Assembly (NCBI RefSeq): GCF_030655665.1
Contig: NZ_JAUSPQ010000006.1
Coordinates: 62,001 to 126,000 of the forward strand
Direction: 5' to 3'
DNA from: Methanocorpusculum sp.
GTDB lineage: Archaea > Halobacteriota > Methanomicrobia > Methanomicrobiales > Methanocorpusculaceae
DNA length: 64,000 nucleotides
Both the position numbers and the translations under genes were made by a program. Under the pieces are notes generated by a model. The model saw only the letters and a list, made by a program, of their open reading frames with translations. It searched no databases and was not told where the DNA came from. This document shows, piece by piece, positions 1-64,000 of this stretch. Position 1 is the first letter of the stretch, and the number at the start of each line of letters is the position of its first letter.

Positions 1-106
1 CAATCACACTCAGGATAAATAAAATACACACGGCAGATACAACGCCTAATACAACACCTAATGCTATTTTCGTAACATCTTTGGAAAACTCTTTATCAAT
101 CATCAT
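1..106 (-). CDS. Partial membrane protein, 5' end only
   Basis: The window opens inside a gene read leftwards. Two adjacent ATG codons (104-106 and 101-103) begin a frame that stays open to the edge and encodes about 35 residues: MMIDKEFSKDVTKIALG followed by a strongly hydrophobic stretch that looks like a transmembrane segment. It lies about 65 bases downstream of one copy of the shared 37-bp promoter element (170-206), the same arrangement as the complete membrane-protein genes to the right, so I infer that it belongs to the same regulon. The family cannot be named from this fragment. Confidence 0.6.
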   Translation of the reverse strand, partial: MMIDKEFSKDVTKIALGVVLGVVSAVCILFILSVI

Positions 107-169
107 GATGTGTTCTCGTACATTTCATTATAGGCCGGTTTTTACACCACCATAACTATACCTTCTTCC

Positions 170-206
170 TCATCTCTTATCAATACATTGAGCATAGATT
201 CCAATG
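170..206 (-). promoter_or_regulatory. Shared palindromic promoter element, copy 1
   Basis: On the minus strand this copy reads CATTGGAATCTATGCTCAAT then GTATTGATAAGAGATGA. It contains a spaced inverted repeat CATTG(n11)CAATG and directly after it a TATA-like TATTGATAA. A start point about 25 bases downstream would give a roughly 50-base leader for the partial gene at 1-106. Other copies lie at 2221, 4197, 5697, 6297, 7100, 9426 and, inverted, 9495. Function as promoter plus operator is inferred from position and conservation. Confidence 0.7.
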
Positions 207-348
207 TTGAGTATATCTGTTGAACAGGCCCGTGAATAGTGCGGGAAAAAGAAAACAGGTCAACATCTATACGTAACAAATAATTAGGGGGATGATGATA
301 GAGTCAAGGCGTCTATTTTCCACTCGATCCATTGAAGAGCTAAAAAAG

Positions 349-774
349 TTATGAATACGGGATGCCTGCCTGATAATACTCTCCTTCCCAGTAGAGAATT
401 CTGTGAATGCAGTATTTTTCCCGGATCTCATCGATTCGTTGTCGAGTCAGAACCTGGACACTATTCAATACAGGGTTATCTGTTCCAGGGTCCGATTTTT
501 TTATACTGGTATCCCTCGTAAGAAACAACTCCTTTATCTCAGGATATTTTTCGAAATCATCATCAGTAATATTCAATATCGCATATCCGGATTCGTTCCA
601 TACGTGGTTGATCGGTTTTTCAGGATATGATGAATAGGTTAATATCATTGACTTACTGTCCAAGATCCCGGTGGATTCCACCATAAGAGGGGCAAAAAGT
701 ATGAACAGTAAGAAAATGAGAACTACCAATAATATATACCCATATTTTTTCGCGTGATTTGGGTCTTTGTTCAT
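349..774 (-). CDS. Single-span membrane-anchored protein, family A
   Basis: A 141-residue protein with a short basic N-terminus, one transmembrane helix (about residues 11-33) and an outside domain of about 105 residues. Family-A marks are YSSYP near residue 48, a DDFEKYPEIKELFLTRDTSI block and a C-terminal HRILYWEGEYYQAG. I chose the ATG at 774 because GGAGG lies just upstream; a longer frame starting at 834 would overlap the preceding gene more. It is the last gene of a leftward unit B-B-A (2151 to 349). Its outside domain is almost identical to that of the gene at 2995-3420, with only about two differences, while the membrane helices differ, which points to gene conversion or exchange of the outside domain. 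Function unknown. Confidence 0.75.
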   Translation of the reverse strand: MNKDPNHAKKYGYILLVVLIFLLFILFAPLMVESTGILDSKSMILTYSSYPEKPINHVWNESGYAILNITDDDFEKYPEIKELFLTRDTSIKKSDPGTDNPVLNSVQVLTRQRIDEIREKYCIHRILYWEGEYYQAGIPYS

Positions 775-802
775 TGCATTATCCTCCTTCCCTTCAAAAC
801 GT

Positions 803-1450
803 CTACGTGTCATCTTTTTTACATCCGAAAACAAGCTGCAGTCCGCCGGCGATCCCTAGAATAACCCAGACCGCAAAGACCGTGTTTATAAGAACCGTTG
901 AGATCCACCACGGAACTGTTTGTACGGCTCCTTCGATCACGACATCATTTGCATCTCCCAAAACCGACAGAATGACATAACAGACGAGAAGTACAAAACC
1001 CCAAACGGAAAATGTATACGAGATCCGTTTCATCATTGTTCCGCAGGCAAAGTCTGCCGATACCTTCTGAATCACAGATGTCATCATCGGCGAGGCAATC
1101 AGTATGAGGTACATCAGTGTCAGCCAAACAGGCATCCTAAGTAAAACAGTGAGCTGTGAACCCCCTCCGGCCATAACGGATATGAGCCCTAATCCGATCT
1201 CGCCGATCAACAATAATGCAGTAAATACTGCGAGAAATTCAAAGCGGGATTTGACTGCTCCATCACTATTTCTGTAGCAGAGGATCGTTCCAATGAAAAG
1301 CACTACCGTCAATACGAAAAGACCTGCAGAGAGTATGGATTCGATACCTATATTTGAAAAATTCCAGGCAATAAACGCTCCAAAGATAAATATCGGTAAA
1401 AAATAGATCGGGAAGAGGAGTTTTATGTTTGGGCTCTGTGTCAGGTTCAT
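803..1450 (-). CDS. Multi-span membrane protein, family B (divergent member)
   Basis: A 215-residue protein with about six hydrophobic helices and no recognisable enzyme motif. It shares the family-B layout, including a loop after helix four with GDANDVVIEGAV...PWWIS, matching GDAYDVVV...YPWYIS in the genes at 1447, 3417 and 7249. The start ATG overlaps the stop of the upstream family-B gene in an ATGA arrangement (1447-1450), so the two are probably translationally coupled. This copy has diverged more than the others and lacks their Cys-rich charged tail (KSENDVCM...CDEK). Function unknown. Confidence 0.75.
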   Translation of the reverse strand: MNLTQSPNIKLLFPIYFLPIFIFGAFIAWNFSNIGIESILSAGLFVLTVVLFIGTILCYRNSDGAVKSRFEFLAVFTALLLIGEIGLGLISVMAGGGSQLTVLLRMPVWLTLMYLILIASPMMTSVIQKVSADFACGTMMKRISYTFSVWGFVLLVCYVILSVLGDANDVVIEGAVQTVPWWISTVLINTVFAVWVILGIAGGLQLVFGCKKDDT

Positions 1451-2151
1451 TTTTCATCACATCCGTTACGCATGCATACATCATTTTCAGATTTTCGACA
1501 CAGCCAAATCATACAGGCTCCGACCGCGAGACCGAAAACGACCCAGATAATGGCGAGGCTCAACATAAATACCGGGGATATATACCAGGGATAAGCAGGA
1601 GGCATGCCAACGACAACAACATCATATGCATCTCCTGATATTCCATAAAACATAGCATAGATCAGATAGAAGAAGCTGAATACGGCAAAACTTTTCGAAA
1701 CTCGCGACAGGATCGTCTGCGGTTTTTGTCCTTCGCAAAATTTCGGGACAACAAGGGAGAAGAGGGGGGCAAGGATCAGGACGAAATAGAGAGGTGTGAC
1801 CCACATCGATGTTCGCAGAAAATTCGTCAGCATTGCCGGAGAAGTGATGGTTCCGTCGATGATATTTGTGAGGCCCATTCCGATGTTGATGACGAGCAAA
1901 AGAGCAAGAGCAATGAAAAGGACCGTGACCCATGTCGTGTTTTCCCTGCCGAGCGTTTTCCTATACGTTAGCACCCCAATCAGGGCTGCGATCGGCAGAA
2001 GAAACATCAGACTTGCAAACAGTCCGTCGGTGACGGTGTTTGGCAAAGATATATTCAATGAGAAATCTGCCGATAAAATGCATAGCGGCACTAGATAGAT
2101 GAGTGCCATGCAGATGACACTTCGTTGGGTGTTTTTGGTTTGTTCAGTCAT
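1447..2151 (-). CDS. Multi-span membrane protein, family B
   Basis: A 234-residue protein with about six transmembrane helices, a conserved outside loop SGDAYDVVVVGMPPAYPWYIS near residue 180 and a short cytoplasmic tail with cysteines (WLCRKSENDVCMRNGCDEK). It is first in the leftward unit B-B-A and lies about 70 bases downstream of promoter copy 2 (2221-2257). It is closely similar along its whole length to the genes at 3417-4121 and 7249-7956. I know of no named family that fits; transporter, immunity protein or membrane chaperone for the secreted products are all possible and none is shown. Confidence 0.8.
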   Translation of the reverse strand: MTEQTKNTQRSVICMALIYLVPLCILSADFSLNISLPNTVTDGLFASLMFLLPIAALIGVLTYRKTLGRENTTWVTVLFIALALLLVINIGMGLTNIIDGTITSPAMLTNFLRTSMWVTPLYFVLILAPLFSLVVPKFCEGQKPQTILSRVSKSFAVFSFFYLIYAMFYGISGDAYDVVVVGMPPAYPWYISPVFMLSLAIIWVVFGLAVGACMIWLCRKSENDVCMRNGCDEK

Positions 2152-2220
2152 GATCAGGCAAGGAGTGTGACATTATGATTGTGGAGATGGTTTCTATGAT
2201 CTATAATTACACCTTTTCCC

Positions 2221-2257
2221 TCATCTATTATCAATACATTGAGCATAGATTCCAATG
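2221..2257 (-). promoter_or_regulatory. Shared palindromic promoter element, copy 2
   Basis: An exact copy of the element, including CATTG(n11)CAATG and TATTGATAA on the minus strand. It precedes the B-B-A unit starting at 2151, with a predicted leader of about 55 bases that resembles the leader after copy 3. Similarity to copies 5 and 6 extends on the far side, with a conserved AGAGGGAGGGGATCACATCC stretch at about 2300-2320, so the duplicated segment is larger than the promoter alone. Confidence 0.7.
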
Positions 2258-2334
2258 CTGAGTGTATCCTTCGGGATCGTGAGAAAAATAGTGATACAAT
2301 AGAGGGAGGGGATCACATCCGCATATTGCTGTAT

Positions 2335-2925
2335 TCAAATATCAGGTCTGTTTGGATCAGCGGCTGAATACAACTGACAGACACGTGCCCGTCCCCACCC
2401 GCTCGTCGTCTCCAGCCAGACCACCGTGTGCGTAACAGTATTCACTGCAGAGGGATCTACCTGGAGAATAAGAGTTGCATCTGCCGTTTCACCGTCCTTC
2501 ACGTAGATCGGCTCACCTTCGAGGGTGAGCGACATCCCTTCCGGCAAAGGAGACATAGGAAATGTTCTATTGAGCGTAACAATAATATCCTCTCCGGATG
2601 CTTTGATTTCTATGGCAATTCTTCCCTCAACACCCGGTTCTGCAACGTAAATGGGAATCTGATTTGACCGGTCATCCCGTCTCTGAACGCTTACAAAACC
2701 TGTTGCATTGTCCAGATCAAAGTACCAGTCGATTGCATGAGTATATGACGATGTGTTAGGGGGTGAAGGGGGTGATGAAAAAAATCCTGTATCAAATATA
2801 CCCGGCATGAAGGCAGGCAGGCTATTATTTTCTGAGTAGTGATCCGGTAAGATGCAGCCGGCACTAAGGGTCAACAGTAGTATGCATATGCATGCAGCAA
2901 GAATTTTTATACGCAATTTCATCAT
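2335..2925 (-). CDS. Secreted lipoprotein, family C
   Basis: A 196-residue protein with a lysine-rich N-terminus, a hydrophobic signal segment and a lipobox ending LSAGC, followed by a Ser/Pro-rich linker and a beta-rich domain with WYFDLDNATGFVSVQRRDD and EGRIAIEIKASGEDIIVTL. I expect it to be anchored by lipid outside the cell membrane. The start is set at the first of two ATG codons (2923-2925) because GAGGT precedes it. It is the last gene of the unit B(3417)-A(2995)-C. Its closest relative is at 6411-6986. The fold looks like a beta-sandwich, but no named domain is claimed. Confidence 0.75.
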   Translation of the reverse strand: MMKLRIKILAACICILLLTLSAGCILPDHYSENNSLPAFMPGIFDTGFFSSPPSPPNTSSYTHAIDWYFDLDNATGFVSVQRRDDRSNQIPIYVAEPGVEGRIAIEIKASGEDIIVTLNRTFPMSPLPEGMSLTLEGEPIYVKDGETADATLILQVDPSAVNTVTHTVVWLETTSGWGRARVCQLYSAADPNRPDI

Positions 2926-2994
2926 TTGAACCTCACATAAGTAAACACTGATTTGTCTCATACTCAACTTGATTCGTCAAAGAATCAACAAAAG

Positions 2995-3420
2995 TTATGA
3001 ATACGGGATGCCTGCCTGATAATACTCTCCTTCCCAGTAGAGAATTCTGTGAATACAGTATTTTTCCCGGATCTCATCGATTCGTTGTCGAGTCAGAACC
3101 TGGACACTATTCAATACAGGGTTATCTGTTCTAGGGTCCGATTTTTTTATACTGGTATCCCTGGTAAGAAACAACTCCTTTATCTCAGGATATTTTTCGA
3201 AATCCTCATCAGTAATATTCAATATCGCATATCCGGATTCGTTCCATACGTGGTTGATCGGTTTTTCAGGATATGATGAATAGGTTAATATCATTGACTT
3301 ACTGTCCAAGATACCGGTGGATTCTATCAGGATAGGCACGACAAATACGAGCGGCAGCAGAATAAGAACAGCCAATAGTATTATCCAAAATTTTCCCACG
3401 TGATTTGGGTCTTTGTTCAT
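2995..3420 (-). CDS. Single-span membrane-anchored protein, family A
   Basis: A 141-residue protein with a transmembrane helix at about residues 11-33 and the family-A outside domain (YSSYPEKP, EDFEKYPEIKELFLTRDTS, YWEGEYYQAG). The ATG at 3418-3420 overlaps the stop of the upstream family-B gene as ATGA, so translation is probably coupled. From about residue 34 on it is almost identical to the protein at 349-774, while the helix sequence differs. This A-B pairing, repeated here, at 349/803 and in diverged form at 4514/5104, suggests that the products act together at the membrane. Function unknown. Confidence 0.8.
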   Translation of the reverse strand: MNKDPNHVGKFWIILLAVLILLPLVFVVPILIESTGILDSKSMILTYSSYPEKPINHVWNESGYAILNITDEDFEKYPEIKELFLTRDTSIKKSDPRTDNPVLNSVQVLTRQRIDEIREKYCIHRILYWEGEYYQAGIPYS

Positions 3421-4121
3421 TTTTCATCACATTCGTTACACATGCATACATCATTTTCAGATTTTCGACATAGCCAAATCATACAGGCTCCAACCGCGAG
3501 ACCGAAAACGACCCAGATTATGCTAAGGCTCAACATAAACACCTGGGATATATACCAAGGATAAGCGGGAGGCATGCCGGGGACAACAACATCGTATGCA
3601 TCTCCTGCTATTCCACGAAACATAGCATAGATCAGATAGAAGATGCTGAATACAGCAAATCCTTTCGAGACTCCCGACAGGATCTTCTGCGGTTTTCGTG
3701 CTTCGCAAAATTTCGGGACAACAAGAGAGAAGAGAGGCGCAAGGATCAGGACGAAATAGAGGACGGTGACCCACATCGGCATTCGCAGGAAATGTGTCAG
3801 CATCGCCTGAGAAGTGAAGGCTCCGCCAATGATATTTGTGATGCCCATTCCGATGTTGATGACGAGCAAAAGAACAAGGGCAATTATAAGGACCGCGAAC
3901 CCTGTCGTTTTCTCCTTACCGACAATTTTCTTATAGGTAATCGCCCCGATGAGGGCTACAATCGGCAGAAGAAACATCATACTCGAAAACAGTCCGTCGG
4001 TCACGGTTCTTGGCAATAATAGATTCAATGAGAAATCTGCTGAAGAAATGCATAGCGGCAGTAGATAGATGAGTGCCATGCAGATGACACTTCGTTGGGT
4101 GTTTTTGGTTTGTTCAGTCAT
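3417..4121 (-). CDS. Multi-span membrane protein, family B
   Basis: A 234-residue protein of about six membrane helices, very similar to the proteins at 1447-2151 and 7249-7956. It has the AGDAYDVVVPGMPPAYPWYIS loop and the CRKSENDVCMCNECDEK tail, whose several cysteines could bind metal, though this is not shown. It is first in the leftward unit B-A-lipoprotein controlled by promoter copy 3 (4197-4233), about 75 bases upstream of its ATG. The last four bases overlap the next gene. Confidence 0.8.
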   Translation of the reverse strand: MTEQTKNTQRSVICMALIYLLPLCISSADFSLNLLLPRTVTDGLFSSMMFLLPIVALIGAITYKKIVGKEKTTGFAVLIIALVLLLVINIGMGITNIIGGAFTSQAMLTHFLRMPMWVTVLYFVLILAPLFSLVVPKFCEARKPQKILSGVSKGFAVFSIFYLIYAMFRGIAGDAYDVVVPGMPPAYPWYISQVFMLSLSIIWVVFGLAVGACMIWLCRKSENDVCMCNECDEK

Positions 4122-4196
4122 GTATCAGGCAAGGTGTATGAAATCTAATTACAATCGTGCAGATGGTTCCTATGATCTACAATTACACCTTCACCC

Positions 4197-4233
4197 TCAT
4201 CTCTTATCAATACATTGAGCATAGAATCCAATG
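4197..4233 (-). promoter_or_regulatory. Shared palindromic promoter element, copy 3
   Basis: This copy has a single change in the spacer of the palindrome (GAATCC for GATTCC on the plus strand) and keeps CATTG/CAATG and the TATTGATAA box. It lies upstream of the B-A-lipoprotein unit starting at 4121. The roughly 60-base leader is similar to that after copy 2. Confidence 0.7.
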
Positions 4234-4330
4234 CATAGTGTATCCGTCGAAATCGTGAGACAAATAGTGATAAAATAGAGGAGAGGGAGAAATTTGTCAG
4301 AAAGTAATTTTCGATTCGTTCTTTCATATC

Positions 4331-4465
4331 TCAGAACTTTTTATTTTCTGACCCAGCTTCTCCCATCTCAATTCCATTATCTTCAGATTTCATGTACACC
4401 CGGATCCTAAAAAATCCTACTGCGAGACCAAACATAATCTAGATAACGGTGAATATCGACATCAT
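4331..4465 (-). pseudogene. Degraded C-terminal fragment of a family-B membrane gene
   Basis: Reading leftwards from tandem ATG codons at 4463-4465 the translation is MMSIFTVI, a TAG stop, then IMFGLAVGFFRIRVYMKSED and further to a TGA at 4331-4333. It aligns with the last helix and tail of the intact family-B proteins (LSLAIIWVVFGLAVGACMIW then CRKSEND). The TAG sits where the intact proteins have Trp. No start, promoter or upstream part of the gene is recognisable, so I read it as a relic left by recombination within the cluster. Confidence 0.6.
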
Positions 4466-4513
4466 ATCAATACTTATGATAATCTAAGTTCGGTAAGTGA
4501 AACTCAGAAATGA

Positions 4514-4996
4514 TTATGAATTCACCATTAAGAGTCTATAATATTCACCATTCCAATACAAAACTTTATTATCGGCATATTGGGATTTAATTTCATCGTA
4601 CATCTTTCCAGTACCTATCGGTACCGAGTCCATACCTGCCCGACTGATAAAGGTCATTTTCTCAAGAGCTTCGGATTTATTGATGCTGTAATTTATGTTG
4701 AGGAAGAGTTCCTTTAATGGCGGATATTTTTTGAAGTCTTCTTCAGTTATGGTAATTACTTCACCACTCCAGTTTTTCCATGAAAATGTGCTGCCGGGAG
4801 GATCATTTGGATATGAGGAATACCCTAAATTTATCTGATGTCCGCCAAATGCATCCGTATAAAATGCATCAATCTCTCCAACTATAGATGAGATTAGTAT
4901 CGGCGATAGAAGGACCGCCGACACAAAAAATATGATGCATATAATCACAATACCGAGGTTTGGTCTTTTTTTGTTCTCTGTAGTTTTATCTGCCAT
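4514..4996 (-). CDS. Single-span membrane-anchored protein, family A (divergent)
   Basis: A 160-residue protein with one transmembrane helix (about residues 14-38) and an outside domain that keeps the family-A signature in diverged form: GYSSYPNDP, ITEEDFKKYPPLKELFLNI and KVLYWNGEYYRL. It follows the four-span protein at 5104-5559 in the same direction, a diverged version of the B-A pair seen twice elsewhere. Promoter copy 4 (5697-5733) probably serves both genes. Function unknown. Confidence 0.75.
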   Translation of the reverse strand: MADKTTENKKRPNLGIVIICIIFFVSAVLLSPILISSIVGEIDAFYTDAFGGHQINLGYSSYPNDPPGSTFSWKNWSGEVITITEEDFKKYPPLKELFLNINYSINKSEALEKMTFISRAGMDSVPIGTGKMYDEIKSQYADNKVLYWNGEYYRLLMVNS

Positions 4997-5103
4997 CGGT
5001 CTCAGTCCTGAACGTTCTTTGTAATATGAGAAAATTTAAGGTAATTCTAACTTGCATTGGGTGTAAGTTTGTTCAAACAAGGGCTGTCGATGACAGTCAC
5101 CCG

Positions 5104-5559
5104 CTATTTTTTGCGTATAGTTGAAAGATATCCGTATATTGCGGTACTTTTCATGAAAGCAAGCAGTATCAGGAGACCGAAACATAGACCACAGATATAG
5201 GCAACTGCCGTAAATCCGATCTTTGCAGAAGGCACATACACGACGATCAGCCATGTAAAGAGAAGTATTATTCCTGTAAGGATCCCGATGATCACCCATT
5301 TTACTCTCCCGGCATTTTTATCCGAAACCGGCAGTACAACAACGCGGGCCTGTTTTGGAGGAGGATACTTTTTATCCACCCATTGCGTTACAACAGCAAT
5401 AATACCTCCAATAATCAGGCCTGCAAAATACATCGGGAGAACCACCGACATACTGACCCCATTATGCATATCATACGTTCTGAGCAGAATCGTTGGAATA
5501 ATTGAGAATAATACCAGTGTTATTAAACACGAGATGACTCCTATGCGGTTATTGGTCAT
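5104..5559 (-). CDS. Four-span membrane protein of unknown function
   Basis: A 151-residue protein with four predicted helices (about residues 8-25, 38-58, 90-112 and 116-138) and a basic tail ending STIRKK. It takes the position of a family-B protein in front of a family-A gene, but I see no clear sequence similarity to family B. The start ATG has GAGAGG upstream. Promoter copy 4 lies about 140 bases upstream, leaving an unusually long predicted leader of about 120 bases. Confidence 0.7.
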   Translation of the reverse strand: MTNNRIGVISCLITLVLFSIIPTILLRTYDMHNGVSMSVVLPMYFAGLIIGGIIAVVTQWVDKKYPPPKQARVVVLPVSDKNAGRVKWVIIGILTGIILLFTWLIVVYVPSAKIGFTAVAYICGLCFGLLILLAFMKSTAIYGYLSTIRKK

Positions 5560-5696
5560 GGTGAATTGCCTCTCAGGAGTGATCTACAGCACAATCGGAG
5601 TATCAATTGTACCTATTCTCACAATTACTATCCTGGGTACCTGAATTTGAGAGATTGTGTAATATACCTTCAACGACATGAGAATTACTCTCTCGC

Positions 5697-5733
5697 TCAT
5701 CTCTTATCAATACATTGAGCATAGATTCCAATG
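5697..5733 (-). promoter_or_regulatory. Shared palindromic promoter element, copy 4
   Basis: An exact match to copy 1 over 37 bases. It precedes the genes at 5104-5559 and 4514-4996. The sequence on either side differs from the other copies, which shows that conservation here is confined to the palindrome and TATA-like box and supports these as the functional part. Confidence 0.7.
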
Positions 5734-5826
5734 CCGGGAGTATCCCTTGGAATCGTGAGAATTAGTCCGGACATACAGAGGTTTCAGTTCAGAGCGGCTT
5801 TCAAGCAAAAATGGGTGTATGCATCC

Positions 5827-6225
5827 CTACTCAATAGGTATCGCCGCAGTGTAATACTCCCCCTCCCAGTAGAAAATTTTGTGATATAAGAATTCACGAA
5901 GTTCATTGCATCTCTGTCTAGTTTTTACAGGAACTTTATGAGACCAGGTCTCTACTTCATCTGGATTTGACAGATTAATGCTTGTGTTTCTCGTGAGCAG
6001 CAGCTCTTTTAACTCAGGATACTTTTGGAAAACCTCTTCTGTTGGAACAAATATCTTCCACTCAGAGTGATCATCATCAGGTTCTGATGAATAGAATAGG
6101 TATACATAGCTCCCTTCTCCAAGACCCAGCGCAAAAAATATAATGGCATAGCCGATGCTCAATCCAATGATCAGAATAAGAATGCCAAAAATAATTTTTT
6201 TAGATTTTGTAGATTTTCCGTCCAT
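5827..6225 (-). CDS. Single-span membrane-anchored protein, family A (divergent)
   Basis: A 132-residue protein: basic N-terminus, one helix (about residues 11-33) and a short outside domain with FYSSEPDDD, EEVFQKYPELKELLLTRNTS and KIFYWEGEYYTAAIP. The Ser-Ser-x-Pro, KYP.LKEL and YW.GEYY positions define the family together with the genes at 349, 2995 and 4514. It forms its own short unit behind promoter copy 5 (6297-6333) with a predicted leader of about 55 bases. No family-B partner is adjacent, so the pairing is not obligatory. Confidence 0.75.
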   Translation of the reverse strand: MDGKSTKSKKIIFGILILIIGLSIGYAIIFFALGLGEGSYVYLFYSSEPDDDHSEWKIFVPTEEVFQKYPELKELLLTRNTSINLSNPDEVETWSHKVPVKTRQRCNELREFLYHKIFYWEGEYYTAAIPIE

Positions 6226-6296
6226 TATGTATACCTAACTTTAAGAGATTTTATACGTGGTTTACGTTCAACAACACTAAAATTATCTTATCTCCC

Positions 6297-6333
6297 TCAT
6301 CTATTATCAATACATTGAGCATAGATTCCAATG
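6297..6333 (-). promoter_or_regulatory. Shared palindromic promoter element, copy 5
   Basis: An exact match to copy 2 over 37 bases, upstream of the family-A gene at 5827-6225. The right flank (about 6334-6405) is also similar to the flanks of copies 2 and 6, so promoter and the preceding gene end were duplicated together. Confidence 0.7.
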
Positions 6334-6410
6334 CTGAGTGTATCCTTCGAGATCGTAAGAAAAATAGTGATAAAATAAAGGGAGGAGTCTCACATCCGCA
6401 TATTGTATAT

Positions 6411-6986
6411 TCAAATATCCGGTCTGTTTGGATCAGCAGCTGAATACAACTGACATACACGTGCCCGCCCCCATCCATCATTCGTCTCCAGCCAGACCAC
6501 CGTGTGCGTAGCAGTATTCACTGCCGAGGGATCTACCCGGAGAATAAGCGTTGCATCCGCCGTTTCACCGTCCTTCACGTGGATCGGCTCACCTTCGAGG
6601 GTGAGCGACATCCCTTCCGACAAAGGAACTGTTCTATTGAGAGTAACAATAATATCCTCCCGGGATGCCGTGATTAGTATGGCAATTCTTCCCTCAACAC
6701 CCGGTTCTGCAACGTAAATGGGAATCTGATTTGACCGGTCATCACGTCGCTGTACACTTACAAAACCTGTTGCATTATCCAGATCAAAGTACCAGTCGAG
6801 AGCAGGAGTGCTATATGACACGACTTCGGGGGGTGATATCAAAAATCCAAAATCAAACATACCCGGCATGAAATCAGGCAGGCTATTATTTTCTGAGTGG
6901 TGCTCCGGTAAGATGCAGCCGGCACTAATGATCAACAGAAGTATGCATATGCATGCAGCAAGAATTTTTATACGCAATTTCATCAT
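6411..6986 (-). CDS. Secreted lipoprotein, family C
   Basis: A 191-residue lipoprotein with lipobox ISAGC and the same beta-rich domain as the protein at 2335-2925 (DWYFDLDNATGFVSVQRRDD; DGWGRARVCQLYSAADPN at the C-terminus). I place the start at the tandem ATG codons 6981-6986, which follow GAGGTTCAA as in the paralogue. The frame stays open upstream to a TTG at 7083-7085, adding 33 residues that resemble the extension of the protease frame at 9312-9411, so a longer product cannot be excluded. It is transcribed alone from promoter copy 6. Confidence 0.75.
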   Translation of the reverse strand: MMKLRIKILAACICILLLIISAGCILPEHHSENNSLPDFMPGMFDFGFLISPPEVVSYSTPALDWYFDLDNATGFVSVQRRDDRSNQIPIYVAEPGVEGRIAILITASREDIIVTLNRTVPLSEGMSLTLEGEPIHVKDGETADATLILRVDPSAVNTATHTVVWLETNDGWGRARVCQLYSAADPNRPDI

Positions 6987-7099
6987 TTGAACCTCTTTAG
7001 ACGATTTCCTTCCCGAATCTACGTAAGCAGTGTCAGAGGGGACTTCTCTTTTGGATAATCGTACAGATTGGAACCCACTCCACAACTATACCTTCTCCC

Positions 7100-7136
7100 T
7101 CATCTCTTATCAATACATTGAGCCTAGAATTCAATG
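7100..7136 (-). promoter_or_regulatory. Shared palindromic promoter element, copy 6
   Basis: The most diverged copy: three changes within the palindrome spacer (on the plus strand AGCCTAGAATT for AGCATAGATTC) while both CATTG/CAATG arms and the TATTGATAA box are kept. Selective retention of the arms is the best evidence in this window that the palindrome is bound by a dimeric protein. It precedes the lipoprotein gene. Confidence 0.7.
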
Positions 7137-7248
7137 CAGAATGTATCCTTTGAGATCGTGAGACAAAGAATGATAAAATAGAGGGAGGGGATCACATCCG
7201 CATATTGTAATCTTCAAATATCCGGTCTGTTTGGATTCTGTATTGTGT

Positions 7249-7956
7249 TCATTTTTCATCACATTCGTTACACATGCATACATCATTTTCAGATTTTCGA
7301 CACAGCCAAATCATACAGGCTCCAACCGCGAGACCGAAAACGACCCAGATAATGGCGAGGCTCAACATAAACATAGGGGATATATACCAGGGATAAGCAG
7401 GAGGCATTCCGGGGACAACAACATCGTATGCATCTCCTGATATGCCGCTAAACGTAGAATAGATCAGATAGAAGATGCCGAATAACGCAAACCCTTTCGA
7501 GACTCCCGACAGGATCTTCTGCGGTTTTCGTGCTTCGCAGAGTCTTGGGACAACAAGGGAGAAGAGGGGGGCAAGGATCAGGAAGAAGTAGAGGGCGGTG
7601 ACCAAAACCGGCATTCGCAGGAAATTCGTCAGCATTGACTGAGAAGAAGTGAATGCTCCGTCGATGATATTTGTGATGCCCATTCCGATGTTGATGACGA
7701 GCAAAAGAACAAGGGCAATTATAAGGACCGTGAACCATGTCGTGTTTTCTCTGCCGAGCGTTTTCTTATACATTATCACCCCGATAAGGACTGCGAGCGG
7801 CAGAATAAAAAATAGAGACGCAAACAGACCATCGGTGACGGCATTTGGCAAAGATATACTCCATGAGAAATATGCCGAAAAAACGCATAGCGGCAGTAGA
7901 TAGATGAGTGCCATGCAGATGACGCTTGCTTTTGTGTTTTTGGTATGTTCAGTCAT
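7249..7956 (-). CDS. Multi-span membrane protein, family B
   Basis: A 235-residue protein of about six helices, closely similar to the proteins at 1447-2151 and 3417-4121, with the SGDAYDVVVPGMPPAYPWYIS loop and the Cys-containing tail. Only 15 bases separate it from the protease gene upstream (stop at 7972), so the two are read together from promoter copy 7. Its association with a protease here and with family-A proteins elsewhere suggests a general membrane partner for different exported products. Confidence 0.8.
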   Translation of the reverse strand: MTEHTKNTKASVICMALIYLLPLCVFSAYFSWSISLPNAVTDGLFASLFFILPLAVLIGVIMYKKTLGRENTTWFTVLIIALVLLLVINIGMGITNIIDGAFTSSQSMLTNFLRMPVLVTALYFFLILAPLFSLVVPRLCEARKPQKILSGVSKGFALFGIFYLIYSTFSGISGDAYDVVVPGMPPAYPWYISPMFMLSLAIIWVVFGLAVGACMIWLCRKSENDVCMCNECDEK

Positions 7957-7971
7957 GACTATAGATGTATT

Positions 7972-9312
7972 TTACGTGTACAAACTTACACTGGTTTTAT
8001 TATTTCTAATTATCTGTGCATTATTATGTGTTGCATCCCCATTATAAGATGGTGAGGAAAACTCGAGTAAGCTAAATGGATACCCATAATATTCACTTAG
8101 CATAACAGTATTTCTTACATTAAGCAACCACCATGTGTATGTTTGTTCATGTACTGCTCCAAAACAATGTCCAATTTCATGAATGATACTGTAAGTCCTT
8201 GAATAATCGTTTCCATTATAAACAGGGCCACTCCAATCAATAACCATTTGAGACCAGGCATATCTGGTATCATATCCCCATGATAATCCTTGAGCAACAT
8301 TCCATTCTCCAGTAATATCATATCCACCAAGATAAATACACAAATCAACATCTAAAAAATCTAACGTCGAGAGCGGATAATAATATGCCAAAGTCTCTAA
8401 AGGATATGTAGTAATTGAAGAATTAGCACTTAACTGAAATCTATGAGTTGCATCATAAAGTGGTACTAAAACAACTTTTACATCATCTCTACCATAACTG
8501 GTGACTGAGTTTGCTGTTGCAATGTAACTTTGAGCGGTTGTTACCCAGCTACTAGAGTAAAAAGCGTTGTCTGTTACAACAAGTACATCAACATAAACCG
8601 TGTCATATGGTCCCTTTGAGTTTGATCCAGCTGGTTTTACGATTTTTTCATATAAGGGGGGCGTTTGAATCTGATCTTTGACTCCGCAGAATTCGATCGG
8701 TTCATCCGGCTGAAGCATATCATACTCTGAATATACGATATGCAATGGCATACCAGTTGTTCGGCTGTTTTCACTTGCCTGAATTGCAGAGATGGTGATG
8801 TATTCACCAGGATAGCTTATAAATCCACAAAGAATATTATCCATATCTGCGGTCAAAACAACATGCGAGTCATCAATGCCTGAAATCACGCCCTCATAGG
8901 AATCAATACCATCATCAATGTTTTCAAAATTCATTCTTTTAAGGAGAAGAAGATAGTCTTTTCCGTATAATGTGATTGGAAGTGTGATTTCAGCCTGACG
9001 GTCGGGAATGGGGTTGTTGAAACAAATCACATCATAGATTTCTGAATCTTTTGCTATCTCGCCTGATGCTTTTTTGGCATCAGATGAGGCTATGACACTC
9101 TCTGGAATCTTCAAAGAATCGTAATCTATTGATGATTCAGATTTTTCTGTAATCATTTTCATATCATAAATCGTTGTTTTACCAGGGATGGTAAAAATTG
9201 GTACGTTATCACTGTCTGCAGTTTCTGCACTTACTGGAAAAATAAGCATTACTGCAACTATGAACAGAAGAAGAAGTGATAAAATTTCAATACGTCGTTT
9301 AGTAAAATTCAT
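7972..9312 (-). CDS. Secreted zinc metalloprotease, metzincin type
   Basis: A 446-residue protein with a basic N-terminus, a long hydrophobic signal segment ending near FPVSA, a pro-region and a catalytic domain. The zinc site HEIGHCFGAVHE, near residue 378, fits the metzincin pattern HExxHxxGxxH: three His ligands and the Glu base. A Met at NTVML about 20 residues later could be the Met-turn. The last 40 residues (SPSYNGDATHNNAQII) resemble the end of the catalytic domain in secreted bacterial and archaeal relatives. I chose the ATG at 9310-9312, after a GAGG; an upstream in-frame TTG at 9411 would add 33 residues. It heads the unit protease-B and faces the rightward unit across the inverted promoter pair. 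Substrate unknown. Confidence 0.85.
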   Translation of the reverse strand: MNFTKRRIEILSLLLLFIVAVMLIFPVSAETADSDNVPIFTIPGKTTIYDMKMITEKSESSIDYDSLKIPESVIASSDAKKASGEIAKDSEIYDVICFNNPIPDRQAEITLPITLYGKDYLLLLKRMNFENIDDGIDSYEGVISGIDDSHVVLTADMDNILCGFISYPGEYITISAIQASENSRTTGMPLHIVYSEYDMLQPDEPIEFCGVKDQIQTPPLYEKIVKPAGSNSKGPYDTVYVDVLVVTDNAFYSSSWVTTAQSYIATANSVTSYGRDDVKVVLVPLYDATHRFQLSANSSITTYPLETLAYYYPLSTLDFLDVDLCIYLGGYDITGEWNVAQGLSWGYDTRYAWSQMVIDWSGPVYNGNDYSRTYSIIHEIGHCFGAVHEQTYTWWLLNVRNTVMLSEYYGYPFSLLEFSSPSYNGDATHNNAQIIRNNKTSVSLYT

Positions 9313-9425
9313 TTTAACCTCGTTAGAGGGATTCCTCATCGCAGATACGTAAGCAACACCAGGGGAAAACCCTCTTTTTGATAATCTTGCGGATTGAAAC
9401 TCAATCCACAACTATCCCTTCTTTT

Positions 9426-9462
9426 TCATCTATTATCAATACATTGAGCATAGATTCCAATT
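9426..9462 (-). promoter_or_regulatory. Shared palindromic promoter element, copy 7 (leftward arm)
   Basis: This copy drives the protease gene. It matches the consensus except for the last base, giving CATTG(n11)CAATT on the plus strand. Bases 9438-9462 are a perfect inverted repeat of 9495-9519 with a 32-base spacer. The divergent pair forms one intergenic control region for the leftward protease unit and the rightward secreted-protein and regulator unit. Confidence 0.7.
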
Positions 9463-9494
9463 CATGTATTCAAGAGTTAAAGGGAATGAGGCAG

Positions 9495-9524
9495 AATTGG
9501 AATCTATGCTCAATGTATTTATAA
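9495..9524 (+). promoter_or_regulatory. Inverted copy of the shared element with TATA box
   Basis: It reads AATTGGAATCTATGCTCAAT then GTATTTATAA on the plus strand. TATTTATAA (9516-9524) is a good archaeal TATA box; transcription would start near 9547-9550, almost at the ATG of the gene at 9552, so the transcript is nearly leaderless. The palindrome abuts the box on its upstream side, where TFB binds, so a bound regulator could block or help TFB. Confidence 0.7.
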
Positions 9525-9551
9525 CACAGAAACAACAGAACATACCAACGT

Positions 9552-9998
9552 ATGAAGATACGGATTCTTTTGATCGGCATGCTCCTTTTGACCGCATGCT
9601 GTGTAATGCCTGCGGGTGCAGCTGATTTTTCTGATAATGCCGCAAAGTATACGATAACTCCCTGGTACAAGTTTACCGATGGTAGTAAGGCTCTGCCGCT
9701 TTACGATACTATTACCCAAGGAGAATGGAAGAGCCACACATATTTCCTTCCTGCCGGTAAAACAAGAATTGAGATTGCTCTATCATGGGGGAATACACAA
9801 AATACTCTCAGTATGAAGATAGAAAAACCGGATGGATCTTTCTATGGACCATTTTACGATTCATTTGATGGAATAACTAATGGGGTGATTCCCCTTACTA
9901 TAAACGGAAATATCGCAGCAGGCCAATGGACTATATCTATTAATGGGGCATCGGTGAGCGGTACTCAGCCATATACTTTGCAATTCAATGCCGTTTAG
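9552..9998 (+). CDS. Secreted beta-sandwich protein
   Basis: A 148-residue protein with a classic signal peptide (residues 1-23, ending in ACCVMPAGAA) and a mature domain of about 120 residues without cysteines. The alternating beta pattern (SHTYFLPAGKTRIEIALSW, LSMKIEKPDGSFYG, GQWTISINGASVSG) resembles the jelly-roll pre-peptidase C-terminal (PPC) domains found on secreted proteases; this is a resemblance by pattern only. It is first in the rightward unit and overlaps the next gene by 11 bases. Facing the protease gene, it could be an accessory or inhibitory partner. Confidence 0.75.
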   Translation: MKIRILLIGMLLLTACCVMPAGAADFSDNAAKYTITPWYKFTDGSKALPLYDTITQGEWKSHTYFLPAGKTRIEIALSWGNTQNTLSMKIEKPDGSFYGPFYDSFDGITNGVIPLTINGNIAAGQWTISINGASVSGTQPYTLQFNAV

Positions 9999-10848
9999 AT
10001 ACAAAATCCACATTTTCCTATGTATTGTGATCCTCTGCGTACTTGCAGGTGTATGCGGACCTGTGAGCGCCTTTGACTTCTATTACACCTATCCCGGCGA
10101 AGATGACTTGGTAATAGCCCCGGCAGATTATGAGATAGTTCCTATTGATGACGGAATCGAGGGAGTAACAATTACCGGATGGCTGAACCTTGTTTACTGG
10201 AAAACCGTGCTTCCCATCTACATCGGCTCATACTTTGATTTCTTTGAACCAACGCCTCTTGGAAACATGACCAGCACAATACTGGTTCCGCTTCTGTCTA
10301 CGATCTTTGGTGTCTGCGGTACCTTCGCCGTCTTCTGCCGCCGCAGATCTCCCGAAAAAAATCCGAAATCAACACCTGCAAAAATCCTTGCTTACATTCG
10401 GCAGCACAAATTCTGCTCGCAAAAACAGATCGTTGACGGGGTGGAGAGTTCCCGGGGATCCGTTGCCTATCAGCTTCACCGGCTCCAAAACGAGCAGAAG
10501 ATATTTGCAGCCGAGATAAACGGGAGAACGTATTATTCGGCACACCCCATCGATCAGGAATCCTTAGAACCGGTCGTATACGGCATTCTGGAAAATGAAA
10601 CAACGAAATCTATTTTCAAAACATTATATCATCATCCAAACCTGACACGTCACGAGATAGCCGGGATTATCGGCAAATCCCCGGACACCGTATATTTTCA
10701 TTTGAAAAAATTCGACGACCGATTACTGACCGAGGTAAAAGAAGAGGGGATCAATTATTATTCGCTTAGCCCGGATGCCAGGGATGTGTATTTCAGGATG
10801 GAGCCTGAAGGGTTGGGCGGCGGTGAACGCATTGTGATGGAAACGTGA
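9988..10848 (+). CDS. Membrane-anchored double winged-helix regulator, copy 1
   Basis: A 286-residue protein with a signal-anchor helix (about residues 8-28), an outside segment with DDLVIAPADYEIVPIDDG, a second helix (about 92-112) and a cytoplasmic part with two winged-helix domains (about 120-190 and 200-280; SQKQIVDGVESSRGSVAYQL and TRHEIAGIIGKSPDTVYFHL). This fits archaeal one-component regulators that sense outside and bind DNA inside. It overlaps the secreted-protein gene by 11 bases. From about residue 120 it is almost identical to the next gene, while the sensor parts differ. I infer that one or both bind the shared palindrome. Confidence 0.8.
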   Translation: MPFRYKIHIFLCIVILCVLAGVCGPVSAFDFYYTYPGEDDLVIAPADYEIVPIDDGIEGVTITGWLNLVYWKTVLPIYIGSYFDFFEPTPLGNMTSTILVPLLSTIFGVCGTFAVFCRRRSPEKNPKSTPAKILAYIRQHKFCSQKQIVDGVESSRGSVAYQLHRLQNEQKIFAAEINGRTYYSAHPIDQESLEPVVYGILENETTKSIFKTLYHHPNLTRHEIAGIIGKSPDTVYFHLKKFDDRLLTEVKEEGINYYSLSPDARDVYFRMEPEGLGGGERIVMET

Positions 10849-10937
10849 GCACTGTTAATCCTATCACGAGCGGTCTCTGGAGATTTGATGTCAACAGGGA
10901 AATATCAGTGGAACACAATCATTCAGTTTATCAATAA

Positions 10938-11792
10938 ATGCACGACAATAATCCAAAAGACCGGATACTCTTAATTTTTTTAGTCATATCTGCATGTTTA
11001 CTCCTTGTATCAAATGTTGGAGCCGCTTTAGCTGCTAGTCCTCTTGTTCCCGGGTCTGATGACATGGTTATTGCCCCGGCAGATTATGAAATAGTCCCGA
11101 TTGATGACGGCACAGAAATTATTGAGAATACTCCTCTGTTAAGTTTCATGTTGTGGAAAACGGAGGTATTATCCTTCATTGATTCTCTCTGGAGAGAGAC
11201 GCCGTATCGCGATATTGTGCGAGGCGGAGTAATACCTTTCACAGCAGCTGTTTTAGGGTTCTCGATTTTCATCGTCTTCAGCCGCCGGAAATTTCCCGAG
11301 AAAAACCCGGAATCAACGCCGGCAAAAATCCTCACCTACATTCGGCAGCACAAATTCTGCTCGCAAAAACAGATCGTTGACGGGGTGGGAAGTTCCCGGG
11401 GATCCGTTACCTATCAGCTTCACCGGCTCCAAAACGAACAGAAGATATTTGCAGCCGAGATAAACGGGAGAACGTATTATTCGGCACACCCAATCGATCA
11501 GGAATCCTTAGAACCGGTCGTATACGGCATTCTGGAAAATGAAACAACCAGATCGATTTTCAAAACATTATATCATCATCCAAACCTGACACGTCACGAG
11601 ATCGCCGGGATCATCGGCAAATCCCCGGACACCGTGTATTTTCATCTGAAAAAATTCGACGGCCGATTACTTACCGAGGTGAAAGAAGGAGGGAACTCGT
11701 ACTACTCGCTTAGCCCGGATGCCAGGGATGTGTATTTCAGGATGGGGCCTGAAGAGTTGGGCAGCGGTGAACGCATTGTGATGGAAACATGA
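10938..11792 (+). CDS. Membrane-anchored double winged-helix regulator, copy 2
   Basis: A 284-residue paralogue of the preceding protein with the same order: signal-anchor (about residues 10-32), outside segment (again DDMVIAPADYEIVPIDDGTE), second helix (about 92-112) and two winged-helix domains. The DNA-binding half differs from copy 1 at only a handful of residues and is nearly identical at base level, so it was duplicated recently or kept alike by gene conversion, while the sensing half has diverged. Two sensors reading into one DNA target is the simplest interpretation. No copy of the shared element lies in the 89-base gap before it. Confidence 0.8.
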   Translation: MHDNNPKDRILLIFLVISACLLLVSNVGAALAASPLVPGSDDMVIAPADYEIVPIDDGTEIIENTPLLSFMLWKTEVLSFIDSLWRETPYRDIVRGGVIPFTAAVLGFSIFIVFSRRKFPEKNPESTPAKILTYIRQHKFCSQKQIVDGVGSSRGSVTYQLHRLQNEQKIFAAEINGRTYYSAHPIDQESLEPVVYGILENETTRSIFKTLYHHPNLTRHEIAGIIGKSPDTVYFHLKKFDGRLLTEVKEGGNSYYSLSPDARDVYFRMGPEELGSGERIVMET

Positions 11793-11838
11793 TCATACGC
11801 TTTTTCACCGGCATCCCTGACGAGAGCAGGGATATACT

Positions 11839-11871
11839 GCGGCAGTAAATGTTTTTGCTGCCGATTTTTTC
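11839..11871 (+). terminator. Stem-loop with T-run
   Basis: CGGCAG (11840-11845) pairs with CTGCCG (11858-11863) and is followed by ATTTTTTCG. A second perfect hairpin, ATCCCTG/CAGGGAT, lies at 11813-11833. Both follow the second regulator gene and probably end the rightward unit that starts at the promoter at 9495. Confidence 0.45.
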
Positions 11872-11944
11872 GTTTATGTGGATAACTAACAAAATTTTTG
11901 TAGTTAACGCCGCATTTATGCCATACTAACCATAATAATCTAGT

Positions 11945-12040
11945 ATGAAATACGCACCCTCAGTGCTGGATAAGATCGTGGCAGGGCTGGTCGTCCTGAT
12001 CATCACGATCGCCGTGTCCGGTTCAAAGTTCGGAAGATGA
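11945..12040 (+). CDS. Small single-span membrane protein, 31 residues
   Basis: ATG at 11945 opens a frame encoding MKYAPSVLDKIVAGLVVLII followed by TIAVSGSKFGR and a TGA at 12038-12040. A polar N-terminus, one clear transmembrane helix and a basic C-terminus are visible. It lies between the putative terminator at 11839-11871 and tyrS, with an AT-rich promoter-like stretch (about 11915-11935) ahead of it. The amino-acid pattern is convincing for a small membrane protein, but there is no second copy in the window to test conservation. Confidence 0.45.
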   Translation: MKYAPSVLDKIVAGLVVLIITIAVSGSKFGR

Positions 12041-12154
12041 AAATCCTCCAAGTAAACACCTCTCCTTTTTTTACCTGTCTACATGTTAGACAGTGTCCCG
12101 GTCCACACTCTCTCACACATCCTTTATGGTATTTCACGGACAACATATCGGGAT

Positions 12155-13108
12155 ATGGACGCATACGAACTCGTCACCCGAAATACGGCTGAGATCGTCA
12201 CCGAAGACGAACTCAGAGCTTTGTTGAACAAACCAACAAAACGGGTCTATACCGGTTATGAACCAAGCGGCGAGATTCACCTCGGTCACCTGGTGACCAT
12301 CAATAAACTGATGGATATGAAAGCAGCAGGGTTTGACGTCGTGGTATTGATCGCAAACCTGCACGCCTATCTGAACAGAAAAGGAACCTTCGAACAGATC
12401 AAAGAGCTTTCCGACTACAACAAAGCCTGCATCGAGGCGGTCGGTCTCAAAGGTGCGGAGTTTGTTCTCGGAACTGATGTCCAGCTCACGCCGAAGTATC
12501 AGACCGAAGTGCTGACCCTCTGTCAGCAGATCACCCTGAACCGTGCCACCCGCAGTATGGACGAGGTCGGCCGTGCGATGGACAACCCGATGGTTTCCCA
12601 GATGGTCTACCCGGTCATGCAGGTCGTCGACATCCCGACCCTCAACGTCGATGCAGCGGTCGGAGGGATCGACCAGAGAAAGATCCACATGCTCGCCCGC
12701 GAACACCTCCCGACCCTCGGATACAAACCCCCGGTATGTATCCACACGCCGATCGTAAACGGTCTCGACGGTGAGAAGATGTCCTCCTCGAAAGGAAATG
12801 TGATCTCGGTCGCAGACTCCCCCGAAGATATCAAAAAGAAGATGAAGAAGGCATTCTGCCCGCCGGAGACGGAAGGAAACCCGATCCTGCAGATCTTCCA
12901 GTACAACGTCTTCCCGAGGATCGATACGGTCGCGATCCGCCGCCCGGAAAAATTCGGCGGGGATCTGGAGTTCCACAGCTATGCAGAACTCGAGACGGCG
13001 TATGCCGGCGGAAAGGTCCACCCGATGGATCTGAAAGCTGCATGCGGCGATTCCCTGGCTGAGTTACTCGCGGATGCCTACGCATACGTTCAGAGCTATA
13101 AAAACTAA
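12155..13108 (+). CDS. tyrS: Tyrosyl-tRNA synthetase, archaeal type
   Basis: A class I aminoacyl-tRNA synthetase that charges tRNA-Tyr. At 317 residues it has the compact archaeal/eukaryal size without the bacterial C-terminal domain. The signature GEIHLGHLVTI (HIGH) is near residue 40 and KMSSSKGN (KMSKS) near residue 210. I chose the start MDAYELVTRN because the conserved family begins there; an in-frame ATG at 12083 would add 24 unrelated residues. It stands alone, with a 12-base gap to the next gene. Confidence 0.95.
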   Translation: MDAYELVTRNTAEIVTEDELRALLNKPTKRVYTGYEPSGEIHLGHLVTINKLMDMKAAGFDVVVLIANLHAYLNRKGTFEQIKELSDYNKACIEAVGLKGAEFVLGTDVQLTPKYQTEVLTLCQQITLNRATRSMDEVGRAMDNPMVSQMVYPVMQVVDIPTLNVDAAVGGIDQRKIHMLAREHLPTLGYKPPVCIHTPIVNGLDGEKMSSSKGNVISVADSPEDIKKKMKKAFCPPETEGNPILQIFQYNVFPRIDTVAIRRPEKFGGDLEFHSYAELETAYAGGKVHPMDLKAACGDSLAELLADAYAYVQSYKN

Positions 13109-13120
13109 TTTTCCTTTTTT

Positions 13121-14026
13121 ATGCCGATTGAGATACCCGACTATACGTTCACAGAAATAACGCCGATCCTCAAAGGCTGGTCCGACGATACAAAATATCG
13201 TGTCAGAACAGACGACGGCCGGGAACTTTTGCTTCGTTTGTCTGCCGCAGACAAATACGACCGAAAAAAAGAGGAGTTCGAGGCTCTCAAAACGATAGAA
13301 TCGAAAGGGATTCCTGCATCAAAACCTGTGGAATTCGGAAGATGCAGCGATACTACATCGTACATGCTTCTTACCTGGACAGAGGGAAAAGCGGCAGATG
13401 AAATTCTGCCTCTTCTTTCAAAAGAGGAGCAGTATAATATAGGGATAAAGACCGGGATTTTGCAGAAACGGCTGAATTCAATTCCGGCACCTGAGGATAT
13501 GAAACCCTGGGATCTGCGGTTTGGAAAAAAACTCGACTGGAAATGCGAGCGGTATCTTGAATGCGGCATCCGTTTCGAGCATGACGATCGGATGCTTGCC
13601 TTCATCGAAGAGCACAGACATCTGATACAAAACCGGCCGCAGTCTTTTCAGCACGGGGATTTTCACTGCGGAAATATCATCATCGATGAGGAGGGGGACC
13701 CTTGTATAATCGATTTCAACCGGATCGACTACGGCGATCCCTGGGAAGAGTTCAACCGGATCGTGTGGTGTGCAAAGAAAAGCAGCTATTTTGCGGCAGG
13801 ACGGATCGACGGATATTTTGACGGATCCGTCCCGCAGGAATTCTGGGATCTGCTTCTGTTATACATAAGCAGCAATACGCTTTCCTCGATCCCCTGGTCG
13901 ATACCTTTTGGCCAAAAAGAGGTAGAAACAGCAGTAGAAATGGCAAAAGAGGTCCTTCTCTGGTATGATGATATGAAAACTTCCGTTCCCCTCTGGTATG
14001 TGGAGGCAAAAAAGGGACGGGAGTAA
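13121..14026 (+). CDS. Aminoglycoside phosphotransferase-like kinase
   Basis: A 301-residue protein of the APH/choline-kinase fold. The catalytic loop HGDFHCGNII (about residues 179-188) and the metal-binding segment IIDFNRIDYGDPWEEF (about 196-211) are intact, so it should transfer phosphate from ATP to a small molecule. The closest pattern is of the aminoglycoside phosphotransferase-like proteins of bacteria and methanogens, many of which do not act on antibiotics. It starts 12 bases after tyrS and may be cotranscribed. Substrate unknown. Confidence 0.85.
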   Translation: MPIEIPDYTFTEITPILKGWSDDTKYRVRTDDGRELLLRLSAADKYDRKKEEFEALKTIESKGIPASKPVEFGRCSDTTSYMLLTWTEGKAADEILPLLSKEEQYNIGIKTGILQKRLNSIPAPEDMKPWDLRFGKKLDWKCERYLECGIRFEHDDRMLAFIEEHRHLIQNRPQSFQHGDFHCGNIIIDEEGDPCIIDFNRIDYGDPWEEFNRIVWCAKKSSYFAAGRIDGYFDGSVPQEFWDLLLLYISSNTLSSIPWSIPFGQKEVETAVEMAKEVLLWYDDMKTSVPLWYVEAKKGRE

Positions 14027-14063
14027 ACTAGAATATTCCTGAAGTTATATACTCCATCATCTC

Positions 14064-14762
14064 ATGAAAATCACCGTCATCTACGGAACGAGCCGTACGG
14101 AAAAATCCAGTACGTATAACATCGCCAAACAGTTCCTGGCTGAACTCGCAGACGGCGATCAAGTCACCGAATTCCATTTGCCGAAGGACATGCCGGCATT
14201 CTGCACCGGATGCTTCAACTGTTTTTCCGACACCACAACATGTCCTCACTACAAATATATCCAGCCAATTGAGGAGGCAATGCAGAATGCGGATCTGATC
14301 ATTATCACTGCTCCCGTGTATGTGTTCCATGTGCCCGGCCAGGTCAAGGCACTCTTAGACCACTTCGGTTGTCGGTGGATGGGACACAAGCCAAACCCGC
14401 AGATGTTTCGCAAACAGGCACTTGTTATTATAACGGCCGCAAGAGCCGGTATGCGGAGTGCAGGAAAGGATGTTCAGGATTCCTTTGACTGGTGGGGAGT
14501 CGGGCGGACCTACAGTTTCAAAAATGCGGTCCTGGCGGGAGACTGGACAGAGGTCACCGACAAGAGCAGAGCGGCGTTTGCACAAGAAGTCAAGAAGACA
14601 GCCCGAAAAATTCGAAGACAGCAGGGAGCCGGCCCCCGGCTCAAAGTCAGGATGCTCTTCTATCTGATGAGATTCGTGCAGAAAAAATACCGCTTTATTG
14701 AATCTGATGCAGCGTACTGGGAAGAAAACGGCTGGTTTGACGGGAAAAACCCTGGTAGCTGA
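14064..14762 (+). CDS. NAD(P)H-dependent FMN reductase-like flavoprotein
   Basis: A 232-residue flavodoxin-fold protein. The N-terminal strand and loop KITVIYGTSRTEKSSTYNIA should bind the FMN phosphate, and ITAPVYVFHVPGQVKALLDHF is typical of the iron-sulfur flavoprotein/NADPH-dependent FMN reductase group. Three cysteines in FCTGCFNCFSDTTTC (about residues 48-62) resemble the compact cluster motif of archaeal iron-sulfur flavoproteins, so a [4Fe-4S] centre is possible. The C-terminal part with LRFVQKKYRF is variable. The next gene starts immediately after its stop. Confidence 0.8.
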   Translation: MKITVIYGTSRTEKSSTYNIAKQFLAELADGDQVTEFHLPKDMPAFCTGCFNCFSDTTTCPHYKYIQPIEEAMQNADLIIITAPVYVFHVPGQVKALLDHFGCRWMGHKPNPQMFRKQALVIITAARAGMRSAGKDVQDSFDWWGVGRTYSFKNAVLAGDWTEVTDKSRAAFAQEVKKTARKIRRQQGAGPRLKVRMLFYLMRFVQKKYRFIESDAAYWEENGWFDGKNPGS

Positions 14763-14763
14763 C

Positions 14764-15567
14764 ATGAAACTCACGGTACTCGTCGACAATAACACCTTCA
14801 TCGATAAATATTTTTACGGAGAGCCGGGGCTTTCCTTCTATATCGAAGATGGAACGGAGAAGATCCTGCTCGATACGGGCTACTCCAATCTCTTCATCAG
14901 GAATGCAAAAAAACTCGGGATCGATCTTTCGGCCCTTACAAAGGTCGTGATCTCGCACGGACACGACGACCACACCGGCGGCCTGCCGCATCTGCTGGAA
15001 CATTTCGACACTTCGTCGTTTGAAGTGATCACCCATCCGGATACCTTTGCCGAGAAACGCCGGGGCGATCTGCTGACGGGATCTCCCGTCTCCGAAGAGA
15101 CGATGCGGGAAAAAACCCGTCTGCATCTCTCGAAGGATCCGATCAAAATCAGCGATCATATAACGTTCCTTGGGCAGATCCCTATCACCCAGGAATTCGA
15201 ACAGAGACCGGAGATGGATACGCGAAAAACGCCGGAGGGATACGTCCCGGACTTTATCTTAGAGGATTCGGCTCTTGTCTTTGAAACGGATGCCGGCATC
15301 TATATTATTACGGGCTGTTCGCATGCCGGGATATGTAATATCTGTGCGTATGCAAAAGAGCTGTTCAAGAAACCGATCCTCGGGATCATCGGCGGCTGGC
15401 ATATGAAAAAGATGGATGAGCGTGCGGAGAAGACGATCCGATTTATGAAAAACGAGGGGATCTCTGAGATGTATCCCTGCCACTGTACCTCGTTTGCGGT
15501 AAAAGCAGCGGTCCATCAGGTGATCCCGGTCCATGAAGTGGGTGTCGGGCTGAAGATCGAGTGGTGA
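14764..15567 (+). CDS. Metallo-beta-lactamase-fold hydrolase, COG1237 type
   Basis: A 267-residue protein with the metal site SHGHDDHTGGL (HxHxDH) near residue 60 and further ligands in GCSHAGICNI and the C-terminal PCHCT. This subgroup is often annotated as dihydropterin-methyl-ribofuranosylaminobenzene phosphate synthase, a step towards methanopterin, but biochemical support is thin and another role is possible. I chose the ATG at 14764, one base after the stop of the flavoprotein gene, because the conserved sequence MKLTVLVDNNT begins there; a start at 14698 would lie inside that gene. The two form an operon. Confidence 0.85.
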   Translation: MKLTVLVDNNTFIDKYFYGEPGLSFYIEDGTEKILLDTGYSNLFIRNAKKLGIDLSALTKVVISHGHDDHTGGLPHLLEHFDTSSFEVITHPDTFAEKRRGDLLTGSPVSEETMREKTRLHLSKDPIKISDHITFLGQIPITQEFEQRPEMDTRKTPEGYVPDFILEDSALVFETDAGIYIITGCSHAGICNICAYAKELFKKPILGIIGGWHMKKMDERAEKTIRFMKNEGISEMYPCHCTSFAVKAAVHQVIPVHEVGVGLKIEW

Positions 15568-15590
15568 GCCGATCCATTCCCTCTTTTTTC

Positions 15591-15624
15591 TGGGGGCACA
15601 TCCCACGTGCACCCTAATTTTTCA
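15591..15624 (+). repeat. Left flanking copy of the GGGGGCAC hairpin
   Basis: TGGGGGCACATCCCACGTGC then ACCCTAATTTTTCA. It matches 21254-21286 at the far side of the AT-rich island, with two substitutions and a one-base indel over about 34 bases. The right arm carries one change (GTGCACCC for GTGCCCCC) that weakens the hairpin here. It lies 24 bases after the metallo-hydrolase stop and about 55 before the methyltransferase start. It could end transcription of the upstream operon, or mark where the island recombined. Confidence 0.65.
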
Positions 15625-15679
15625 TAATGGAGAGGCATGATTTAATATCTTGAAGATAGGTTATATTAATGAGAGGAAT

Positions 15680-16780
15680 ATGAATCTGAAAGAATTTGAT
15701 GATATAAAATATAATAATAAATATAAAAATTCTCTTAATTCTTTATCACCATATATAGGGAGACTTCGTTATGAGTGTGCAGGTTATTTAATTGATCAAT
15801 ATGCACAACCCGATGAATTAATATTTGATCCTTTTTGTGGTAGTGGAACAGTATTACTTGAAGGTTGGGCTAAAGGTTACAATGTAATGGGCAATGACCT
15901 TAATTATTATGCTTATGTACTAACTATGGGTAAATTATATCCATATCATACAGAAATAGAAGCATGTGTAGCGCTTGATAAATATAATAATCGAATAACC
16001 AAAAAAGCAAGTGAAATAAATTTGGATGTTATTCCTGAATGGGTACAATCATTTTACCACCCTCAAACACTTCGGGAAATAATTGCCTGGACGTATTATC
16101 TCAGACAACATAAGGAATGGTTCCTGCTAGCTTGTCTCATGGGTATTTTGCATCACCAACGTCCGGGATTTTTGTCATATCCCTCAAGTCACGGGGTACC
16201 TTATTTACGTACAAAAAAATACCCTCGGGAAAATTACCCGGAAATGTATTCATATAGGAATGTTTACGAAAAACTCAACGCAAAGGTAAAACGTAGTTAT
16301 AAATTTGTACCTAATTTGGATTTTTCAAAAGAGCGCATTGTTTATAACAAAAATTCTGCATCAATGAAGATTAAGCAAGACAGAATTGGCACAATAATTA
16401 CAAGTCCTCCATATATGAAATCACTAACATACGCACGTGATAATCGCTTGAGATTGTGGTTTTTAGGGAAAGACGATTGGAATTCGTTAGATCAAAAAAT
16501 ATCTCCACAAGGGAATGAATTTATCTTAATGATGAAGCAATGTATCAAAAAATGGTCTGAACATCAAATTTCTGGTGATACCTGCGTAGTTGTTCTTGGA
16601 GATATAAATATTCAATATAAAAATCAAAAAATGCCGCTGGCTGAAATGTTAACGGAAATTTCCTCAAAAAAATATCGTTTGGTTGAAGCATTTTATGATT
16701 CTATGCCCGAAGCAAAGAAACAGATTAAAGGTAAAGATTTAGTAAAAAGAGAGATAATTACTGTCTTAGAGAGATTGTGA
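15680..16780 (+). CDS. DNA methyltransferase (amino-methylating type)
   Basis: A 366-residue protein with the S-adenosylmethionine site DPFCGSGT at residues 50-57 and the catalytic TSPPY at about 241-245, a combination seen in enzymes that methylate N6 of adenine or N4 of cytosine. The order, SAM motif first and SPPY later with a long middle region, leaves a plausible target-recognition part at about 90-235. I chose the ATG at 15680, with GAGAGG just upstream; a TTG at 15650 would add ten residues. It is much richer in A+T than its neighbours and lies three bases ahead of the kinase/NTPase gene. No restriction nuclease is evident beside it. Confidence 0.8.
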   Translation: MNLKEFDDIKYNNKYKNSLNSLSPYIGRLRYECAGYLIDQYAQPDELIFDPFCGSGTVLLEGWAKGYNVMGNDLNYYAYVLTMGKLYPYHTEIEACVALDKYNNRITKKASEINLDVIPEWVQSFYHPQTLREIIAWTYYLRQHKEWFLLACLMGILHHQRPGFLSYPSSHGVPYLRTKKYPRENYPEMYSYRNVYEKLNAKVKRSYKFVPNLDFSKERIVYNKNSASMKIKQDRIGTIITSPPYMKSLTYARDNRLRLWFLGKDDWNSLDQKISPQGNEFILMMKQCIKKWSEHQISGDTCVVVLGDINIQYKNQKMPLAEMLTEISSKKYRLVEAFYDSMPEAKKQIKGKDLVKREIITVLERL

Positions 16781-16783
16781 AAA

Positions 16784-19282
16784 ATGGATTCTGATATTTT
16801 CATTGGTATTAATATAAATGGATATATAATTCAAGAGGAAATTGGCAAAGGATGTATTGGTAATGTCTTTAGAGGAGAGAAGGAAAATTATGGAAGTCGT
16901 GCAATTAAATTTGTTCCAAATGAAATGGTGTTAAAAAAACCAACATGGCAACAGGAAATCATTAAAGTTATTAAACTGGAACAAACAGAGGGGGTGGTAC
17001 GTTATCATGATCATGGATTTATAGAGATCTCTGGAAAAAACTATCTCTATATGATATGGGACTGTATTAATGGTGAAAGTCTCGCCAATATTATAAACAA
17101 TAAAAAAGTCACAATACAGATGTTGGTTGATATTATTGATCGAACATTAGCAGTTTTTTATGCATGCAAAATGGTGGGAATTCAACACTCTGACTTTCAT
17201 TCTGGAAATATTATAATTGAAAATCCAGACCCATTATCAATTAATCCAAATCAGCGTAGGGTATTTATAACAGATTTTGGATATGGCACTTTCTCACCCC
17301 ATGTTGTTTCCGAAGAAATAATGGATGATTATAAAGGTTTTGCACATATTATTCAAGAATGTCTCGCATCAATTGACATGCATTCTCTTGAGCAGGAGGA
17401 TAAAAATAAATATCGGGTACTTAAAAATGAATTCCCAAAATTATTACTTGAAAATAATATAACAGAGGGTGAGTATGTAAAAAATCCACATGAACTTCGG
17501 AACGCATTGTATGTATTATTTAATAAAGATAAATCCTCTCAAATAATGGATAAAAATGTTGGGGATTATTTGGTCGCAGAATACATGGGGGAGCGTTATG
17601 ATGAGTGGCAAGCATTATTTGTTCCAAAATTTTTAGCAACAAATGAATTATTTGATAAAAATATTTGTGTTTTAACAGGTCTTCGAGGATGCGGAAAAAC
17701 AACTATCTTTATGAGAGTGAGTGATGATTTAAAAAGGAAATTAGGTAATGCAGGCATTCCCGGGGAAGATGGATTTATAGGGTTGTATTTGAATGCAAGG
17801 ACAATTGGAGAGGCTTTTCCTTGGCTACCATTAGATAAGCAAGATGTGGCACGTAAACAAGTCATCAATTATTTCAATCTAAAGTGGACCATTCAAATTC
17901 TCCAATGGTTACGATGCGAGGTAGAGATATATAATGATTTAAATTGTTCATGGGTAAGTTCATTCTTTACTAAGTATCTGAAAGATTGTTATTTTACTAG
18001 TACATCTAATGAAGGAATTATAAATACAGCTATTTCAGGATGTGAGAGAGAGTTATTAAAATGTAAACTGGGTGCCGCATATATGCCTGAGATAAAATGG
18101 GCATTTTCTGATTATGATTATTTAGAGATATTAACTAAATTAATCAACAATAAGTGTGTTTTTTCCCAAAAAAAAGATTTCTTCCTTTTCCTCGATGATT
18201 ACTCATCACCAATGATTAATGAGTGTACTCAAAAAATACTTAACCCGATTATTTTCAGGCGTACATCAACAGTTTTCTTTAAGATATCCACAGAAAGTGT
18301 TGAAACTTTTTTCCCCTATGGACTAAATAATAAAACTCTTGAAGAAAATAATGATTATAAACTGATCGATCTTAGCATAAAATCGATAACGGAAGAGGGT
18401 GATACTAAAAATGAAGATATTATTTATTCGATTTTTGAACGTAGAATTAATAGAAGTGATCTCTTTGCCAAATGTAATACTAATTTAAATGAGTTATTAG
18501 GGAATATCCGTATTGCAGGTAATACTCGAGCAAGTAAAATAAAGAAAAATGAAGCAAATACATATTATGGGACAGGAGTTTTTTATGATATATGGTCAAG
18601 TGATATCAGGCAGTTAATTAAAATATTCTCACAAATGGTATCAGAAGAAACTCAAAATGGCGATATTTTAAAAAGGATTGCGGATGTGCGTTCTCACAGC
18701 AGTACCTCTAATAATCCTATAATACAGAAAACTAATCAGGATAATGTGTTTCGCAAGGCAGGTGGAATGTATCTTAATGTATTGAAAACGGCAACAAATT
18801 CCTGTGATAAAGCCATCATTTACGATAAACCTGATCCAGAAACATATGGTGAACATCTATTCAATATTTCATCCGCGTGCCAGAGAATGTTCTATTATGA
18901 TTTGAAAAACAAAACTTCAAAAAATGGGGATCGAAATCCGCCCAAACAAGCTAGAAGAATAGAAATATCTGATGGATCAATAATTGGAAAACTAGACCCA
19001 ATTGCTGAATGTTATTATAGAGGTCTTATCAGATATGGTGTCTTTGTTGAAGATCCACGCGGAAAAAGTGTCCGAAGTTCAGTTGCAACAAGAATATATT
19101 TACGTAGTTTATTTGTACCATATTTTAACATTACTTTTTCTAAAAGGGATAGTATAACTCTAGGTTGGGAAGATTTTAAAGAGTTACTTCTTACACCAGA
19201 TGATTTTGCAAAAAAATATACGAAATTGAATGATGAAAGCCAGAAAGAATTATTTGGAAATGAGAATGATTGGGACGAATAA
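16784..19282 (+). CDS. Ser/Thr kinase fused to a P-loop NTPase
   Basis: An 832-residue protein. Residues 10-200 form a protein kinase with intact core residues: glycine loop IGKGCIGNVF, K42 in AIKF, E58 in the C-helix, D136 and N141 in HSDFHSGN (HSD replaces HRD) and D163 in DFG. A separate NTPase follows: Walker A TGLRGCGKTT at about 299-308 and a Walker B-like FFLFLDDYSS at about 465-475. The remaining 350 residues have no motif I recognise and may be a helical sensor or regulatory part. Such ATPases occur among AAA/STAND and Orc-like groups. Position between a methyltransferase and an unknown gene suggests phage defence, which is inference. Very AT-rich. Confidence 0.8.
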   Translation: MDSDIFIGININGYIIQEEIGKGCIGNVFRGEKENYGSRAIKFVPNEMVLKKPTWQQEIIKVIKLEQTEGVVRYHDHGFIEISGKNYLYMIWDCINGESLANIINNKKVTIQMLVDIIDRTLAVFYACKMVGIQHSDFHSGNIIIENPDPLSINPNQRRVFITDFGYGTFSPHVVSEEIMDDYKGFAHIIQECLASIDMHSLEQEDKNKYRVLKNEFPKLLLENNITEGEYVKNPHELRNALYVLFNKDKSSQIMDKNVGDYLVAEYMGERYDEWQALFVPKFLATNELFDKNICVLTGLRGCGKTTIFMRVSDDLKRKLGNAGIPGEDGFIGLYLNARTIGEAFPWLPLDKQDVARKQVINYFNLKWTIQILQWLRCEVEIYNDLNCSWVSSFFTKYLKDCYFTSTSNEGIINTAISGCERELLKCKLGAAYMPEIKWAFSDYDYLEILTKLINNKCVFSQKKDFFLFLDDYSSPMINECTQKILNPIIFRRTSTVFFKISTESVETFFPYGLNNKTLEENNDYKLIDLSIKSITEEGDTKNEDIIYSIFERRINRSDLFAKCNTNLNELLGNIRIAGNTRASKIKKNEANTYYGTGVFYDIWSSDIRQLIKIFSQMVSEETQNGDILKRIADVRSHSSTSNNPIIQKTNQDNVFRKAGGMYLNVLKTATNSCDKAIIYDKPDPETYGEHLFNISSACQRMFYYDLKNKTSKNGDRNPPKQARRIEISDGSIIGKLDPIAECYYRGLIRYGVFVEDPRGKSVRSSVATRIYLRSLFVPYFNITFSKRDSITLGWEDFKELLLTPDDFAKKYTKLNDESQKELFGNENDWDE

Positions 19283-19283
19283 A

Positions 19284-20342
19284 ATGGGACGATTACCAGT
19301 TATTGAAGAAGCTTCTAATATAGATAGAAATTCCAACTCAAAAATATTATTAATTATTTCAGAAGGGTTTGAATCACGATCATTATCTTGGATTACCTCA
19401 CAACCAAAGAGCAGCAGTCTATTTAATGAAGCATGGGTTTGTAAATATGACCCCAGTAAAAAATCCAAATATCTAGCTATGATACAGGAAGTCTCGTGTA
19501 GGACCAATGATGTACACACGATTGAGTTTAACCGATTCAGTCCCACTATTTTTGAACAAGAATTAAATGGCCGCATGTCTCAAATAAATCGTTTTGATGA
19601 AATTATAATTGATATCACTGTGATGTCAAAGATTCTCATTATGATACTATTGTGTTCACTTAAAATATATAATAAAAAACTCACAATTATTTATTCAGAA
19701 CCCATAACTTGGAGTCCATCTCTAGAAAAATACAATGAGGAAATCTCTAAACGTAATATTTGTGATAATGGCAGCATTCTCACTTATTTTGGTCTTTCAT
19801 CAGTAGGAGTATATGACATTGTCAAAACACCAAAACTATCTAGTATTGTTATGCAAAATAGTCCATCTATTTTGATTGCATTTTTATCGTTTAATGAACA
19901 ACTCCTTACAGTTTTACTAAATAATACAAACCCCGAATCCATATTCCTTATTAACACTATAAATGAGAGAGAAACTTGGAGAGAAGAAGCAACTATTGAG
20001 ATTCATAAAAATATTATTAACACATCTCCCCTATATGAAGGTGTTCAGAATTACAAATTAACAGATTACATCGGTGTTTTTGAGAATATTGCAAAAATTT
20101 ATCAAGAGAATTATTATTCTAATCGGATAATAATTTCTCCAACAGGATGTAAACTCCATGCAGTTGCTTGTGCACTTATGAAAAATTGTTGCTCAGATAT
20201 TCACGTGGAATATCCAATACCTAATAGTTATATTTTTGAGGGTTATTCAAGTGATGAAATCTATAAAATACATCAGATTGTATTCGATTCATATATGGAC
20301 GATATGAGATCTATAGCAGAAGAATATCATTTGAATGGCTAA
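19284..20342 (+). CDS. Unrecognised Rossmann-like protein of the AT-rich island
   Basis: A 352-residue protein whose family I cannot name. Two regions have the strand-loop-helix look of Rossmann-type nucleotide-binding folds: DEIIIDITVMSKILIMILLC with a following LTIIYSEP (about residues 101-137), and NRIIISPTGCKLHAVACALM with DIHVEYPIP (about 279-312). In both, a strand ends in (D/S)-x-T-x-x-x-K or its near form, recalling the ligand loop of CARF-like sensor domains; this is weak inference. The N-terminus KILLIISEGFESRSLSWI is a further strand and loop. The start ATG at 19284 lies two bases after the kinase/NTPase stop; earlier in-frame ATGs (for example 19266) lie inside that gene. Confidence 0.65.
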   Translation: MGRLPVIEEASNIDRNSNSKILLIISEGFESRSLSWITSQPKSSSLFNEAWVCKYDPSKKSKYLAMIQEVSCRTNDVHTIEFNRFSPTIFEQELNGRMSQINRFDEIIIDITVMSKILIMILLCSLKIYNKKLTIIYSEPITWSPSLEKYNEEISKRNICDNGSILTYFGLSSVGVYDIVKTPKLSSIVMQNSPSILIAFLSFNEQLLTVLLNNTNPESIFLINTINERETWREEATIEIHKNIINTSPLYEGVQNYKLTDYIGVFENIAKIYQENYYSNRIIISPTGCKLHAVACALMKNCCSDIHVEYPIPNSYIFEGYSSDEIYKIHQIVFDSYMDDMRSIAEEYHLNG

Positions 20343-20500
20343 AATAGTAAAATTTCAATTTTTCTGCAATTGCCTTTGAAAATCATAGAATAGTTCCTCC
20401 CTCGTGATTATAATACCTCAAAAATACTCCGGGAACACCGGGTACGCTGAATTCGTGTATCGGAGAGGTGTGGATGGATGAGATATCCCACTCCTTTTTA

Positions 20501-20524
20501 GAAAAACCGGCACGCCGGTTTTTC
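20501..20524. terminator. Perfect hairpin GAAAAACCGG/CCGGTTTTTC
   Basis: Ten paired bases with a CACG loop, ending TTTTTC in both directions, about 160 bases after the last island gene. It can act as a terminator for the island, or as part of the larger structured element that begins at 20529. The 160 bases between the gene and the hairpin hold nothing I recognise. Confidence 0.5.
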
Positions 20525-20528
20525 CCTA

Positions 20529-20631
20529 GCATTTTTCCAGACGGCGTGCGATTCCTGCGCAGGCGATCAGCCGGAGCAGAGCACGACGACGCAAGAAAAA
20601 TGCGATTCGCGGAGATTCGCGATTATTCGCG
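20529..20631 (+). repeat. Structured GC-rich element with phased ATTCGCG repeats, copy 1
   Basis: GCATTTTTC (20529-20537) pairs perfectly with GAAAAATGC (20595-20603), enclosing 57 GC-rich bases that contain the small palindrome CCTGCGCAGG. Directly after come three ATTCGCG motifs at 20605, 20615 and 20625, exactly ten bases apart. The same build (closing stem, inner hairpin, ten-base-phased ATTCGCG) occurs at 63878-63994. Both lie at the right side of an AT-rich gene block. It may be an attachment or transfer site, a protein-bound array or an RNA; none is established. Confidence 0.6.
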
Positions 20632-20645
20632 GTGGAATATTTAAT

Positions 20646-20990
20646 GTGTCCACATATGACCAACTCCTTGCCGATATAGATCAAAAACCCAAAATACATT
20701 TGGACACATTTTTTTCAAAACCCTGGGAAAAATTTTAAAAACCTAATTCTAAGCTTATATAGAGCTTATTTCATTTCTACCATACTAAAAACAGAGTTTT
20801 GGAAAAAATGTGTCCAAACTGGGAAAACCCCTATATACAGCTCTTTTTTTCAAAAAACCAGAATTACAAAGATTTTTCGTGGACACGTGCAGTTTTCGAA
20901 ACGTGTCCAAAACATCCCAAAAAAATGAGTTGGACAGGTATGAAAAATACAACGTGTCCAAAATCAACACCCACTTTTCATGGTGAGTGG
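20646..20990 (+). ncRNA. Three-hairpin unit 1 (GGACAC/GTGTCC arms)
   Basis: Candidate structured RNA or DNA element. Hairpin 1: TTTGGACACA (20699-20708) pairs with TGTGTCCAAA (20809-20818); pairing continues inward through the T-rich part to CAAAAC/GTTTTG, about 23 pairs with one mismatch. It also encloses AAGCT/AGCTT. Hairpin 2: TGGACACGT (20880-20888) with ACGTGTCCA (20901-20909). Hairpin 3: TTGGACA (20930-20936) with TGTCCAA (20955-20961). An unpaired GTGTCCA sits at 20646 and a GTGGACC at 20987. A TATA-like GGAATATTTAATG at 20634-20646 could start a transcript near 20670. No coding frame fits. Unit 2 repeats the layout with altered arms. Confidence 0.55.
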
Positions 20991-21286
20991 ACCTGATCAA
21001 CTCCTTCTTAACAGAGTCCCATCCGGGGGCACATTTTTCTCAAAACCCTGGAAAAAATTTCAAACACCTGAATCTAAGCTCATATTGAGGTTATTTCTTA
21101 TTCCTCATACAAAAAATAGAGTTTTGGGAAAAATGTGCCCCCACATCAAAAACTCAGCAAATATAGCTTTTTTCCAAATAAAACCCGCAAATCAACCGGA
21201 TTTTGGGGGCACGTAGATTTTCCAGATGTGCCCCCAACTCAAACAAAAATATCTGGGGGCACATACCACGTGCCCCCGATTTTTCA
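20991..21286 (+). ncRNA. Three-hairpin unit 2 (GGGGGCAC/GTGCCCCC arms)
   Basis: A diverged paralogue of unit 1, beginning with the shared TGATCAACTCCTT (TGACCAACTCCTT in unit 1). Hairpin 1: GGGGGCACA (21025-21033) with TGTGCCCCC (21134-21142), extended through the T-rich part as in unit 1, and an inner CTCA/TGAG. Hairpin 2: TTGGGGGCACGT (21203-21214) with ATGTGCCCCCAA (21226-21237), one wobble pair. Hairpin 3: GGGGGCAC (21255-21262) with GTGCCCCC (21270-21277). Every arm differs from unit 1 in the same way, and each pair stays complementary. Spacing of hairpins 1 and 2 is conserved within a base. The stretch 21287-21414 up to rio1 holds only a possible promoter. Confidence 0.55.
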
Positions 21287-21414
21287 CCATTGTTCAAAAA
21301 CCGTACTCAGTGAACGGAGTTCTCCGGAGACACATCCCCCTCCCCAAAATCTAATACCCTATAAATGAAACATATACCAGAACAGCACAGCTGAAACTTA
21401 CATCAACCCCTATC

Positions 21415-22281
21415 ATGTCCCCCGAAAAAAACCGCAAACCTAAAACTTGCTCACCGCCACGATCCGCATCTTCAGCAGATCACCACCAGGACCAGGACGG
21501 CAGGATCGAATACCTCGACCGTAAACTCTCCGAACTCGGCATCAGACTCAAAGACGCCGACTCAAGAAAAGTCACCGGCGAAGTCTTTGACGAAGTCACT
21601 CTTTTAGCGCTCTACAAACTCGTAAAGAAAAATATCATCACATCCATGGGAGGATCCATATCCACCGGCAAGGAAGCCAACGTATTCCTTGCAGGAAAAA
21701 CCGACGATGCAGGGGAAGAGATCTCTGCCGCCGTCAAAATCTATCGGATCAGAACAGGGAACTTCACCACGATGAGTGATTACATCATCGGTGATCCCCG
21801 GTTCTCCGGCATTCGCCGGACCCACAAAGACATCATCTTTGCCTGGACGAAAAAAGAGTACAGCAACCTATCGCGAACGAGGGAAGCCGGCATCCCCTGC
21901 CCGACCCCGTATGCGTTCGACAGAAACATCCTCGTCATGGAATTTCTCGGGACCGGGAACATCCCCTATCCCCAGATGCGTCTCCGCCTCCCGGGAACTC
22001 CCGAAGAAGGCTACGAGGAGACCATCGGACTCATCCGCGATCTCTATCAGAAAGCCCGTCTTGTTCACGGCGATCTGTCCGAGTACAACATCCTCACCGG
22101 ACCTGACGGACTCATCTTAATTGATATGGCACAGGCTGTGATCCCCGAACACCCCCGGGCCTACAATTTCCTTTTCAGGGACATCAAAAACATCAACAGA
22201 TTTTTTGGCACCAAATGTAAAACAACCGACGAACACGAACTCTTCAGAGACATCGTCGGAGAAGAATTTTTCGAGATATAA
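21415..22281 (+). CDS. rio1: RIO-type serine kinase Rio1
   Basis: A 288-residue atypical kinase involved in maturation of the small ribosomal subunit in Archaea and Eukarya. The RIO1 marks are STGKEANVF (nucleotide loop, about residue 82), VKIYRI (catalytic Lys), HGDLSEYNIL (about 217) and LIDMAQAV (metal-binding Asp, about 233). A 60-residue N-terminal part includes a polar tail and the RIO-specific helices. It is followed after three bases by the KH-protein gene, whose eukaryal homologue Pno1/Dim2 acts in the same pathway, so the pair is a functional operon. Confidence 0.93.
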   Translation: MSPEKNRKPKTCSPPRSASSADHHQDQDGRIEYLDRKLSELGIRLKDADSRKVTGEVFDEVTLLALYKLVKKNIITSMGGSISTGKEANVFLAGKTDDAGEEISAAVKIYRIRTGNFTTMSDYIIGDPRFSGIRRTHKDIIFAWTKKEYSNLSRTREAGIPCPTPYAFDRNILVMEFLGTGNIPYPQMRLRLPGTPEEGYEETIGLIRDLYQKARLVHGDLSEYNILTGPDGLILIDMAQAVIPEHPRAYNFLFRDIKNINRFFGTKCKTTDEHELFRDIVGEEFFEI

Positions 22282-22284
22282 ATC

Positions 22285-22827
22285 ATGACACAAGAAGTAA
22301 AGATCCCCAACGACAGAATCGGCGCAATCATCGGAAAAGGCGGCGAGACCAGAAAATTTCTGGAAAAAATGCTCCACGTGACCCTCGAGGTCGACAGCCA
22401 ATCCGGTCTTATTGAGATCATAAACAAAGAGGATTCCCTCTCAGAGATCCGTGCGATGGAAGTCATCAAAGCGATCGGACGAGGATTCTCACCCGAGCGG
22501 GCAAAGAAACTGCTCGATGACGACGACATGATCCTGACCCTGATCGATATTTCAGATATCGCCGACACCCCCCAGAAACTTGCAAGGATCAGAGGAAGGA
22601 TCATCGGCCGTGAAGGAAAAGCACGGGAACAGATCGAAAACATGACCGGGGCCCTCGTTTCCGTATACGGGAAAACCGTCGGCATCATCGGCATGCCGGA
22701 TCAGATGAACGATGCCCACACCGCGGTAACCATGCTCATAAACGGCTCGGATCACAGCACCGTCTTTAACTTCCTGGATCGCAAAAAGAAGGAAGCAAAG
22801 CTGGACGTTCTGAACTATTATTACTAA
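22285..22827 (+). CDS. KH-domain rRNA-processing protein (Pno1/Dim2-like)
   Basis: A 180-residue RNA-binding protein with two KH domains, visible from the GxxG loops in GAIIGKGGETRKF (about residues 12-24) and GRIIGREGKAREQIEN (about 108-123). Archaeal proteins of this form are orthologues of eukaryotic Pno1/Dim2, which bind the 3' end of small-subunit rRNA. It lies directly after rio1. The C-terminal DRKKKEAKLDVLNYYY is basic then aromatic. Length is normal for the archaeal family. Confidence 0.9.
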   Translation: MTQEVKIPNDRIGAIIGKGGETRKFLEKMLHVTLEVDSQSGLIEIINKEDSLSEIRAMEVIKAIGRGFSPERAKKLLDDDDMILTLIDISDIADTPQKLARIRGRIIGREGKAREQIENMTGALVSVYGKTVGIIGMPDQMNDAHTAVTMLINGSDHSTVFNFLDRKKKEAKLDVLNYYY

Positions 22828-22874
22828 GGCGTACTAAAGTAACAATCATTAAATATCATGAGTGATTCTGCAGA

Positions 22875-22896
22875 GTTCCACTGGAAACAAAGGGGT
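22875..22896 (+). other. ORB-like origin-recognition motif, isolated
   Basis: GTTCCACTGGAAACAAAGGG followed by GT matches the archaeal origin recognition box pattern (TTCCA-GGAAAC-AAGGGGT). It sits in the 92-base gap between the KH gene and hel308, about 6 kb from the main origin. TTCCACTGGAA is itself nearly palindromic. It may be a remote Orc1/Cdc6 binding site or a regulatory site for hel308. Confidence 0.6.
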
Positions 22897-22919
22897 CTAA
22901 ATAAATCCGGACTCGTTTC

Positions 22920-25088
22920 ATGAAAATAAACGAGATGCCGATCCCAAATCACCTGCGCGAGGCGTATCTGAAAAATGGGATCGAGGAACTCTATCCTCCC
23001 CAGGCCGAGTGTGTAAATGCGGGTTTATTCGACCGGAAAAATATTTTAGCCGCCATTCCTACGGCTTCCGGAAAAACTCTCATCGCAGAGATGGCGATGC
23101 AGAAGGAAATTGCAGAGGGAGGAAAGTGTCTCTACATAGTCCCTCTCAAAGCCCTTGCTTCGGAAAAATACGAAGATTTCAGCGGCAAATCTGTGAAGGT
23201 CGGGATCGCGACCGGGGACCCGGACCAGCGCGACGAGTACCTTGGCCGGTACGACATCATCGTAGCAACATCTGAGAAGACCGATTCGCTGATCAGGAAC
23301 AAAGCCGGGTGGCTGAAAAACATCACTCTTCTCGTCGTTGACGAGATCCACCTGATCGGCGACGATTCCCGGGGCGGGACCCTGGAGATGGTGATCGCGC
23401 AGCTGAGGTTCCAGAACCCGGAGATGCAGATCATCGGCCTGTCCGCCACGATGGGAAATCCGGAAAGCCTTGCAAAATGGCTGGATGCCGCCCTCATCAC
23501 GAGCGAATGGCGACCGGTCGATCTCCGGGAGGGAGTCTATTATAACGGAGCGATCCATTTCCACGGAGCGGAACGGCTGCTCGAGACCCCGAAAAAGGAT
23601 GACGATCTCAATCTCCTTCTGGATACGATAAATGAAGGCGGGCAGTGTCTCGTGTTCGTCTCATCACGGCGTTCTGCCGAGGCATACGCCAAACGGGCGG
23701 CGATAACGCTGAAAAGATCCTCGCCCGCGCTCGATGAACTTTCAAAACGCATCGCCAAAGCCGACACGACCGCGTCCGGAAAAAATCTCGCCCTTGCGGT
23801 AAAATCCGGAGCGGCGTTCCACCACGCAGGCCTCCCACGTGAAGCGAGAGGGGCCGTCGAAGAAGGATTTAGAAACGGAGACATCCTCTGCATCTCATCG
23901 ACCCCGACGCTTGCCGCAGGACTGAACCTGCCTGCACGGCGGGTGATCATCCGGGATTATCAGAGGTATGAACGGGGAGTCGGCATGAACCCTATCCCGG
24001 TCCTCGAATACCGTCAGATGGCGGGACGGGCCGGCAGACCGCGACTCGATCCGTACGGCGAGGCAGTCCTCATCGCCAAAGAAAAACATGACGTTGACCG
24101 GCTGTTCGAAGAGTTCATCGATGCCCCGGCAGAGGATATTTCTTCCCAGTGTCAGAAAGAGAACGAACTCAGAAGCCATCTCCTCGCACTCATCACCTCG
24201 GGTTTTGCACAGACCGGGGATGAGGTCAAAGGATTCATGGAAAAATCCTTTTATGCAAGCCAGAAGTCCGTTCACCGGCGTCTCGATAAAAACATCGAGA
24301 AGACGCTTGCATATCTGGAAAAGTCCGGGATGGTCGAGAAGGAGGGAGATGCGATCCACGGGACCCTCTTTGGAGCGCTGACGTCCCGGCTCTATCTCGA
24401 TCCCGAATCCGCCATGATGATCAAAGACGGCCTTGCCGGGAAAAAGTTCACGGCTTTTGGGATGCTGCATCTTCTCTGCATGACCCCGGATATGTTCAGA
24501 TTCTATCTGAAAGCCTCGGACGAGAAGTTCGTGGATAAGATCCTCAAGGAGAGAGGGGATGAACTCCTGCTCGAAGATATCTCCGAGGAGTTCTTTGCGG
24601 CGATCAAGACGGCGCTCGTTGCCGAGGAGTGGATCTCCGAGATCGGCGAGGACTCCATCTGCGAGCGGTTCGGCGTAGGCGCCGGCGATATCCATGCAGT
24701 GGTCGAAAACCTCAGATGGCTCATGCATGCGGCAGGCAGGATCTGTCATGAGTTCGCCTCCGGCTGTGATAACGAGATGCGGGATCTCGAACTCAGAGTT
24801 AGCCACGGAGTGAAAGAGGAGCTCCTCCCCTTGATCTCGCTCAAAGGCATCGGACGTGTTCGAGCCCGGAGACTCTTCGACCGGGGAATCACGAGCCCGG
24901 AGGGGCTCATGGCCGCAGAAGAGCATGAGGTCGTCTCGATCCTCGGAGCGACCATCGCGAAAAACGTTCTTGAACAAGCCGGCCGCAAATCAGCGAAAAA
25001 GATCCGGCCTGATACAGAAAGAGAAGAGACCGAAGAGATGCAGACCGAGAAAAAACCGCAGGCAACCCTGTTTGATTTTGGAGAGTGA
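22920..25088 (+). CDS. hel308: DNA helicase Hel308 (Ski2-like)
   Basis: A 722-residue superfamily 2 helicase that unwinds lagging-strand forks with 3'-to-5' polarity in recombination and fork repair. Motifs in order: IPTASGKTLIAEMA (I, about residue 44), VVDEIHLIG (II, about 140), LSATMGN (III), PTLAAGLNLPARRVI (IV-V) and QMAGRAGRPRLDPYGEA (VI, about 366). After these come the winged-helix, ratchet and C-terminal helix-hairpin-helix (LKGIGRVRARRLFDRG, about 641). The tail ends QATLFDFGE, a PCNA-binding PIP-box pattern. It overlaps a possible GTG start of the next gene; an ORB-like site lies just upstream. Confidence 0.93.
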   Translation: MKINEMPIPNHLREAYLKNGIEELYPPQAECVNAGLFDRKNILAAIPTASGKTLIAEMAMQKEIAEGGKCLYIVPLKALASEKYEDFSGKSVKVGIATGDPDQRDEYLGRYDIIVATSEKTDSLIRNKAGWLKNITLLVVDEIHLIGDDSRGGTLEMVIAQLRFQNPEMQIIGLSATMGNPESLAKWLDAALITSEWRPVDLREGVYYNGAIHFHGAERLLETPKKDDDLNLLLDTINEGGQCLVFVSSRRSAEAYAKRAAITLKRSSPALDELSKRIAKADTTASGKNLALAVKSGAAFHHAGLPREARGAVEEGFRNGDILCISSTPTLAAGLNLPARRVIIRDYQRYERGVGMNPIPVLEYRQMAGRAGRPRLDPYGEAVLIAKEKHDVDRLFEEFIDAPAEDISSQCQKENELRSHLLALITSGFAQTGDEVKGFMEKSFYASQKSVHRRLDKNIEKTLAYLEKSGMVEKEGDAIHGTLFGALTSRLYLDPESAMMIKDGLAGKKFTAFGMLHLLCMTPDMFRFYLKASDEKFVDKILKERGDELLLEDISEEFFAAIKTALVAEEWISEIGEDSICERFGVGAGDIHAVVENLRWLMHAAGRICHEFASGCDNEMRDLELRVSHGVKEELLPLISLKGIGRVRARRLFDRGITSPEGLMAAEEHEVVSILGATIAKNVLEQAGRKSAKKIRPDTEREETEEMQTEKKPQATLFDFGE

Positions 25089-25090
25089 AC

Positions 25091-25585
25091 ATGACGATGA
25101 AGATTTTTTCAGGAAAACTGGATGTTGAAAATGTTGCAGACACGCTGAAAAAGATAAACAGTATCGGCAAAGAGACTGGATCGGTGATCGTTCTTTTCGA
25201 CGCAGCAAAGATCGCCGGAAAACCCCACATTGAGTCGGCTGTGATGCATGCGAAGAGGTCCTTTTCCGAAGGAAAAAATATCGCCCGTACCCTTTCGATG
25301 GAGATCCTGGTGTATGCTTCAGGGCAGAGACAGTGTTCTCTTGCACCGAGATTCGGACTGCAGAAAGGACAAAACCAGGTCTATGTTCTGATCCTTGACG
25401 GCGATGTCGAGAGAGCGGAAGAAGAGATCCGGGGACTCATCGAAGAATCAAATGAAGTGACGGCAACGAGAGAGACCCTCAAAAAGGAGTTTGACATCTC
25501 CGAAGAGGAGATCGGCGTTGTCGGCGAGGACCGGATCGGCGAACTTGTAATAGAACGTGTCGCGATGCTCGATGCATGGCGATAA
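25091..25585 (+). CDS. cgi121: KEOPS complex subunit Cgi121
   Basis: A 164-residue protein of the Cgi121/TPRKB family, which binds the CCA end of tRNA and Bud32 in the KEOPS complex that makes t6A at position 37 of ANN-decoding tRNAs. The family pattern is seen in ESAVMHAKRSFSEGKNIARTL, EILVYASGQRQCSLAPRFG and the hydrophobic strand VYVLILDGD. I prefer the ATG at 25091, seven bases after GGAG; a GTG at 25085 overlaps the hel308 stop. Neighbourhood with hel308 is common in Methanomicrobiales. The other KEOPS genes are not in this window. Confidence 0.8.
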   Translation: MTMKIFSGKLDVENVADTLKKINSIGKETGSVIVLFDAAKIAGKPHIESAVMHAKRSFSEGKNIARTLSMEILVYASGQRQCSLAPRFGLQKGQNQVYVLILDGDVERAEEEIRGLIEESNEVTATRETLKKEFDISEEEIGVVGEDRIGELVIERVAMLDAWR

Positions 25586-25636
25586 ACTTCCAAACGAAAC
25601 GATTAACTCGGAATACGGTGTATTTCCATACAACCG

Positions 25637-26689
25637 ATGAAAATACCGCGTATACTCCTTTTTTCTTTTCTCATTCTTCTGATACTTGCGGCAGGCATCG
25701 GTCTTGCCGTTGATCAAACCAGGTATCCGGAGATCCCGGTGAATCAGTCCGACACCTCGACGACCGTCGTTCATATAGAATTTCCCTTCATGGATGATGT
25801 CGTGGTGGGTGATATCACCCTCCGGCTCGCTCCCTACAACGGCGCAAAAATGGAGGGAGTGAAAGCAACACCGCTGTTCGGGTGTTCGCCGGAGAGATAT
25901 TACTCCGCGATCGCCTATGACCCGGCACTGGATCAGATGTACAAAAAACTTTTCGGAATCTTCGATGCCTATGCAAAAGAGCATGCGCTGACAAGCGATG
26001 AGTACATCGAACTGCTGACAACCTATGTGCAGAACATTCCCTACAAAACATCCGGGGGAGAGATCAAATTCCCGATCGAGACAGTGATCGACGACTGGGG
26101 GGATTGTGACGACAAAAGTATTCTTCTCGCAGGTCTCCTTGACAAAAAGGGGTATGATGCCGGTGTGTTTCTCTTCAAGAAAGACAATCATATGGCAGCA
26201 GGCGTGAAAGGAGGATCTCAAACAGACTATGAAAACAGCGGATACAGTATCATCGAAACGACGAGATATGCATACATCGGAGAGATCCCTGAACTCCTGC
26301 ACCAGGGATCCGATCACGGTGATTACTCGTTTTACCGGATCGGAAACGGAACAGAGGTCTATACAGCATCCTGGCAGGTCAGCACGATCCTGAACGTACG
26401 GGATACGGCATATGCAGCCCTGGAAATTCTGTATCAGGGGTTGAGCAGTCTGAGTGCGACGATAGAGGAGGAGAAGGCGAAACTCGCAAACCCGGAGTAT
26501 GCATCGAATACGACGCTTCGCTCCGAGTATGATCTCCATCTAGATGAGTACGACGAGGGGATCAAAGCAGGAAATAAAATCCGTGCGACGCTGCATATGA
26601 TCAATTCAGAACCCTACAACAGGGAAAAAGTGTATCAGACGATTCAGTCCATGAGAGAGGATCCGGGACCGGGAAAAGTTAACATATAA
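25637..26689 (+). CDS. Secreted transglutaminase-like protein, copy 1
   Basis: A 350-residue exported protein: signal peptide or anchor at about residues 1-25, a Thr-rich linker, and a transglutaminase-like cysteine-hydrolase core with C157 in GDCDDKS and H185 in DNHMA; an acidic third residue would lie in the IIETTRYAY strand near 213. In this superfamily the Cys-His pair serves proteolysis or crosslinking. The C-terminal 100 residues are helical and charged with coiled-coil tendency. A paralogue follows at 26734. I infer a role at the cell surface, for example in processing or crosslinking S-layer or adhesin proteins; the substrate is unknown. Confidence 0.75.
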   Translation: MKIPRILLFSFLILLILAAGIGLAVDQTRYPEIPVNQSDTSTTVVHIEFPFMDDVVVGDITLRLAPYNGAKMEGVKATPLFGCSPERYYSAIAYDPALDQMYKKLFGIFDAYAKEHALTSDEYIELLTTYVQNIPYKTSGGEIKFPIETVIDDWGDCDDKSILLAGLLDKKGYDAGVFLFKKDNHMAAGVKGGSQTDYENSGYSIIETTRYAYIGEIPELLHQGSDHGDYSFYRIGNGTEVYTASWQVSTILNVRDTAYAALEILYQGLSSLSATIEEEKAKLANPEYASNTTLRSEYDLHLDEYDEGIKAGNKIRATLHMINSEPYNREKVYQTIQSMREDPGPGKVNI

Positions 26690-26733
26690 ACAGAAACGAT
26701 TAAAGCAAAACAGGGTCAATTTCCCTAGAACAG

Positions 26734-27753
26734 ATGAGAATACTGAATAAAATACTCTTTTCCATCCTTATCCTTTGTATGATAAGTTCATCAGCTGTAA
26801 GTCTGACGGGTATCCAGAATGTCAGTCCAACGATTCCGGTGGACAAGGCCAACACCTCGACAACTGTTGTGCAAATCGAATTTCCTTTCAGAGAGAACGT
26901 GGTTAAGGGGGAGATCACCCTGAATCTTGCTCCGTACAACGGGGCAAAACAGGAGGGATCGAAATCGACACCGCTGTTTGGGTACTCGGCAGAGGAGTAT
27001 TACTCTGCGATCGTGAATGACCCGGCACAGGATGAGATGTATGCAAAACTTCTCGGGGTTTTTGACGGGTATGCAAAGGACCATGATCTTACAAGCGATG
27101 AGTACGTCGAACTGCTGACGACCTATGTGCAGAACATTCCCTATAAAACGGTTGGGGCAGAGGTAAATTTCCCGATCGAGACCGTGATCGAAAATAAGGG
27201 AGATTGTGATGATAAAAGTGTTCTTCTGACAGGTCTCCTCGCAAAATCCGGCTATGCGGCAGGAGTCGTGGTTTTCAGTGAAGAAAACCATATGATGGCC
27301 GCAATCAAAGATGAGGCGACCGGAAATGTGATCAGCGAGTATATTTTGATCGAAACGACCAGGTACGCCTATATCGGTGAGAACTCCGCCGTTATCAGAA
27401 GCAGAAACAGGACACGCGTCAGAGAAGAGTCGGTCATTCTTGTTGGAGGAGGGACGGCCGCTTATACGGTGTCCTGGCAGGTCGACACGATCCTGGAGCA
27501 GCGGGATCAGATCGTTCTTACGATCGACTCGCTGAGTCAGGAGATGAGAGTGTTGAAAAATGAGATAATGAATCAGGAGACCCAGCTCAGCCAGGCATAT
27601 GATCCGGTGGTATATGAAAAATATGAGACAAACCTCACAAGCTATAACGAGTACATGGCAACCTGTTATGCATACATCGATGAACTGGAGATAATCAACA
27701 CCGGATCCTACAGCAGGGAGGAAACCTATCAGATGGTTGCTTCCATGATGTGA
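26734..27753 (+). CDS. Secreted transglutaminase-like protein, copy 2
   Basis: A 339-residue paralogue of the preceding gene, similar throughout (DKANTSTTVVQIEFPF; LLTTYVQNIPYKTVGAEVNF). The catalytic C158 (GDCDDKS) and H186 (ENHMM) are present, with a signal peptide at about residues 1-24 and a helical C-terminal region (about 255-330) likely to form a coiled coil. Both copies begin after a similar AT-rich leader with few bases before the ATG. The last 25 bases overlap the 3' end of the acetyltransferase gene on the other strand. Confidence 0.75.
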   Translation: MRILNKILFSILILCMISSSAVSLTGIQNVSPTIPVDKANTSTTVVQIEFPFRENVVKGEITLNLAPYNGAKQEGSKSTPLFGYSAEEYYSAIVNDPAQDEMYAKLLGVFDGYAKDHDLTSDEYVELLTTYVQNIPYKTVGAEVNFPIETVIENKGDCDDKSVLLTGLLAKSGYAAGVVVFSEENHMMAAIKDEATGNVISEYILIETTRYAYIGENSAVIRSRNRTRVREESVILVGGGTAAYTVSWQVDTILEQRDQIVLTIDSLSQEMRVLKNEIMNQETQLSQAYDPVVYEKYETNLTSYNEYMATCYAYIDELEIINTGSYSREETYQMVASMM

Positions 27754-28244
27754 TCGTCCATGACATATCCTTCCCCGATTTCTGTCACGACGTCACGGAC
27801 TTTGATGAATCCCAGATGTTCATACACGGCGATGGAGGTGTGATTTCCTTTGTTCACCGTCAGCCGGATTTTTGTGAGTCCTTCTTTTCTGCAGATCTCT
27901 TTGAGAACTGCAACTGTTTGCGAGGTAAAATGCCTGCCGCGGTAGGATTTTTCCACATAGATCTTTGAAAGAAAGAGCGATTTTTCCATCGGCTGTGAAA
28001 GGATGGCTGTATATCCAACAGAAATACCATCGCACTTCATCAGATAATACCTGTATCCCTGCCGGATCTGCTCGGTGATCGCAGGAGCCGACTGGAATTT
28101 TTCTATCATATAGGAAACCTGTGCGGAGCCGATCAGCGAGGTGTAGTGTTCAGTCCAGATGGTTTCTGCAAGCTCGGCAACTTCCTGAATCTGCTCAGCG
28201 GTTTGAACTGGTGTAAGCAACAGGGGTGGGTCACTGATTTGCAT
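27729..28244 (-). CDS. GNAT-family N-acetyltransferase
   Basis: A 171-residue acetyltransferase. The acetyl-CoA-binding segment is seen as LSKIYVEKSYRGRHFTSQTV (about residues 91-110), a variant of R/Q-x-x-G-x-G/A, and the terminal VYEHLGFIKV (about 142-151) is typical of the fold. Substrate cannot be predicted. It overlaps the moaB-like gene upstream by 14 bases on the same strand and the second transglutaminase gene by 25 bases tail to tail. Confidence 0.85.
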   Translation of the reverse strand: MQISDPPLLLTPVQTAEQIQEVAELAETIWTEHYTSLIGSAQVSYMIEKFQSAPAITEQIRQGYRYYLMKCDGISVGYTAILSQPMEKSLFLSKIYVEKSYRGRHFTSQTVAVLKEICRKEGLTKIRLTVNKGNHTSIAVYEHLGFIKVRDVVTEIGEGYVMDDHIMEATI

Positions 28245-28719
28245 GGGTCAGAATATGGACGATTTCCGGGATGATGATCTCTTCAGCTGCCAGTTTGACC
28301 GCTTTGGGGGAACCTGGGATGCAGAAGATCGCACGGCCGTTATTGATACCGGCAGCAGCGCGGGAAAGGATAACCGAATTTCCAACCTGGGCATAACTTT
28401 TCTGACGGAAGAGTTCGCCGAATCCGTCCATCGTTTTTATGAAGAGTGGGGACACGGCTTCGATCGTGCAATCATCATGTGTAAGACCTGTACCCCCGTT
28501 CACGACGATACAGTTGGCAGAACCAAGCGCTCCCATAACAGCTGATCTGATTTCGCCAATGTCATCTTTAACGATTATCAGTGAGATAACAGGGATCCCT
28601 GCGTTTTCGAATGTTTCCTGGATGATCTTTCCAGAGAGATCGGTTTTTTCCGTGCGGGTCGTTGAGACAGTGATCACAGCTGCCTTAACTGAAATATCTT
28701 CCCGGTGTTCCCTTGACAT
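28231..28719 (-). CDS. moaB: Molybdenum cofactor protein MoaB/Mog-like
   Basis: A 162-residue protein of the MoaB/MogA fold, which in the molybdopterin pathway adenylates molybdopterin before metal insertion. Visible marks are NGGTGLTHDDCTIEAV (about residues 75-90, the pterin loop) and FCIPGSPKAVKLA near the end. I set the start at the ATG at 28719 (MSREHREDISV), which fits the family; an in-frame TTG at 28770 would add 17 residues. A methanogen needs tungsto- or molybdopterin for formylmethanofuran dehydrogenase. It is transcribed away from the origin region. Confidence 0.85.
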   Translation of the reverse strand: MSREHREDISVKAAVITVSTTRTEKTDLSGKIIQETFENAGIPVISLIIVKDDIGEIRSAVMGALGSANCIVVNGGTGLTHDDCTIEAVSPLFIKTMDGFGELFRQKSYAQVGNSVILSRAAAGINNGRAIFCIPGSPKAVKLAAEEIIIPEIVHILTHANQ

Positions 28720-28853
28720 GAAGGAAATGTATGAGTTCAAAGATAATAGGTTATTCTCCTTCTTAGTCAATAATTTTCATGAGAGAAAAGCAATTGGATT
28801 AAATGAGATATTGTGGGTATTTTTTATTGTTTATAGAATATTTACAAAAGAAG

Positions 28854-29285
28854 TCCCCCACCCCTTTGTTGCGAGTGGAAGTATTATTTTTGTATTGCTG
28901 AAAAACACGTTTTTCATTTACGTATTTTTGTAATCATAAGTGATTTCATTTTTATCTATATAAAGATTTTCTTTTGTAAATATGGAAAAAGAAAAATTGA
29001 AAAACTAAAAAACAAAAATTAAAAAAAATGTATGAACTAAAAAAACCAGAGAATATATAGACATAAATGAAATTTTGATCTCTCAGAGCCCTAAAGTATA
29101 TAAAGTATTTAAAGAAAAAGAAAAAAAATACGACCCATCCTCCCCCACCCCAAAAAAATTTCCACTCGCAACAAAGGGGTGGGGGCGTCAATACGGTCGT
29201 ACATTTGTCGAATTGAAAATCTGCCATCGAAACAACTGGTTATCACAATATCTCCATTGGAAATCCCCCACACCCTCCACTCGCA
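28854..29285. other. Replication origin with inverted ORB motifs
   Basis: Two origin recognition boxes face each other: on the minus strand at about 28854-28880 and on the plus strand at 29159-29185. They share TTCCACTCGCAACAAAGGGG followed by TGGGGG. Between them lie about 275 bases of extreme A+T content with A- and T-runs, a likely unwinding element. Weaker partial boxes (TCCATTGGAAATCCCCC at 29252 and TCCACTCGCAG at 29276) lie nearer to orc1, which starts at 29342. Inverted boxes, an AT-rich core and an adjacent initiator gene are the standard archaeal origin layout. Confidence 0.85.
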
Positions 29286-29341
29286 GTAGTGGTACATTAT
29301 CAGGAAAAAAAACATAATACTTCTATAAGGAAATAATTACG

Positions 29342-30619
29342 ATGGATGGCGAACCCTACAAATCTACTGGCCTCTTCAAAAAATATATCAGTCCTAATAA
29401 AATTTTTCAGAACCGTGAGGTTTTACGACACAGTTACAGTCCAAAAGAACTTCCTCACCGGACAAATCAGATCGATTCCATCGCAGAGATCCTTGCCCCG
29501 GCTCTTCAGGGAGCAACTCCCTCGAACATTCTTATCTACGGAAAAACCGGAACAGGTAAGACCGCGACGGTCAAATTCGTCGGGGCTGAGCTCGAAAATG
29601 AGAGTTCGGAGTTTTCACCATGCAGACTTGTCCATCTCAACTGCGAAACCATCGATACCCAGTACCGGGTCCTTGCCCAGATTGCGAATCATGTCAGCGG
29701 GCATGATCTGAAAGCAAGTGATCGGGTCAAAAACACCATTCCGGCAACCGGATGGCATACCGATCAGGTGTACTCGGAACTCAAAAATGTTCTCGAGCAG
29801 GCAGGAGGCCTTCAAATCATCGTTCTGGACGAGATCGACAAACTCGTCAAAAAAAGTGGTGACGATACCCTCTACAATCTAACGCGCATCAATAGTGACC
29901 TGTTTTCGTCGCGTGTCTGCATCATCGGCATCTCAAACGACCTCACCTTCAAGGATTTTCTTGATCCGCGTGTTCTTTCCTCCCTCTCGGAAGAAGAGCT
30001 GGTTTTCCCACCCTACAACGCAGATCAGCTCCGCGACATCCTTCATCAGCGTGCCGAGATGGCATTCTTCCCGGACGTTGTTTCCGATGAAGTAATCGGC
30101 CTTTGCGCAGCACGCGCAGCTCAGGAACACGGCGATGCACGCCGGGCTCTTGATCTGCTTCGTGTGTCCGGTGAACTTGCCGAACGTGAAGGCGCCGAGC
30201 AGGTCATGGTAAAGCATGTCAATGGAGCGCAGGAAAATATCGAAACCGATACGATGAGTGAATGCGTCAAAACGCTTCCTGCACAGAGCAAGATCGTATT
30301 GTGTTCCATGCTTCTTATGGCCGCTTCCGGTCAGAAAGTATTCACGAGCGGTTCGGTCATCAATGTGTACCGTGAAGTCGCCGCAGAACTTGACACCGAA
30401 GCGTTAAGTCATCGCCGCGTCTCCGATCTTATCAACGAACTCAACATGCTCGGGATCATTACGACCCGTGTTGTTTCCCACGGCAGGCACGGCCGGACGA
30501 CAGAAATTTATTTTAAGAGTCCGACCAATGAGATACGTACTGTGATCATGAATGATTCACGGTTTCAGGAATGCAGCATTCTGCACCCTCTAGTAAAAAG
30601 TCGTGAAAAAGGTGAGTAA
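29342..30619 (+). CDS. orc1: Replication initiator Orc1/Cdc6
   Basis: A 425-residue AAA+ initiator that binds ORB sites and loads the MCM helicase. Walker A is YGKTGTGKTATVK (about residues 65-77) and Walker B IIVLDEIDKLVKKSG (about 159). Sensor parts follow (GISNDLTFKDFLDPRVLSSL; HGDARRALDLLRVSGELA), then a C-terminal winged helix (about 330-420; HRRVSDLINELNMLGIITTR). It sits directly beside the origin, the usual place for the initiator acting there. It is followed after two bases by an Lrp-type regulator gene. Confidence 0.93.
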   Translation: MDGEPYKSTGLFKKYISPNKIFQNREVLRHSYSPKELPHRTNQIDSIAEILAPALQGATPSNILIYGKTGTGKTATVKFVGAELENESSEFSPCRLVHLNCETIDTQYRVLAQIANHVSGHDLKASDRVKNTIPATGWHTDQVYSELKNVLEQAGGLQIIVLDEIDKLVKKSGDDTLYNLTRINSDLFSSRVCIIGISNDLTFKDFLDPRVLSSLSEEELVFPPYNADQLRDILHQRAEMAFFPDVVSDEVIGLCAARAAQEHGDARRALDLLRVSGELAEREGAEQVMVKHVNGAQENIETDTMSECVKTLPAQSKIVLCSMLLMAASGQKVFTSGSVINVYREVAAELDTEALSHRRVSDLINELNMLGIITTRVVSHGRHGRTTEIYFKSPTNEIRTVIMNDSRFQECSILHPLVKSREKGE

Positions 30620-30621
30620 AC

Positions 30622-31113
30622 ATGGATGAAAAAGACACCATAATCCTAAAGGAACTCCGAAAGAACAGCAGGATCTCTGAAAGCGATCTTGCTGTCATGC
30701 TGGAGTTGACCGAGAGCGATGTGACTAAAAGGATTACCAGTCTCATGCAGGCAGGTATTCTCCGCCGGTGTACGGCAGTCATCGATTACTCGGCATTAGG
30801 TGTCGATGACATTTCGGTCATTCTCTCTCTCAAAGTGACTCCGGAAAAAGGTCTGGGATATGATGGTATTGCAGAGAAACTTGCTCATTTCCCTCAGGTC
30901 GAGAGTATCAGACTCCTTACCGGCAGTTACGATTTTCAGGTCACCATAACCGGACAGTCAATGGCTGAGATATCCCGGTTCGTTGCCGAACAGATCGCGT
31001 CGATCGATGGTATTAGGGAAACGATGACCCAAATCGTGATGCGGACGTATAAGGAACAGGGAGTGGAGATGGCCCGTCCGGGAATCCGTGACAGGCAGCT
31101 GATTTCGTTCTAA
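30622..31113 (+). CDS. Lrp/AsnC-family transcription regulator
   Basis: A 163-residue regulator with an N-terminal helix-turn-helix (about residues 8-50; SRISESDLAVMLELTESDV) and a C-terminal RAM effector domain (about 65-145; VESIRLLTGSYDFQVTITG). Such proteins form dimers or octamers and sense amino acids. The aminotransferase gene begins 12 bases downstream, so it probably controls, or responds to products of, this enzyme. Cotranscription with orc1 is likely from the two-base gap. Confidence 0.88.
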   Translation: MDEKDTIILKELRKNSRISESDLAVMLELTESDVTKRITSLMQAGILRRCTAVIDYSALGVDDISVILSLKVTPEKGLGYDGIAEKLAHFPQVESIRLLTGSYDFQVTITGQSMAEISRFVAEQIASIDGIRETMTQIVMRTYKEQGVEMARPGIRDRQLISF

Positions 31114-31125
31114 GCTGGGTCTATC

Positions 31126-32289
31126 ATGCGAAATTTTGTATCAAAAATAGCTGCTGAGATCCCTCCTTCAGGTATCAGAAAGTTTTTCGATCTCGTCCTC
31201 ACGATGGATAACGATAAGGTTATCAGTCTGGGTGTCGGGGAACCGGACTTTGATACCCCTTGGAATGTATCCAAAGCTGCTATCACATCTATAGAGAAAG
31301 GCATGACCATGTACACCTCGAATCGTGGTCTGCCTGATCTCTGTTCAGCTCTTTCCAAAGATCTGGAAAAAAGATATAATACCCCCTACTCCCCAAACGA
31401 GATCATCGTAACGACCGGTGTATCGGAAGGTTTCGATATTGCCGTAAGGGCGGTAGTGAATCCCGGCGATGAGGTCATCGTTGTTGATCCCTGTTTTGTC
31501 TCATACAAATCCGAAGTACTGATGGCGGGAGGAAAACCCGTCTCTCTTCCCTGCGATGCGAAGGACCAGTTCAAAGTCACCCCTGATGCGCTGATGGAGA
31601 AGATCACGCCGAACAGCAAAACACTGATCATCAACTTCCCGAACAATCCTACCGGAGGTGTAATGGGCAGAGACGATCTGAAAGCGATCGCCGATATCAT
31701 CATCGATCATGATCTTCTGCTGATCTCGGATGAGGTCTATTCGGAATTGACCTATGAAGGCTCTCATGTATCAGCAGCATCGATCGACGGTCTTTGGGAC
31801 CGGACGATCACGCTGAATGGTTTTTCCAAGGCATATGCGATGACGGGATGGAGGCTTGGGTATCTTTGTGCACCGAAGGAGATCTGTGATGCCGCACTCA
31901 AGATCCACCAGTATGTGATGATGTCGGCACCGACTGCCTCCCAGTTTGCTGCGATCGAAGCACTCAAAAACGCCGAGGATTCAAAGAATGAGATGGTTGC
32001 CGAGTACAGGATCAGAAGAAACCTGTTCGTGAAAGGTCTCAATGATATCGGTCTCCCCTGTCATCTTCCCAAAGGAGCGTTTTATGCGTTCCCCTCGATT
32101 GAAGGTACCGGGCTTTCCGACGAAGAGTTTGCTGAACGCCTCCTGACAGAGCAGCAGGTCGCCGTCGTTCCGGGCAGTGCATTCGGCGAAAGCGGTGTTG
32201 GTCACATCCGTACCTGTTACGCGGTGGATCGTACAAAACTTACCGAGGCTGTGCGCAGAATCGGGGTCTTTGTCGAATCACTTTCGTGA
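31126..32289 (+). CDS. PLP-dependent aspartate/aromatic-type aminotransferase
   Basis: A 387-residue class I aminotransferase of the archaeal AspC group. The PLP-binding Lys lies in LNGFSKAYAMTGWRLGYL (about residue 232), with FPNNPTGGVM (about 169-178) and DEVYSELTYEG (about 201) upstream and the substrate Arg in GHIRTCYA near the end (about 364). It transfers amino groups between amino acids and 2-oxoacids; the exact pair cannot be read from sequence. It follows the Lrp gene closely. Confidence 0.9.
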   Translation: MRNFVSKIAAEIPPSGIRKFFDLVLTMDNDKVISLGVGEPDFDTPWNVSKAAITSIEKGMTMYTSNRGLPDLCSALSKDLEKRYNTPYSPNEIIVTTGVSEGFDIAVRAVVNPGDEVIVVDPCFVSYKSEVLMAGGKPVSLPCDAKDQFKVTPDALMEKITPNSKTLIINFPNNPTGGVMGRDDLKAIADIIIDHDLLLISDEVYSELTYEGSHVSAASIDGLWDRTITLNGFSKAYAMTGWRLGYLCAPKEICDAALKIHQYVMMSAPTASQFAAIEALKNAEDSKNEMVAEYRIRRNLFVKGLNDIGLPCHLPKGAFYAFPSIEGTGLSDEEFAERLLTEQQVAVVPGSAFGESGVGHIRTCYAVDRTKLTEAVRRIGVFVESLS

Positions 32290-32298
32290 ACTATAATA

Positions 32299-32320
32299 AC
32301 CCCTTTATTTCGAGTGGAAA
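32299..32320 (-). other. ORB-like motif upstream of the polymerase gene
   Basis: On the minus strand it reads TTTCCACTCGAAATAAAGGG followed by GT, two differences from the boxes at the origin. It lies in the 57-base gap between the aminotransferase and the polymerase D small subunit gene, about 3 kb from the origin. It points towards the origin core, like the box at 22875 on the opposite side. Confidence 0.6.
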
Positions 32321-32346
32321 GTTAATTTAACCCGCATCATTTTTTT

Positions 32347-33762
32347 ATGGATAAACGCGAGATCGTCACTAGGTTTGCCGATGCCGGATTTCTGGTAAAC
32401 CACCAGGTTGTCAATTATATCAGTGAATGCGGAGGATCGGGCGTTATCGAAGGGATCATCGCTTCCCTCCCACAGGGAATAACGGTCGTCACGCCAAAGG
32501 AGGTGCCTGCAATGATCCCTCTCAGGACCGACAAACTCAATGTCGGCGTCAGCAGGACCCCCGAGATCCTTTTTGGGCGGGCAGGAAGTTCGGTCCCCCT
32601 CCCGGATCCGGAATCCTCATATGCGATGTTTCGCGACCGGTATGATTCGCTGGCTGCCATGATGCGCGGACGGGTCGGTCCTATCCCGATCGAAGCTCTC
32701 GTCAGGACCGGTAATCGGTTTATGGATCAGCAGATCGGTCTCGTGGGTATGGTGACAACGATCTCGACCAGTGCCAAGGGTCATCGGATCGTTGAGGTGG
32801 AAGATTCGACCGGTACTATCAAAGTACTTTTCAATAAAAACCGCGATGGATTCGCCGAGGCTGAGGCGATAATTCCGGATGAGGTCATCGGCGTCAAAGG
32901 TCAGCTTGCAAAGGACAGTATGGGAAAGACTCAGATGGTTTTTTCCGACACGCTGTATCGGCCGGATATCCCGCTGACGAATACTATTTCTCCGTCAAAA
33001 GAACCGGGTAAGGCTGTGTTCATCTCCGATATTCATGTCGGCAGTAATACGTTTCTGCCTGATGCCTGGGAGAAGTTCTCGGCATGGATGCAGACACGCG
33101 AAGATATAGGATATATGCTTATTGCCGGGGATGTGGTGGACGGTATTGGTATCTATCCCGATCAGGACAAGGAATTGGATATCAAGACCATTTATGAACA
33201 GTATGACCATGTCGGCGAACTTATGGCTGCTTTGCCGGACAGACTGAAAATCGTAATTTCGCCCGGCAACCACGATGCGGTCAGGGGAGCTGAACCCCAG
33301 CCGGCTCTTCCTGAAGAGTTTCGCGGGAATTTTCCGGCTAACGTCACCTTCGTTGAAAATCCTGCCCTCGTCAATATCCAGTCGGTCAACGTACTTATGT
33401 ACCATGGAAGAAGCATTGACGATCTGATCAAGTTCATTCCGGGTGCATCCTATACGAAACCCGGCGAGATCATGGAGGCCATGCTCAAACGCCGGCATCT
33501 GGGTCCGATCTACGGGCAGAGGACCCCTCTGCTCTCCACCGATAAAGATGCCCTTGTCATTCGCGACGTGCCGGATATCATTCACACCGGGCATGTCCAT
33601 ATCAGTGATGTCATCTCTTATCGGGGTGTTCTTGGGATAAATGCCGGGACCTGGCAGTCACAGACCTCATTCCAGAAACAGATGAACATCACCCCGACCC
33701 CTGCCGAGGCGTTTGTCGTGGATCTTTCTACACTTGCCTATGAGAAATTCTGCTTTCTTTAA
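32347..33762 (+). CDS. dp1: DNA polymerase D small subunit (DP1)
   Basis: A 471-residue proofreading subunit of the archaeal replicative polymerase D. The N-terminal 120 residues are variable, followed by an OB-fold (about residues 130-200; QIGLVGMVTTISTSAKGHRI) and a calcineurin-like phosphoesterase domain with the 3'-5' exonuclease metal ligands: FISDIHVGSN (about 225), AGDVVDGIG (about 262), SPGNHDAVR (about 308) and HTGHVHIS (about 416). All metal positions are intact. The large subunit is not in this window. Nearness to the origin and orc1 fits a replication gene cluster. Confidence 0.93.
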   Translation: MDKREIVTRFADAGFLVNHQVVNYISECGGSGVIEGIIASLPQGITVVTPKEVPAMIPLRTDKLNVGVSRTPEILFGRAGSSVPLPDPESSYAMFRDRYDSLAAMMRGRVGPIPIEALVRTGNRFMDQQIGLVGMVTTISTSAKGHRIVEVEDSTGTIKVLFNKNRDGFAEAEAIIPDEVIGVKGQLAKDSMGKTQMVFSDTLYRPDIPLTNTISPSKEPGKAVFISDIHVGSNTFLPDAWEKFSAWMQTREDIGYMLIAGDVVDGIGIYPDQDKELDIKTIYEQYDHVGELMAALPDRLKIVISPGNHDAVRGAEPQPALPEEFRGNFPANVTFVENPALVNIQSVNVLMYHGRSIDDLIKFIPGASYTKPGEIMEAMLKRRHLGPIYGQRTPLLSTDKDALVIRDVPDIIHTGHVHISDVISYRGVLGINAGTWQSQTSFQKQMNITPTPAEAFVVDLSTLAYEKFCFL

Positions 33763-33873
33763 CTGAATTTACCCCTCTCTCTCTTAGTTCGGGTAAGGGA
33801 TTAGTATTATTAGCTCCTTCACCCATTAATATAAGGAGAAACCAACCAAATTTTATGGAGGTTTTCTATACCT

Positions 33874-35958
33874 ATGGATTTGATCTATCTCGCTCCAATA
33901 TGTGCCGTTTTAGGCCTTCTCTTTGCCCTCTACTCCTTCTCTATCGTGAAGAAAGAGCCGGCAGGCGATGAGAAGATGCAGAAGATCGCTGCAGCCATTC
34001 ACCTTGGCGCAATGGTCTTTCTGAATCGTCAGTATCGTGCAATCGGAGCTTTTGTTATCGTTATTGCAATCATTCTCGCAATCCTCATTTCCCCGTGGGC
34101 CGCACTTTGTTATGTCATCGGTGCAACCCTCTCGGCAACTGCAGGATATATCGGAATGCACAGCGCAACAAAAGCAAACGTAAGAACAACCAATGCAGCA
34201 AAACGCGGAATCGCAGATGCTGTTAAAGTCTCCTTTGCAAGCGGCTCGGTCATGGGTATGTCCGTAGTCGGACTTGGTCTTCTTGGCCTGTCCATTGTGT
34301 TTATCATCCTTGTTATGATCAACGGTGGATTTGACAGTGCTGTTGGTGTCAGCCTTGTTGTTTCCATTCTTGCCTCATTCGGTTTTGGTGCCTCCTCAGT
34401 CGCACTCTTTGCCCGTGTCGGCGGCGGTATCTTTACCAAAGCCGCAGATGTCGGAGCCGACCTTGTCGGTAAAGTCGAAGCAGGCATCCCTGAAGATGAT
34501 CCAAGAAACCCCGCAGTCATTGCAGACAACGTTGGTGACAACGTTGGTGATGTTGCAGGTATGGGTGCCGACCTTTTCGAATCTTATGTTGGTTCGATCA
34601 TCGCATCCATGGCTCTCGGAGTTGCAGGTGCAGCATTTGCATCCAAGCTCTTTGGCGAAACCATCGCCCCGTTAAACTTAATTCTCCTCCCAATGCTCAT
34701 TGCAGCATTCGGTATTATTGCCGCAGCATTCGGTACTCTGTGTGTTCGTACAAAGAAGAACGAGAGTTCCGCAATCCACAAGGCATTTAATATCGGTCTT
34801 ATTGTTGCAATCATCATCTCCATCATCTCAACCTACTGTGTAACAAGTTTCCTTTTATACGGTCAGTTTGGTATGGGATTCATGTTTGCAGCCCCTCTCG
34901 GTATGGGTATCTGGTATGCAACCATCTCAGGTCTCTTTGCAGGTTTCTTGATCGGTATTATCACGGAGTATTACACTTCGTTCGATTACAAGCCGACATT
35001 AGGCATTGCAAAATCCTGTCAGACCGGTGCAGCCACTAATATCATCAGCGGATTTGCAAAAGGTATGGAGTCGACCTTATGGCCGGTTCTCATCATCTCA
35101 GTTGCGATCTTCATTGCTTACGAGTTTGCCGGCATGTACGGTATCGGTATTGCAGCTGTTGGTATGTTATCCACGCTTGGTATCTCACTTGCTGTTGATG
35201 CATATGGTCCGGTCGCGGACAATGCAGGCGGTATCGCCGAGATGTCCCACCAGGACCACTCTGTTCGTGAAATCACCGATACACTTGATGCAGTCGGTAA
35301 CACGACCGCAGCAATCGGTAAAGGATTTGCAATCGGCTCAGCCGCTCTTACAGGTCTCGCCCTTTTCAGCGCCTACGCACTTGCCGTTGGTATTGATACG
35401 ATTGATATCCTGAACACCAGAGTGTTCATCGGTCTCCTCATCGGTGGTATGCTTCCGTTCCTCTTCTCTGCTCTTACCATGACAGCAGTCGGTGATGCAG
35501 CACAGCAGATCGTCGTTGAAGTCCGCCGCCAGTTCAAAGAGATCAAAGGCCTGATGGAAGGTACCGCAGAGCCGGACTACACATCAGCTGTCTCGATCGC
35601 TACGAAAGCAGCAATCAGAAAGATGATTCTTCCGGGTCTTCTTGCAATCGTTGCGCCTCTCGCAGTCGGTTTCATCCTCGGTCCGTTAGCTCTTGGCGGT
35701 CTCCTTGTTGGAGCCCTTGTTTGCGGTTTCCTCCTTGCAGTCACTATGGCAAATGCCGGTGGATCATGGGACAACGCAAAGAAGTATATCGAACTCGGTA
35801 ACTTCGGTGGAAAAGGTTCTGACGCTCACAAAGCAGCAGTTGTTGGTGACACTGTTGGTGACCCGTTCAAAGACACATCCGGACCTTCGATCAACATTCT
35901 GATCAAACTTATGTCAATGATCTCACTGGTATTCGTACCGGTTCTTCTGTTGATGTAA
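33874..35958 (+). CDS. hppA: Membrane-bound ion-translocating pyrophosphatase
   Basis: A 694-residue integral membrane protein with about sixteen helices that couples hydrolysis of pyrophosphate to H+ or Na+ export. Signatures are DNVGDNVGDVAGMGADLFES (about residues 211-230), GAATNIISGFAKGMEST and the C-terminal GDTVGDPFKDTSGPSINILI. The segment GNTTAAIGKGFAIGSA has Ala where K+-independent enzymes have Lys, which predicts a K+-stimulated enzyme. GGAGG lies 12 bases before the ATG. It is monocistronic, with strongly biased codon use and a T8 run after the stop (35986-35993). Confidence 0.95.
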   Translation: MDLIYLAPICAVLGLLFALYSFSIVKKEPAGDEKMQKIAAAIHLGAMVFLNRQYRAIGAFVIVIAIILAILISPWAALCYVIGATLSATAGYIGMHSATKANVRTTNAAKRGIADAVKVSFASGSVMGMSVVGLGLLGLSIVFIILVMINGGFDSAVGVSLVVSILASFGFGASSVALFARVGGGIFTKAADVGADLVGKVEAGIPEDDPRNPAVIADNVGDNVGDVAGMGADLFESYVGSIIASMALGVAGAAFASKLFGETIAPLNLILLPMLIAAFGIIAAAFGTLCVRTKKNESSAIHKAFNIGLIVAIIISIISTYCVTSFLLYGQFGMGFMFAAPLGMGIWYATISGLFAGFLIGIITEYYTSFDYKPTLGIAKSCQTGAATNIISGFAKGMESTLWPVLIISVAIFIAYEFAGMYGIGIAAVGMLSTLGISLAVDAYGPVADNAGGIAEMSHQDHSVREITDTLDAVGNTTAAIGKGFAIGSAALTGLALFSAYALAVGIDTIDILNTRVFIGLLIGGMLPFLFSALTMTAVGDAAQQIVVEVRRQFKEIKGLMEGTAEPDYTSAVSIATKAAIRKMILPGLLAIVAPLAVGFILGPLALGGLLVGALVCGFLLAVTMANAGGSWDNAKKYIELGNFGGKGSDAHKAAVVGDTVGDPFKDTSGPSINILIKLMSMISLVFVPVLLLM

Positions 35959-35985
35959 GACTGGATCAGAAAAATTTCCAACAAC

Positions 35986-35993
35986 TTTTTTTT
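35986..35993 (+). terminator. T8 tract after hppA
   Basis: A run of eight T bases about 28 bases after the hppA stop, the usual form of an archaeal intrinsic terminator. No stem is needed and none is evident. Confidence 0.55.
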
Positions 35994-36497
35994 GGCAGGA
36001 AGTTCGTTCTTTTTTCATATGCGCTGACTGAATCCGTATCGGAACTATCAGCTGTTTTGGTTTGATCAGACCTCTCACGGGCGTTATGAAAAACAGGAAT
36101 TTTGTGCTATAATCTCTATCAACTAAAAACAACGTCTCGTATCATTTTTCTAAGAAGGAAGAAAAGAGTAGGTTATCTATTAACCTCATAAAGAGTATTG
36201 GGTGTCGATTGACTGTGGTGTGTCAATTAATCCTGGCGGGTATATGTTTGAAATAATAAAGCTGGTAACAATTGCCTTTTTGTTTTAACGAATTCCGCTC
36301 ATAAGTATCCTCCAATTTTTTCCGAGAGAGTAAACGTGTTTTTCATCGTCTTTCAATGGTAATGGAACACAATGTTCCACTCTCTCTATTGGGTATTTGG
36401 TTTGTATAAATCAGGGCCGGAAATATTTCGTATGTGGGATTTTTGCCGAAAAAAGTTTTGGTGAATGGATGCTTTCCGAAAAATCACGCGGATATTT
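35994..36497. other. Intergenic region without a recognised gene
   Basis: About 500 bases between hppA and the cupin gene. I see no convincing reading frame or RNA gene. The only structure I noted is the inverted repeat GGAACACAATGTTCC at about 36364-36378. A short rightward frame at 36397-36663 overlaps the cupin gene on the other strand and has no recognisable content. Confidence 0.5.
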
Positions 36498-36827
36498 TCA
36501 CTCGTGGATCATCACGAGCATCATTTTAAATCGTGACAGGGGATGGACCGCATGCGGGATCTTTGCCGGCATTATCAGCATATCTCCCTCCTTAACAATA
36601 TGGGATACCCCGCCGATCGGGATCTCCGCCTCTCCTTCAAGAACGATCACGAGAGCATCGTAAGGAGCAGAGTGTTCGGAAAGTCCTTCGCCTTTTTCAA
36701 AAGCGAAGGCCGTAACAGTACCTGATTTTTTATTGATGACCATCCGGGAGACGATTGAGCCCTGCTGATAATCGGTGAGACTCTTCAAGGGCAGAGGCGT
36801 TCCGATCAGATCTTTGATCTCTTTCAT
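36498..36827 (-). CDS. Small cupin-domain protein
   Basis: A 109-residue single-domain cupin. The first motif GLSEHSAPYDALVIVLEGEAEIPIGG keeps His45 and the glycine-rich turn, and the second, EGDMLIMPAKIPHAV, keeps the metal-ligand His. Such stand-alone cupins bind metal and small molecules or act as isomerases; no substrate can be given. It reads leftwards from a promoter around 36840-36860. Confidence 0.8.
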   Translation of the reverse strand: MKEIKDLIGTPLPLKSLTDYQQGSIVSRMVINKKSGTVTAFAFEKGEGLSEHSAPYDALVIVLEGEAEIPIGGVSHIVKEGDMLIMPAKIPHAVHPLSRFKMMLVMIHE

Positions 36828-37015
36828 GATTTCTTATCGGTGTCCCAATCATATAAACTCTCCATCCTCAGTTTTATGGTAGATGCCCGACACGCTCTTT
36901 GATGTTTGAAGAGGAAAAATCGTTTGAAATGATTACGTGTTTTTGACGAAAAGGTGAAATGCCGGTTGTTGATATAGTTATAGAGTAAGTCAACAAAAAT
37001 ATTGGAAGTGAACGT

Positions 37016-37486
37016 ATGGATAAAAAATACAGCTGTTATTGCGGTCTCTACTGCGAAAATTGCGCCGTCAAAGCGAAAATCACTCCTGCTGCCAAAGTCT
37101 TATACAATGAAATGAAAGCAGCCGGATTTGAGGAGATCATCAATATGATCCCCGGGGGTAGCGGTTTCTGGCCATTTTTGAAAGACATGGCCGAAAACGG
37201 AACCTGCACCTCATGCCGCGAAGGAGGAGGAAATCCTGGTTGTGCAATAAGGATATGTGCAAAAGAGAAAGGCATAGAAATGTGTGCAGTATGTGAGAGT
37301 TATCCTTGTGAGCATTTTGCTGAATTTTTTAAGGGATATCCAATAGTAAAACACGACAACGATCTGTTTCGTGAAAAGGGCCAAGACGCATGGGAAAAGC
37401 TTCAGGATGAACGCCTGGCTGACAGTTTTGTCTATCAGGATGAAAAAAGAAATGTTGAGAGCATCAGGGATGTTGATGCTCAGTAA
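37016..37486 (+). CDS. DUF3795-type cysteine-rich protein
   Basis: A 156-residue protein with many cysteines in ordered pairs: CYCGLYCENCAVK (residues 5-17), CTSCREGGGNPGCAIRICAKEKG (about 63-85) and CAVCESYPCEHF (about 88-99). This matches the DUF3795 pattern common in methanogens and anaerobic bacteria. The cysteines probably hold zinc or an iron-sulfur cluster. The start ATG follows GGAAGTGAACGT. It is flanked by non-coding stretches on both sides and appears to be monocistronic. Confidence 0.75.
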   Translation: MDKKYSCYCGLYCENCAVKAKITPAAKVLYNEMKAAGFEEIINMIPGGSGFWPFLKDMAENGTCTSCREGGGNPGCAIRICAKEKGIEMCAVCESYPCEHFAEFFKGYPIVKHDNDLFREKGQDAWEKLQDERLADSFVYQDEKRNVESIRDVDAQ

Positions 37487-37692
37487 GCTCTTCGCTTTTT
37501 GAATCTGGGCTGGGGGATGAACCCATATTTTCTTTCCTTAACGATATTCATATGGCGATCAATCGAACCAGGCGGATACTCCTCGTTGCCGGCCTTGGCA
37601 CCTTGAACGTTACTCCGCTTTTTGAAGTGAGTCTGCATCATGATACTTTCTTATCCGAGGTCTTCCAACATAAACATATTTTTCAAGGACAT

Positions 37693-38175
37693 TTAGAACC
37701 ACCGCATCATCACAACGGCGTCCTCCCCATCCTTGTAATACTCCCCAAATAAAATAACATCTTCATACCCGATCTTTTTGTAAAAAGCTCGTGCCTGGGT
37801 GTTTCCTACCCGCACCTCCAGACTGCAGCCACAGCATCCCTCCAGAAAAAAATCCCGCTCCAGCTTACGGAGCAGAAGTCTCGCGATACCAAATCCCCGC
37901 ATATCAGGAGAGATCGCAAGATTACAGATATGACCGTATTTTTCCTGATCGGTCTCTTCAATTGCCCCTGCTGAAAATCCGACTATCCTTCCTTCCGCTT
38001 CCGCTACATAAAACGATGTCAGAAAAACCGTCATCATCTCAAGCATTGCCTTATAATCCCAGGGATCAGGGAAGCACAGGAGTTCGATCCGGTATATATC
38101 CGGAATATCTTCGGTCGTTGCCTTCCTGATCAGACAGCCGGCGGCGGTCCCGCCCACTCCTCTAAAGGTTACCAT
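37693..38175 (-). CDS. rimI: Ribosomal-protein-type N-acetyltransferase RimI
   Basis: A 160-residue GNAT enzyme of the RimI/Naa10-like group that acetylates protein N-termini. Marks are IRKATTEDIPDIYRIELLCFPDPWDYKAM at the start of the domain, the acetyl-CoA loop SPDMRGFGIARLLL (about residues 90-103) and the RVGNTQARAFYKKIGYE segment (about 123-139). It faces the DUF1015 gene across a gap of only 39 bases holding a perfect inverted repeat, so the two may be regulated together. Confidence 0.85.
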   Translation of the reverse strand: MVTFRGVGGTAAGCLIRKATTEDIPDIYRIELLCFPDPWDYKAMLEMMTVFLTSFYVAEAEGRIVGFSAGAIEETDQEKYGHICNLAISPDMRGFGIARLLLRKLERDFFLEGCCGCSLEVRVGNTQARAFYKKIGYEDVILFGEYYKDGEDAVVMMRWF

Positions 38176-38195
38176 TTGCTATTTTTACTATTGGG

Positions 38196-38224
38196 CGCTA
38201 ACCAATATAGCATAATGGTTAGCG
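38196..38224. promoter_or_regulatory. Perfect 9-bp inverted repeat across the DUF1015 start
   Basis: CGCTAACCA (38196-38204) and TGGTTAGCG (38216-38224) with an 11-base AT-rich spacer. The right arm contains the start codon ATG at 38215-38217 in part, and rimI starts 20 bases to the left. As DNA it is a good dimer operator for both divergent genes; as RNA it would hide the start codon. Confidence 0.5.
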
Positions 38225-39468
38225 TATATCCCTTCACCGGTCTTCGCCCCGCTCCGGATGCATATCGAAGCGTGCCGTCCGTCCCATACGATGTAATCAG
38301 CGCTGAAGAGGCTGCTGCAGAAATAGCAAAAAATGATCGATCCCTCCTTCGTGTGATCCGACCCGATGCGGAACTCATGGATATCGATCCGCATGACGAC
38401 CGCGTCTATGAAAGAGCCGCAGAAATGTTTGCAAAGATGAAGGCAGAGGGACTTTTCATTGAAGATGATACGCCTTCGCTCTATATTTATCAGATAACTC
38501 TTGGCGGCGAACTGTTCACCGGTCTTGTTTCCTGCGTTTCTGTAGCTGAATACAATGATGATACGATCAAAAAACACGAACTGACCAGGTACGATAAAGA
38601 AGAGGACAGGACCCGGCATATCGATTCTGTGTCCGCTCACACCGGTCAGGTATTTTTACTCTACAAGGATTCAGGTCTCATCCATGAGACATTATGCAGA
38701 ATAGCTGCCGCCCATACACCCGACGGTGAATATATCTCTGCAGGCGGCAATCTCCACCAGATCTTCCGGGTGGCAGACCCTGCTGAAGTCAGCCGGATAA
38801 CCGGACTTTTTGCGGAGATCTCGAACCTGTACATCGCCGACGGTCATCACCGGGCGAAGTCCTCGGCCAACGTTCTGGAAAGACGGCTCTCTGCAGGTCG
38901 TGCGACCCCTGACGCAGAAAAGTTCATGAGCGTCCTCTTTGCGCATGACTCGGTCCGCATCTACGGATATCACCGTCTTGTCCGGGATCTCGCCGGCATG
39001 AATGCCGACCAGTTCCTGGGAGATCTCTCTCTCAGATTCACCATCACACCGTTAAAGAAGGTCGATGTATCCAAAAATATCATTCCCGTCAAGAATGACG
39101 GATCGATGCACATCATCCATCTGTATCTTGAAAGCCAGTGGTATGAACTGACCCGTCCGGTCGATCCCGCCGCCGATGCGATCTCACGGCTCGATGTTTC
39201 AGTACTGCAGGAGCTCGTCCTGGATGATATGCTTGCGATCTTCGATCCCCGCGGCGATCCGCGTATTTCCTTTGTCGGCGGAATTGCTCCTCTTGCAGAA
39301 GTCATCAAAGATGTTGACAACGGAGAATACTCTGCGGCGTTCATCATGCAGCCGGTCACTGCACAGCAGGTCATCGATGTGGCCGATGCGGGACTCATCA
39401 TGCCGCCCAAATCAACATGGTTCGAGCCGAAACTGCTCTCTGGAATGGTCATCCACGAGATCCGCTGA
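38215..39468 (+). CDS. DUF1015 family protein
   Basis: A 417-residue protein of the widespread DUF1015 family, function unsettled. Family marks are YPFTGLRPAPDAYRSVPSVPYDV at the N-terminus, KKHELTRYDKEEDRTRHID (about residues 122-140), IADGHHRAKSS (about 205-215) and the terminal MPPKSTWFEPKLLSGMVIHE. The conserved Arg/His-rich pieces suggest binding of phosphate or nucleotide. I chose the ATG at 38215, the start of the conserved sequence; a frame from 38176 would run into the divergent promoter. Confidence 0.85.
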   Translation: MVSVYPFTGLRPAPDAYRSVPSVPYDVISAEEAAAEIAKNDRSLLRVIRPDAELMDIDPHDDRVYERAAEMFAKMKAEGLFIEDDTPSLYIYQITLGGELFTGLVSCVSVAEYNDDTIKKHELTRYDKEEDRTRHIDSVSAHTGQVFLLYKDSGLIHETLCRIAAAHTPDGEYISAGGNLHQIFRVADPAEVSRITGLFAEISNLYIADGHHRAKSSANVLERRLSAGRATPDAEKFMSVLFAHDSVRIYGYHRLVRDLAGMNADQFLGDLSLRFTITPLKKVDVSKNIIPVKNDGSMHIIHLYLESQWYELTRPVDPAADAISRLDVSVLQELVLDDMLAIFDPRGDPRISFVGGIAPLAEVIKDVDNGEYSAAFIMQPVTAQQVIDVADAGLIMPPKSTWFEPKLLSGMVIHEIR

Positions 39469-39696
39469 TTTTGGGCGGTTCCTCTCCCTATTTTTCCGTC
39501 TCATTATAGACAGTGTTTTTCTCACCGTTATGGGTCATGATCGAATGCCGGCAAATCGTTCCATCACATTCGGAAACATATCAGAAAAAAAGCACATTGT
39601 GTTAACTATGTTTAATTTACTTAATGTAATATTTCAGTAATTGTTATATACGCTCCAAGACATATTCTTTTATCCATCTGTGAGGTGGAGGTATCT

Positions 39697-40881
39697 ATGA
39701 AAAAAATACGAGGAATAATCCTGTTTTTGGTTCTAATTTGTGTTGGAGCCGCTGTTTTTTGCGGTGGCGTTTCAGCTGAAGAGACTAAAACATTTGTTGA
39801 TGATGTCGGTCGTGAAATTACATTACCGGCAACTATTGACGCTGTATCGCCTTCCGGCCCTCTTGCACAAATTGTGCTCTATTCATTCAATCCTGATCTG
39901 TTAGTGAGCATATCCAGCAAGTATTCTGCTGATCAGGAAAAATACATCGATGCACGTGTTCTCGCTTTACCGGTGACCGGTCAGTTCTATGGATCGAAAT
40001 CCACCATGAATGCCGAAGAGATCATGGAACTCAATAAGAAGCTCCATATCGATGTTGTTCTGGATGTTGGTGAGGCAAAATCGACGATGAAAACGGATCT
40101 TGATAACATGCAGGCAACCACGGGTGTTCCTTTTGCGTTTGTTACGCAAAATAAACTCAACGATATCCCCCAGTCCTATCTCACACTCGGGACTCTTCTT
40201 GGGAATGAGACACGCGGAAAGGAGCTTTCCACGTATGTTTCGGATCTTCTGAAAGAGTTTGATACCGGAATGGCAAAAGTGGGCACGAATAAAGTCTCCA
40301 TGATCTATGTCACCGGTGTTGACGGCAACTCAGTTCATCTGATCGGTTCCGGCGAGAATTCGTATCACGGTGAAGTAATCAACTATCTGGCAGACAATCT
40401 TGCAGGACCTGCTGTTACGGGCAGCGGATTAGGCGATGAGTATACGATGGAGGATATCCTTTCGATGAATCCGGATTATATCATTGTAGCTTACACCGCT
40501 GATCATGCCTATTACAATGATATTCTGAACGGAGAAATGTGGCAGTCACTTTCTGCTGTGAAGAATGGAAATGTTTACGAGGCACCGTATGGTCCCTACA
40601 GCTGGATGGGAGGTCCACCCTCAGTTCAGCGGCTCCTTTCAATGATCTGGCTTGGTAATTTGTTCTACCCTGATGTGTTCAATTACAACGTCGAAGACAA
40701 CGTCAAGGAATTCTACTCATTGTTCTTCAGGTACGATCTTAGCGATTCAGATTATGACCAACTGACGATCTATGCAAAGAACGATTCATCTGCAAATTCT
40801 ACGCAGACTCCCGTTCCATTAGCAGGAATCCTTGTAGGTCTTTGTGCTGCATCAGTTTTTGCTATTGCAAAAAGACGATAA
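39697..40881 (+). CDS. ABC-type metal/corrinoid substrate-binding protein with C-terminal anchor
   Basis: A 394-residue exported protein. A signal peptide (about residues 1-27) precedes a periplasmic-binding fold of the helical-backbone type (TFVDDVGREITLPATIDAV is the typical first strand for siderophore, heme or B12 binding proteins). A C-terminal Thr/Pro linker and a hydrophobic segment ending IAKRR (about 370-394) would anchor it in the membrane. GGAGG precedes the ATG at 39697. No permease or ATPase gene lies beside it, so it must work with a transporter encoded elsewhere or is an orphan. Cobalamin, iron complex or metal are all possible ligands. Confidence 0.8.
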   Translation: MKKIRGIILFLVLICVGAAVFCGGVSAEETKTFVDDVGREITLPATIDAVSPSGPLAQIVLYSFNPDLLVSISSKYSADQEKYIDARVLALPVTGQFYGSKSTMNAEEIMELNKKLHIDVVLDVGEAKSTMKTDLDNMQATTGVPFAFVTQNKLNDIPQSYLTLGTLLGNETRGKELSTYVSDLLKEFDTGMAKVGTNKVSMIYVTGVDGNSVHLIGSGENSYHGEVINYLADNLAGPAVTGSGLGDEYTMEDILSMNPDYIIVAYTADHAYYNDILNGEMWQSLSAVKNGNVYEAPYGPYSWMGGPPSVQRLLSMIWLGNLFYPDVFNYNVEDNVKEFYSLFFRYDLSDSDYDQLTIYAKNDSSANSTQTPVPLAGILVGLCAASVFAIAKRR

Positions 40882-40983
40882 TCAGAATGAAAAATGCCGG
40901 TTGTTCCGGCTTATCCCTTTCATTTTTTAAAATCTGTTTTGGCTATACTTACTTAAATCATCAGAGGAAAGAGTAATGCATCA

Positions 40984-42153
40984 ATGCAAAAGTTTGATGT
41001 GATTCTTATTGGGATCGGCAAAACCGGGAAAATCCTTGCAAAACAATCTGCGGCGGCAGGGAAATCAGTGGCGGTCATAGAAAAATCCGCTGACATACCT
41101 AACGGGACCTCTGTTGATCAGGCAGATATCGTATCACACTTTCTTGTGCACAAATCGGATTTTGTGAAGCTCCATCCCGGCCTCTCCTTTGATGAAAAGG
41201 ATATTTGGTATAGGAGAGCCATCCAGGAGAAGCGTCGGTTTCAGGCAACGCTCGTAAATAATGATCTTGATGAGCTGGAAAAGCTTGACAATGTTACCGT
41301 CTTTCGCGGTTCAGGGTCGGTCATCTTTGAGAATGAAGTCCAGATAAAATCCTCAAAGGAGACATCGGTCATTTCCGGATCCGAGATCGTATTTGCTTCC
41401 GTAGATCGATACATGTTTCCCGAGATCAGCGGGATTGATACCTGCCCGATCGTTTATACCCGTGAGATGCTCATGGATCTTGTGGATCTTCCAAAAAGGC
41501 TCGTCATTCTTGGCGGGGGCCAGGTCGGGCTTGAAACCGCTTCGATCTATGCGGGATTTGGCTCTACCGTCACTTTCTTAGACGAAGAGATGGTGTTTCT
41601 TTCAGAAGAAGATGAGGATATTGCTGCTGAGATCAAAAAAGCTCTTGAAGAACGGGGTGTTACCTTTAAACTCGGCTCTCATGTCGAGAAAATAGTAATG
41701 GAAAAGCGATCATCCTTGATCTCTTTGACCTCCGAGGGACAAAAACAGGAGATATCGGCCGATGCGATCCTCATAAGTCCCTGCGTGGATCATGCCGCAA
41801 ATGACGATCACCGTACGTCCTGCAGTATGTGCATCTCCCCGCCTTTTTCGCGTGTTGGACAAACTGAACGGGAGGCACGGGCGGCCGGATGCAATGTTCT
41901 GATCACAACAATTCCTGCAAGCAGCATCTTAATGGCTCAGGTCATCGGTCAGACAACCGGAATGATGAAAACGATCATCGATGCCGATACAAAAAAGATC
42001 CTCGGCGCCGGATTATTTTGTGCAGGGTCGGATGAAATCATCATCATCATACAACTGGCAATGGACCGGGATGTCGACTACACGGTTTTGCGTGACCAGG
42101 TGTTTCCTCATCCGACCATTGCCGAAGCGTTCAACGAATTATTTTCGGTGTGA
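40984..42153 (+). CDS. Pyridine nucleotide-disulfide oxidoreductase-like flavoprotein
   Basis: A 389-residue two-dinucleotide-fold protein. The FAD site is VILIGIGKTGKILAKQSAAAG (about residues 6-26), the NAD(P)H site LGGGQVGLETASIYAGFGS (about 172-190), and the C-terminal dimer domain ends HPTIAEAFNELF. The redox-active CxxxxC that follows the FAD site in lipoamide or mercuric reductases is missing; the equivalent stretch reads NGTSVDQADIVSHF. It is also shorter than typical members (about 450-470). It therefore probably does not catalyse thiol-disulfide exchange and may be a metal- or quinone-related reductase such as the RclA-like group. It converges on a MerR gene. Confidence 0.75.
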   Translation: MQKFDVILIGIGKTGKILAKQSAAAGKSVAVIEKSADIPNGTSVDQADIVSHFLVHKSDFVKLHPGLSFDEKDIWYRRAIQEKRRFQATLVNNDLDELEKLDNVTVFRGSGSVIFENEVQIKSSKETSVISGSEIVFASVDRYMFPEISGIDTCPIVYTREMLMDLVDLPKRLVILGGGQVGLETASIYAGFGSTVTFLDEEMVFLSEEDEDIAAEIKKALEERGVTFKLGSHVEKIVMEKRSSLISLTSEGQKQEISADAILISPCVDHAANDDHRTSCSMCISPPFSRVGQTEREARAAGCNVLITTIPASSILMAQVIGQTTGMMKTIIDADTKKILGAGLFCAGSDEIIIIIQLAMDRDVDYTVLRDQVFPHPTIAEAFNELFSV

Positions 42154-42167
42154 TAGAGCGAGATTTT

Positions 42168-42974
42168 TTATTTTTTCATTACCGGGATTTGGATCTCTGA
42201 GAGCCAGTCAGCGATGTTTTCCTTGTTCCAGATCCCGTCGATGTAACTCTCTCTCGGGCTTCCTGTTACCGTGTATCCGTTTTCCTCGATCCATTTGAAT
42301 ATGAATGCATATGCCTCACCAAGATTGCTGTAAGATCCTTTGTGCATTACTGATACTGCGGTGATGGCCGGCATTTTTTTGAATTTGATGTCACCCACTT
42401 CATTGCCGAATCTCTCAACTGCTTCACAATACTCGACATTTATGTCTTTTTCCCGATATTCCCCATCGAGATACACGACAAAGCAGTAACCCGGCACCGT
42501 ACATTTGAGGTCAGGGTTTGCTGCCGCACATTCCGCGCCTATTGCCGGAATCTCCGTGAAGTATGCATCATAGTTCGGGATCGTCATTTTTTTCGAGTAG
42601 ACGATACACTCGGGGATTTCTTTGATGGTTGCCTGATAATTCATAAAATATTCTTCCTCCTTTCCTTGTAAGATAAAATCGATACGGGAGAGCTGGTCGG
42701 TTTTTTCCTTAAGTTCCGTTTCAAGTCCGGCTCTTCTTTTTTCGAGAATTCCTGCGGCATCTTCTCCAGAGATTATTTTCTTTATCTCATCGAGTGAGAG
42801 ACCTGCCTGCTGAAGAGACTGGATGTAGTGAAGCTTTACAAGCTGACCGGTCGTGTAATAACGGTAGCGTGCAAGGTCGACCTTTTCCGGTTCAAGGATC
42901 CCGATTTCGTCATAATACCGCAGAGTTTTTACGGTGGTTTTGCTCATCTTCGAGAACTCGCCGATCCTAAACAT
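42168..42974 (-). CDS. MerR-family regulator with GyrI-like effector domain
   Basis: A 268-residue regulator like BmrR. Residues 1-70 form the MerR winged helix (FRIGEFSKMSKTTVKTLRYY; RYRYYTTGQLVKLHYIQ), a dimer coiled coil follows (about 75-115), and the C-terminal 155 residues are a GyrI-like ligand pocket (IPECIVYSKKMTIPNYDAYF to WIEENGYTVTGSPRESYID). Such proteins sense hydrophobic cations or drugs and untwist promoters. Tandem ATG codons at 42972-42977 follow GGGAG; the second gives the better spacing. It converges with the flavoprotein gene and has no obvious efflux gene next to it. Confidence 0.85.
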   Translation of the reverse strand: MFRIGEFSKMSKTTVKTLRYYDEIGILEPEKVDLARYRYYTTGQLVKLHYIQSLQQAGLSLDEIKKIISGEDAAGILEKRRAGLETELKEKTDQLSRIDFILQGKEEEYFMNYQATIKEIPECIVYSKKMTIPNYDAYFTEIPAIGAECAAANPDLKCTVPGYCFVVYLDGEYREKDINVEYCEAVERFGNEVGDIKFKKMPAITAVSVMHKGSYSNLGEAYAFIFKWIEENGYTVTGSPRESYIDGIWNKENIADWLSEIQIPVMKK

Positions 42975-43089
42975 CATCTCTCCCAAGGTACGATTATATT
43001 TGTGTGATAAATTCAGTATCTACTCTCCGGCAGCAGGAGAGTTGCAACTCTTTTACGTTGTTTTTTCCAAAAAGAGGAATTATGAGCAT

Positions 43090-43899
43090 TCACGCATATC
43101 CGGGCGGGTGTTCTTCCTTGTGCTTCTCATCATCTTTGCAGCCATAGAACTTTTCATAGAAGGCGGTGAAGTTCTTTTCGCATTTGGTGATGAGTCCTTC
43201 GTCAACATTCTCCTTTGGGATATTTTTTGCCAGTTCGGCGGAAAGGATCTCGACCAGCTGGAAGACGGAGTCGGGTGTCATGGTGATTTTGGTTTCGGTC
43301 CCGTTGTAGAGCACAAGCTCAAGGTTGAGTATCCAGAGAGGGGTATCACCCTCCCGTTTGAAGGTGTTGACATCGATCATATGCCAGTCTTCGTCCATGG
43401 TGCCGGCAGAGAGCGTGTATGCCTGTTGGACACGGTTCCCGTACAGCGATGTTAGATGCTGGATGATCCAGACGGCACTTTTCTGTTTTTCATCTTTGAT
43501 CGCATAGAGCAGATCTTCGAAGAATGCCGCTGAGTTGACATGACAGGCCGTCATGAGGACCATAGTAGCATTTGCTCCAAGCAGCATCGACATTGCGTTG
43601 ACGAGTTTCGGGAAGGTTTTCCTGTCGATCGGGTCAACGAGATGATATTCTAAGACTTCCCTGATTGGCTCAAGAATGGTGGGATTTGTTTCGAGAATCT
43701 CTGCAAGAGATGCAAGATCAGTAAGGAACTGTTCAGGAACAGGTTTGTGGGTATCGTGCGGCTGTTCTTCAGGCTTAGTGACTATATCTTCTGCAAGGGC
43801 TGTTTTCTTTGAAGTTTTTGCCGATTTGGGCTCAGTTGTTTTATCCGGTTTGGGTTTTGCCGTTCGTTTTTTCGGCGCAGGAGAGGAGGTATCGTTCAT
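43090..43899 (-). CDS. Unrecognised protein next to the frh operon
   Basis: A 269-residue soluble protein. Residues 1-60 are Lys/Pro/Thr-rich and probably disordered; residues 65-265 look like an ordered, mostly helical domain (PEQFLTDLASLAEILETNPT; LVNAMSMLLGANATMVLMTA; DSVFQLVEILSAELAKNI). The end is charged with His and Lys. It lies 124 bases downstream of frhB in the same direction and may be read from the hydrogenase operon. An in-frame ATG at 43914 is an alternative start; no strong ribosome site helps to decide. No family is claimed. Confidence 0.7.
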   Translation of the reverse strand: MNDTSSPAPKKRTAKPKPDKTTEPKSAKTSKKTALAEDIVTKPEEQPHDTHKPVPEQFLTDLASLAEILETNPTILEPIREVLEYHLVDPIDRKTFPKLVNAMSMLLGANATMVLMTACHVNSAAFFEDLLYAIKDEKQKSAVWIIQHLTSLYGNRVQQAYTLSAGTMDEDWHMIDVNTFKREGDTPLWILNLELVLYNGTETKITMTPDSVFQLVEILSAELAKNIPKENVDEGLITKCEKNFTAFYEKFYGCKDDEKHKEEHPPGYA

Positions 43900-44023
43900 G
43901 ATAAAGAGGTACATCTTTTAGAGATGAAAAGATGTTCGTTTGAGATCATCGGATCAAAGAGTAAGGTTCAAAAAAAAGTGTACCCGAGAGGATGGGTACA
44001 TGTCGTAATCCATTCTACACGGT

Positions 44024-44896
44024 TTAGATGTAGGGGTTACGGAGTGGTTTGAGAGCCGGGTGCTCCTTGTGCAGCCTGTGCTCAAGGTACTTCTGGTTCT
44101 TGGTGATCTTCTCGGTTGCGAGTTTCTCGACGAGTTCAAGACCTGGCTTGACTCCGTCCATTGACTCAGCAATGATCCAGCCTGCTTCGACTGCCTTGTT
44201 GAAGGCTGCCTCACCGGCTGCCGAGCGAACGAAGACGGTAGACCATCCATCCGGAGTTCCGACGGAACCGGTTGAGATATCTGCCATGTTTGCGACGTAG
44301 TCAAGACAGACGTGACATCCGGGCTGCTCATACTTGTGAGTGACCTTTAAGGGGATCTGTGAGTTTACACCGCGTTCGGTGTAGACAGAGAATTTGCCCT
44401 TTCCGATGTCCATCTTGGTGACATTGTCGATCTTGGTTGCACAGTGGTCTTCGACCATCTGGAAGAGTCCCTGGTAGGGGAAGTTCTCCATACAGAAGAT
44501 ACCAAGTGCAAGTGCGATCTTGTCGGGGACGTCACGCATACCGATCGGGTACAGCTGTGCTTTGCGTACTGCCTGGATCTGGCATGGGGTTCCGACGATA
44601 CCGATCTTGTCAAGACCATAGCTGCGGGTTGCCTCTTTGATCAGTGCAAGGTTCGGTGATACTGAGTATTTCGTTCCACGTGCTGCGAAGAGTTCTTCTA
44701 CAGTTGTGGCGATCATTGGTTCAGGCTTGTATGGCTCTGATCCTGGTCCTGCGACGATTGCTCCGTCAATAATGCCTGTCTCAAGTGCGTAGGCAAACAT
44801 TGATGTGACGATTCCTCCGTCCTGGGCCTTTGCGAGAATGTCTTCGCAGCCGGATTTAGCTTTGTAGACTGCCTTGTATTGTCCAAGATATTCCAT
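44024..44896 (-). CDS. frhB: F420-reducing hydrogenase, beta subunit
   Basis: A 290-residue iron-sulfur flavoprotein that hands electrons from the hydrogenase core to F420. Family features are AQDGGIVTSMFAYALETG (about residues 25-42, the FAD region), GTPCQIQAVRKAQ (about 101), a Cys-rich part FCMENFPYQG and QPGCHVCLDYVANMADIS (about 190-207), which give the [4Fe-4S] ligands. It is last of frhADGB, 19 bases after frhG, the classical order. Confidence 0.95.
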   Translation of the reverse strand: MEYLGQYKAVYKAKSGCEDILAKAQDGGIVTSMFAYALETGIIDGAIVAGPGSEPYKPEPMIATTVEELFAARGTKYSVSPNLALIKEATRSYGLDKIGIVGTPCQIQAVRKAQLYPIGMRDVPDKIALALGIFCMENFPYQGLFQMVEDHCATKIDNVTKMDIGKGKFSVYTERGVNSQIPLKVTHKYEQPGCHVCLDYVANMADISTGSVGTPDGWSTVFVRSAAGEAAFNKAVEAGWIIAESMDGVKPGLELVEKLATEKITKNQKYLEHRLHKEHPALKPLRNPYI

Positions 44897-44915
44897 TTTT
44901 TTCGCCTCCGGACCC

Positions 44916-45827
44916 TCAGGGTTTCATAACCTCTCCAATGAGGTTAGTGATTGCTTCATACTGTCCACAGACTTCGAAGCTGAAGAAGCTTCTCGGGCAC
45001 TGTGCGTAGCATGCTCCACATTTGATACAGAGGTCACGTTCGACCTGCGGCTTACCATACTGGATCGTGACTGCACGGACCGGGCAAGCTGCTGCGCAGC
45101 TGCCGCATCCGCAGCAGAGACCCTGGTTGATGACTTCGGTCATCAGGTCGCAGCCGCATGCTTCGGTTCCTGCTGCTGCAAGGCTCATAAGGGGCGTAAG
45201 GTATGCGGTTGCAAGTGCCTTCTGCTCGTCATTTCCTTTGAGTAACAGGAATGCCATAAGACAGACGTTTCTGATCTGTTGTGGTGTCGGTGCACATCCG
45301 GGGATGTACACGTCGACCTTGATCAGGTCGCCGATTGGCAGGAAACCCTCATGCTGGGGTTGGTTCTGCTGTCCGCCGCGGCAGAAACGGGTGGTGTTTC
45401 CGTAGCAGGCACAGCCTCCGAGAGCTACAACAATTGCTGCATTCTCACGGGTTTCTAAAATCTCTTCCATTGAGCACTCGTCGTTGATACAGACGGAACC
45501 CTCGACTAATGCGACATCCATTTTTGGGATGTGGCGCACATCGGCGAGAGTCAGACAGTAGACGAGGTCAGCGTATTTGTCGAGGATTGTAAGTAATCCT
45601 TCGTAGTTATCTGCAAGGGACACGAGACATCCGGTACAACCGCTCATGTGTACATGTCCTACAGTAATCTTGTCAGCCACTGGCTTCTCCTCCTTTGGTT
45701 TTGTAATAATTGGCTTTTGTTCGACCTTTGCGTCAGCTGGTTTTGCACCAGGCTTTGCGTCCTGTTTTCCCTCGCTGACAGCCTCATTACCGAACAGTAA
45801 GCCTTTGAGTTTATCTAATAATCCCAT
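44916..45827 (-). CDS. frhG: F420-reducing hydrogenase, gamma (small) subunit with N-terminal extension
   Basis: A 303-residue small subunit carrying three [4Fe-4S] clusters. The proximal cluster motif is HMSGCTGCLVSLADNYEG (about residues 60-77) with later Cys in GGCACYG and IPGCAPTP; two ferredoxin-type clusters lie at CCGCGSCAAACP (about 239-250) and CIKCGACYAQCP (about 268-279). The first 50 residues are unusual: an amphipathic-looking MGLLDKLKGLLFG followed by a Lys/Pro/Ala linker, before the usual subunit start near VADKITVGHVHMSG. The leading helix could attach the enzyme to the membrane. The reading frame and the ATG at 45827 are clear. Confidence 0.95.
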   Translation of the reverse strand: MGLLDKLKGLLFGNEAVSEGKQDAKPGAKPADAKVEQKPIITKPKEEKPVADKITVGHVHMSGCTGCLVSLADNYEGLLTILDKYADLVYCLTLADVRHIPKMDVALVEGSVCINDECSMEEILETRENAAIVVALGGCACYGNTTRFCRGGQQNQPQHEGFLPIGDLIKVDVYIPGCAPTPQQIRNVCLMAFLLLKGNDEQKALATAYLTPLMSLAAAGTEACGCDLMTEVINQGLCCGCGSCAAACPVRAVTIQYGKPQVERDLCIKCGACYAQCPRSFFSFEVCGQYEAITNLIGEVMKP

Positions 45828-45830
45828 TTT

Positions 45831-46313
45831 TCAGCTCTCTAATTCCTGTAAGATGACAGTTACAGTTTTGGGAACAGCTCCTTGAACTTCCGGGCTTAAT
45901 TCGAGGGCAAAGTCCTCTGAGTCCGGAGCAGGAATATACCCGGGCTGGCACCCGATAATAATAATTTCCATTTTTCCTTTCAGTCTGCCGATTGGATCGA
46001 GCAGATTTCCGGAATGGGCATCCATGTAACGTTCTTGTCTGCCTTCCGGCAGAAGGTCGGCGGGGATTTTCGTAACATCTCCGGGTTTTCCCCCGAAATC
46101 CATACAGTCCACAATGATCAGTTTCTTTGTGACTTCCGGTTCCAGCATCGAAAAGATGAGGTGAGGGCCGCCAAGGCCGACATCCATTGCTTTTACATTG
46201 TCGGGAAGTTCGTAGTCAGCTAAAGCTCTGATCACTGCCGGACCAAATCCGTCGTCGCCAAAGAGTTCGTTACCGACACCGGCGATCATTATTTCTGGGA
46301 ACAGTCCTTCCAT
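45831..46313 (-). CDS. frhD: Hydrogenase maturation protease FrhD
   Basis: A 160-residue endopeptidase that removes the C-terminal tail of FrhA after nickel insertion. The family mark GVGNELFGDDGFGP (about residues 12-25) contains the first nickel-sensing acid, and a second acid lies in IIVDCMDFGG (about 75); the conserved His is in MDAHSGNL (about 97). It lies between frhA and frhG with gaps of 9 and 3 bases, as in other methanogens. Confidence 0.93.
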   Translation of the reverse strand: MEGLFPEIMIAGVGNELFGDDGFGPAVIRALADYELPDNVKAMDVGLGGPHLIFSMLEPEVTKKLIIVDCMDFGGKPGDVTKIPADLLPEGRQERYMDAHSGNLLDPIGRLKGKMEIIIIGCQPGYIPAPDSEDFALELSPEVQGAVPKTVTVILQELES

Positions 46314-46322
46314 GGTATATGC

Positions 46323-47690
46323 TTACTCAAGGAGCTTCTGTGCAACGAGCTTGTTGTTTTCATCCAGCACAATCATGTGGGTTGCGCAGGAAACACAGGG
46401 GTCGTATGCACGGACGATAACTTCTGCAAGTTCCCAGGGTGCGCCGGTAAGTGCACGGCTGCAGGTCGGGAAGTTCCAGGTGGTCGGGACAAGCATGGAG
46501 AACCACTCGACTTTGCCGTTCCTTACTTTTGCAAGGTGAACGTCGCAGCCACGTGGTGCTTCATTTGCTGCCCATCCGATTTCGCCGTCTCCCTGTGGGA
46601 TGACGTCTGCTACGGTGGATCCGCTAGTGTTGAGTGCATCTGCTGCCTCAATCATCTTGTAGACCGAGTCCATGTATTCCATTTCACGAGCGATGTTCAG
46701 GCCGATTGCGCCTTTACGGTCGTAGTTCTTGAAGATGGACATACGTGCACGGGGACCGACTTCAACAGGCTGTCCGTCGTACAGTGGTACGCCGGTGCAT
46801 GCCTGCATCTGCGGCCATGCTTTTGCACCTGCTTTGGTGGTTCCGCCGACTGGGTATGCGGGGTCGTCCATGGTGATCTCTTCTTCACCCATATACCAGT
46901 CCCAGGGTCTGACTTCAAGCCAGCGTGCTGGGTCCCAGGTCGGGTGTTCGTCAAGAGAGGAGCTGCCGTACATTGGGTCAGCTGCCATGTAGCCCTGCTG
47001 GTGGAAACCGAGGTCTTTTGGAATTGCAACTTCGCGGCCGCACATTTCTGCCCAGTCACGTTTGCCGTAGTTCTCAAAGACTGCGATCATGAATTCCATC
47101 TGTGCACGTGCAAGCGGGAGTGCCTGCTTTGCAAGGTCGTAGACCTTTGCTTTTGCACGTGGGGTGATGTTTTTGTACATACCACCAACACGGGGGTTGG
47201 ACGGGTGTACTGCTTCGCCACCGACGATCTCGCCGATGGTCTGACCGATCATACGAAGGGTCTGGATACGCTTTGCGACAGATCTGACCGGCTCTTCAGG
47301 TGTGAAGGGGTTGATCTTTGTGTCGGTTCCTGGGAGGTACATATCCGGAAGAGCCAGGATGTCGTGCAGTGCATGGGAATGCAGTCTGTTTGCAGCCTGG
47401 AGGATAATACGCAGGAGGTATGCGTCGTCTGGGATCTCAACACCCATTGATGCTTCCATTGCCTCAGTTGCGGCAAGTGTGTGGGCAATCGGACAGATAC
47501 CACAAACACGGGAAGCGATCTTTGGGACCTGCTCATAGGTTTTACCAATGGCAAGTTTCTCTACTCCACGAACCGGTGTGATAGAAAGCCAGTCTCCGCG
47601 CTCAATGATGCCTTCATCGTTTACTTTTAAAACGAGCTTGGAGTGACCTTCATGTCTTGTGGTCGGGGAAATTTCTACTACTTTCGACAA
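46323..47690 (-). CDS. frhA: F420-reducing hydrogenase, alpha (NiFe) subunit
   Basis: A 455-residue large subunit with the NiFe active site. Nickel ligands are the cysteines of RVCGICPIAHT (about residues 61-71) and of DPCVSCATHMIV near the C-terminus. The tail after the His (VLDENNKLVAQKLLE) is the piece FrhD is expected to cleave. The gene starts with TTG (47688-47690), with GAGG about ten bases upstream; the conserved MSKVVEISPTTRHEGH begins there, so the rare start is well supported. It is first in frhADGB and uses strongly biased codons, fitting a highly expressed enzyme. Confidence 0.95.
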   Translation of the reverse strand: MSKVVEISPTTRHEGHSKLVLKVNDEGIIERGDWLSITPVRGVEKLAIGKTYEQVPKIASRVCGICPIAHTLAATEAMEASMGVEIPDDAYLLRIILQAANRLHSHALHDILALPDMYLPGTDTKINPFTPEEPVRSVAKRIQTLRMIGQTIGEIVGGEAVHPSNPRVGGMYKNITPRAKAKVYDLAKQALPLARAQMEFMIAVFENYGKRDWAEMCGREVAIPKDLGFHQQGYMAADPMYGSSSLDEHPTWDPARWLEVRPWDWYMGEEEITMDDPAYPVGGTTKAGAKAWPQMQACTGVPLYDGQPVEVGPRARMSIFKNYDRKGAIGLNIAREMEYMDSVYKMIEAADALNTSGSTVADVIPQGDGEIGWAANEAPRGCDVHLAKVRNGKVEWFSMLVPTTWNFPTCSRALTGAPWELAEVIVRAYDPCVSCATHMIVLDENNKLVAQKLLE

Positions 47691-47704
47691 TGTTTTCGCC
47701 TCAT

Positions 47705-47900
47705 CCTAAATTATTTAGGTTTTCAAACAGCTATACAGGAATATTACCATTGTCCTTTTGGATTAATGACACGTACAGAAGTACGCTAATCCATGTCTTT
47801 ATTCCGTGAGTAATTAAGTATTCCCCACACGGTTAATGACAATTCACTAACTGCGCATGTATTTTTACATGTAGTATTACTATTATTAATAAAAGTATGC
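47705..47900 (-). promoter_or_regulatory. frh operon leader and promoter region with inverted repeats
   Basis: The 427-base gap upstream of frhA contains CCTAAAT-T-ATTTAGG (47705-47719) next to the start region, a bulged hairpin GGATTA/TAATCC with inner GTAC/GTAC (47760-47792), and CATGTA-TTTT-TACATG (47856-47871). Very AT-rich stretches at about 47880-47920 contain TATA-like TTTTATTAATAAT on the minus strand, so a leader of about 170 bases is plausible. The rest, 47921-48117, holds only a GGAATTAGTTCC palindrome. Confidence 0.4.
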
Positions 47901-48117
47901 ATAAAATATTATAATTACAATCGCTATGATTATTTACGTCAAGTTCCGGGGAATCCATGGCGTTTCTGCCCCCTATTGAGTGTGCGCTCTCAGTGAGGCT
48001 CATTTTTTAGAAAAAAGGAATTAGTTCCTCCCCAATCTATTTTAGGGTGAACGGCTCTCTTTCTGACATAATCAGGAAAATTTCTGATATATTGGTCTGA
48101 TAACCGCAGCAAAAAAT

Positions 48118-49143
48118 TCAGTCATCCATTATCTTTGGGATCTGCCTTTGTACTTCCGCTGCCACATCTTTAAGGGGGATCTTCAGTTTTTGTGCAGCAT
48201 TTTTCATATCCTCAAACTCAGGCTTTATAGAAATAATACGGCCGCAGTGTTTTGACACTTTGACCCGCACGGAAAACTCCTCTCCGGAGATCGTAAACGG
48301 ATAGGATTTCCTACAGCGGTCTGCAACGATCCTCGGTTCTTCCTTTATTCGCACACCAAGAGTTCCCGTTTCCTCCATTAAAATCTCTACATGTTTTTGG
48401 TATTGATCAAGAGTCGTGATGACGGATAAGACAAATACCGGCCGGTTCTTTTTGCCAAATCCCTGCGTAACGAATACATCAACCGCCCCGGATGCCAAAA
48501 GTTGCTCAACGGTATATCCGATTATCTCTCCTGAGACATCGTCAATATTTGTCTCAAGAATGATGATCCTCTCCTCCGTCAAATCAGAAACCTCGCCCCG
48601 AACGACCAAAAGACCATACTCTTTTGCGTATCCCGTCTTCACCGGCGTCATCGAGGGGATCGATCTGCGAAAAACCGCAAGATTTGCTAAGAGAGATGCA
48701 CCAACAGGTGTTGTCAGTTCCTTATCGGTGAAAGTATCTGAAACAGGTACCCGGTGCAGAGCACAGATCTCCAGAGTTTCAGGCAGGCAGTTTCCAAGAG
48801 CGGGCGGAGCCGCATAGATCGGAAACGAAAGAAGCTCCATTGCATCCAACAGTGCGATCGGACACAAAACCTCCGGGAGTACTTGCGTGATGGAAAAATC
48901 TCCCTCATGAAACTTCGTGAATGCAGCTTCCAGATCAGAAAAAACTGCATGTGCCTTCTCTTTCGCAGCACTTGACAATCCCAAATCGTTCATCAATATC
49001 TCAGGATCGTTTCCCGTGAATCGAGACACAACATCAGCAGTATTTTTGTGCAGATCTTCAAGATCACCAAGATCAGAAAGAGCCGCCGTAAAGGCAGCTC
49101 CACTGATACCTCCGATCCGCGGATCAATGAATAACGTTTTCAT
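48118..49143 (-). CDS. larC: LarC-like nickel-insertion protein
   Basis: A 341-residue protein of the LarC (DUF111) family, which inserts nickel into the pincer nucleotide cofactor of lactate racemase-type enzymes. The second half shows the family pattern LETNIDDVSGEIIGYTVEQL (about residues 197-216), GAVDVFVTQGFGKKNRPVFVL and the terminal RVKVSKHCGRIISIKPEFED. The N-terminal GASGD-type motif is altered to RIGGISGAAFTAAL, and the protein is shorter than usual (about 400). Four bases overlap the stop of the upstream 614-residue gene (ATGA), so the pair is coupled. The pincer-synthesis genes larB and larE are not in the window. Confidence 0.75.
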   Translation of the reverse strand: MKTLFIDPRIGGISGAAFTAALSDLGDLEDLHKNTADVVSRFTGNDPEILMNDLGLSSAAKEKAHAVFSDLEAAFTKFHEGDFSITQVLPEVLCPIALLDAMELLSFPIYAAPPALGNCLPETLEICALHRVPVSDTFTDKELTTPVGASLLANLAVFRRSIPSMTPVKTGYAKEYGLLVVRGEVSDLTEERIIILETNIDDVSGEIIGYTVEQLLASGAVDVFVTQGFGKKNRPVFVLSVITTLDQYQKHVEILMEETGTLGVRIKEEPRIVADRCRKSYPFTISGEEFSVRVKVSKHCGRIISIKPEFEDMKNAAQKLKIPLKDVAAEVQRQIPKIMDD

Positions 49144-50984
49144 TCTGGGAATGGTTCTTCCATCTTTGCATAGATCAGCTGGGCAAGTTTTGCAACTTCA
49201 GCGGCCTTATCTTTTGCACCGGGGATAGAGCGGGTCAGATATGCCCCGTTTTCTGCCTCTTTTGCCGCCGTTTTTGCGTCCATATCAAAAAGAGCGCCAA
49301 CTGCCGCCGGTACCGTCACATTAATGATGGTATGACCGATATACTGAAGCTCCTGTGTGAGGATCGCACCGCACTGGAGAGCAATTCCCCAGTCGGGATT
49401 GTCTTTGTTTTTACCTTCGAGTGCAAATGCGGGCACTTCTTTTGCACTCAGATTTTCCACATGGTAGGGTTTGCCGTCGATTTTTACGTCATAGGAAACA
49501 TAGGAATCAAAACCCCAGTAACGCTCGGTGAACTTATCCGTGCGTCTTCCATGCGACCTGAGTTCTGTGAATTTCAGCTCGATAGTATGACCGGTGAATC
49601 CGGAAAGGATCGCAGACCCCCTCTTTTCGACATACGCTCTCCGTTCTTCATCCAGAAGTTTTGCTGCGTCGGCCAAAGATTTTCCGCTTTTCATCATATC
49701 ATAGGTCTTTTCCGCACGGCGGTAGATCGCTCTGTCACGGACTCCTTCGGATGCTAAGATGCAGGTTTTTGTGATCTTTCCCCGTGAAACCTGCTCGGCT
49801 TTTCGTGCGATGGTATTCAGACTGCATATGGCAAGTTCCGGATCGATGAACGAGTTCATCTTGTATTCCCTGATAATGTCAGCTGCCGCGAACACGTCGC
49901 CGCCGTTCTGCATTAAAAGCCGGAGAGCAGGAACAGTGTCTCCGAGCACGTGACCCAGGGGAGCATTGACAGGTCCTCCGGAAAATCCTGCGCCGATCAT
50001 CGCTGCTTCTTCAAATCCGGCAAAAATCTCTGAAAATGCCATTGATCCGATCACTGACGGTCCGCCGATATCTTTAAGAATAAGACCAAAGTCTCCTATG
50101 AGTGTTGCCACGTCATATTCTTCATGTGTTCCGCGGATATGCAGTTTTTCAGGGAGATTTGCTGCATCACGGGCGCCTTTTCCAGCCATATATGAGGAAT
50201 CAACGGTTCCGAATTTTCCAAATTCTTCACCTAAACTTGCGTCAGGATGTACGATTTCCATCGTAACCGCTGCCCCGATCAATGCCGGCCAAAGTCCAAG
50301 CGGAGTGACTCCGGCTCCGGCCATTGCATTCAGCATGGCCTTTGTTCCGACTTGTGCGGCATTGTAGGCAAGTTCCGGTATGTTGTAGTCTTCGCCAAGT
50401 GCGGAGTGACCATAGATCGTTCCGCCTGAGATGAATCCGGGAAGGGTTGATCCGTCGACTCTGGTCAGTTTTTTCTCATCAAGGGCTTTGTAGATCGCCA
50501 TGTATGCCGGAAATGCCTGGATCCTGTGGGTAGATTTTCCGGTTACCAAAGCAATAGCGCTTGTTCTGGCTCCTCCGGCATGCATTCTGGCCATAGCGCC
50601 GAGTTTTCTGTTTCCCAGAGGAACACCCGATCGTGCGGCCGATCCTGCAAAGTAGGCAAGGGATGCAACGATCAAAGCTGCATTTTCAGGAGCTGCTCCT
50701 GAATTCATGGCCGCTTTAACGGCTTTTTCAATGACCGTATCCAGAGGGAGCTGTCCCAGAGATGCATCAAGAACGGTCATTTTTTCCGCACAGTTGGTCT
50801 GCTTTCCGGAAATCGAGCAGAAGATATCTTCTGTGATCGAGTTGGCGGCAGCATAGACTTGAATTACAAGTGCGCCGTGACCTTTTGTTGCAGCCTCAAG
50901 TTTATCGTTGGATAAAGAGTCTGGTTGATAAGTTGCCGCCATGGATGCAGCATACATGATTTTTTGCTTTGTGTCGTTCGTCAT
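49140..50984 (-). CDS. Large soluble protein of unknown function, coupled to larC
   Basis: A 614-residue protein whose function I do not recognise; such proteins in methanogens carry only domain-of-unknown-function names. It has many Gly/Ala-rich segments (LIVASLAYFAGSAARSGVPL; GFSGGPVNAPLGHVLGDTVP), a His-containing GKSTHRIQAFPAYMA (about 150-164) and a C-terminal region ILTQELQYIGHTIINVTVPA. No signal peptide or clear membrane helix. The start follows GGTGGAATCTC. Tight coupling to a nickel-insertion gene makes a nickel-pincer enzyme or an enzyme receiving nickel a fair guess, no more. Confidence 0.75.
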   Translation of the reverse strand: MTNDTKQKIMYAASMAATYQPDSLSNDKLEAATKGHGALVIQVYAAANSITEDIFCSISGKQTNCAEKMTVLDASLGQLPLDTVIEKAVKAAMNSGAAPENAALIVASLAYFAGSAARSGVPLGNRKLGAMARMHAGGARTSAIALVTGKSTHRIQAFPAYMAIYKALDEKKLTRVDGSTLPGFISGGTIYGHSALGEDYNIPELAYNAAQVGTKAMLNAMAGAGVTPLGLWPALIGAAVTMEIVHPDASLGEEFGKFGTVDSSYMAGKGARDAANLPEKLHIRGTHEEYDVATLIGDFGLILKDIGGPSVIGSMAFSEIFAGFEEAAMIGAGFSGGPVNAPLGHVLGDTVPALRLLMQNGGDVFAAADIIREYKMNSFIDPELAICSLNTIARKAEQVSRGKITKTCILASEGVRDRAIYRRAEKTYDMMKSGKSLADAAKLLDEERRAYVEKRGSAILSGFTGHTIELKFTELRSHGRRTDKFTERYWGFDSYVSYDVKIDGKPYHVENLSAKEVPAFALEGKNKDNPDWGIALQCGAILTQELQYIGHTIINVTVPAAVGALFDMDAKTAAKEAENGAYLTRSIPGAKDKAAEVAKLAQLIYAKMEEPFPE

Positions 50985-51140
50985 GAGATTCCACCTCTGA
51001 TTTTGTGAGAGTTAGACTTTCAAACCATATATACATTTCACAATAGGTCATAAGTACATAAATTTATCTATGTGGTTGTGGTGAATTTATGTGTGTTGAA
51101 GGATGAGCGTGGGTGAATAGGTTCGAAAAAAGTAATTGGA

Positions 51141-52076
51141 TTATATGCTGAGTTCTTCGCGAAGCTCGGCAAGTGTTGCCTTTCTTTCGGCGTAGGCATC
51201 ATGCTGGTGGATGCTTTCCTCGTTCGTCTGCCGGATCGTGATGTGCGTGTCTCCGGGCAGGTCAACGAACGTGGCAACAACTCTTCGTGCCATCTCACGA
51301 ACACAGTCTTCGACGAATCTGGCGTTCTTGTGGGCCGCCATCACGACATAGCTTTCATCGCCGCGTTTCAGGAGTTCGTAGATCTTTGCGCTCATCGACT
51401 CCTTGAGGACGGTGACGATCTGTTCGAGCGGGACAATAATGTCGCCGTCTGTCTCGACACAGAGAAAACCCCGTCCGCGCTGGTTATGACTTGCCATGGG
51501 GATCTCATTGAAGAATGCATCGATCTTATCCTCGGGGATCTCGAGTTTTTCCATCACATGCATCGCATGATCCTTCATGATGTTCTGGGCGCACGGACAT
51601 GCGGTGATACCGGTGACCTCGGCGCCGACGCTTTTTCTGACTATCGGTTTACCGTTCGTTCTCTCAGCAACTGCGTGTGCATAGACATTGATGACTTCCT
51701 GACATGATGTCTTCGAGACCGGTGTCTCCCGGTTCATCATGTAGAAACTTCTCATAAAAACTTCCGTGCGGTCAGCGTATTCATGATGATCGAGAAGTTT
51801 TCGTGAAACGATCCCGCATACATCCTCAATACCCTTGACATCACCGCTCGTTGCCTGCTGGAGCACTTCGTCGATCACTTCAAAGTTTCTGGAAAGGTTT
51901 GCTCCTTTCAGACTGCTGGGGAGATCAACGAATACATCAAACTCGGATATGAAAATCGCCGGCCGGGTCTTTCCTGGCCTGCCGACCTCGACAAGTTTTC
52001 TGACATTTTTCACACCAACACGCGTCAGGCTGATTCTCACATCCGGGGCGGTGGACTGCACATCTGGTAATGACAT
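51141..52076 (-). CDS. mptA: GTP cyclohydrolase MptA (FolE2 type)
   Basis: A 311-residue Fe(II)-dependent enzyme that opens GTP to 7,8-dihydroneopterin 2',3'-cyclic phosphate, the first step to tetrahydromethanopterin in methanogens. FolE2/MptA marks are SLPDVQS at the start, GITACPCAQNIM (about residues 157-168) and NEIPMASHNQRGRGFL (about 191-206). I chose the ATG at 52076, where the conserved LPDVQ begins; a start at 52118 adds 14 residues with no match. An AT-rich ATATATAAT lies just before this ATG. Confidence 0.93.
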   Translation of the reverse strand: MSLPDVQSTAPDVRISLTRVGVKNVRKLVEVGRPGKTRPAIFISEFDVFVDLPSSLKGANLSRNFEVIDEVLQQATSGDVKGIEDVCGIVSRKLLDHHEYADRTEVFMRSFYMMNRETPVSKTSCQEVINVYAHAVAERTNGKPIVRKSVGAEVTGITACPCAQNIMKDHAMHVMEKLEIPEDKIDAFFNEIPMASHNQRGRGFLCVETDGDIIVPLEQIVTVLKESMSAKIYELLKRGDESYVVMAAHKNARFVEDCVREMARRVVATFVDLPGDTHITIRQTNEESIHQHDAYAERKATLAELREELSI

Positions 52077-52206
52077 TATATATCGTGTCCTTTTTTCGTT
52101 AAGTGTGCCGTTTTTCATAGAGGCACGTCAACGTGTAACTATGTGTATGGGGATGAGGGTATATAATTTTATACGTATTCGGATTCCAGTTACTCCAAGA
52201 AAAATA

Positions 52207-52278
52207 ATGCAAAAATACCCCGCGACTGATGATGATTTTGGTTTTATTTACGAAAAACGCGTCGATGTGCTCGGTTAA
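52207..52278 (+). CDS. Possible 23-residue peptide in the mptA-recQ gap
   Basis: ATG at 52207 opens MQKYPATDDDFGFIYEKRVD and three more residues, ending in TAA at 52276-52278, with a TATA-like TTTTATACG about 35 bases upstream. The acidic, aromatic composition is protein-like but the frame is short and untested. The rest of the 475-base gap (52077-52551) shows only the small hairpin CACGAAATCTTCGTG near 52300; nothing else was recognised. Confidence 0.2.
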   Translation: MQKYPATDDDFGFIYEKRVDVLG

Positions 52279-52551
52279 GGCTCACAGGTGTGTTCTCAGA
52301 CACGAAATCTTCGTGACAGGGGTGTCGAGGTCATAATCGGCAACCATCTCGGAATATGCTAAAATTTGGAGATTTTTGGCGGTTTTATGGTGATGAATGG
52401 CGGAATTTTGCGACGCGCTCTGATGTTCTGAGTGTTTTTTTCTCAGATGAATCGGCGGCAGAAATCATTCAGGTCGTGTTGAAAATGTGAAAAAGAATGG
52501 TATAAAGATGATCGGTACAACGTTTTTTGATGTGTTAATAGAGTCGCCCTC

Positions 52552-54036
52552 TCATTGAGCAGAGCACAACTTCATCACGGTTTTTCCTTTAAGGCGGAGC
52601 TTATCTGCCTGGATCAGTCCGCTGACTTCCAGCTCGACCTCTTCCCTCTCCCGCCCTTTAGCCGCTCCGAAGTACGGATGCGTGTTCAGTTGAAGTCTCA
52701 CCGTCTTTGCCCGTTCCAGTCCGAGAAGAAACGAGATGAACTCCGGCGTCGTCAGCATCCCGTCAACCGCCTGGACCGCCGAGAGGATCACCTTCGTAAG
52801 ACTGCCGCCTGATGGTCTGACCGTTTTTTTGGGTTGGTCTCCGCACTTATCGCAATTTCCACATTCATCGATTTCTTCATCAAAGTACGAAAGGAGGAGC
52901 CGTCTTCTGCATGACCCGGCCGTGCAGTATGCATACATCTGATCCAGTTTTTCTCTCGCAATTTCCGACTTTTTCGGATCGGTGAACTCCCGTACGAGCA
53001 TAGTATCGATCTTGCGCCGATCGCCCGCGGAGTAAAACAGCAGGCACTCCCCCGGCCTCCCATCCCTTCCCGCACGGCCGGTCTCCTGGTAATAAGACTC
53101 GATGTCTTTTGGCATATGGGAATGGATCACATATCTGACATCCGGCTTATCGATCCCCATGCCGAAAGCGACCGTGGCACAGATAACCCTGATCGAGTTG
53201 TTCAGAAATCCCTCCTGGACCCTGCTTCGTTCCGGTGTCGGCAGACCCGCGTGATACGGATTTGCGAGGATATGGACCTTTCGGAGGCGCTCCGCCATCT
53301 CTTCGGTACTCGCCCGGGAGAAACAGTAGATGATCCCCGAATCATCTTTGTGGGCAGTAACATAGCTGATGATTTTCTGCATCCTGACCTGGGCGTTCGG
53401 CTCGGCAAATGCTGAGTACCGGAGATTTCTCCGGTCGAAACTTCCGATGAACTCCGCAGGGTCCTTCAGCCGCAGCTCTTTTATGATATCCTCCCGCACC
53501 CTTTGAGTGGCCGTGGCCGTAAAAGCGGCAATCGGAACGCCGGGGAACTTGTCCCGCAGATGCTTTATCTCCCGGTACTCGGGTCGGAACTGATGCCCCC
53601 ACATCGAAATACAGTGTGCCTCGTCCACGGCAAAAAGCGCGATCTTACAGCCGGCAAGCGTCGCGAAAAATGCCGGGGTGACCGCCCGCTCCGGCGAAAC
53701 ATACAGAATCCGGATCTTTCCTTCCTTCATCTCACGCTCGACCCTGCGCCGTTCATCATAGGTCTGCAGACTGTTCAGGGTTTCCACCGTTACTCCTTGG
53801 TTCGAGAGCGAATCCACCTGATCTTTCATCAGGGCGATCAAGGGAGAGATAACGATCGTCATCCCCTCAAGCATCATGGCCGGGAGCTGATAACAGAGGG
53901 ATTTCCCCCCGCCCGTCGCCATCACTGCGAGTACATCCCTCCCGCTGACGATCGTTTCAATGATCTCCTGCTGGTTTGGACGGAACGTCTGATGATGGAA
54001 GTATCTTTCCAGAGTTTGCTGTATCCCTTTCGTCAT
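52552..54036 (-). CDS. recQ: RecQ-family DNA helicase
   Basis: A 494-residue superfamily 2 helicase, 3'-to-5', for recombination and stalled-fork repair. Motifs in order: QxxxI with Q17 (FRPNQQEII), Walker A MATGGGKSLCYQLP (about residue 39), Walker B FAVDEAHCISMWGHQFR (about 135), TATATQRV, YCFSRAST and QETGRAGRDG (about 317). A zinc-binding set follows (CTAGSCRRRLLLSYF and CGNCDKC, about 372-402), then a shortened winged helix. No HRDC domain is present. Archaeal RecQ genes are patchy and often acquired from bacteria; codon use here does not stand out. Confidence 0.92.
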   Translation of the reverse strand: MTKGIQQTLERYFHHQTFRPNQQEIIETIVSGRDVLAVMATGGGKSLCYQLPAMMLEGMTIVISPLIALMKDQVDSLSNQGVTVETLNSLQTYDERRRVEREMKEGKIRILYVSPERAVTPAFFATLAGCKIALFAVDEAHCISMWGHQFRPEYREIKHLRDKFPGVPIAAFTATATQRVREDIIKELRLKDPAEFIGSFDRRNLRYSAFAEPNAQVRMQKIISYVTAHKDDSGIIYCFSRASTEEMAERLRKVHILANPYHAGLPTPERSRVQEGFLNNSIRVICATVAFGMGIDKPDVRYVIHSHMPKDIESYYQETGRAGRDGRPGECLLFYSAGDRRKIDTMLVREFTDPKKSEIAREKLDQMYAYCTAGSCRRRLLLSYFDEEIDECGNCDKCGDQPKKTVRPSGGSLTKVILSAVQAVDGMLTTPEFISFLLGLERAKTVRLQLNTHPYFGAAKGREREEVELEVSGLIQADKLRLKGKTVMKLCSAQ

Positions 54037-54145
54037 GAAATTCTATGCAGATGACATTCTTCACCTTTATTTTGGTGCCGGCGGGGTATTCACTTTTCTC
54101 TTATCCACTTTATTCATTGCTCAGCTTTTGGGAGTGTAATTTTGT

Positions 54146-55291
54146 TCAGAATAGGTACTCCGAAAAGTCAGATACCAACGCCTTGTCAAGTTCCTGCTCA
54201 TTAACGACGCTTGTTTCTGTAAACAGGAAAGCGAACAATCCCATTTCCGGGGCTTCAACCTTGCGGACGTCAAGAACATGTTCAAACTCAGTATAGAGTT
54301 TACCGTAGTTGAATCTGTCACTGTCTATCTCTTTTCCGCCCTTGTCGAGCAGGATCATGCTGTATATCTTCCCAAGTTTTTTACCGATAATATCATCAAA
54401 ATCAGGTTTGATCTGATTCAGATAGCAGTCTACTGTGTTTATGCCGTAAGCAAAATACGCTATATCTGTAGAACAGGAACCGGCGAACCTCAGCGGGTTG
54501 AATTCTATTGGGATAATATCGTCTTCGGTAACTCTGACCTCGATATGCATCGGAAAATCCGTTATACGTAATTGTGTATTGATGCGTTCAAGGAACCGGG
54601 TAAACGGCTGAAGATACTCCTGCATGATTTCAGCAGACGTATAATATATTCTGTCTCTGACATCGCATTCGGATGCAAACCTGTGGGTCAGGATATTCAG
54701 TATGACCGGTTTTCCTTCAGTATCGTAATACGCGTCGATTGCATATTCCGTGCCTCTGATATATTGTTCAAGAAGGAATTTTGAACCGATGACCGTTTCC
54801 GGGAAATCAGCCGCCCATTTTTGTATATTTGCCTCAATGTCGGATACTGCAGTTCTCAAATCATCTTCATTGAACAGCGCATAGACCCCGACACTGAAAA
54901 ATCCGACGGATGGTTTCAGAATGACCGGATAAGGAATCTTTGTATGATCGCCGCTTCGAAGTTGATCCAGTGTGACTTCTTCAAAAAACAGATCGGGATA
55001 GAGATCGGATACCGTTTTACGAAATGTTGCTTTGTCTTTCAGTATGCTGATCTTATGGACAAGTTCGCCGTCCGGCAGATTCGTATATATCCAATCGAGG
55101 GCGTTTTCAGAAACGGTATAGAGCCGTTCGCCGTCATGATATCTCTTTACCGCCTCTTTTGTACGTATGAAATTAAGGGTATTCCCTCTGGTATTGGAAA
55201 CTGCATACTCGTTTGCAAGTACTGGAATTTTATTTGATGCAAGATATTTAAGCAGATAGTCGGAAACATATGGTTTTTCCAAAATTATCAT
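54146..55291 (-). CDS. ATP-grasp ligase-like protein
   Basis: A 381-residue protein with the ATP-grasp fold. ATP-binding strands are seen in KIPYPVILKPSVGFFSVGVY (about residues 117-136) and KFLLEQYIRGTEYAIDAYYD (about 171-190); the metal-binding end IIPIEFNPLRFAG (about 259) has the Glu-x-Asn of the family. These enzymes join a carboxylate to an amine or thiol through an acyl-phosphate. The substrate is unknown; the N-terminal part (about 1-100) has a degenerate Rossmann strand. It diverges from npdG across 260 AT-rich bases. Confidence 0.85.
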   Translation of the reverse strand: MIILEKPYVSDYLLKYLASNKIPVLANEYAVSNTRGNTLNFIRTKEAVKRYHDGERLYTVSENALDWIYTNLPDGELVHKISILKDKATFRKTVSDLYPDLFFEEVTLDQLRSGDHTKIPYPVILKPSVGFFSVGVYALFNEDDLRTAVSDIEANIQKWAADFPETVIGSKFLLEQYIRGTEYAIDAYYDTEGKPVILNILTHRFASECDVRDRIYYTSAEIMQEYLQPFTRFLERINTQLRITDFPMHIEVRVTEDDIIPIEFNPLRFAGSCSTDIAYFAYGINTVDCYLNQIKPDFDDIIGKKLGKIYSMILLDKGGKEIDSDRFNYGKLYTEFEHVLDVRKVEAPEMGLFAFLFTETSVVNEQELDKALVSDFSEYLF

Positions 55292-55551
55292 AGAATCACC
55301 CTCGATAAATTATGTAAATTTATATAAATTTGCAGTTAAGCAGACTAATACATGTATTTATGCTAATTAAGCCGGTAAATATTTACCCATACTATATCCG
55401 GCGATATTACTGCTTTTACAGCCTTGTCCCTCAATTTCTGAACAAAAAGGGTATATGCGATTAGGATTAAGAGTAAATCGTCGATCCGGGTTTCATTTTC
55501 TGTATTGCCGAAAGGAATCCCGTCGAAAAACAAATCAATAGGATTACTTTT

Positions 55552-56229
55552 ATGACAAAAACAGTAGGAATTATTGGCGGAACAGGCAACATCGGTGAAG
55601 GTCTGGCAAGAAGGATATGTCTTGGCGAGAAATTCCATGTGGTTATTGGTTCCCGTGAGTCGGAAAAGGCCTGCATCGCAGCAGACGGTGTTGTCTGTGC
55701 TCTGAACGACCGGAAATGCACGGCAACGACCTGCTCGGGCACGACGAATGCAGAAGTATGCTCAGCAGATGTCATCATCATCTCCTTACCTTTCGAGAGA
55801 GTTCAGGGAACGATTGAAACCATCGGCAAAGCCGCCTTTGAAAACAAGATCGTCATCTCCCTTATCAACCCGATGATCAGAAACCCGAAAGAAAAGTACT
55901 TCCTCCCGGACGCACCGGCAGAAGGTTCCGCAGCACTCGCTATCCAGAAGATGCTCCCTGCCTCTGCAAAACTCATTGCAGCATTCAACAATGTTGCAGC
56001 TAACAAATGGATGGAACTCGACGAAGTTCTGGATTACAGCGTCGCTGTCTGCGGTGATGATGAAGACGCAAAGAAGACCGTTATGGAGCTTGTCGGCAGC
56101 GTATCCAAACTGAAGCCGCTCGATGCCGGACCTCTCGCAATGACGAAGGTCGTTGAGGGGATCACGCCGCTTGTCATTACCATCGCAATGAGAAATGGTC
56201 TGAAGGATGTAGGTGTATACTTCAAATAA
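55552..56229 (+). CDS. npdG: F420-dependent NADP reductase
   Basis: A 225-residue enzyme that moves hydride between reduced F420 and NADP, giving NADPH for biosynthesis. The Rossmann start VGIIGGTGNIGEGLARRI (about residues 5-22) and the NADP-phosphate site VIGSRESEKA (about 31-40) are intact, with NNVAANKWMELDE (about 145) and the F420-side LDAGPLAMTKVVEGITPLVI towards the end. The product links to frhADGB, which supplies reduced F420. Strongly biased codon use suggests high expression. Confidence 0.95.
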   Translation: MTKTVGIIGGTGNIGEGLARRICLGEKFHVVIGSRESEKACIAADGVVCALNDRKCTATTCSGTTNAEVCSADVIIISLPFERVQGTIETIGKAAFENKIVISLINPMIRNPKEKYFLPDAPAEGSAALAIQKMLPASAKLIAAFNNVAANKWMELDEVLDYSVAVCGDDEDAKKTVMELVGSVSKLKPLDAGPLAMTKVVEGITPLVITIAMRNGLKDVGVYFK

Positions 56230-56264
56230 ATAAAATCAAAAAAATTGAGAATCCCTCTCTTTTT

Positions 56265-57764
56265 TCAGATGCCGGGAATGTGGGATCCCTGTTCTTTATA
56301 ATACGGAATATATACGATCCGCGAGTTCTCCACAGTGAAGTTGTACCTGAGGACCTGCAGGATACCCGGCTTTTCCGTTTCGTATCGGAGATACAGAAAC
56401 TCTGTGAGTTCCCGTGCGGTTTTCTGGTTCATCAGGATCGGCAGATAATTCCCTTCATACCCGGCGATCATCTCAACGATCTCCGGGTTTCTGATCGTCA
56501 TATCGATCTCCCACGGCTCGGAAAGATACCTGGGGATATCCGCCGCACAAATATAGTAACTCCGTTTTCCGTCAATGTCGGGAAGACCAGTCGTAGTATC
56601 TCCGCCTGTGAGTTTATCCGTCACTTCGAAGTCCACATCGAATCTCCAGAACGGAATGAAATCAGCTTTCACTCCCTCCATCGCTACTTTCGACAGAAGA
56701 TCCGGTTTGGCCACATCATAGGGAACGATTTTCACCGTATCTGCGGTGATGTCCAGGAGATGGGCGCATTTCTTACAGGGAGAGATCACCTCACCCCACG
56801 GCTGGTTCACCTCTTCCCCGCAGAGCGGACACTTCAGGATGGTCGATTCGTGGTTCAGGATCTCGTGATCGGTGAGCTGTTTGGGTACTCTGACTGCGGG
56901 ACGGAGCGAGGAGATATGCTGCATCGTTCCCGAAGCAACGAAGGTCTTACCCTCTTTGAACGCGGGGTATCCCGCCATACACATGGCAATACCCAGGAGA
57001 AGCAGAATGATCTGGAACATCTCGGCCAGCTGATAGGGCCCGGAATGAATGAGCATGGCAACCGATGAACCGATCATGATCCCCCCTACGGCAAGGGAGA
57101 GGATCATCATCCGGGTACGTGCGGTGAGGTTGATCGGGCTGGACCCGCCAAGCACATCGCCTCTCACTCCATCCACGATCGCCGTGAAGCTCCCGCCTTT
57201 GTACTCATAGTGCGCTATCCATATCGGGGCATACACCAGTTCGAACACCTTCGGGATCAGAAACGACTTGGTCAGCGTCAGGATATCGATCCGCTTCTCG
57301 GCCGCATCCTGGATCAGATCATGGACGGCTTCCCGCCCCCGTTTGCTTGCTTCGATCGCGGAACCGCCTGGCTCCATCGAGACGACCGAGCCCCGAACGT
57401 ACGGCATCTCTCCTCCGGGATCCAGCCAGAGTTTTTCGATGCCGTATTTGCCGGTATCGCAGGCACACTCTGTCCAGATGAACTCCTCGTCGATCAGTTC
57501 TTCGAAGATGTTTCTGATCACGTTGCCTGTCTGCTCGGTGTATTCAGAGTAGCCGCAGGCGACTGCTTTACCTTGAGCTATGAATCTCCAGAACGGCAGA
57601 TAGATAAGATACATTTCGCTGACTACGGCATACTTTGCCAGATCGGGGGCCTTGATCCCTTTTGCAAACCAGGTACGGAGTGTCCGGTCGGCGACACCTC
57701 TGGTGATCTTTGCCTTGTAATAGAACTCGGCGACCTGATCCTCGACTGAACGTTCAAGCCCCAT
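56265..57764 (-). CDS. Membrane protein with zinc-ribbon-like part, unknown function
   Basis: A 499-residue protein I cannot assign to a named family. Two or three hydrophobic helices lie near residues 222-272 (MMILSLAVGGIMIGSSVAML; FQIILLLLGIAMCMAGY). A four-cysteine zinc-ribbon pattern follows, CPLCGEEV...SPCKKCAH (about 314-336), and the flanking soluble parts repeat a YLPFWRF/FIPFWRFDV pattern (about residues 55 and 373) that also appears as MLYYPFWKYS in the next protein. This suggests a repeated domain, possibly sensing or scaffolding at the membrane. It overlaps the 5' neighbour (57754-58434) by 11 bases, so both form an operon. Confidence 0.65.
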   Translation of the reverse strand: MGLERSVEDQVAEFYYKAKITRGVADRTLRTWFAKGIKAPDLAKYAVVSEMYLIYLPFWRFIAQGKAVACGYSEYTEQTGNVIRNIFEELIDEEFIWTECACDTGKYGIEKLWLDPGGEMPYVRGSVVSMEPGGSAIEASKRGREAVHDLIQDAAEKRIDILTLTKSFLIPKVFELVYAPIWIAHYEYKGGSFTAIVDGVRGDVLGGSSPINLTARTRMMILSLAVGGIMIGSSVAMLIHSGPYQLAEMFQIILLLLGIAMCMAGYPAFKEGKTFVASGTMQHISSLRPAVRVPKQLTDHEILNHESTILKCPLCGEEVNQPWGEVISPCKKCAHLLDITADTVKIVPYDVAKPDLLSKVAMEGVKADFIPFWRFDVDFEVTDKLTGGDTTTGLPDIDGKRSYYICAADIPRYLSEPWEIDMTIRNPEIVEMIAGYEGNYLPILMNQKTARELTEFLYLRYETEKPGILQVLRYNFTVENSRIVYIPYYKEQGSHIPGI

Positions 57765-58434
57765 CTTTTCCCTCCTTGCGTTTGAGGTTTATCACACCAA
57801 GCATCTCGCTTTGATACAGGAAGAATATCAGCAGTGCCGCCACCAGAAGGAATAACCATGGACTAAAATAGACGGCGATCAGCGAGAGGATCATTACCGG
57901 GATACTGGCGATCATCGCAGTCTTTCTCCAGTTGACCGGCTCTTTGATCGGGTGCCACTCTTCATAGACCATGCCGGATTCCGCGTCCACCTCGACCATG
58001 TAGATGGAATTTTTCACTTTGTAACTGATCAGCCAGAGCGGGATCCCGATCAACTCCTCTGCCCGGGCGATCCCGTGGAGATCGGGATAATATACCGAGG
58101 AGTAGATGGTGGCAGGCAAAATATTTGCGTCATCCGGGACCGGGCTGGATTTAATATCAAACCTTTGCAGATTCTGCAGACCCGAAAGAAGTGTTCCGAA
58201 GGCCGGCCGGTAGATGGTCACATCCGTGCCGCCGTCTTCCCTGCTGTATTTCCAGAAAGGATAATAGAGCATCACGGCTTTCCCGAACCTGATCTTGTCG
58301 TCGGGGATGAACGGCTTGGTGTCCGACTCCAGCCACTCGCGGACGATCTCCCGCGCCCGCGCCTCATCGATCAGAGGAGCAATTACGCCGGAGCACTGCA
58401 GAGGTGCGGGTATTCCTTCTGGTGTTTCTGCCAT
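57754..58434 (-). CDS. Two-span membrane protein, partner of the preceding gene
   Basis: A 226-residue protein with a soluble N-terminal part of about 165 residues and two adjacent helices near the end (about 173-210; MIASIPVMILSLIAVYFSPW then LFLLVAALLIFFLYQ). It shares with the 499-residue product the patterns MLYYPFWKYS and LIGIPLWLISYKVKNSIYMVEVD, which match APIWIAHYEYKGGSFTAIVD there, so the two are related and probably interact. The acyl-CoA synthetase gene diverges from it across 144 bases. Function unknown. Confidence 0.65.
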   Translation of the reverse strand: MAETPEGIPAPLQCSGVIAPLIDEARAREIVREWLESDTKPFIPDDKIRFGKAVMLYYPFWKYSREDGGTDVTIYRPAFGTLLSGLQNLQRFDIKSSPVPDDANILPATIYSSVYYPDLHGIARAEELIGIPLWLISYKVKNSIYMVEVDAESGMVYEEWHPIKEPVNWRKTAMIASIPVMILSLIAVYFSPWLFLLVAALLIFFLYQSEMLGVINLKRKEGKDGA

Positions 58435-58578
58435 AAATTAGTCAATATATTTACGTACGTTCTGATAGATGTTTTCTTGCCTTGCCTCAGGGAGGTTCCT
58501 GCTCCCCGTTCAATTGGGAGCATATTTATACCTATGATGCACACAATTATACATTAACGTATATTGTTGTGATAGTTG

Positions 58579-60072
58579 ATGTTGAATATAACCACCTTTC
58601 TTGATGCAAACTCCTGCCGTCTGGCAAAACCGGTTTTTTTCTGTCCGGAAAGAAACACGTCATACACCTCCGCTGAAATACTCTCAATAAGTTCCGCGAT
58701 CGCCCGCGATCTCCTCTCCCTCGGTGCCGTGAAAGGCGACCGTATCCTTCTCTATATGAACAGCAGCCCCGAATACCTCGTTTCCTACTTCGCCGTCTGG
58801 AGGATCGGCTGCGTGGCAGTTCCTACAAATCGTGTCTATACGCCAAGCGAACTTGCCTATATGACGGAGAATTCCGGGGCAAAGATCTTCATTACTGATG
58901 TAGAAGGAGTGTCTGCAGCCCGTGATCTGCCGGTCAAGACGTATGTGCCGGACGACATCGAGTCCATGCGCGGCGCTCCCCGTCTCTTACCGGAGAATAC
59001 TGAACACGATGATCTCTGCCAGCTCCAGTATACTTCCGGAACCACCGGCAAACCCAAAGGGGCAATGCTCACCCATGGAAACTGGCTCGCCGCGATCCAC
59101 AACATCTGCGATGTTTTGACCTACAAACAGGACGACGTCTATCTCGGCATCTACCCGATGGGGCACGTAGGTCTCGCCTGGGGGATCGCCGCGATGCGGG
59201 CAGGCGCTCTCTATGTTATGATGGAGAGGTATGACTACACCAAATACCTCGATCTCTGCAAAGAACATAAAGTGACCGTTCTCGCCGGCATGCCGCCGGT
59301 GATCCATTCACTCACGGAAGCCCCTGCGGGACCCGAAGAGAGCCTGGCAACCGTCAGAGAGATCATCTCCGGCGGCGGCCCGCTCCACCACGATATCTGG
59401 AAAAAATTCTATTACCGGTACAACATCCCGGTCATCAACGCCTATGGTCTTTCAGAAACTGTCGTCATCGGCACGGGAACGGTGATCCGTCCCGAGGATT
59501 ATGCATCGGCCGACCGGTTCCAGAGTGTGGGTCACCCGGTCTGCTTCTCGGAAGTCAAGATCGTTGACGAGCTCGACTCTTCGATCGAGCTGCCGATCGA
59601 CACGCCGGGCGAGATCGCGCTTCGCGGTCCGGCCGTGGCAAAAGGCTACTGGAACATGCCCAAAGAGACCGCCGCGTCGTTTCTTGAGGACGGCTGGTTC
59701 CTCACCGGTGATGTCGGGTATCTCGACAAAGATCTCAGACTTTGCCTCACTGACCGGAAAAAGGACATGATCGTGATGTCAGGCTGGAAAATTTATCCGA
59801 CCGAGGTCGAAGAGGTCCTCATCGGTCACGAAGGGGTCGCCGAGATCGCGATCTTCGGGATCCCGGACGAACATCGGGGCGAGATGCCGGTCGCCGCCGT
59901 CGTTTGGCGGAGGGGCTGGGACAGCTCTGATAAGGAAGGCTCTCTTCGCGCATTTGCGAAAGAGCGGCTTGCGGGATATAAAGTCCCCCGCAGGATCATT
60001 ACGGTGGATGCCCTCCCCCGGGTAAACGGCTGGAAGCTCCTGAGACGGGAACTTCGCGAACAATACTCATAA
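58579..60072 (+). CDS. AMP-forming acyl-CoA synthetase (ANL superfamily)
   Basis: A 497-residue class I adenylate-forming enzyme. Signature motifs are QYTSGTTGKPKGAM (about residues 152-165), NAYGLSET (about 290), GWFLTGDVGYLD (about 373) and DRKKDMIVMSGWKIYP (about 393). The C-terminal catalytic Lys is in PRVNGWKLLRRELR, where NG-W-K replaces the usual SG-K, so the exact alignment of the lysine needs care. It activates a carboxylic acid, probably a medium-chain or aromatic acid, as AMP ester. I chose the ATG at 58579 over a TTG at 58576. The ECF transporter gene begins 12 bases downstream. Confidence 0.88.
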   Translation: MLNITTFLDANSCRLAKPVFFCPERNTSYTSAEILSISSAIARDLLSLGAVKGDRILLYMNSSPEYLVSYFAVWRIGCVAVPTNRVYTPSELAYMTENSGAKIFITDVEGVSAARDLPVKTYVPDDIESMRGAPRLLPENTEHDDLCQLQYTSGTTGKPKGAMLTHGNWLAAIHNICDVLTYKQDDVYLGIYPMGHVGLAWGIAAMRAGALYVMMERYDYTKYLDLCKEHKVTVLAGMPPVIHSLTEAPAGPEESLATVREIISGGGPLHHDIWKKFYYRYNIPVINAYGLSETVVIGTGTVIRPEDYASADRFQSVGHPVCFSEVKIVDELDSSIELPIDTPGEIALRGPAVAKGYWNMPKETAASFLEDGWFLTGDVGYLDKDLRLCLTDRKKDMIVMSGWKIYPTEVEEVLIGHEGVAEIAIFGIPDEHRGEMPVAAVVWRRGWDSSDKEGSLRAFAKERLAGYKVPRRIITVDALPRVNGWKLLRRELREQYS

Positions 60073-60084
60073 CACATACCAATC

Positions 60085-62028
60085 ATGAAATCACGTGATA
60101 TAGCACTCGTCGGCATTTTACTTGCCGCCGGAGCAATTGCCCGGTACATTTCCTTATTCGTACCGGGGGCCATCGTCGCGAATCTGACGATCGCCTTCTA
60201 CTGCCTTGCGATCATCCTCGTCGTCCCGAAGTTCAAAGAAGCTCTTGGGATAGGCGTTGTAGCCGGAATTATCTGTGCGGTTTTTTCGCATTCGATCTTT
60301 CCGTTGGGAAACCTGATCTCGGAGCCGATCGGCGCCGTTGTCTGTTTAGCGGTGTATAAACTCGTCAAGGATCATACCCGCCTTGCCCCGGCAATTTCAA
60401 CTGCGATCGCCACCCCTGCAAGCGGATTCACCTTCATCGCGGTCACCTGTTTCGTGATGTTCTTCACGACCCAGACCACCGTTGCGACCGTTCTCGCATT
60501 CGCGATTGCACTGATCCCGATCGTGATGAGCGCCATGGTGGTGAACGTTATCATCGCCCAGATCATCGCGATGCCGGCAACCTCGGTCATGCAGAAGACG
60601 AAGACCGTCATCAAAACCACCCACACGGAATCTGCGCCGAGTGATTCGGTCGCCTTGGACAAACTCACGTTCACCTATCAGGCGGCAGATACGCCGGCCC
60701 TCGATAATGTCTCGCTCAAAATAAACCCGGGCGAGTTCGTTGTTATCAACGGTCATTCGGGAGCCGGAAAAACCACGCTTGCCCGAGCGATTTCTGGTAT
60801 CCTTGCTCACGCATACGGCGGGACGGTTGTTGGGAACGTCTCTCTTTACGGAAAATATGCCGATGAATACAAAGATGTGACCGAGCTTTCGTCAAAAGTC
60901 GGCATGGTCTTTGACGATGCCGATGCCCAGCTGATCTTCACCACGGTCGAGGAGGAGATCCTCACCGGTCTGGAGACCCGCGATCTTCCTGAGACCGAGG
61001 TCAGAAAGAAACTCGACGAGATCTACAAGGTCACCTGCACGGGTCATCTTACAGACCGTGCCCCGCACAACCTCTCCGGCGGTCAGAAACAGCGGGTCGC
61101 GATGGCCGCGGCACTTTCCCGCGAGACCCCTCTCCTCGTTCTGGATGAGGCGACCTCCGAGCTGGACAAAAATGCCAGACGCCAGGTGTACACCCTGCTG
61201 AAAAGCATGACGGCAAAGGGTCATACGATCGTTTTGATCGAGCACATGATCGATGAGACGATCGGGTATGCCACGCGGATGATCACGATGAACAATGGGA
61301 AGGTCGTGTATGACGGCGTTCCAAAACCCGAGAACACCAACTACCCGGCGCTCGAGAAGACCACTCCGACCCATGAAGTCGTGCTGGAAGCGACCCACGT
61401 CACGCACAAATTCCCCGAGGTCCTTGCTCTGGACGATGTCTCGGTCTCCTTTTACAAAGGCGAGATCGCGGCGATCCTGGGTGAGAACGGATCAGGCAAG
61501 ACGACGCTCGTCAAACATCTGAACGGTCTTCTCCGTCCGGATGCAGGATCGGTCCTGTTGAAAGGCGAGGACATCGCGTGCCGGTCGATCCCGGAGATCT
61601 CGAAGCATGTCGGTCTGGTGTTCCAGAATCCCGACACGATGCTGTTTGAAAATACGTGCGAGAAGGAGATCATGTTCGGTCTGAAGAACATCGGCAAGTC
61701 CGATGCTTCGCCGTCGGTCTCTCTTGCGGCGGTCGGTCTCGGCGGCAAAGCCGGGATGAATCCCCGTCATTTAAGCCGCGGGGAACGCCAGAAGCTTGCT
61801 CTTGCCTGTGTTATCGCGACGGGTCAGGAGATCGTTATTATGGATGAGCCGACGACGGGTCTTGACCCGAAGGAGTCGTATGAGATCATGCGTGTTCTGA
61901 CCGGGATGCGGAATGATGGTAAGACGATCCTTATGGTGACGCATGACCCCGTTCTTGCGGGTAAGTATGCGGACCGGATCATCGAGATGGAAGCGGGTAA
62001 AATAACCGCGATCCGCGGAGGTGAGTGA
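60085..62028 (+). CDS. ECF transporter S component fused to both ATPase domains
   Basis: A 647-residue fusion. Residues 1-175 contain about six helices like a substrate-binding S component (IALVGILLAAGAIARYISLF; AAGIICAVFSHSIFPLGN-like loop). Then come two ABC ATPase domains: the first with GHSGAGKTTLAR (about 223), LSGGQKQRVA (about 329) and LLVLDEAT (about 350); the second with GENGSGKTTLVKH (about 468), LSRGERQKLA (about 559) and IVIMDEPTTG (about 578). Together with the T component at 62030 this makes a complete vitamin- or metal-type ECF importer in two polypeptides. The substrate cannot be told. It is cotranscribed with the acyl-CoA synthetase. Confidence 0.88.
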   Translation: MKSRDIALVGILLAAGAIARYISLFVPGAIVANLTIAFYCLAIILVVPKFKEALGIGVVAGIICAVFSHSIFPLGNLISEPIGAVVCLAVYKLVKDHTRLAPAISTAIATPASGFTFIAVTCFVMFFTTQTTVATVLAFAIALIPIVMSAMVVNVIIAQIIAMPATSVMQKTKTVIKTTHTESAPSDSVALDKLTFTYQAADTPALDNVSLKINPGEFVVINGHSGAGKTTLARAISGILAHAYGGTVVGNVSLYGKYADEYKDVTELSSKVGMVFDDADAQLIFTTVEEEILTGLETRDLPETEVRKKLDEIYKVTCTGHLTDRAPHNLSGGQKQRVAMAAALSRETPLLVLDEATSELDKNARRQVYTLLKSMTAKGHTIVLIEHMIDETIGYATRMITMNNGKVVYDGVPKPENTNYPALEKTTPTHEVVLEATHVTHKFPEVLALDDVSVSFYKGEIAAILGENGSGKTTLVKHLNGLLRPDAGSVLLKGEDIACRSIPEISKHVGLVFQNPDTMLFENTCEKEIMFGLKNIGKSDASPSVSLAAVGLGGKAGMNPRHLSRGERQKLALACVIATGQEIVIMDEPTTGLDPKESYEIMRVLTGMRNDGKTILMVTHDPVLAGKYADRIIEMEAGKITAIRGGE

Positions 62029-62029
62029 A

Positions 62030-62797
62030 ATGGAAGACATTATGCAGTATATCCCGGGGAACCGGTTCGTTCACCGGTTGTCGCCGATGACGAAGATCTT
62101 CTTCGCGGTCGGTATGATGTTTGCGGCGATCTTCACATCGAATCCGCTGCTTCTTGGCGGGATGGTCGTTTTCGTGCTGGCGTTCGCGGCGATCGGCGGG
62201 CTTATGAAGCCGCTGATCCGTCAGGTCCCTCTGCTGATCATTCTCGGTCTTGCTCTGGTCGTCCTGACGGTGCTTACGAGTGCGTCGGGCGATGTGCTGT
62301 TTACGATTCTGCCGAACGGGATGATCCCGGTGACGACGGGCGCAATCATGTTCGCGGTCCAGATGGCTCTCCGGTTTGCGGTGCTGATCTTCTCGTTCCA
62401 GCTGCTGGTCATCTCGACCCAGCCGCGTGATCTGGTGAATGCTCTCTACACGCTCCGGATTCCGGGCGATTACGCACTGATGTTTTTGATTGCTATCCGG
62501 TTTATCCCGACTCTGCAGAGAGAGGGTGTCCGGATCAATGAGGCTCAGCTTTCCCGCGGGTATTCTCCCGGAGGAGGCGTTATCGGCAAGCTGAAGCAGC
62601 TTGGCCCGGTGATGCTTCCGCTGATGCTGAATTCACTCGCAAAGGCGGATACGCTTGGTCTGACGATCGATATGCGGGGCTACCGGAAAGCGTCGGAGCA
62701 CCGGAGGAAGATGGTCTACCATGCGGCGGATCTCGTGACGGTTCTTCTGGTTGCCGGGATCTTTGCGGGCATCGTGTATGTGACGTTTATTCTGTGA
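62030..62797 (+). CDS. ecfT: ECF transporter transmembrane T component
   Basis: A 255-residue membrane protein with about five helices and the two cytoplasmic coupling motifs of EcfT: NEAQLSRGYSPGG (about residues 166-178) and GLTIDMRGYRKASEHR (about 205-220), the Ala-Arg-Gly-type helices that dock onto the ATPases. The ATG at 62030 starts two bases after the stop of the fused ATPase gene, with GGAGGT seven bases before it; a GTG at 62021 is less likely. The gene ends the operon before a T10 run. Confidence 0.88.
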   Translation: MEDIMQYIPGNRFVHRLSPMTKIFFAVGMMFAAIFTSNPLLLGGMVVFVLAFAAIGGLMKPLIRQVPLLIILGLALVVLTVLTSASGDVLFTILPNGMIPVTTGAIMFAVQMALRFAVLIFSFQLLVISTQPRDLVNALYTLRIPGDYALMFLIAIRFIPTLQREGVRINEAQLSRGYSPGGGVIGKLKQLGPVMLPLMLNSLAKADTLGLTIDMRGYRKASEHRRKMVYHAADLVTVLLVAGIFAGIVYVTFIL

Positions 62798-62811
62798 GAA
62801 GAGCAAAAACC

Positions 62812-62821
62812 TTTTTTTTTT
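62812..62821 (+). terminator. T10 tract after ecfT
   Basis: Ten T bases follow about 14 bases after the ecfT stop and lie six bases before the end of the converging nuclease gene. It fits an archaeal intrinsic terminator for the transporter operon. Confidence 0.55.
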
Positions 62822-62826
62822 AAATT

Positions 62827-63774
62827 TTAATTAATATTGTCCATTTTATTCATTCTTTTTAAACTAAAATCCCATTTATTGAACAATGATTTGGCATTTT
62901 CAACATGAATTTCTATATTTGAGATATTTGAAACATCAACTTTTTCGATTTCTCCAAATCTTGCTTTATAAAATGCTATATTTTTAATTCCAGATCCAAC
63001 AGGAGTACCATTGAATTCTTCACAATTTATTCTATCTAACAAATAGTAACCTATTAATTGCATCGTATTTTCCTTACGATATCCGTTGCGTTTGATTGTT
63101 TTGAAATCATACAATGTTCCGTCGATAAATATATCTGCATCAGCTCCATGCACAATCTCACTTGCATGCCCAAAAATAGGATTGAATATTACTTCGCTAT
63201 CTTCATTTATTAAAACATTCACGAATTCTGTTTCAAAATCTGTGCATAATTGTGTCAAATCTTGATTTATGTTTTTCGGAACTTCTTCAAACCATTGCTG
63301 CAGATATTCTGTAGTTGGGAACAACTTAGAACGAAAGACATGTTCTAAACGTGACAAAAAAATTGCTGAACGAATTAATATGTTAAAATCATCCATATTG
63401 CCTTGGATATATTCTATTATTTGATTTATACTTGAATTAAACATCCCATCAATATCAAAATCTTCTTCGAATTTATGTCTATTTAATAAATCTAATCCAG
63501 CAAAAGCGACTAATTTCTTTGTTACCTCCATTCTATTTTTTTTGATTTTCTGTGCAATCATAAAACGTGCTAGGTAATCAAATGTGAATCCAACAAGTTG
63601 AGCCTCATATTTTGTCTCTAGGATATAGGGATAGTTTGTACAAATATTTAAAAATGGTTTTTTCCCGGAAATCGTAGTGAAATCTGATTTTAAAGGTTTA
63701 GCCTCTTCTAAAATTGTTCTGAACCTATCTTCATAAATGGATCCTGAACCATTGATAATTGAAGTTAATGACAT
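62827..63774 (-). CDS. PD-(D/E)XK-superfamily nuclease
   Basis: A 315-residue protein, mostly helical in its first 200 residues. The catalytic core appears at about residues 214-244: HGADADIFIDGTLYDFKTIK, then QLIGYYLL. Asp in DADIF, the DFK motif and the downstream Gln/Tyr fit PD-(D/E)XK nucleases near the Cas4/RecB-like group. The gene is much richer in A+T than the transporter operon beside it and stands alone next to a structured GC-rich element (63860-63994), as the island at 15.7-20.3 kb does. I infer an acquired defence or mobile-element nuclease; target unknown. Confidence 0.75.
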   Translation of the reverse strand: MSLTSIINGSGSIYEDRFRTILEEAKPLKSDFTTISGKKPFLNICTNYPYILETKYEAQLVGFTFDYLARFMIAQKIKKNRMEVTKKLVAFAGLDLLNRHKFEEDFDIDGMFNSSINQIIEYIQGNMDDFNILIRSAIFLSRLEHVFRSKLFPTTEYLQQWFEEVPKNINQDLTQLCTDFETEFVNVLINEDSEVIFNPIFGHASEIVHGADADIFIDGTLYDFKTIKRNGYRKENTMQLIGYYLLDRINCEEFNGTPVGSGIKNIAFYKARFGEIEKVDVSNISNIEIHVENAKSLFNKWDFSLKRMNKMDNIN

Positions 63775-63859
63775 TATATTCTCTAATGTTTTATCGAACG
63801 TACATACAGATAAATGGTTAGCCCTCTGTTAAAAATTGAGATGATAATAAAATCAGGGA

Positions 63860-63994
63860 GGCGCTGGGGCGCCGACAGGATTTGCCCGAACGGTCCCGAT
63901 GAAGGGACGAGCAAGACAGCGAAGCTGGATTGCGAGAGTGAGGAATAGCAAATCCGATTCTCTCGCCCGTAGGGCGGATTCGCGCCGATTCGCG
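63860..63994 (+). repeat. Structured GC-rich element with phased ATTCGCG repeats, copy 2
   Basis: GGCGC-TGGG-GCGCC (63860-63873) is followed by a closing stem GGATTTGC (63878-63885) with GCAAATCC (63948-63955), an inner hairpin GTCCC-GATGAA-GGGAC (63893-63908), then CGCCC-GTA-GGGCG (63964-63976), and ATTCGCG at 63978 and 63988, ten bases apart. The window ends there, so more repeats may follow. The plan equals that of 20529-20631, and both lie to the right of AT-rich genes. 63775-63859 holds the nuclease promoter region and nothing else recognised. Confidence 0.6.
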
Positions 63995-64000
63995 GTTGGT

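Follow-up and report, generated by a model that had tools for sequence, protein, structure and literature searches.

Units A and B in the window, a 64,000-nucleotide stretch of a Methanocorpusculum contig, are very probably iteron-type replication origins of mobile elements encoding a D5/SF3 helicase, in which the wing of the helicase and the half-sites of the origin diverged together and from which A and B were orphaned. Both units consist of six 10-bp half-sites arranged in three inverted pairs, with long arms of 25-27 nt that are 92-93% complementary. This confirmed the two three-hairpin units described in an earlier note on this DNA. The general half-site form is TTGGA-CASRT in unit A and GGGGG-CASRT in unit B. 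In unit A, the word TTGGA (once GTGGA) precedes CACAT, CACGT or CAGGT; in unit B, GGGGG precedes CACAT or CACGT.

The pairs carry no strand assignment. Pair 1 of unit A (20699-20818) has class-A half-sites at 20700-20709 and 20807-20816 (TTGGACACAT), which are the ends of an inverted repeat of ~120 bp. The AT-rich core inside it is a candidate DNA-unwinding element. Pair 2 (20879-20910) has the half-sites 20879-20888 and 20901-20910 (GTGGACACGT / TTGGACACGT), and pair 3 (20930-20961) the half-sites 20930-20939 and 20952-20961 (TTGGACAGGT / TTGGACACGT). The GGACAC/GTGTCC arms assigned to this unit hold for its three inverted pairs except for the third left arm, which is GGACAG. A GTGTCC at 20646 is not among its six half-sites. 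In unit B, the class-B half-sites of pair 1 (21025-21142; 21025-21034 and 21133-21142, GGGGGCACAT) enclose an AT-rich core. Pair 2 (21205-21235) comprises 21205-21214 and 21226-21235 (GGGGGCACGT / GGGGGCACAT), pair 3 (21255-21277) comprises 21255-21264 and 21268-21277 (GGGGGCACAT / GGGGGCACGT). The sequence GGGGGCAC occurs seven times in the window, against 1.2 expected, and six of the seven occurrences are within unit B. A lone copy of pair 3 at 15592-15614 (GGGGGCACATCCCACGTGCACCC), between a metallo-beta-lactamase-fold gene and a methyltransferase gene, has a class-B left half and a class-C right half. Beside unit A, at 20480-20640, GC-rich inverted repeats and GCGATTCGCGG-type repeats are present, which recur near other units.

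Sequence searches located further copies. In the host genome (1.81 Mb), contigs C4 and C6 contain three further complete units, and there is also a lone pair 3; relatives within the genus raised the set to about 20-22 units. The five bases that precede an invariant CA define four word classes: A, TTGGA; B, GGGGG; C, GGGTG or GGGAG; D, (A/G)GTGT. Any arm may have C or G as the third base behind the word. The pair-1 half-sites enclose an AT-rich core in 22 units, and a cross-unit comparison found the core CAAAACCCTGGGAAAA...GAGTTT in all units. Relative to a fixed anchor, the half-sites of most units are located at -8, 71, 151, 163/164 and 202, with the last at 206 or 216. This nearly constant spacing is interrupted by three large length differences of about +20, +11/12 and -9/10 bp, close to one or two whole helical turns, a correspondence that is suggestive only, with so few events. 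Pair 3 of unit B is shorter by about one helical turn than that of classes A and D. Pair 1 is 20 bp longer in both window units, an insertion absent from all other units, orthologues included. This suggests that the cores of A and B traded sequence in the window lineage without blurring the difference between their words. In M. labreanum and G016, a class-C and a class-D unit lie back to back at one site (L037, L040), without a helicase gene.

The units are linked to a helicase gene. D5/SF3-helicase genes or their remnants directly precede the units in most of about 22 loci, and units with full context start no more than a few tens of bases from the stop codon, directly 3' of the gene. The protein carries a D5_N domain and an SF3 helicase core (D5/P4-type, PF08706). 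Its identity was supported by PF08706 (E 1e-8), PHROG primase/helicase families (E-values to 4e-52) and the poxvirus D5 helicase region in the PDB. A divergent gene for a ribbon-helix-helix-like protein, possibly a regulator, is located upstream of the helicase gene in several elements (L047, L035, L052), and a zinc ribbon was seen in L047 and L035.

Wherever the wing could be read, in 11 loci, the last ~18 residues of the helicase agree with the class of the word. The C-terminal tails end in EVKSGAGRFFNCQLKSGS in class A, EKKNHGTRYFNCVLKNL in class B, EKTVRGTRFFSCVLKK in class C and ELRTNSQRYFKCRLK in class D. Wing identity is 72-100% within a class and 33-67% between classes, whereas the helicase body is 82-100% identical either way. 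The helicases of M. labreanum (class D) and L051 (class A) share 98% of the body and 41% of the wing; for M. parvum (class D) and UBA424 (class C), the values are 95% and 41%. Judging from these near-identical bodies with divergent wings, the wing and the unit are swapped as a short block onto a shared helicase body. The wing and the half-sites adjoin on the DNA, and their concordance could partly reflect the inheritance of one linked block. The earlier note had also considered a shared binding sequence that shifted as a set. This part was supported: one class word occupies the six half-sites and tracks the wing of the adjacent D5 helicase.

The C-terminal domain was modelled from 11 sequences (pLDDT 76, pTM 0.69). 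It has a winged-helix topology in which the class-specific segment is the wing. In a Foldseek search with this model, RFX domains took the first two ranks and the P4 origin-binding domain 1ka8 the fourth, all at weak E-values of 0.06-0.2. RFX domains read the major groove with the wing. An RFX-like use of the wing would fit a wing that sets the word, and the model offers this as a lead. Built from four sequences, a full-length AlphaFold model was of poor quality (pLDDT 39.6) and was left unused.

Distant D5 genes likewise end in inverted or iterated words, hypervariable in sequence, around an AT-rich core. Within the genus, a D5 helicase of 39-42% identity is followed by the same long pair with the new word TGGAG-CACAT. 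Behind a 38% identical helicase (L062, G022) are direct repeats GAGTGATTCTCA, with four copies of GAGTGATTCTC, a plain iteron array and not inverted pairs. In other families of the order, the words GGGG-CACAT, AGGG-CACAT, CGGGA-CACAT, TGCGT-CACT, CCGG-CACAT, ATGA-CACAT and GGA-CACCAT stand behind D5 genes, with an AT-rich core between them. Perfect inverted arms of at least 9 nt with a gap of 40-115 nt were present just behind the stop codon of 15 of the 25 D5 genes from other Methanomicrobiales, against a mean of 0.5 and a maximum of 2 in dinucleotide-shuffled controls. Some D5 genes of the order (L100-L103, L106) have no obvious pair behind the stop codon. Four further iteron types, GTAGATAG, GGGATAGTT, GGGARTGAAA and GGAAGAGTTTT, accompany D5 genes in viral contigs and track four wing sequences; viral contigs yielded no close relative of the Methanocorpusculum helicase.

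A mechanism may be proposed. The initiator would be the D5/SF3 self-loading helicase encoded directly beside its origin unit, and its C-terminal winged-helix domain would bind the six NNNNN-CASRT half-sites. A conserved part of this domain may read the universal CASRT, the variable wing the 5-nt class word. The inverted half-sites of pair 1 around the AT-rich stretch of ~80-100 bp would load helicase rings and thereby melt this stretch; pairs 2 and 3 would be added initiator sites. Wing and half-sites would have co-diverged into at least four classes (A-D) and moved as a block onto a common helicase body. Such a block exchange is expected if the classes act like incompatibility groups. In the window, the initiator genes have been lost, which would leave A and B as orphan origins beside an exchangeable cargo slot.

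The orphan status follows from the loss of the initiator genes in the window. Helicase genes of classes A and B are absent from the host genome, whose two full copies belong to classes C and D. Between the units, at 20962-20990 on the minus strand, lies a probable 3'-end remnant of a lost class-A D5-helicase gene, followed by a flank like that before other units (CAACTCCTTC). It resembles the D5 3' end behind the class-A unit of L051, and the junction is the same in three species. The insertion site is marked by a chromosomal neighbour, the rio1 kinase gene (21415-22281, plus strand). The A-B tandem in front of rio1, with an identical junction, is common to the host genome, M. labreanum and M. 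parvum. Elsewhere, the rio1 site has a lone class-D unit in UBA424, class C in UBA425 and class A in G016. In G005 it is apparently empty, the only apparently empty site seen. Between the species that share the tandem, the half-sites are 98-100% identical in A and 93-95% in B, compared with 82-83% and 69-71% for the remainder of the units with gaps left out (Fisher p 8e-4 to 5e-5). Conservation of orphan half-sites suggests their use in trans. For unit B, the loss of the helicase gene may be recent. More specifically, the orphan origins might be recognised in trans by an incoming initiator of the same class, and either titrate it as a decoy immunity or, fired by it, copy and spread the adjacent defence cargo. 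This extension is unlikely. If true, trans-acting orphans would be an archaeal analogue of phage satellites, with specificity classes set by a swappable block of wing and origin.

The cargo beside unit A consists of three plus-strand genes: a DNA methyltransferase of the N6/N4 type (15650-16780), a protein kinase with an ORC/CDC6-like ATPase (16784-19282) and a CARF-like protein (19230-20342). Homologues with 92%, 77% and 91% identity are located in M. labreanum (L038), at the same relative position, beside a class-D unit. The PADLOC models CARF-STK-AAA and PD-T4-6/mads6 kinases matched the window island (15650-20342) weakly. The methyltransferase-kinase-CARF island looks like an exchangeable cargo and like a carried defence system. 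Between it and unit A, the unstranded flank 20343-20698 was read by comparison with L009 (1860-1900) and with L036/L033. It contains what is left of the 5' end of a pentapeptide-repeat cargo gene (about 20385-20425) and a flank seen outside hairpin 1 of other units (about 20630-20670). Variable cargo lies beyond pair 1 in the family, including pentapeptide-repeat channel proteins and Schlafen/AlbA-like and PIN-like proteins; Schlafen and PIN were named from sequence reading alone. Units linked to D5 helicases accompany many different cargos, and some have none. A protein of ~158 amino acids (..MDAKELEEDVRGLYSPDTKAAYASFLRLKAE..) occurs at the far cargo end of several sites (L038, L042, L043, L047, L048).

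Origins of related design are known from other mobile elements. The earlier note was aware of no described element of this form, yet iteron or stem-loop origins directly behind an SF3-helicase gene have been reported (PMC6092414; PMC4234260; PMC7581432). In PICIs, the origin lies just downstream of the initiator gene and consists of an AT-rich region flanked by two sets of iterons (PMC6092414). The C-terminal domain of SaPI Rep and SCCmec Cch2 reads the iterons (PMC7581432). As in PICI/SaPI, the Methanocorpusculum repeats lie directly 3' of an SF3/D5-type helicase gene and flank an AT-rich region, with A and B of the window lacking the gene. Cch2 is a D5_N-type protein, and the GTG/CAC core of the Methanocorpusculum half-sites is also found in its iteron AAGTG. 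Unlike PICI/SaPI, the hosts are archaea, there are two extra inverted pairs, the units are often orphaned, and blocks of wing and origin appear to be exchanged. The units are not classed as PICIs because no integrase, repressor or packaging module could be recognised among the ORFs around the helicase genes, which were inspected by eye, with a few of them run through family libraries.

The phage P4 alpha protein shows likeness in its D5-like helicase, a winged-helix origin-binding domain (1ka8) and repeated binding sites. The P4 iterons differ from the half-sites of the Methanocorpusculum units. A TOPRIM-type primase is present in P4 alpha (PMC4234260). The pRN1 origin is a stem-loop of ~100 bp (21-nt stem, 58-nt loop) behind an SF3/winged-helix gene; it is required for replication, and its form is conserved but its sequence is not (PMC4234260). 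The systems share an archaeal SF3 helicase with a C-terminal winged helix, and pair 1 of Methanocorpusculum matches the pRN1 origin in place and in stem and loop size. In pRN1 the stem-loop is single, iterons have not been recognised and a prim-pol domain is present. In contrast, the Methanocorpusculum units repeat their half-site word six times and have two extra pairs, their helicase has no recognised prim-pol domain, and the conserved part of pair 1 is the sequence of the half-sites, not the pairing. Vibrio PLE exchange RepA-origin modules between related elements, and iteron diversification can be driven by counter-defence, as for the phage nuclease Odn (PMC8263062). The exchange of initiator-origin modules is a common trait; the initiator family differs, and no origin-directed nuclease was identified in Methanocorpusculum. 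On present evidence, and by analogy, the Methanocorpusculum units would work like the origins of PICI/SaPI, SCCmec Cch2 and pRN1. A search of the open-access literature found no prior report of such origins in Methanocorpusculum.

The half-sites fit a reading as an operator array equally well, in which D5 or a different winged-helix protein would regulate the transcription of the cargo or of its own gene. The units sit between the helicase gene and the cargo genes. They are, however, located behind the helicase gene and not before it, and the AT-rich core between the pair-1 sites is itself conserved, with near identity across the g13 group. Known SF3/D5 origins have this layout, and an operator function is very unlikely.

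A site-specific recombination or resolution site of the att/res type, with the pairs as recombinase sites, would account for the mixed B-left/C-right pair 3 at the other island edge (15592-15614) and for the reshuffled flanks. In M. parvum, the flanks of two elements (L034, L035) at two chromosomal sites are swapped relative to other species, as would be seen after recombination between element copies in the form of a chromosomal inversion or translocation. Homologous recombination between repeated units explains such reshuffling. None of the genes beside the units was recognised as a recombinase gene, the word follows the helicase wing and not a recombinase, and the repeats are tied to D5 genes throughout the order, making this explanation highly improbable. 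Among insertion mechanisms, tRNA-targeted integration was rejected, as tRNA-Leu adjoins some sites only. The units are not transposon ends, because they lie on one side of the helicase gene and not at both element ends and no transposase was recognised.

The other reading of the earlier note was selection on base pairing, and it suggested an RNA component or recognition element of the methyltransferase-kinase system. Three inverted pairs, one with a stem of 25-27 nt, would suit a structured non-coding RNA of three hairpins that serves this system. The arm changes are indeed matched in the partner when A is compared with B. Across the family, this is not sustained: word changes run through all six half-sites of a unit together and not base pair by base pair, a behaviour not required of independent RNA stems, and mismatches are fixed at several partner positions. 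In pairs 2 and 3 of several classes, one arm has C and the other G at half-site position 8, without compensation. The long arms have fixed mismatches at positions 16, 18 and 23, and in the class-C unit L037, A faces A at word position 4 of each of the three pairs. One-sided G-U/A-C changes in the long stem have no strand bias (39 vs 28). Compensatory changes specific to partner positions, as expected of a structured RNA family, were not found, and a search of Rfam at E ≤ 1 matched no family and returned a chance miRNA hit alone. Homologous units do not always accompany the methyltransferase-kinase genes; they occur with other cargos and without any. The link to that system is not specific, although one homologous island lies beside the M. 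labreanum class-D unit: units exist without the island, and the island exists beside another class. The RNA reading is strongly disfavoured and extremely unlikely.

With the units as probable replication origins, two features are unusual: the swapping of wing-plus-origin specificity blocks between elements, and the conserved orphan origins beside cargo. The origin type of PICI and pRN1 would be extended to methanogens, where conserved orphan copies of such origins remain next to cargo that is exchangeable and partly defence-like. A D5 gene followed by inverted NNNNN-CASRT pairs may serve as a simple signature for finding replicons in archaeal genomes. The correspondence between initiator wing and origin word would be a readable code, with four close classes on one helicase body and further words in other families. 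Such a code would allow domain swaps to probe how replication specificity and incompatibility evolve.
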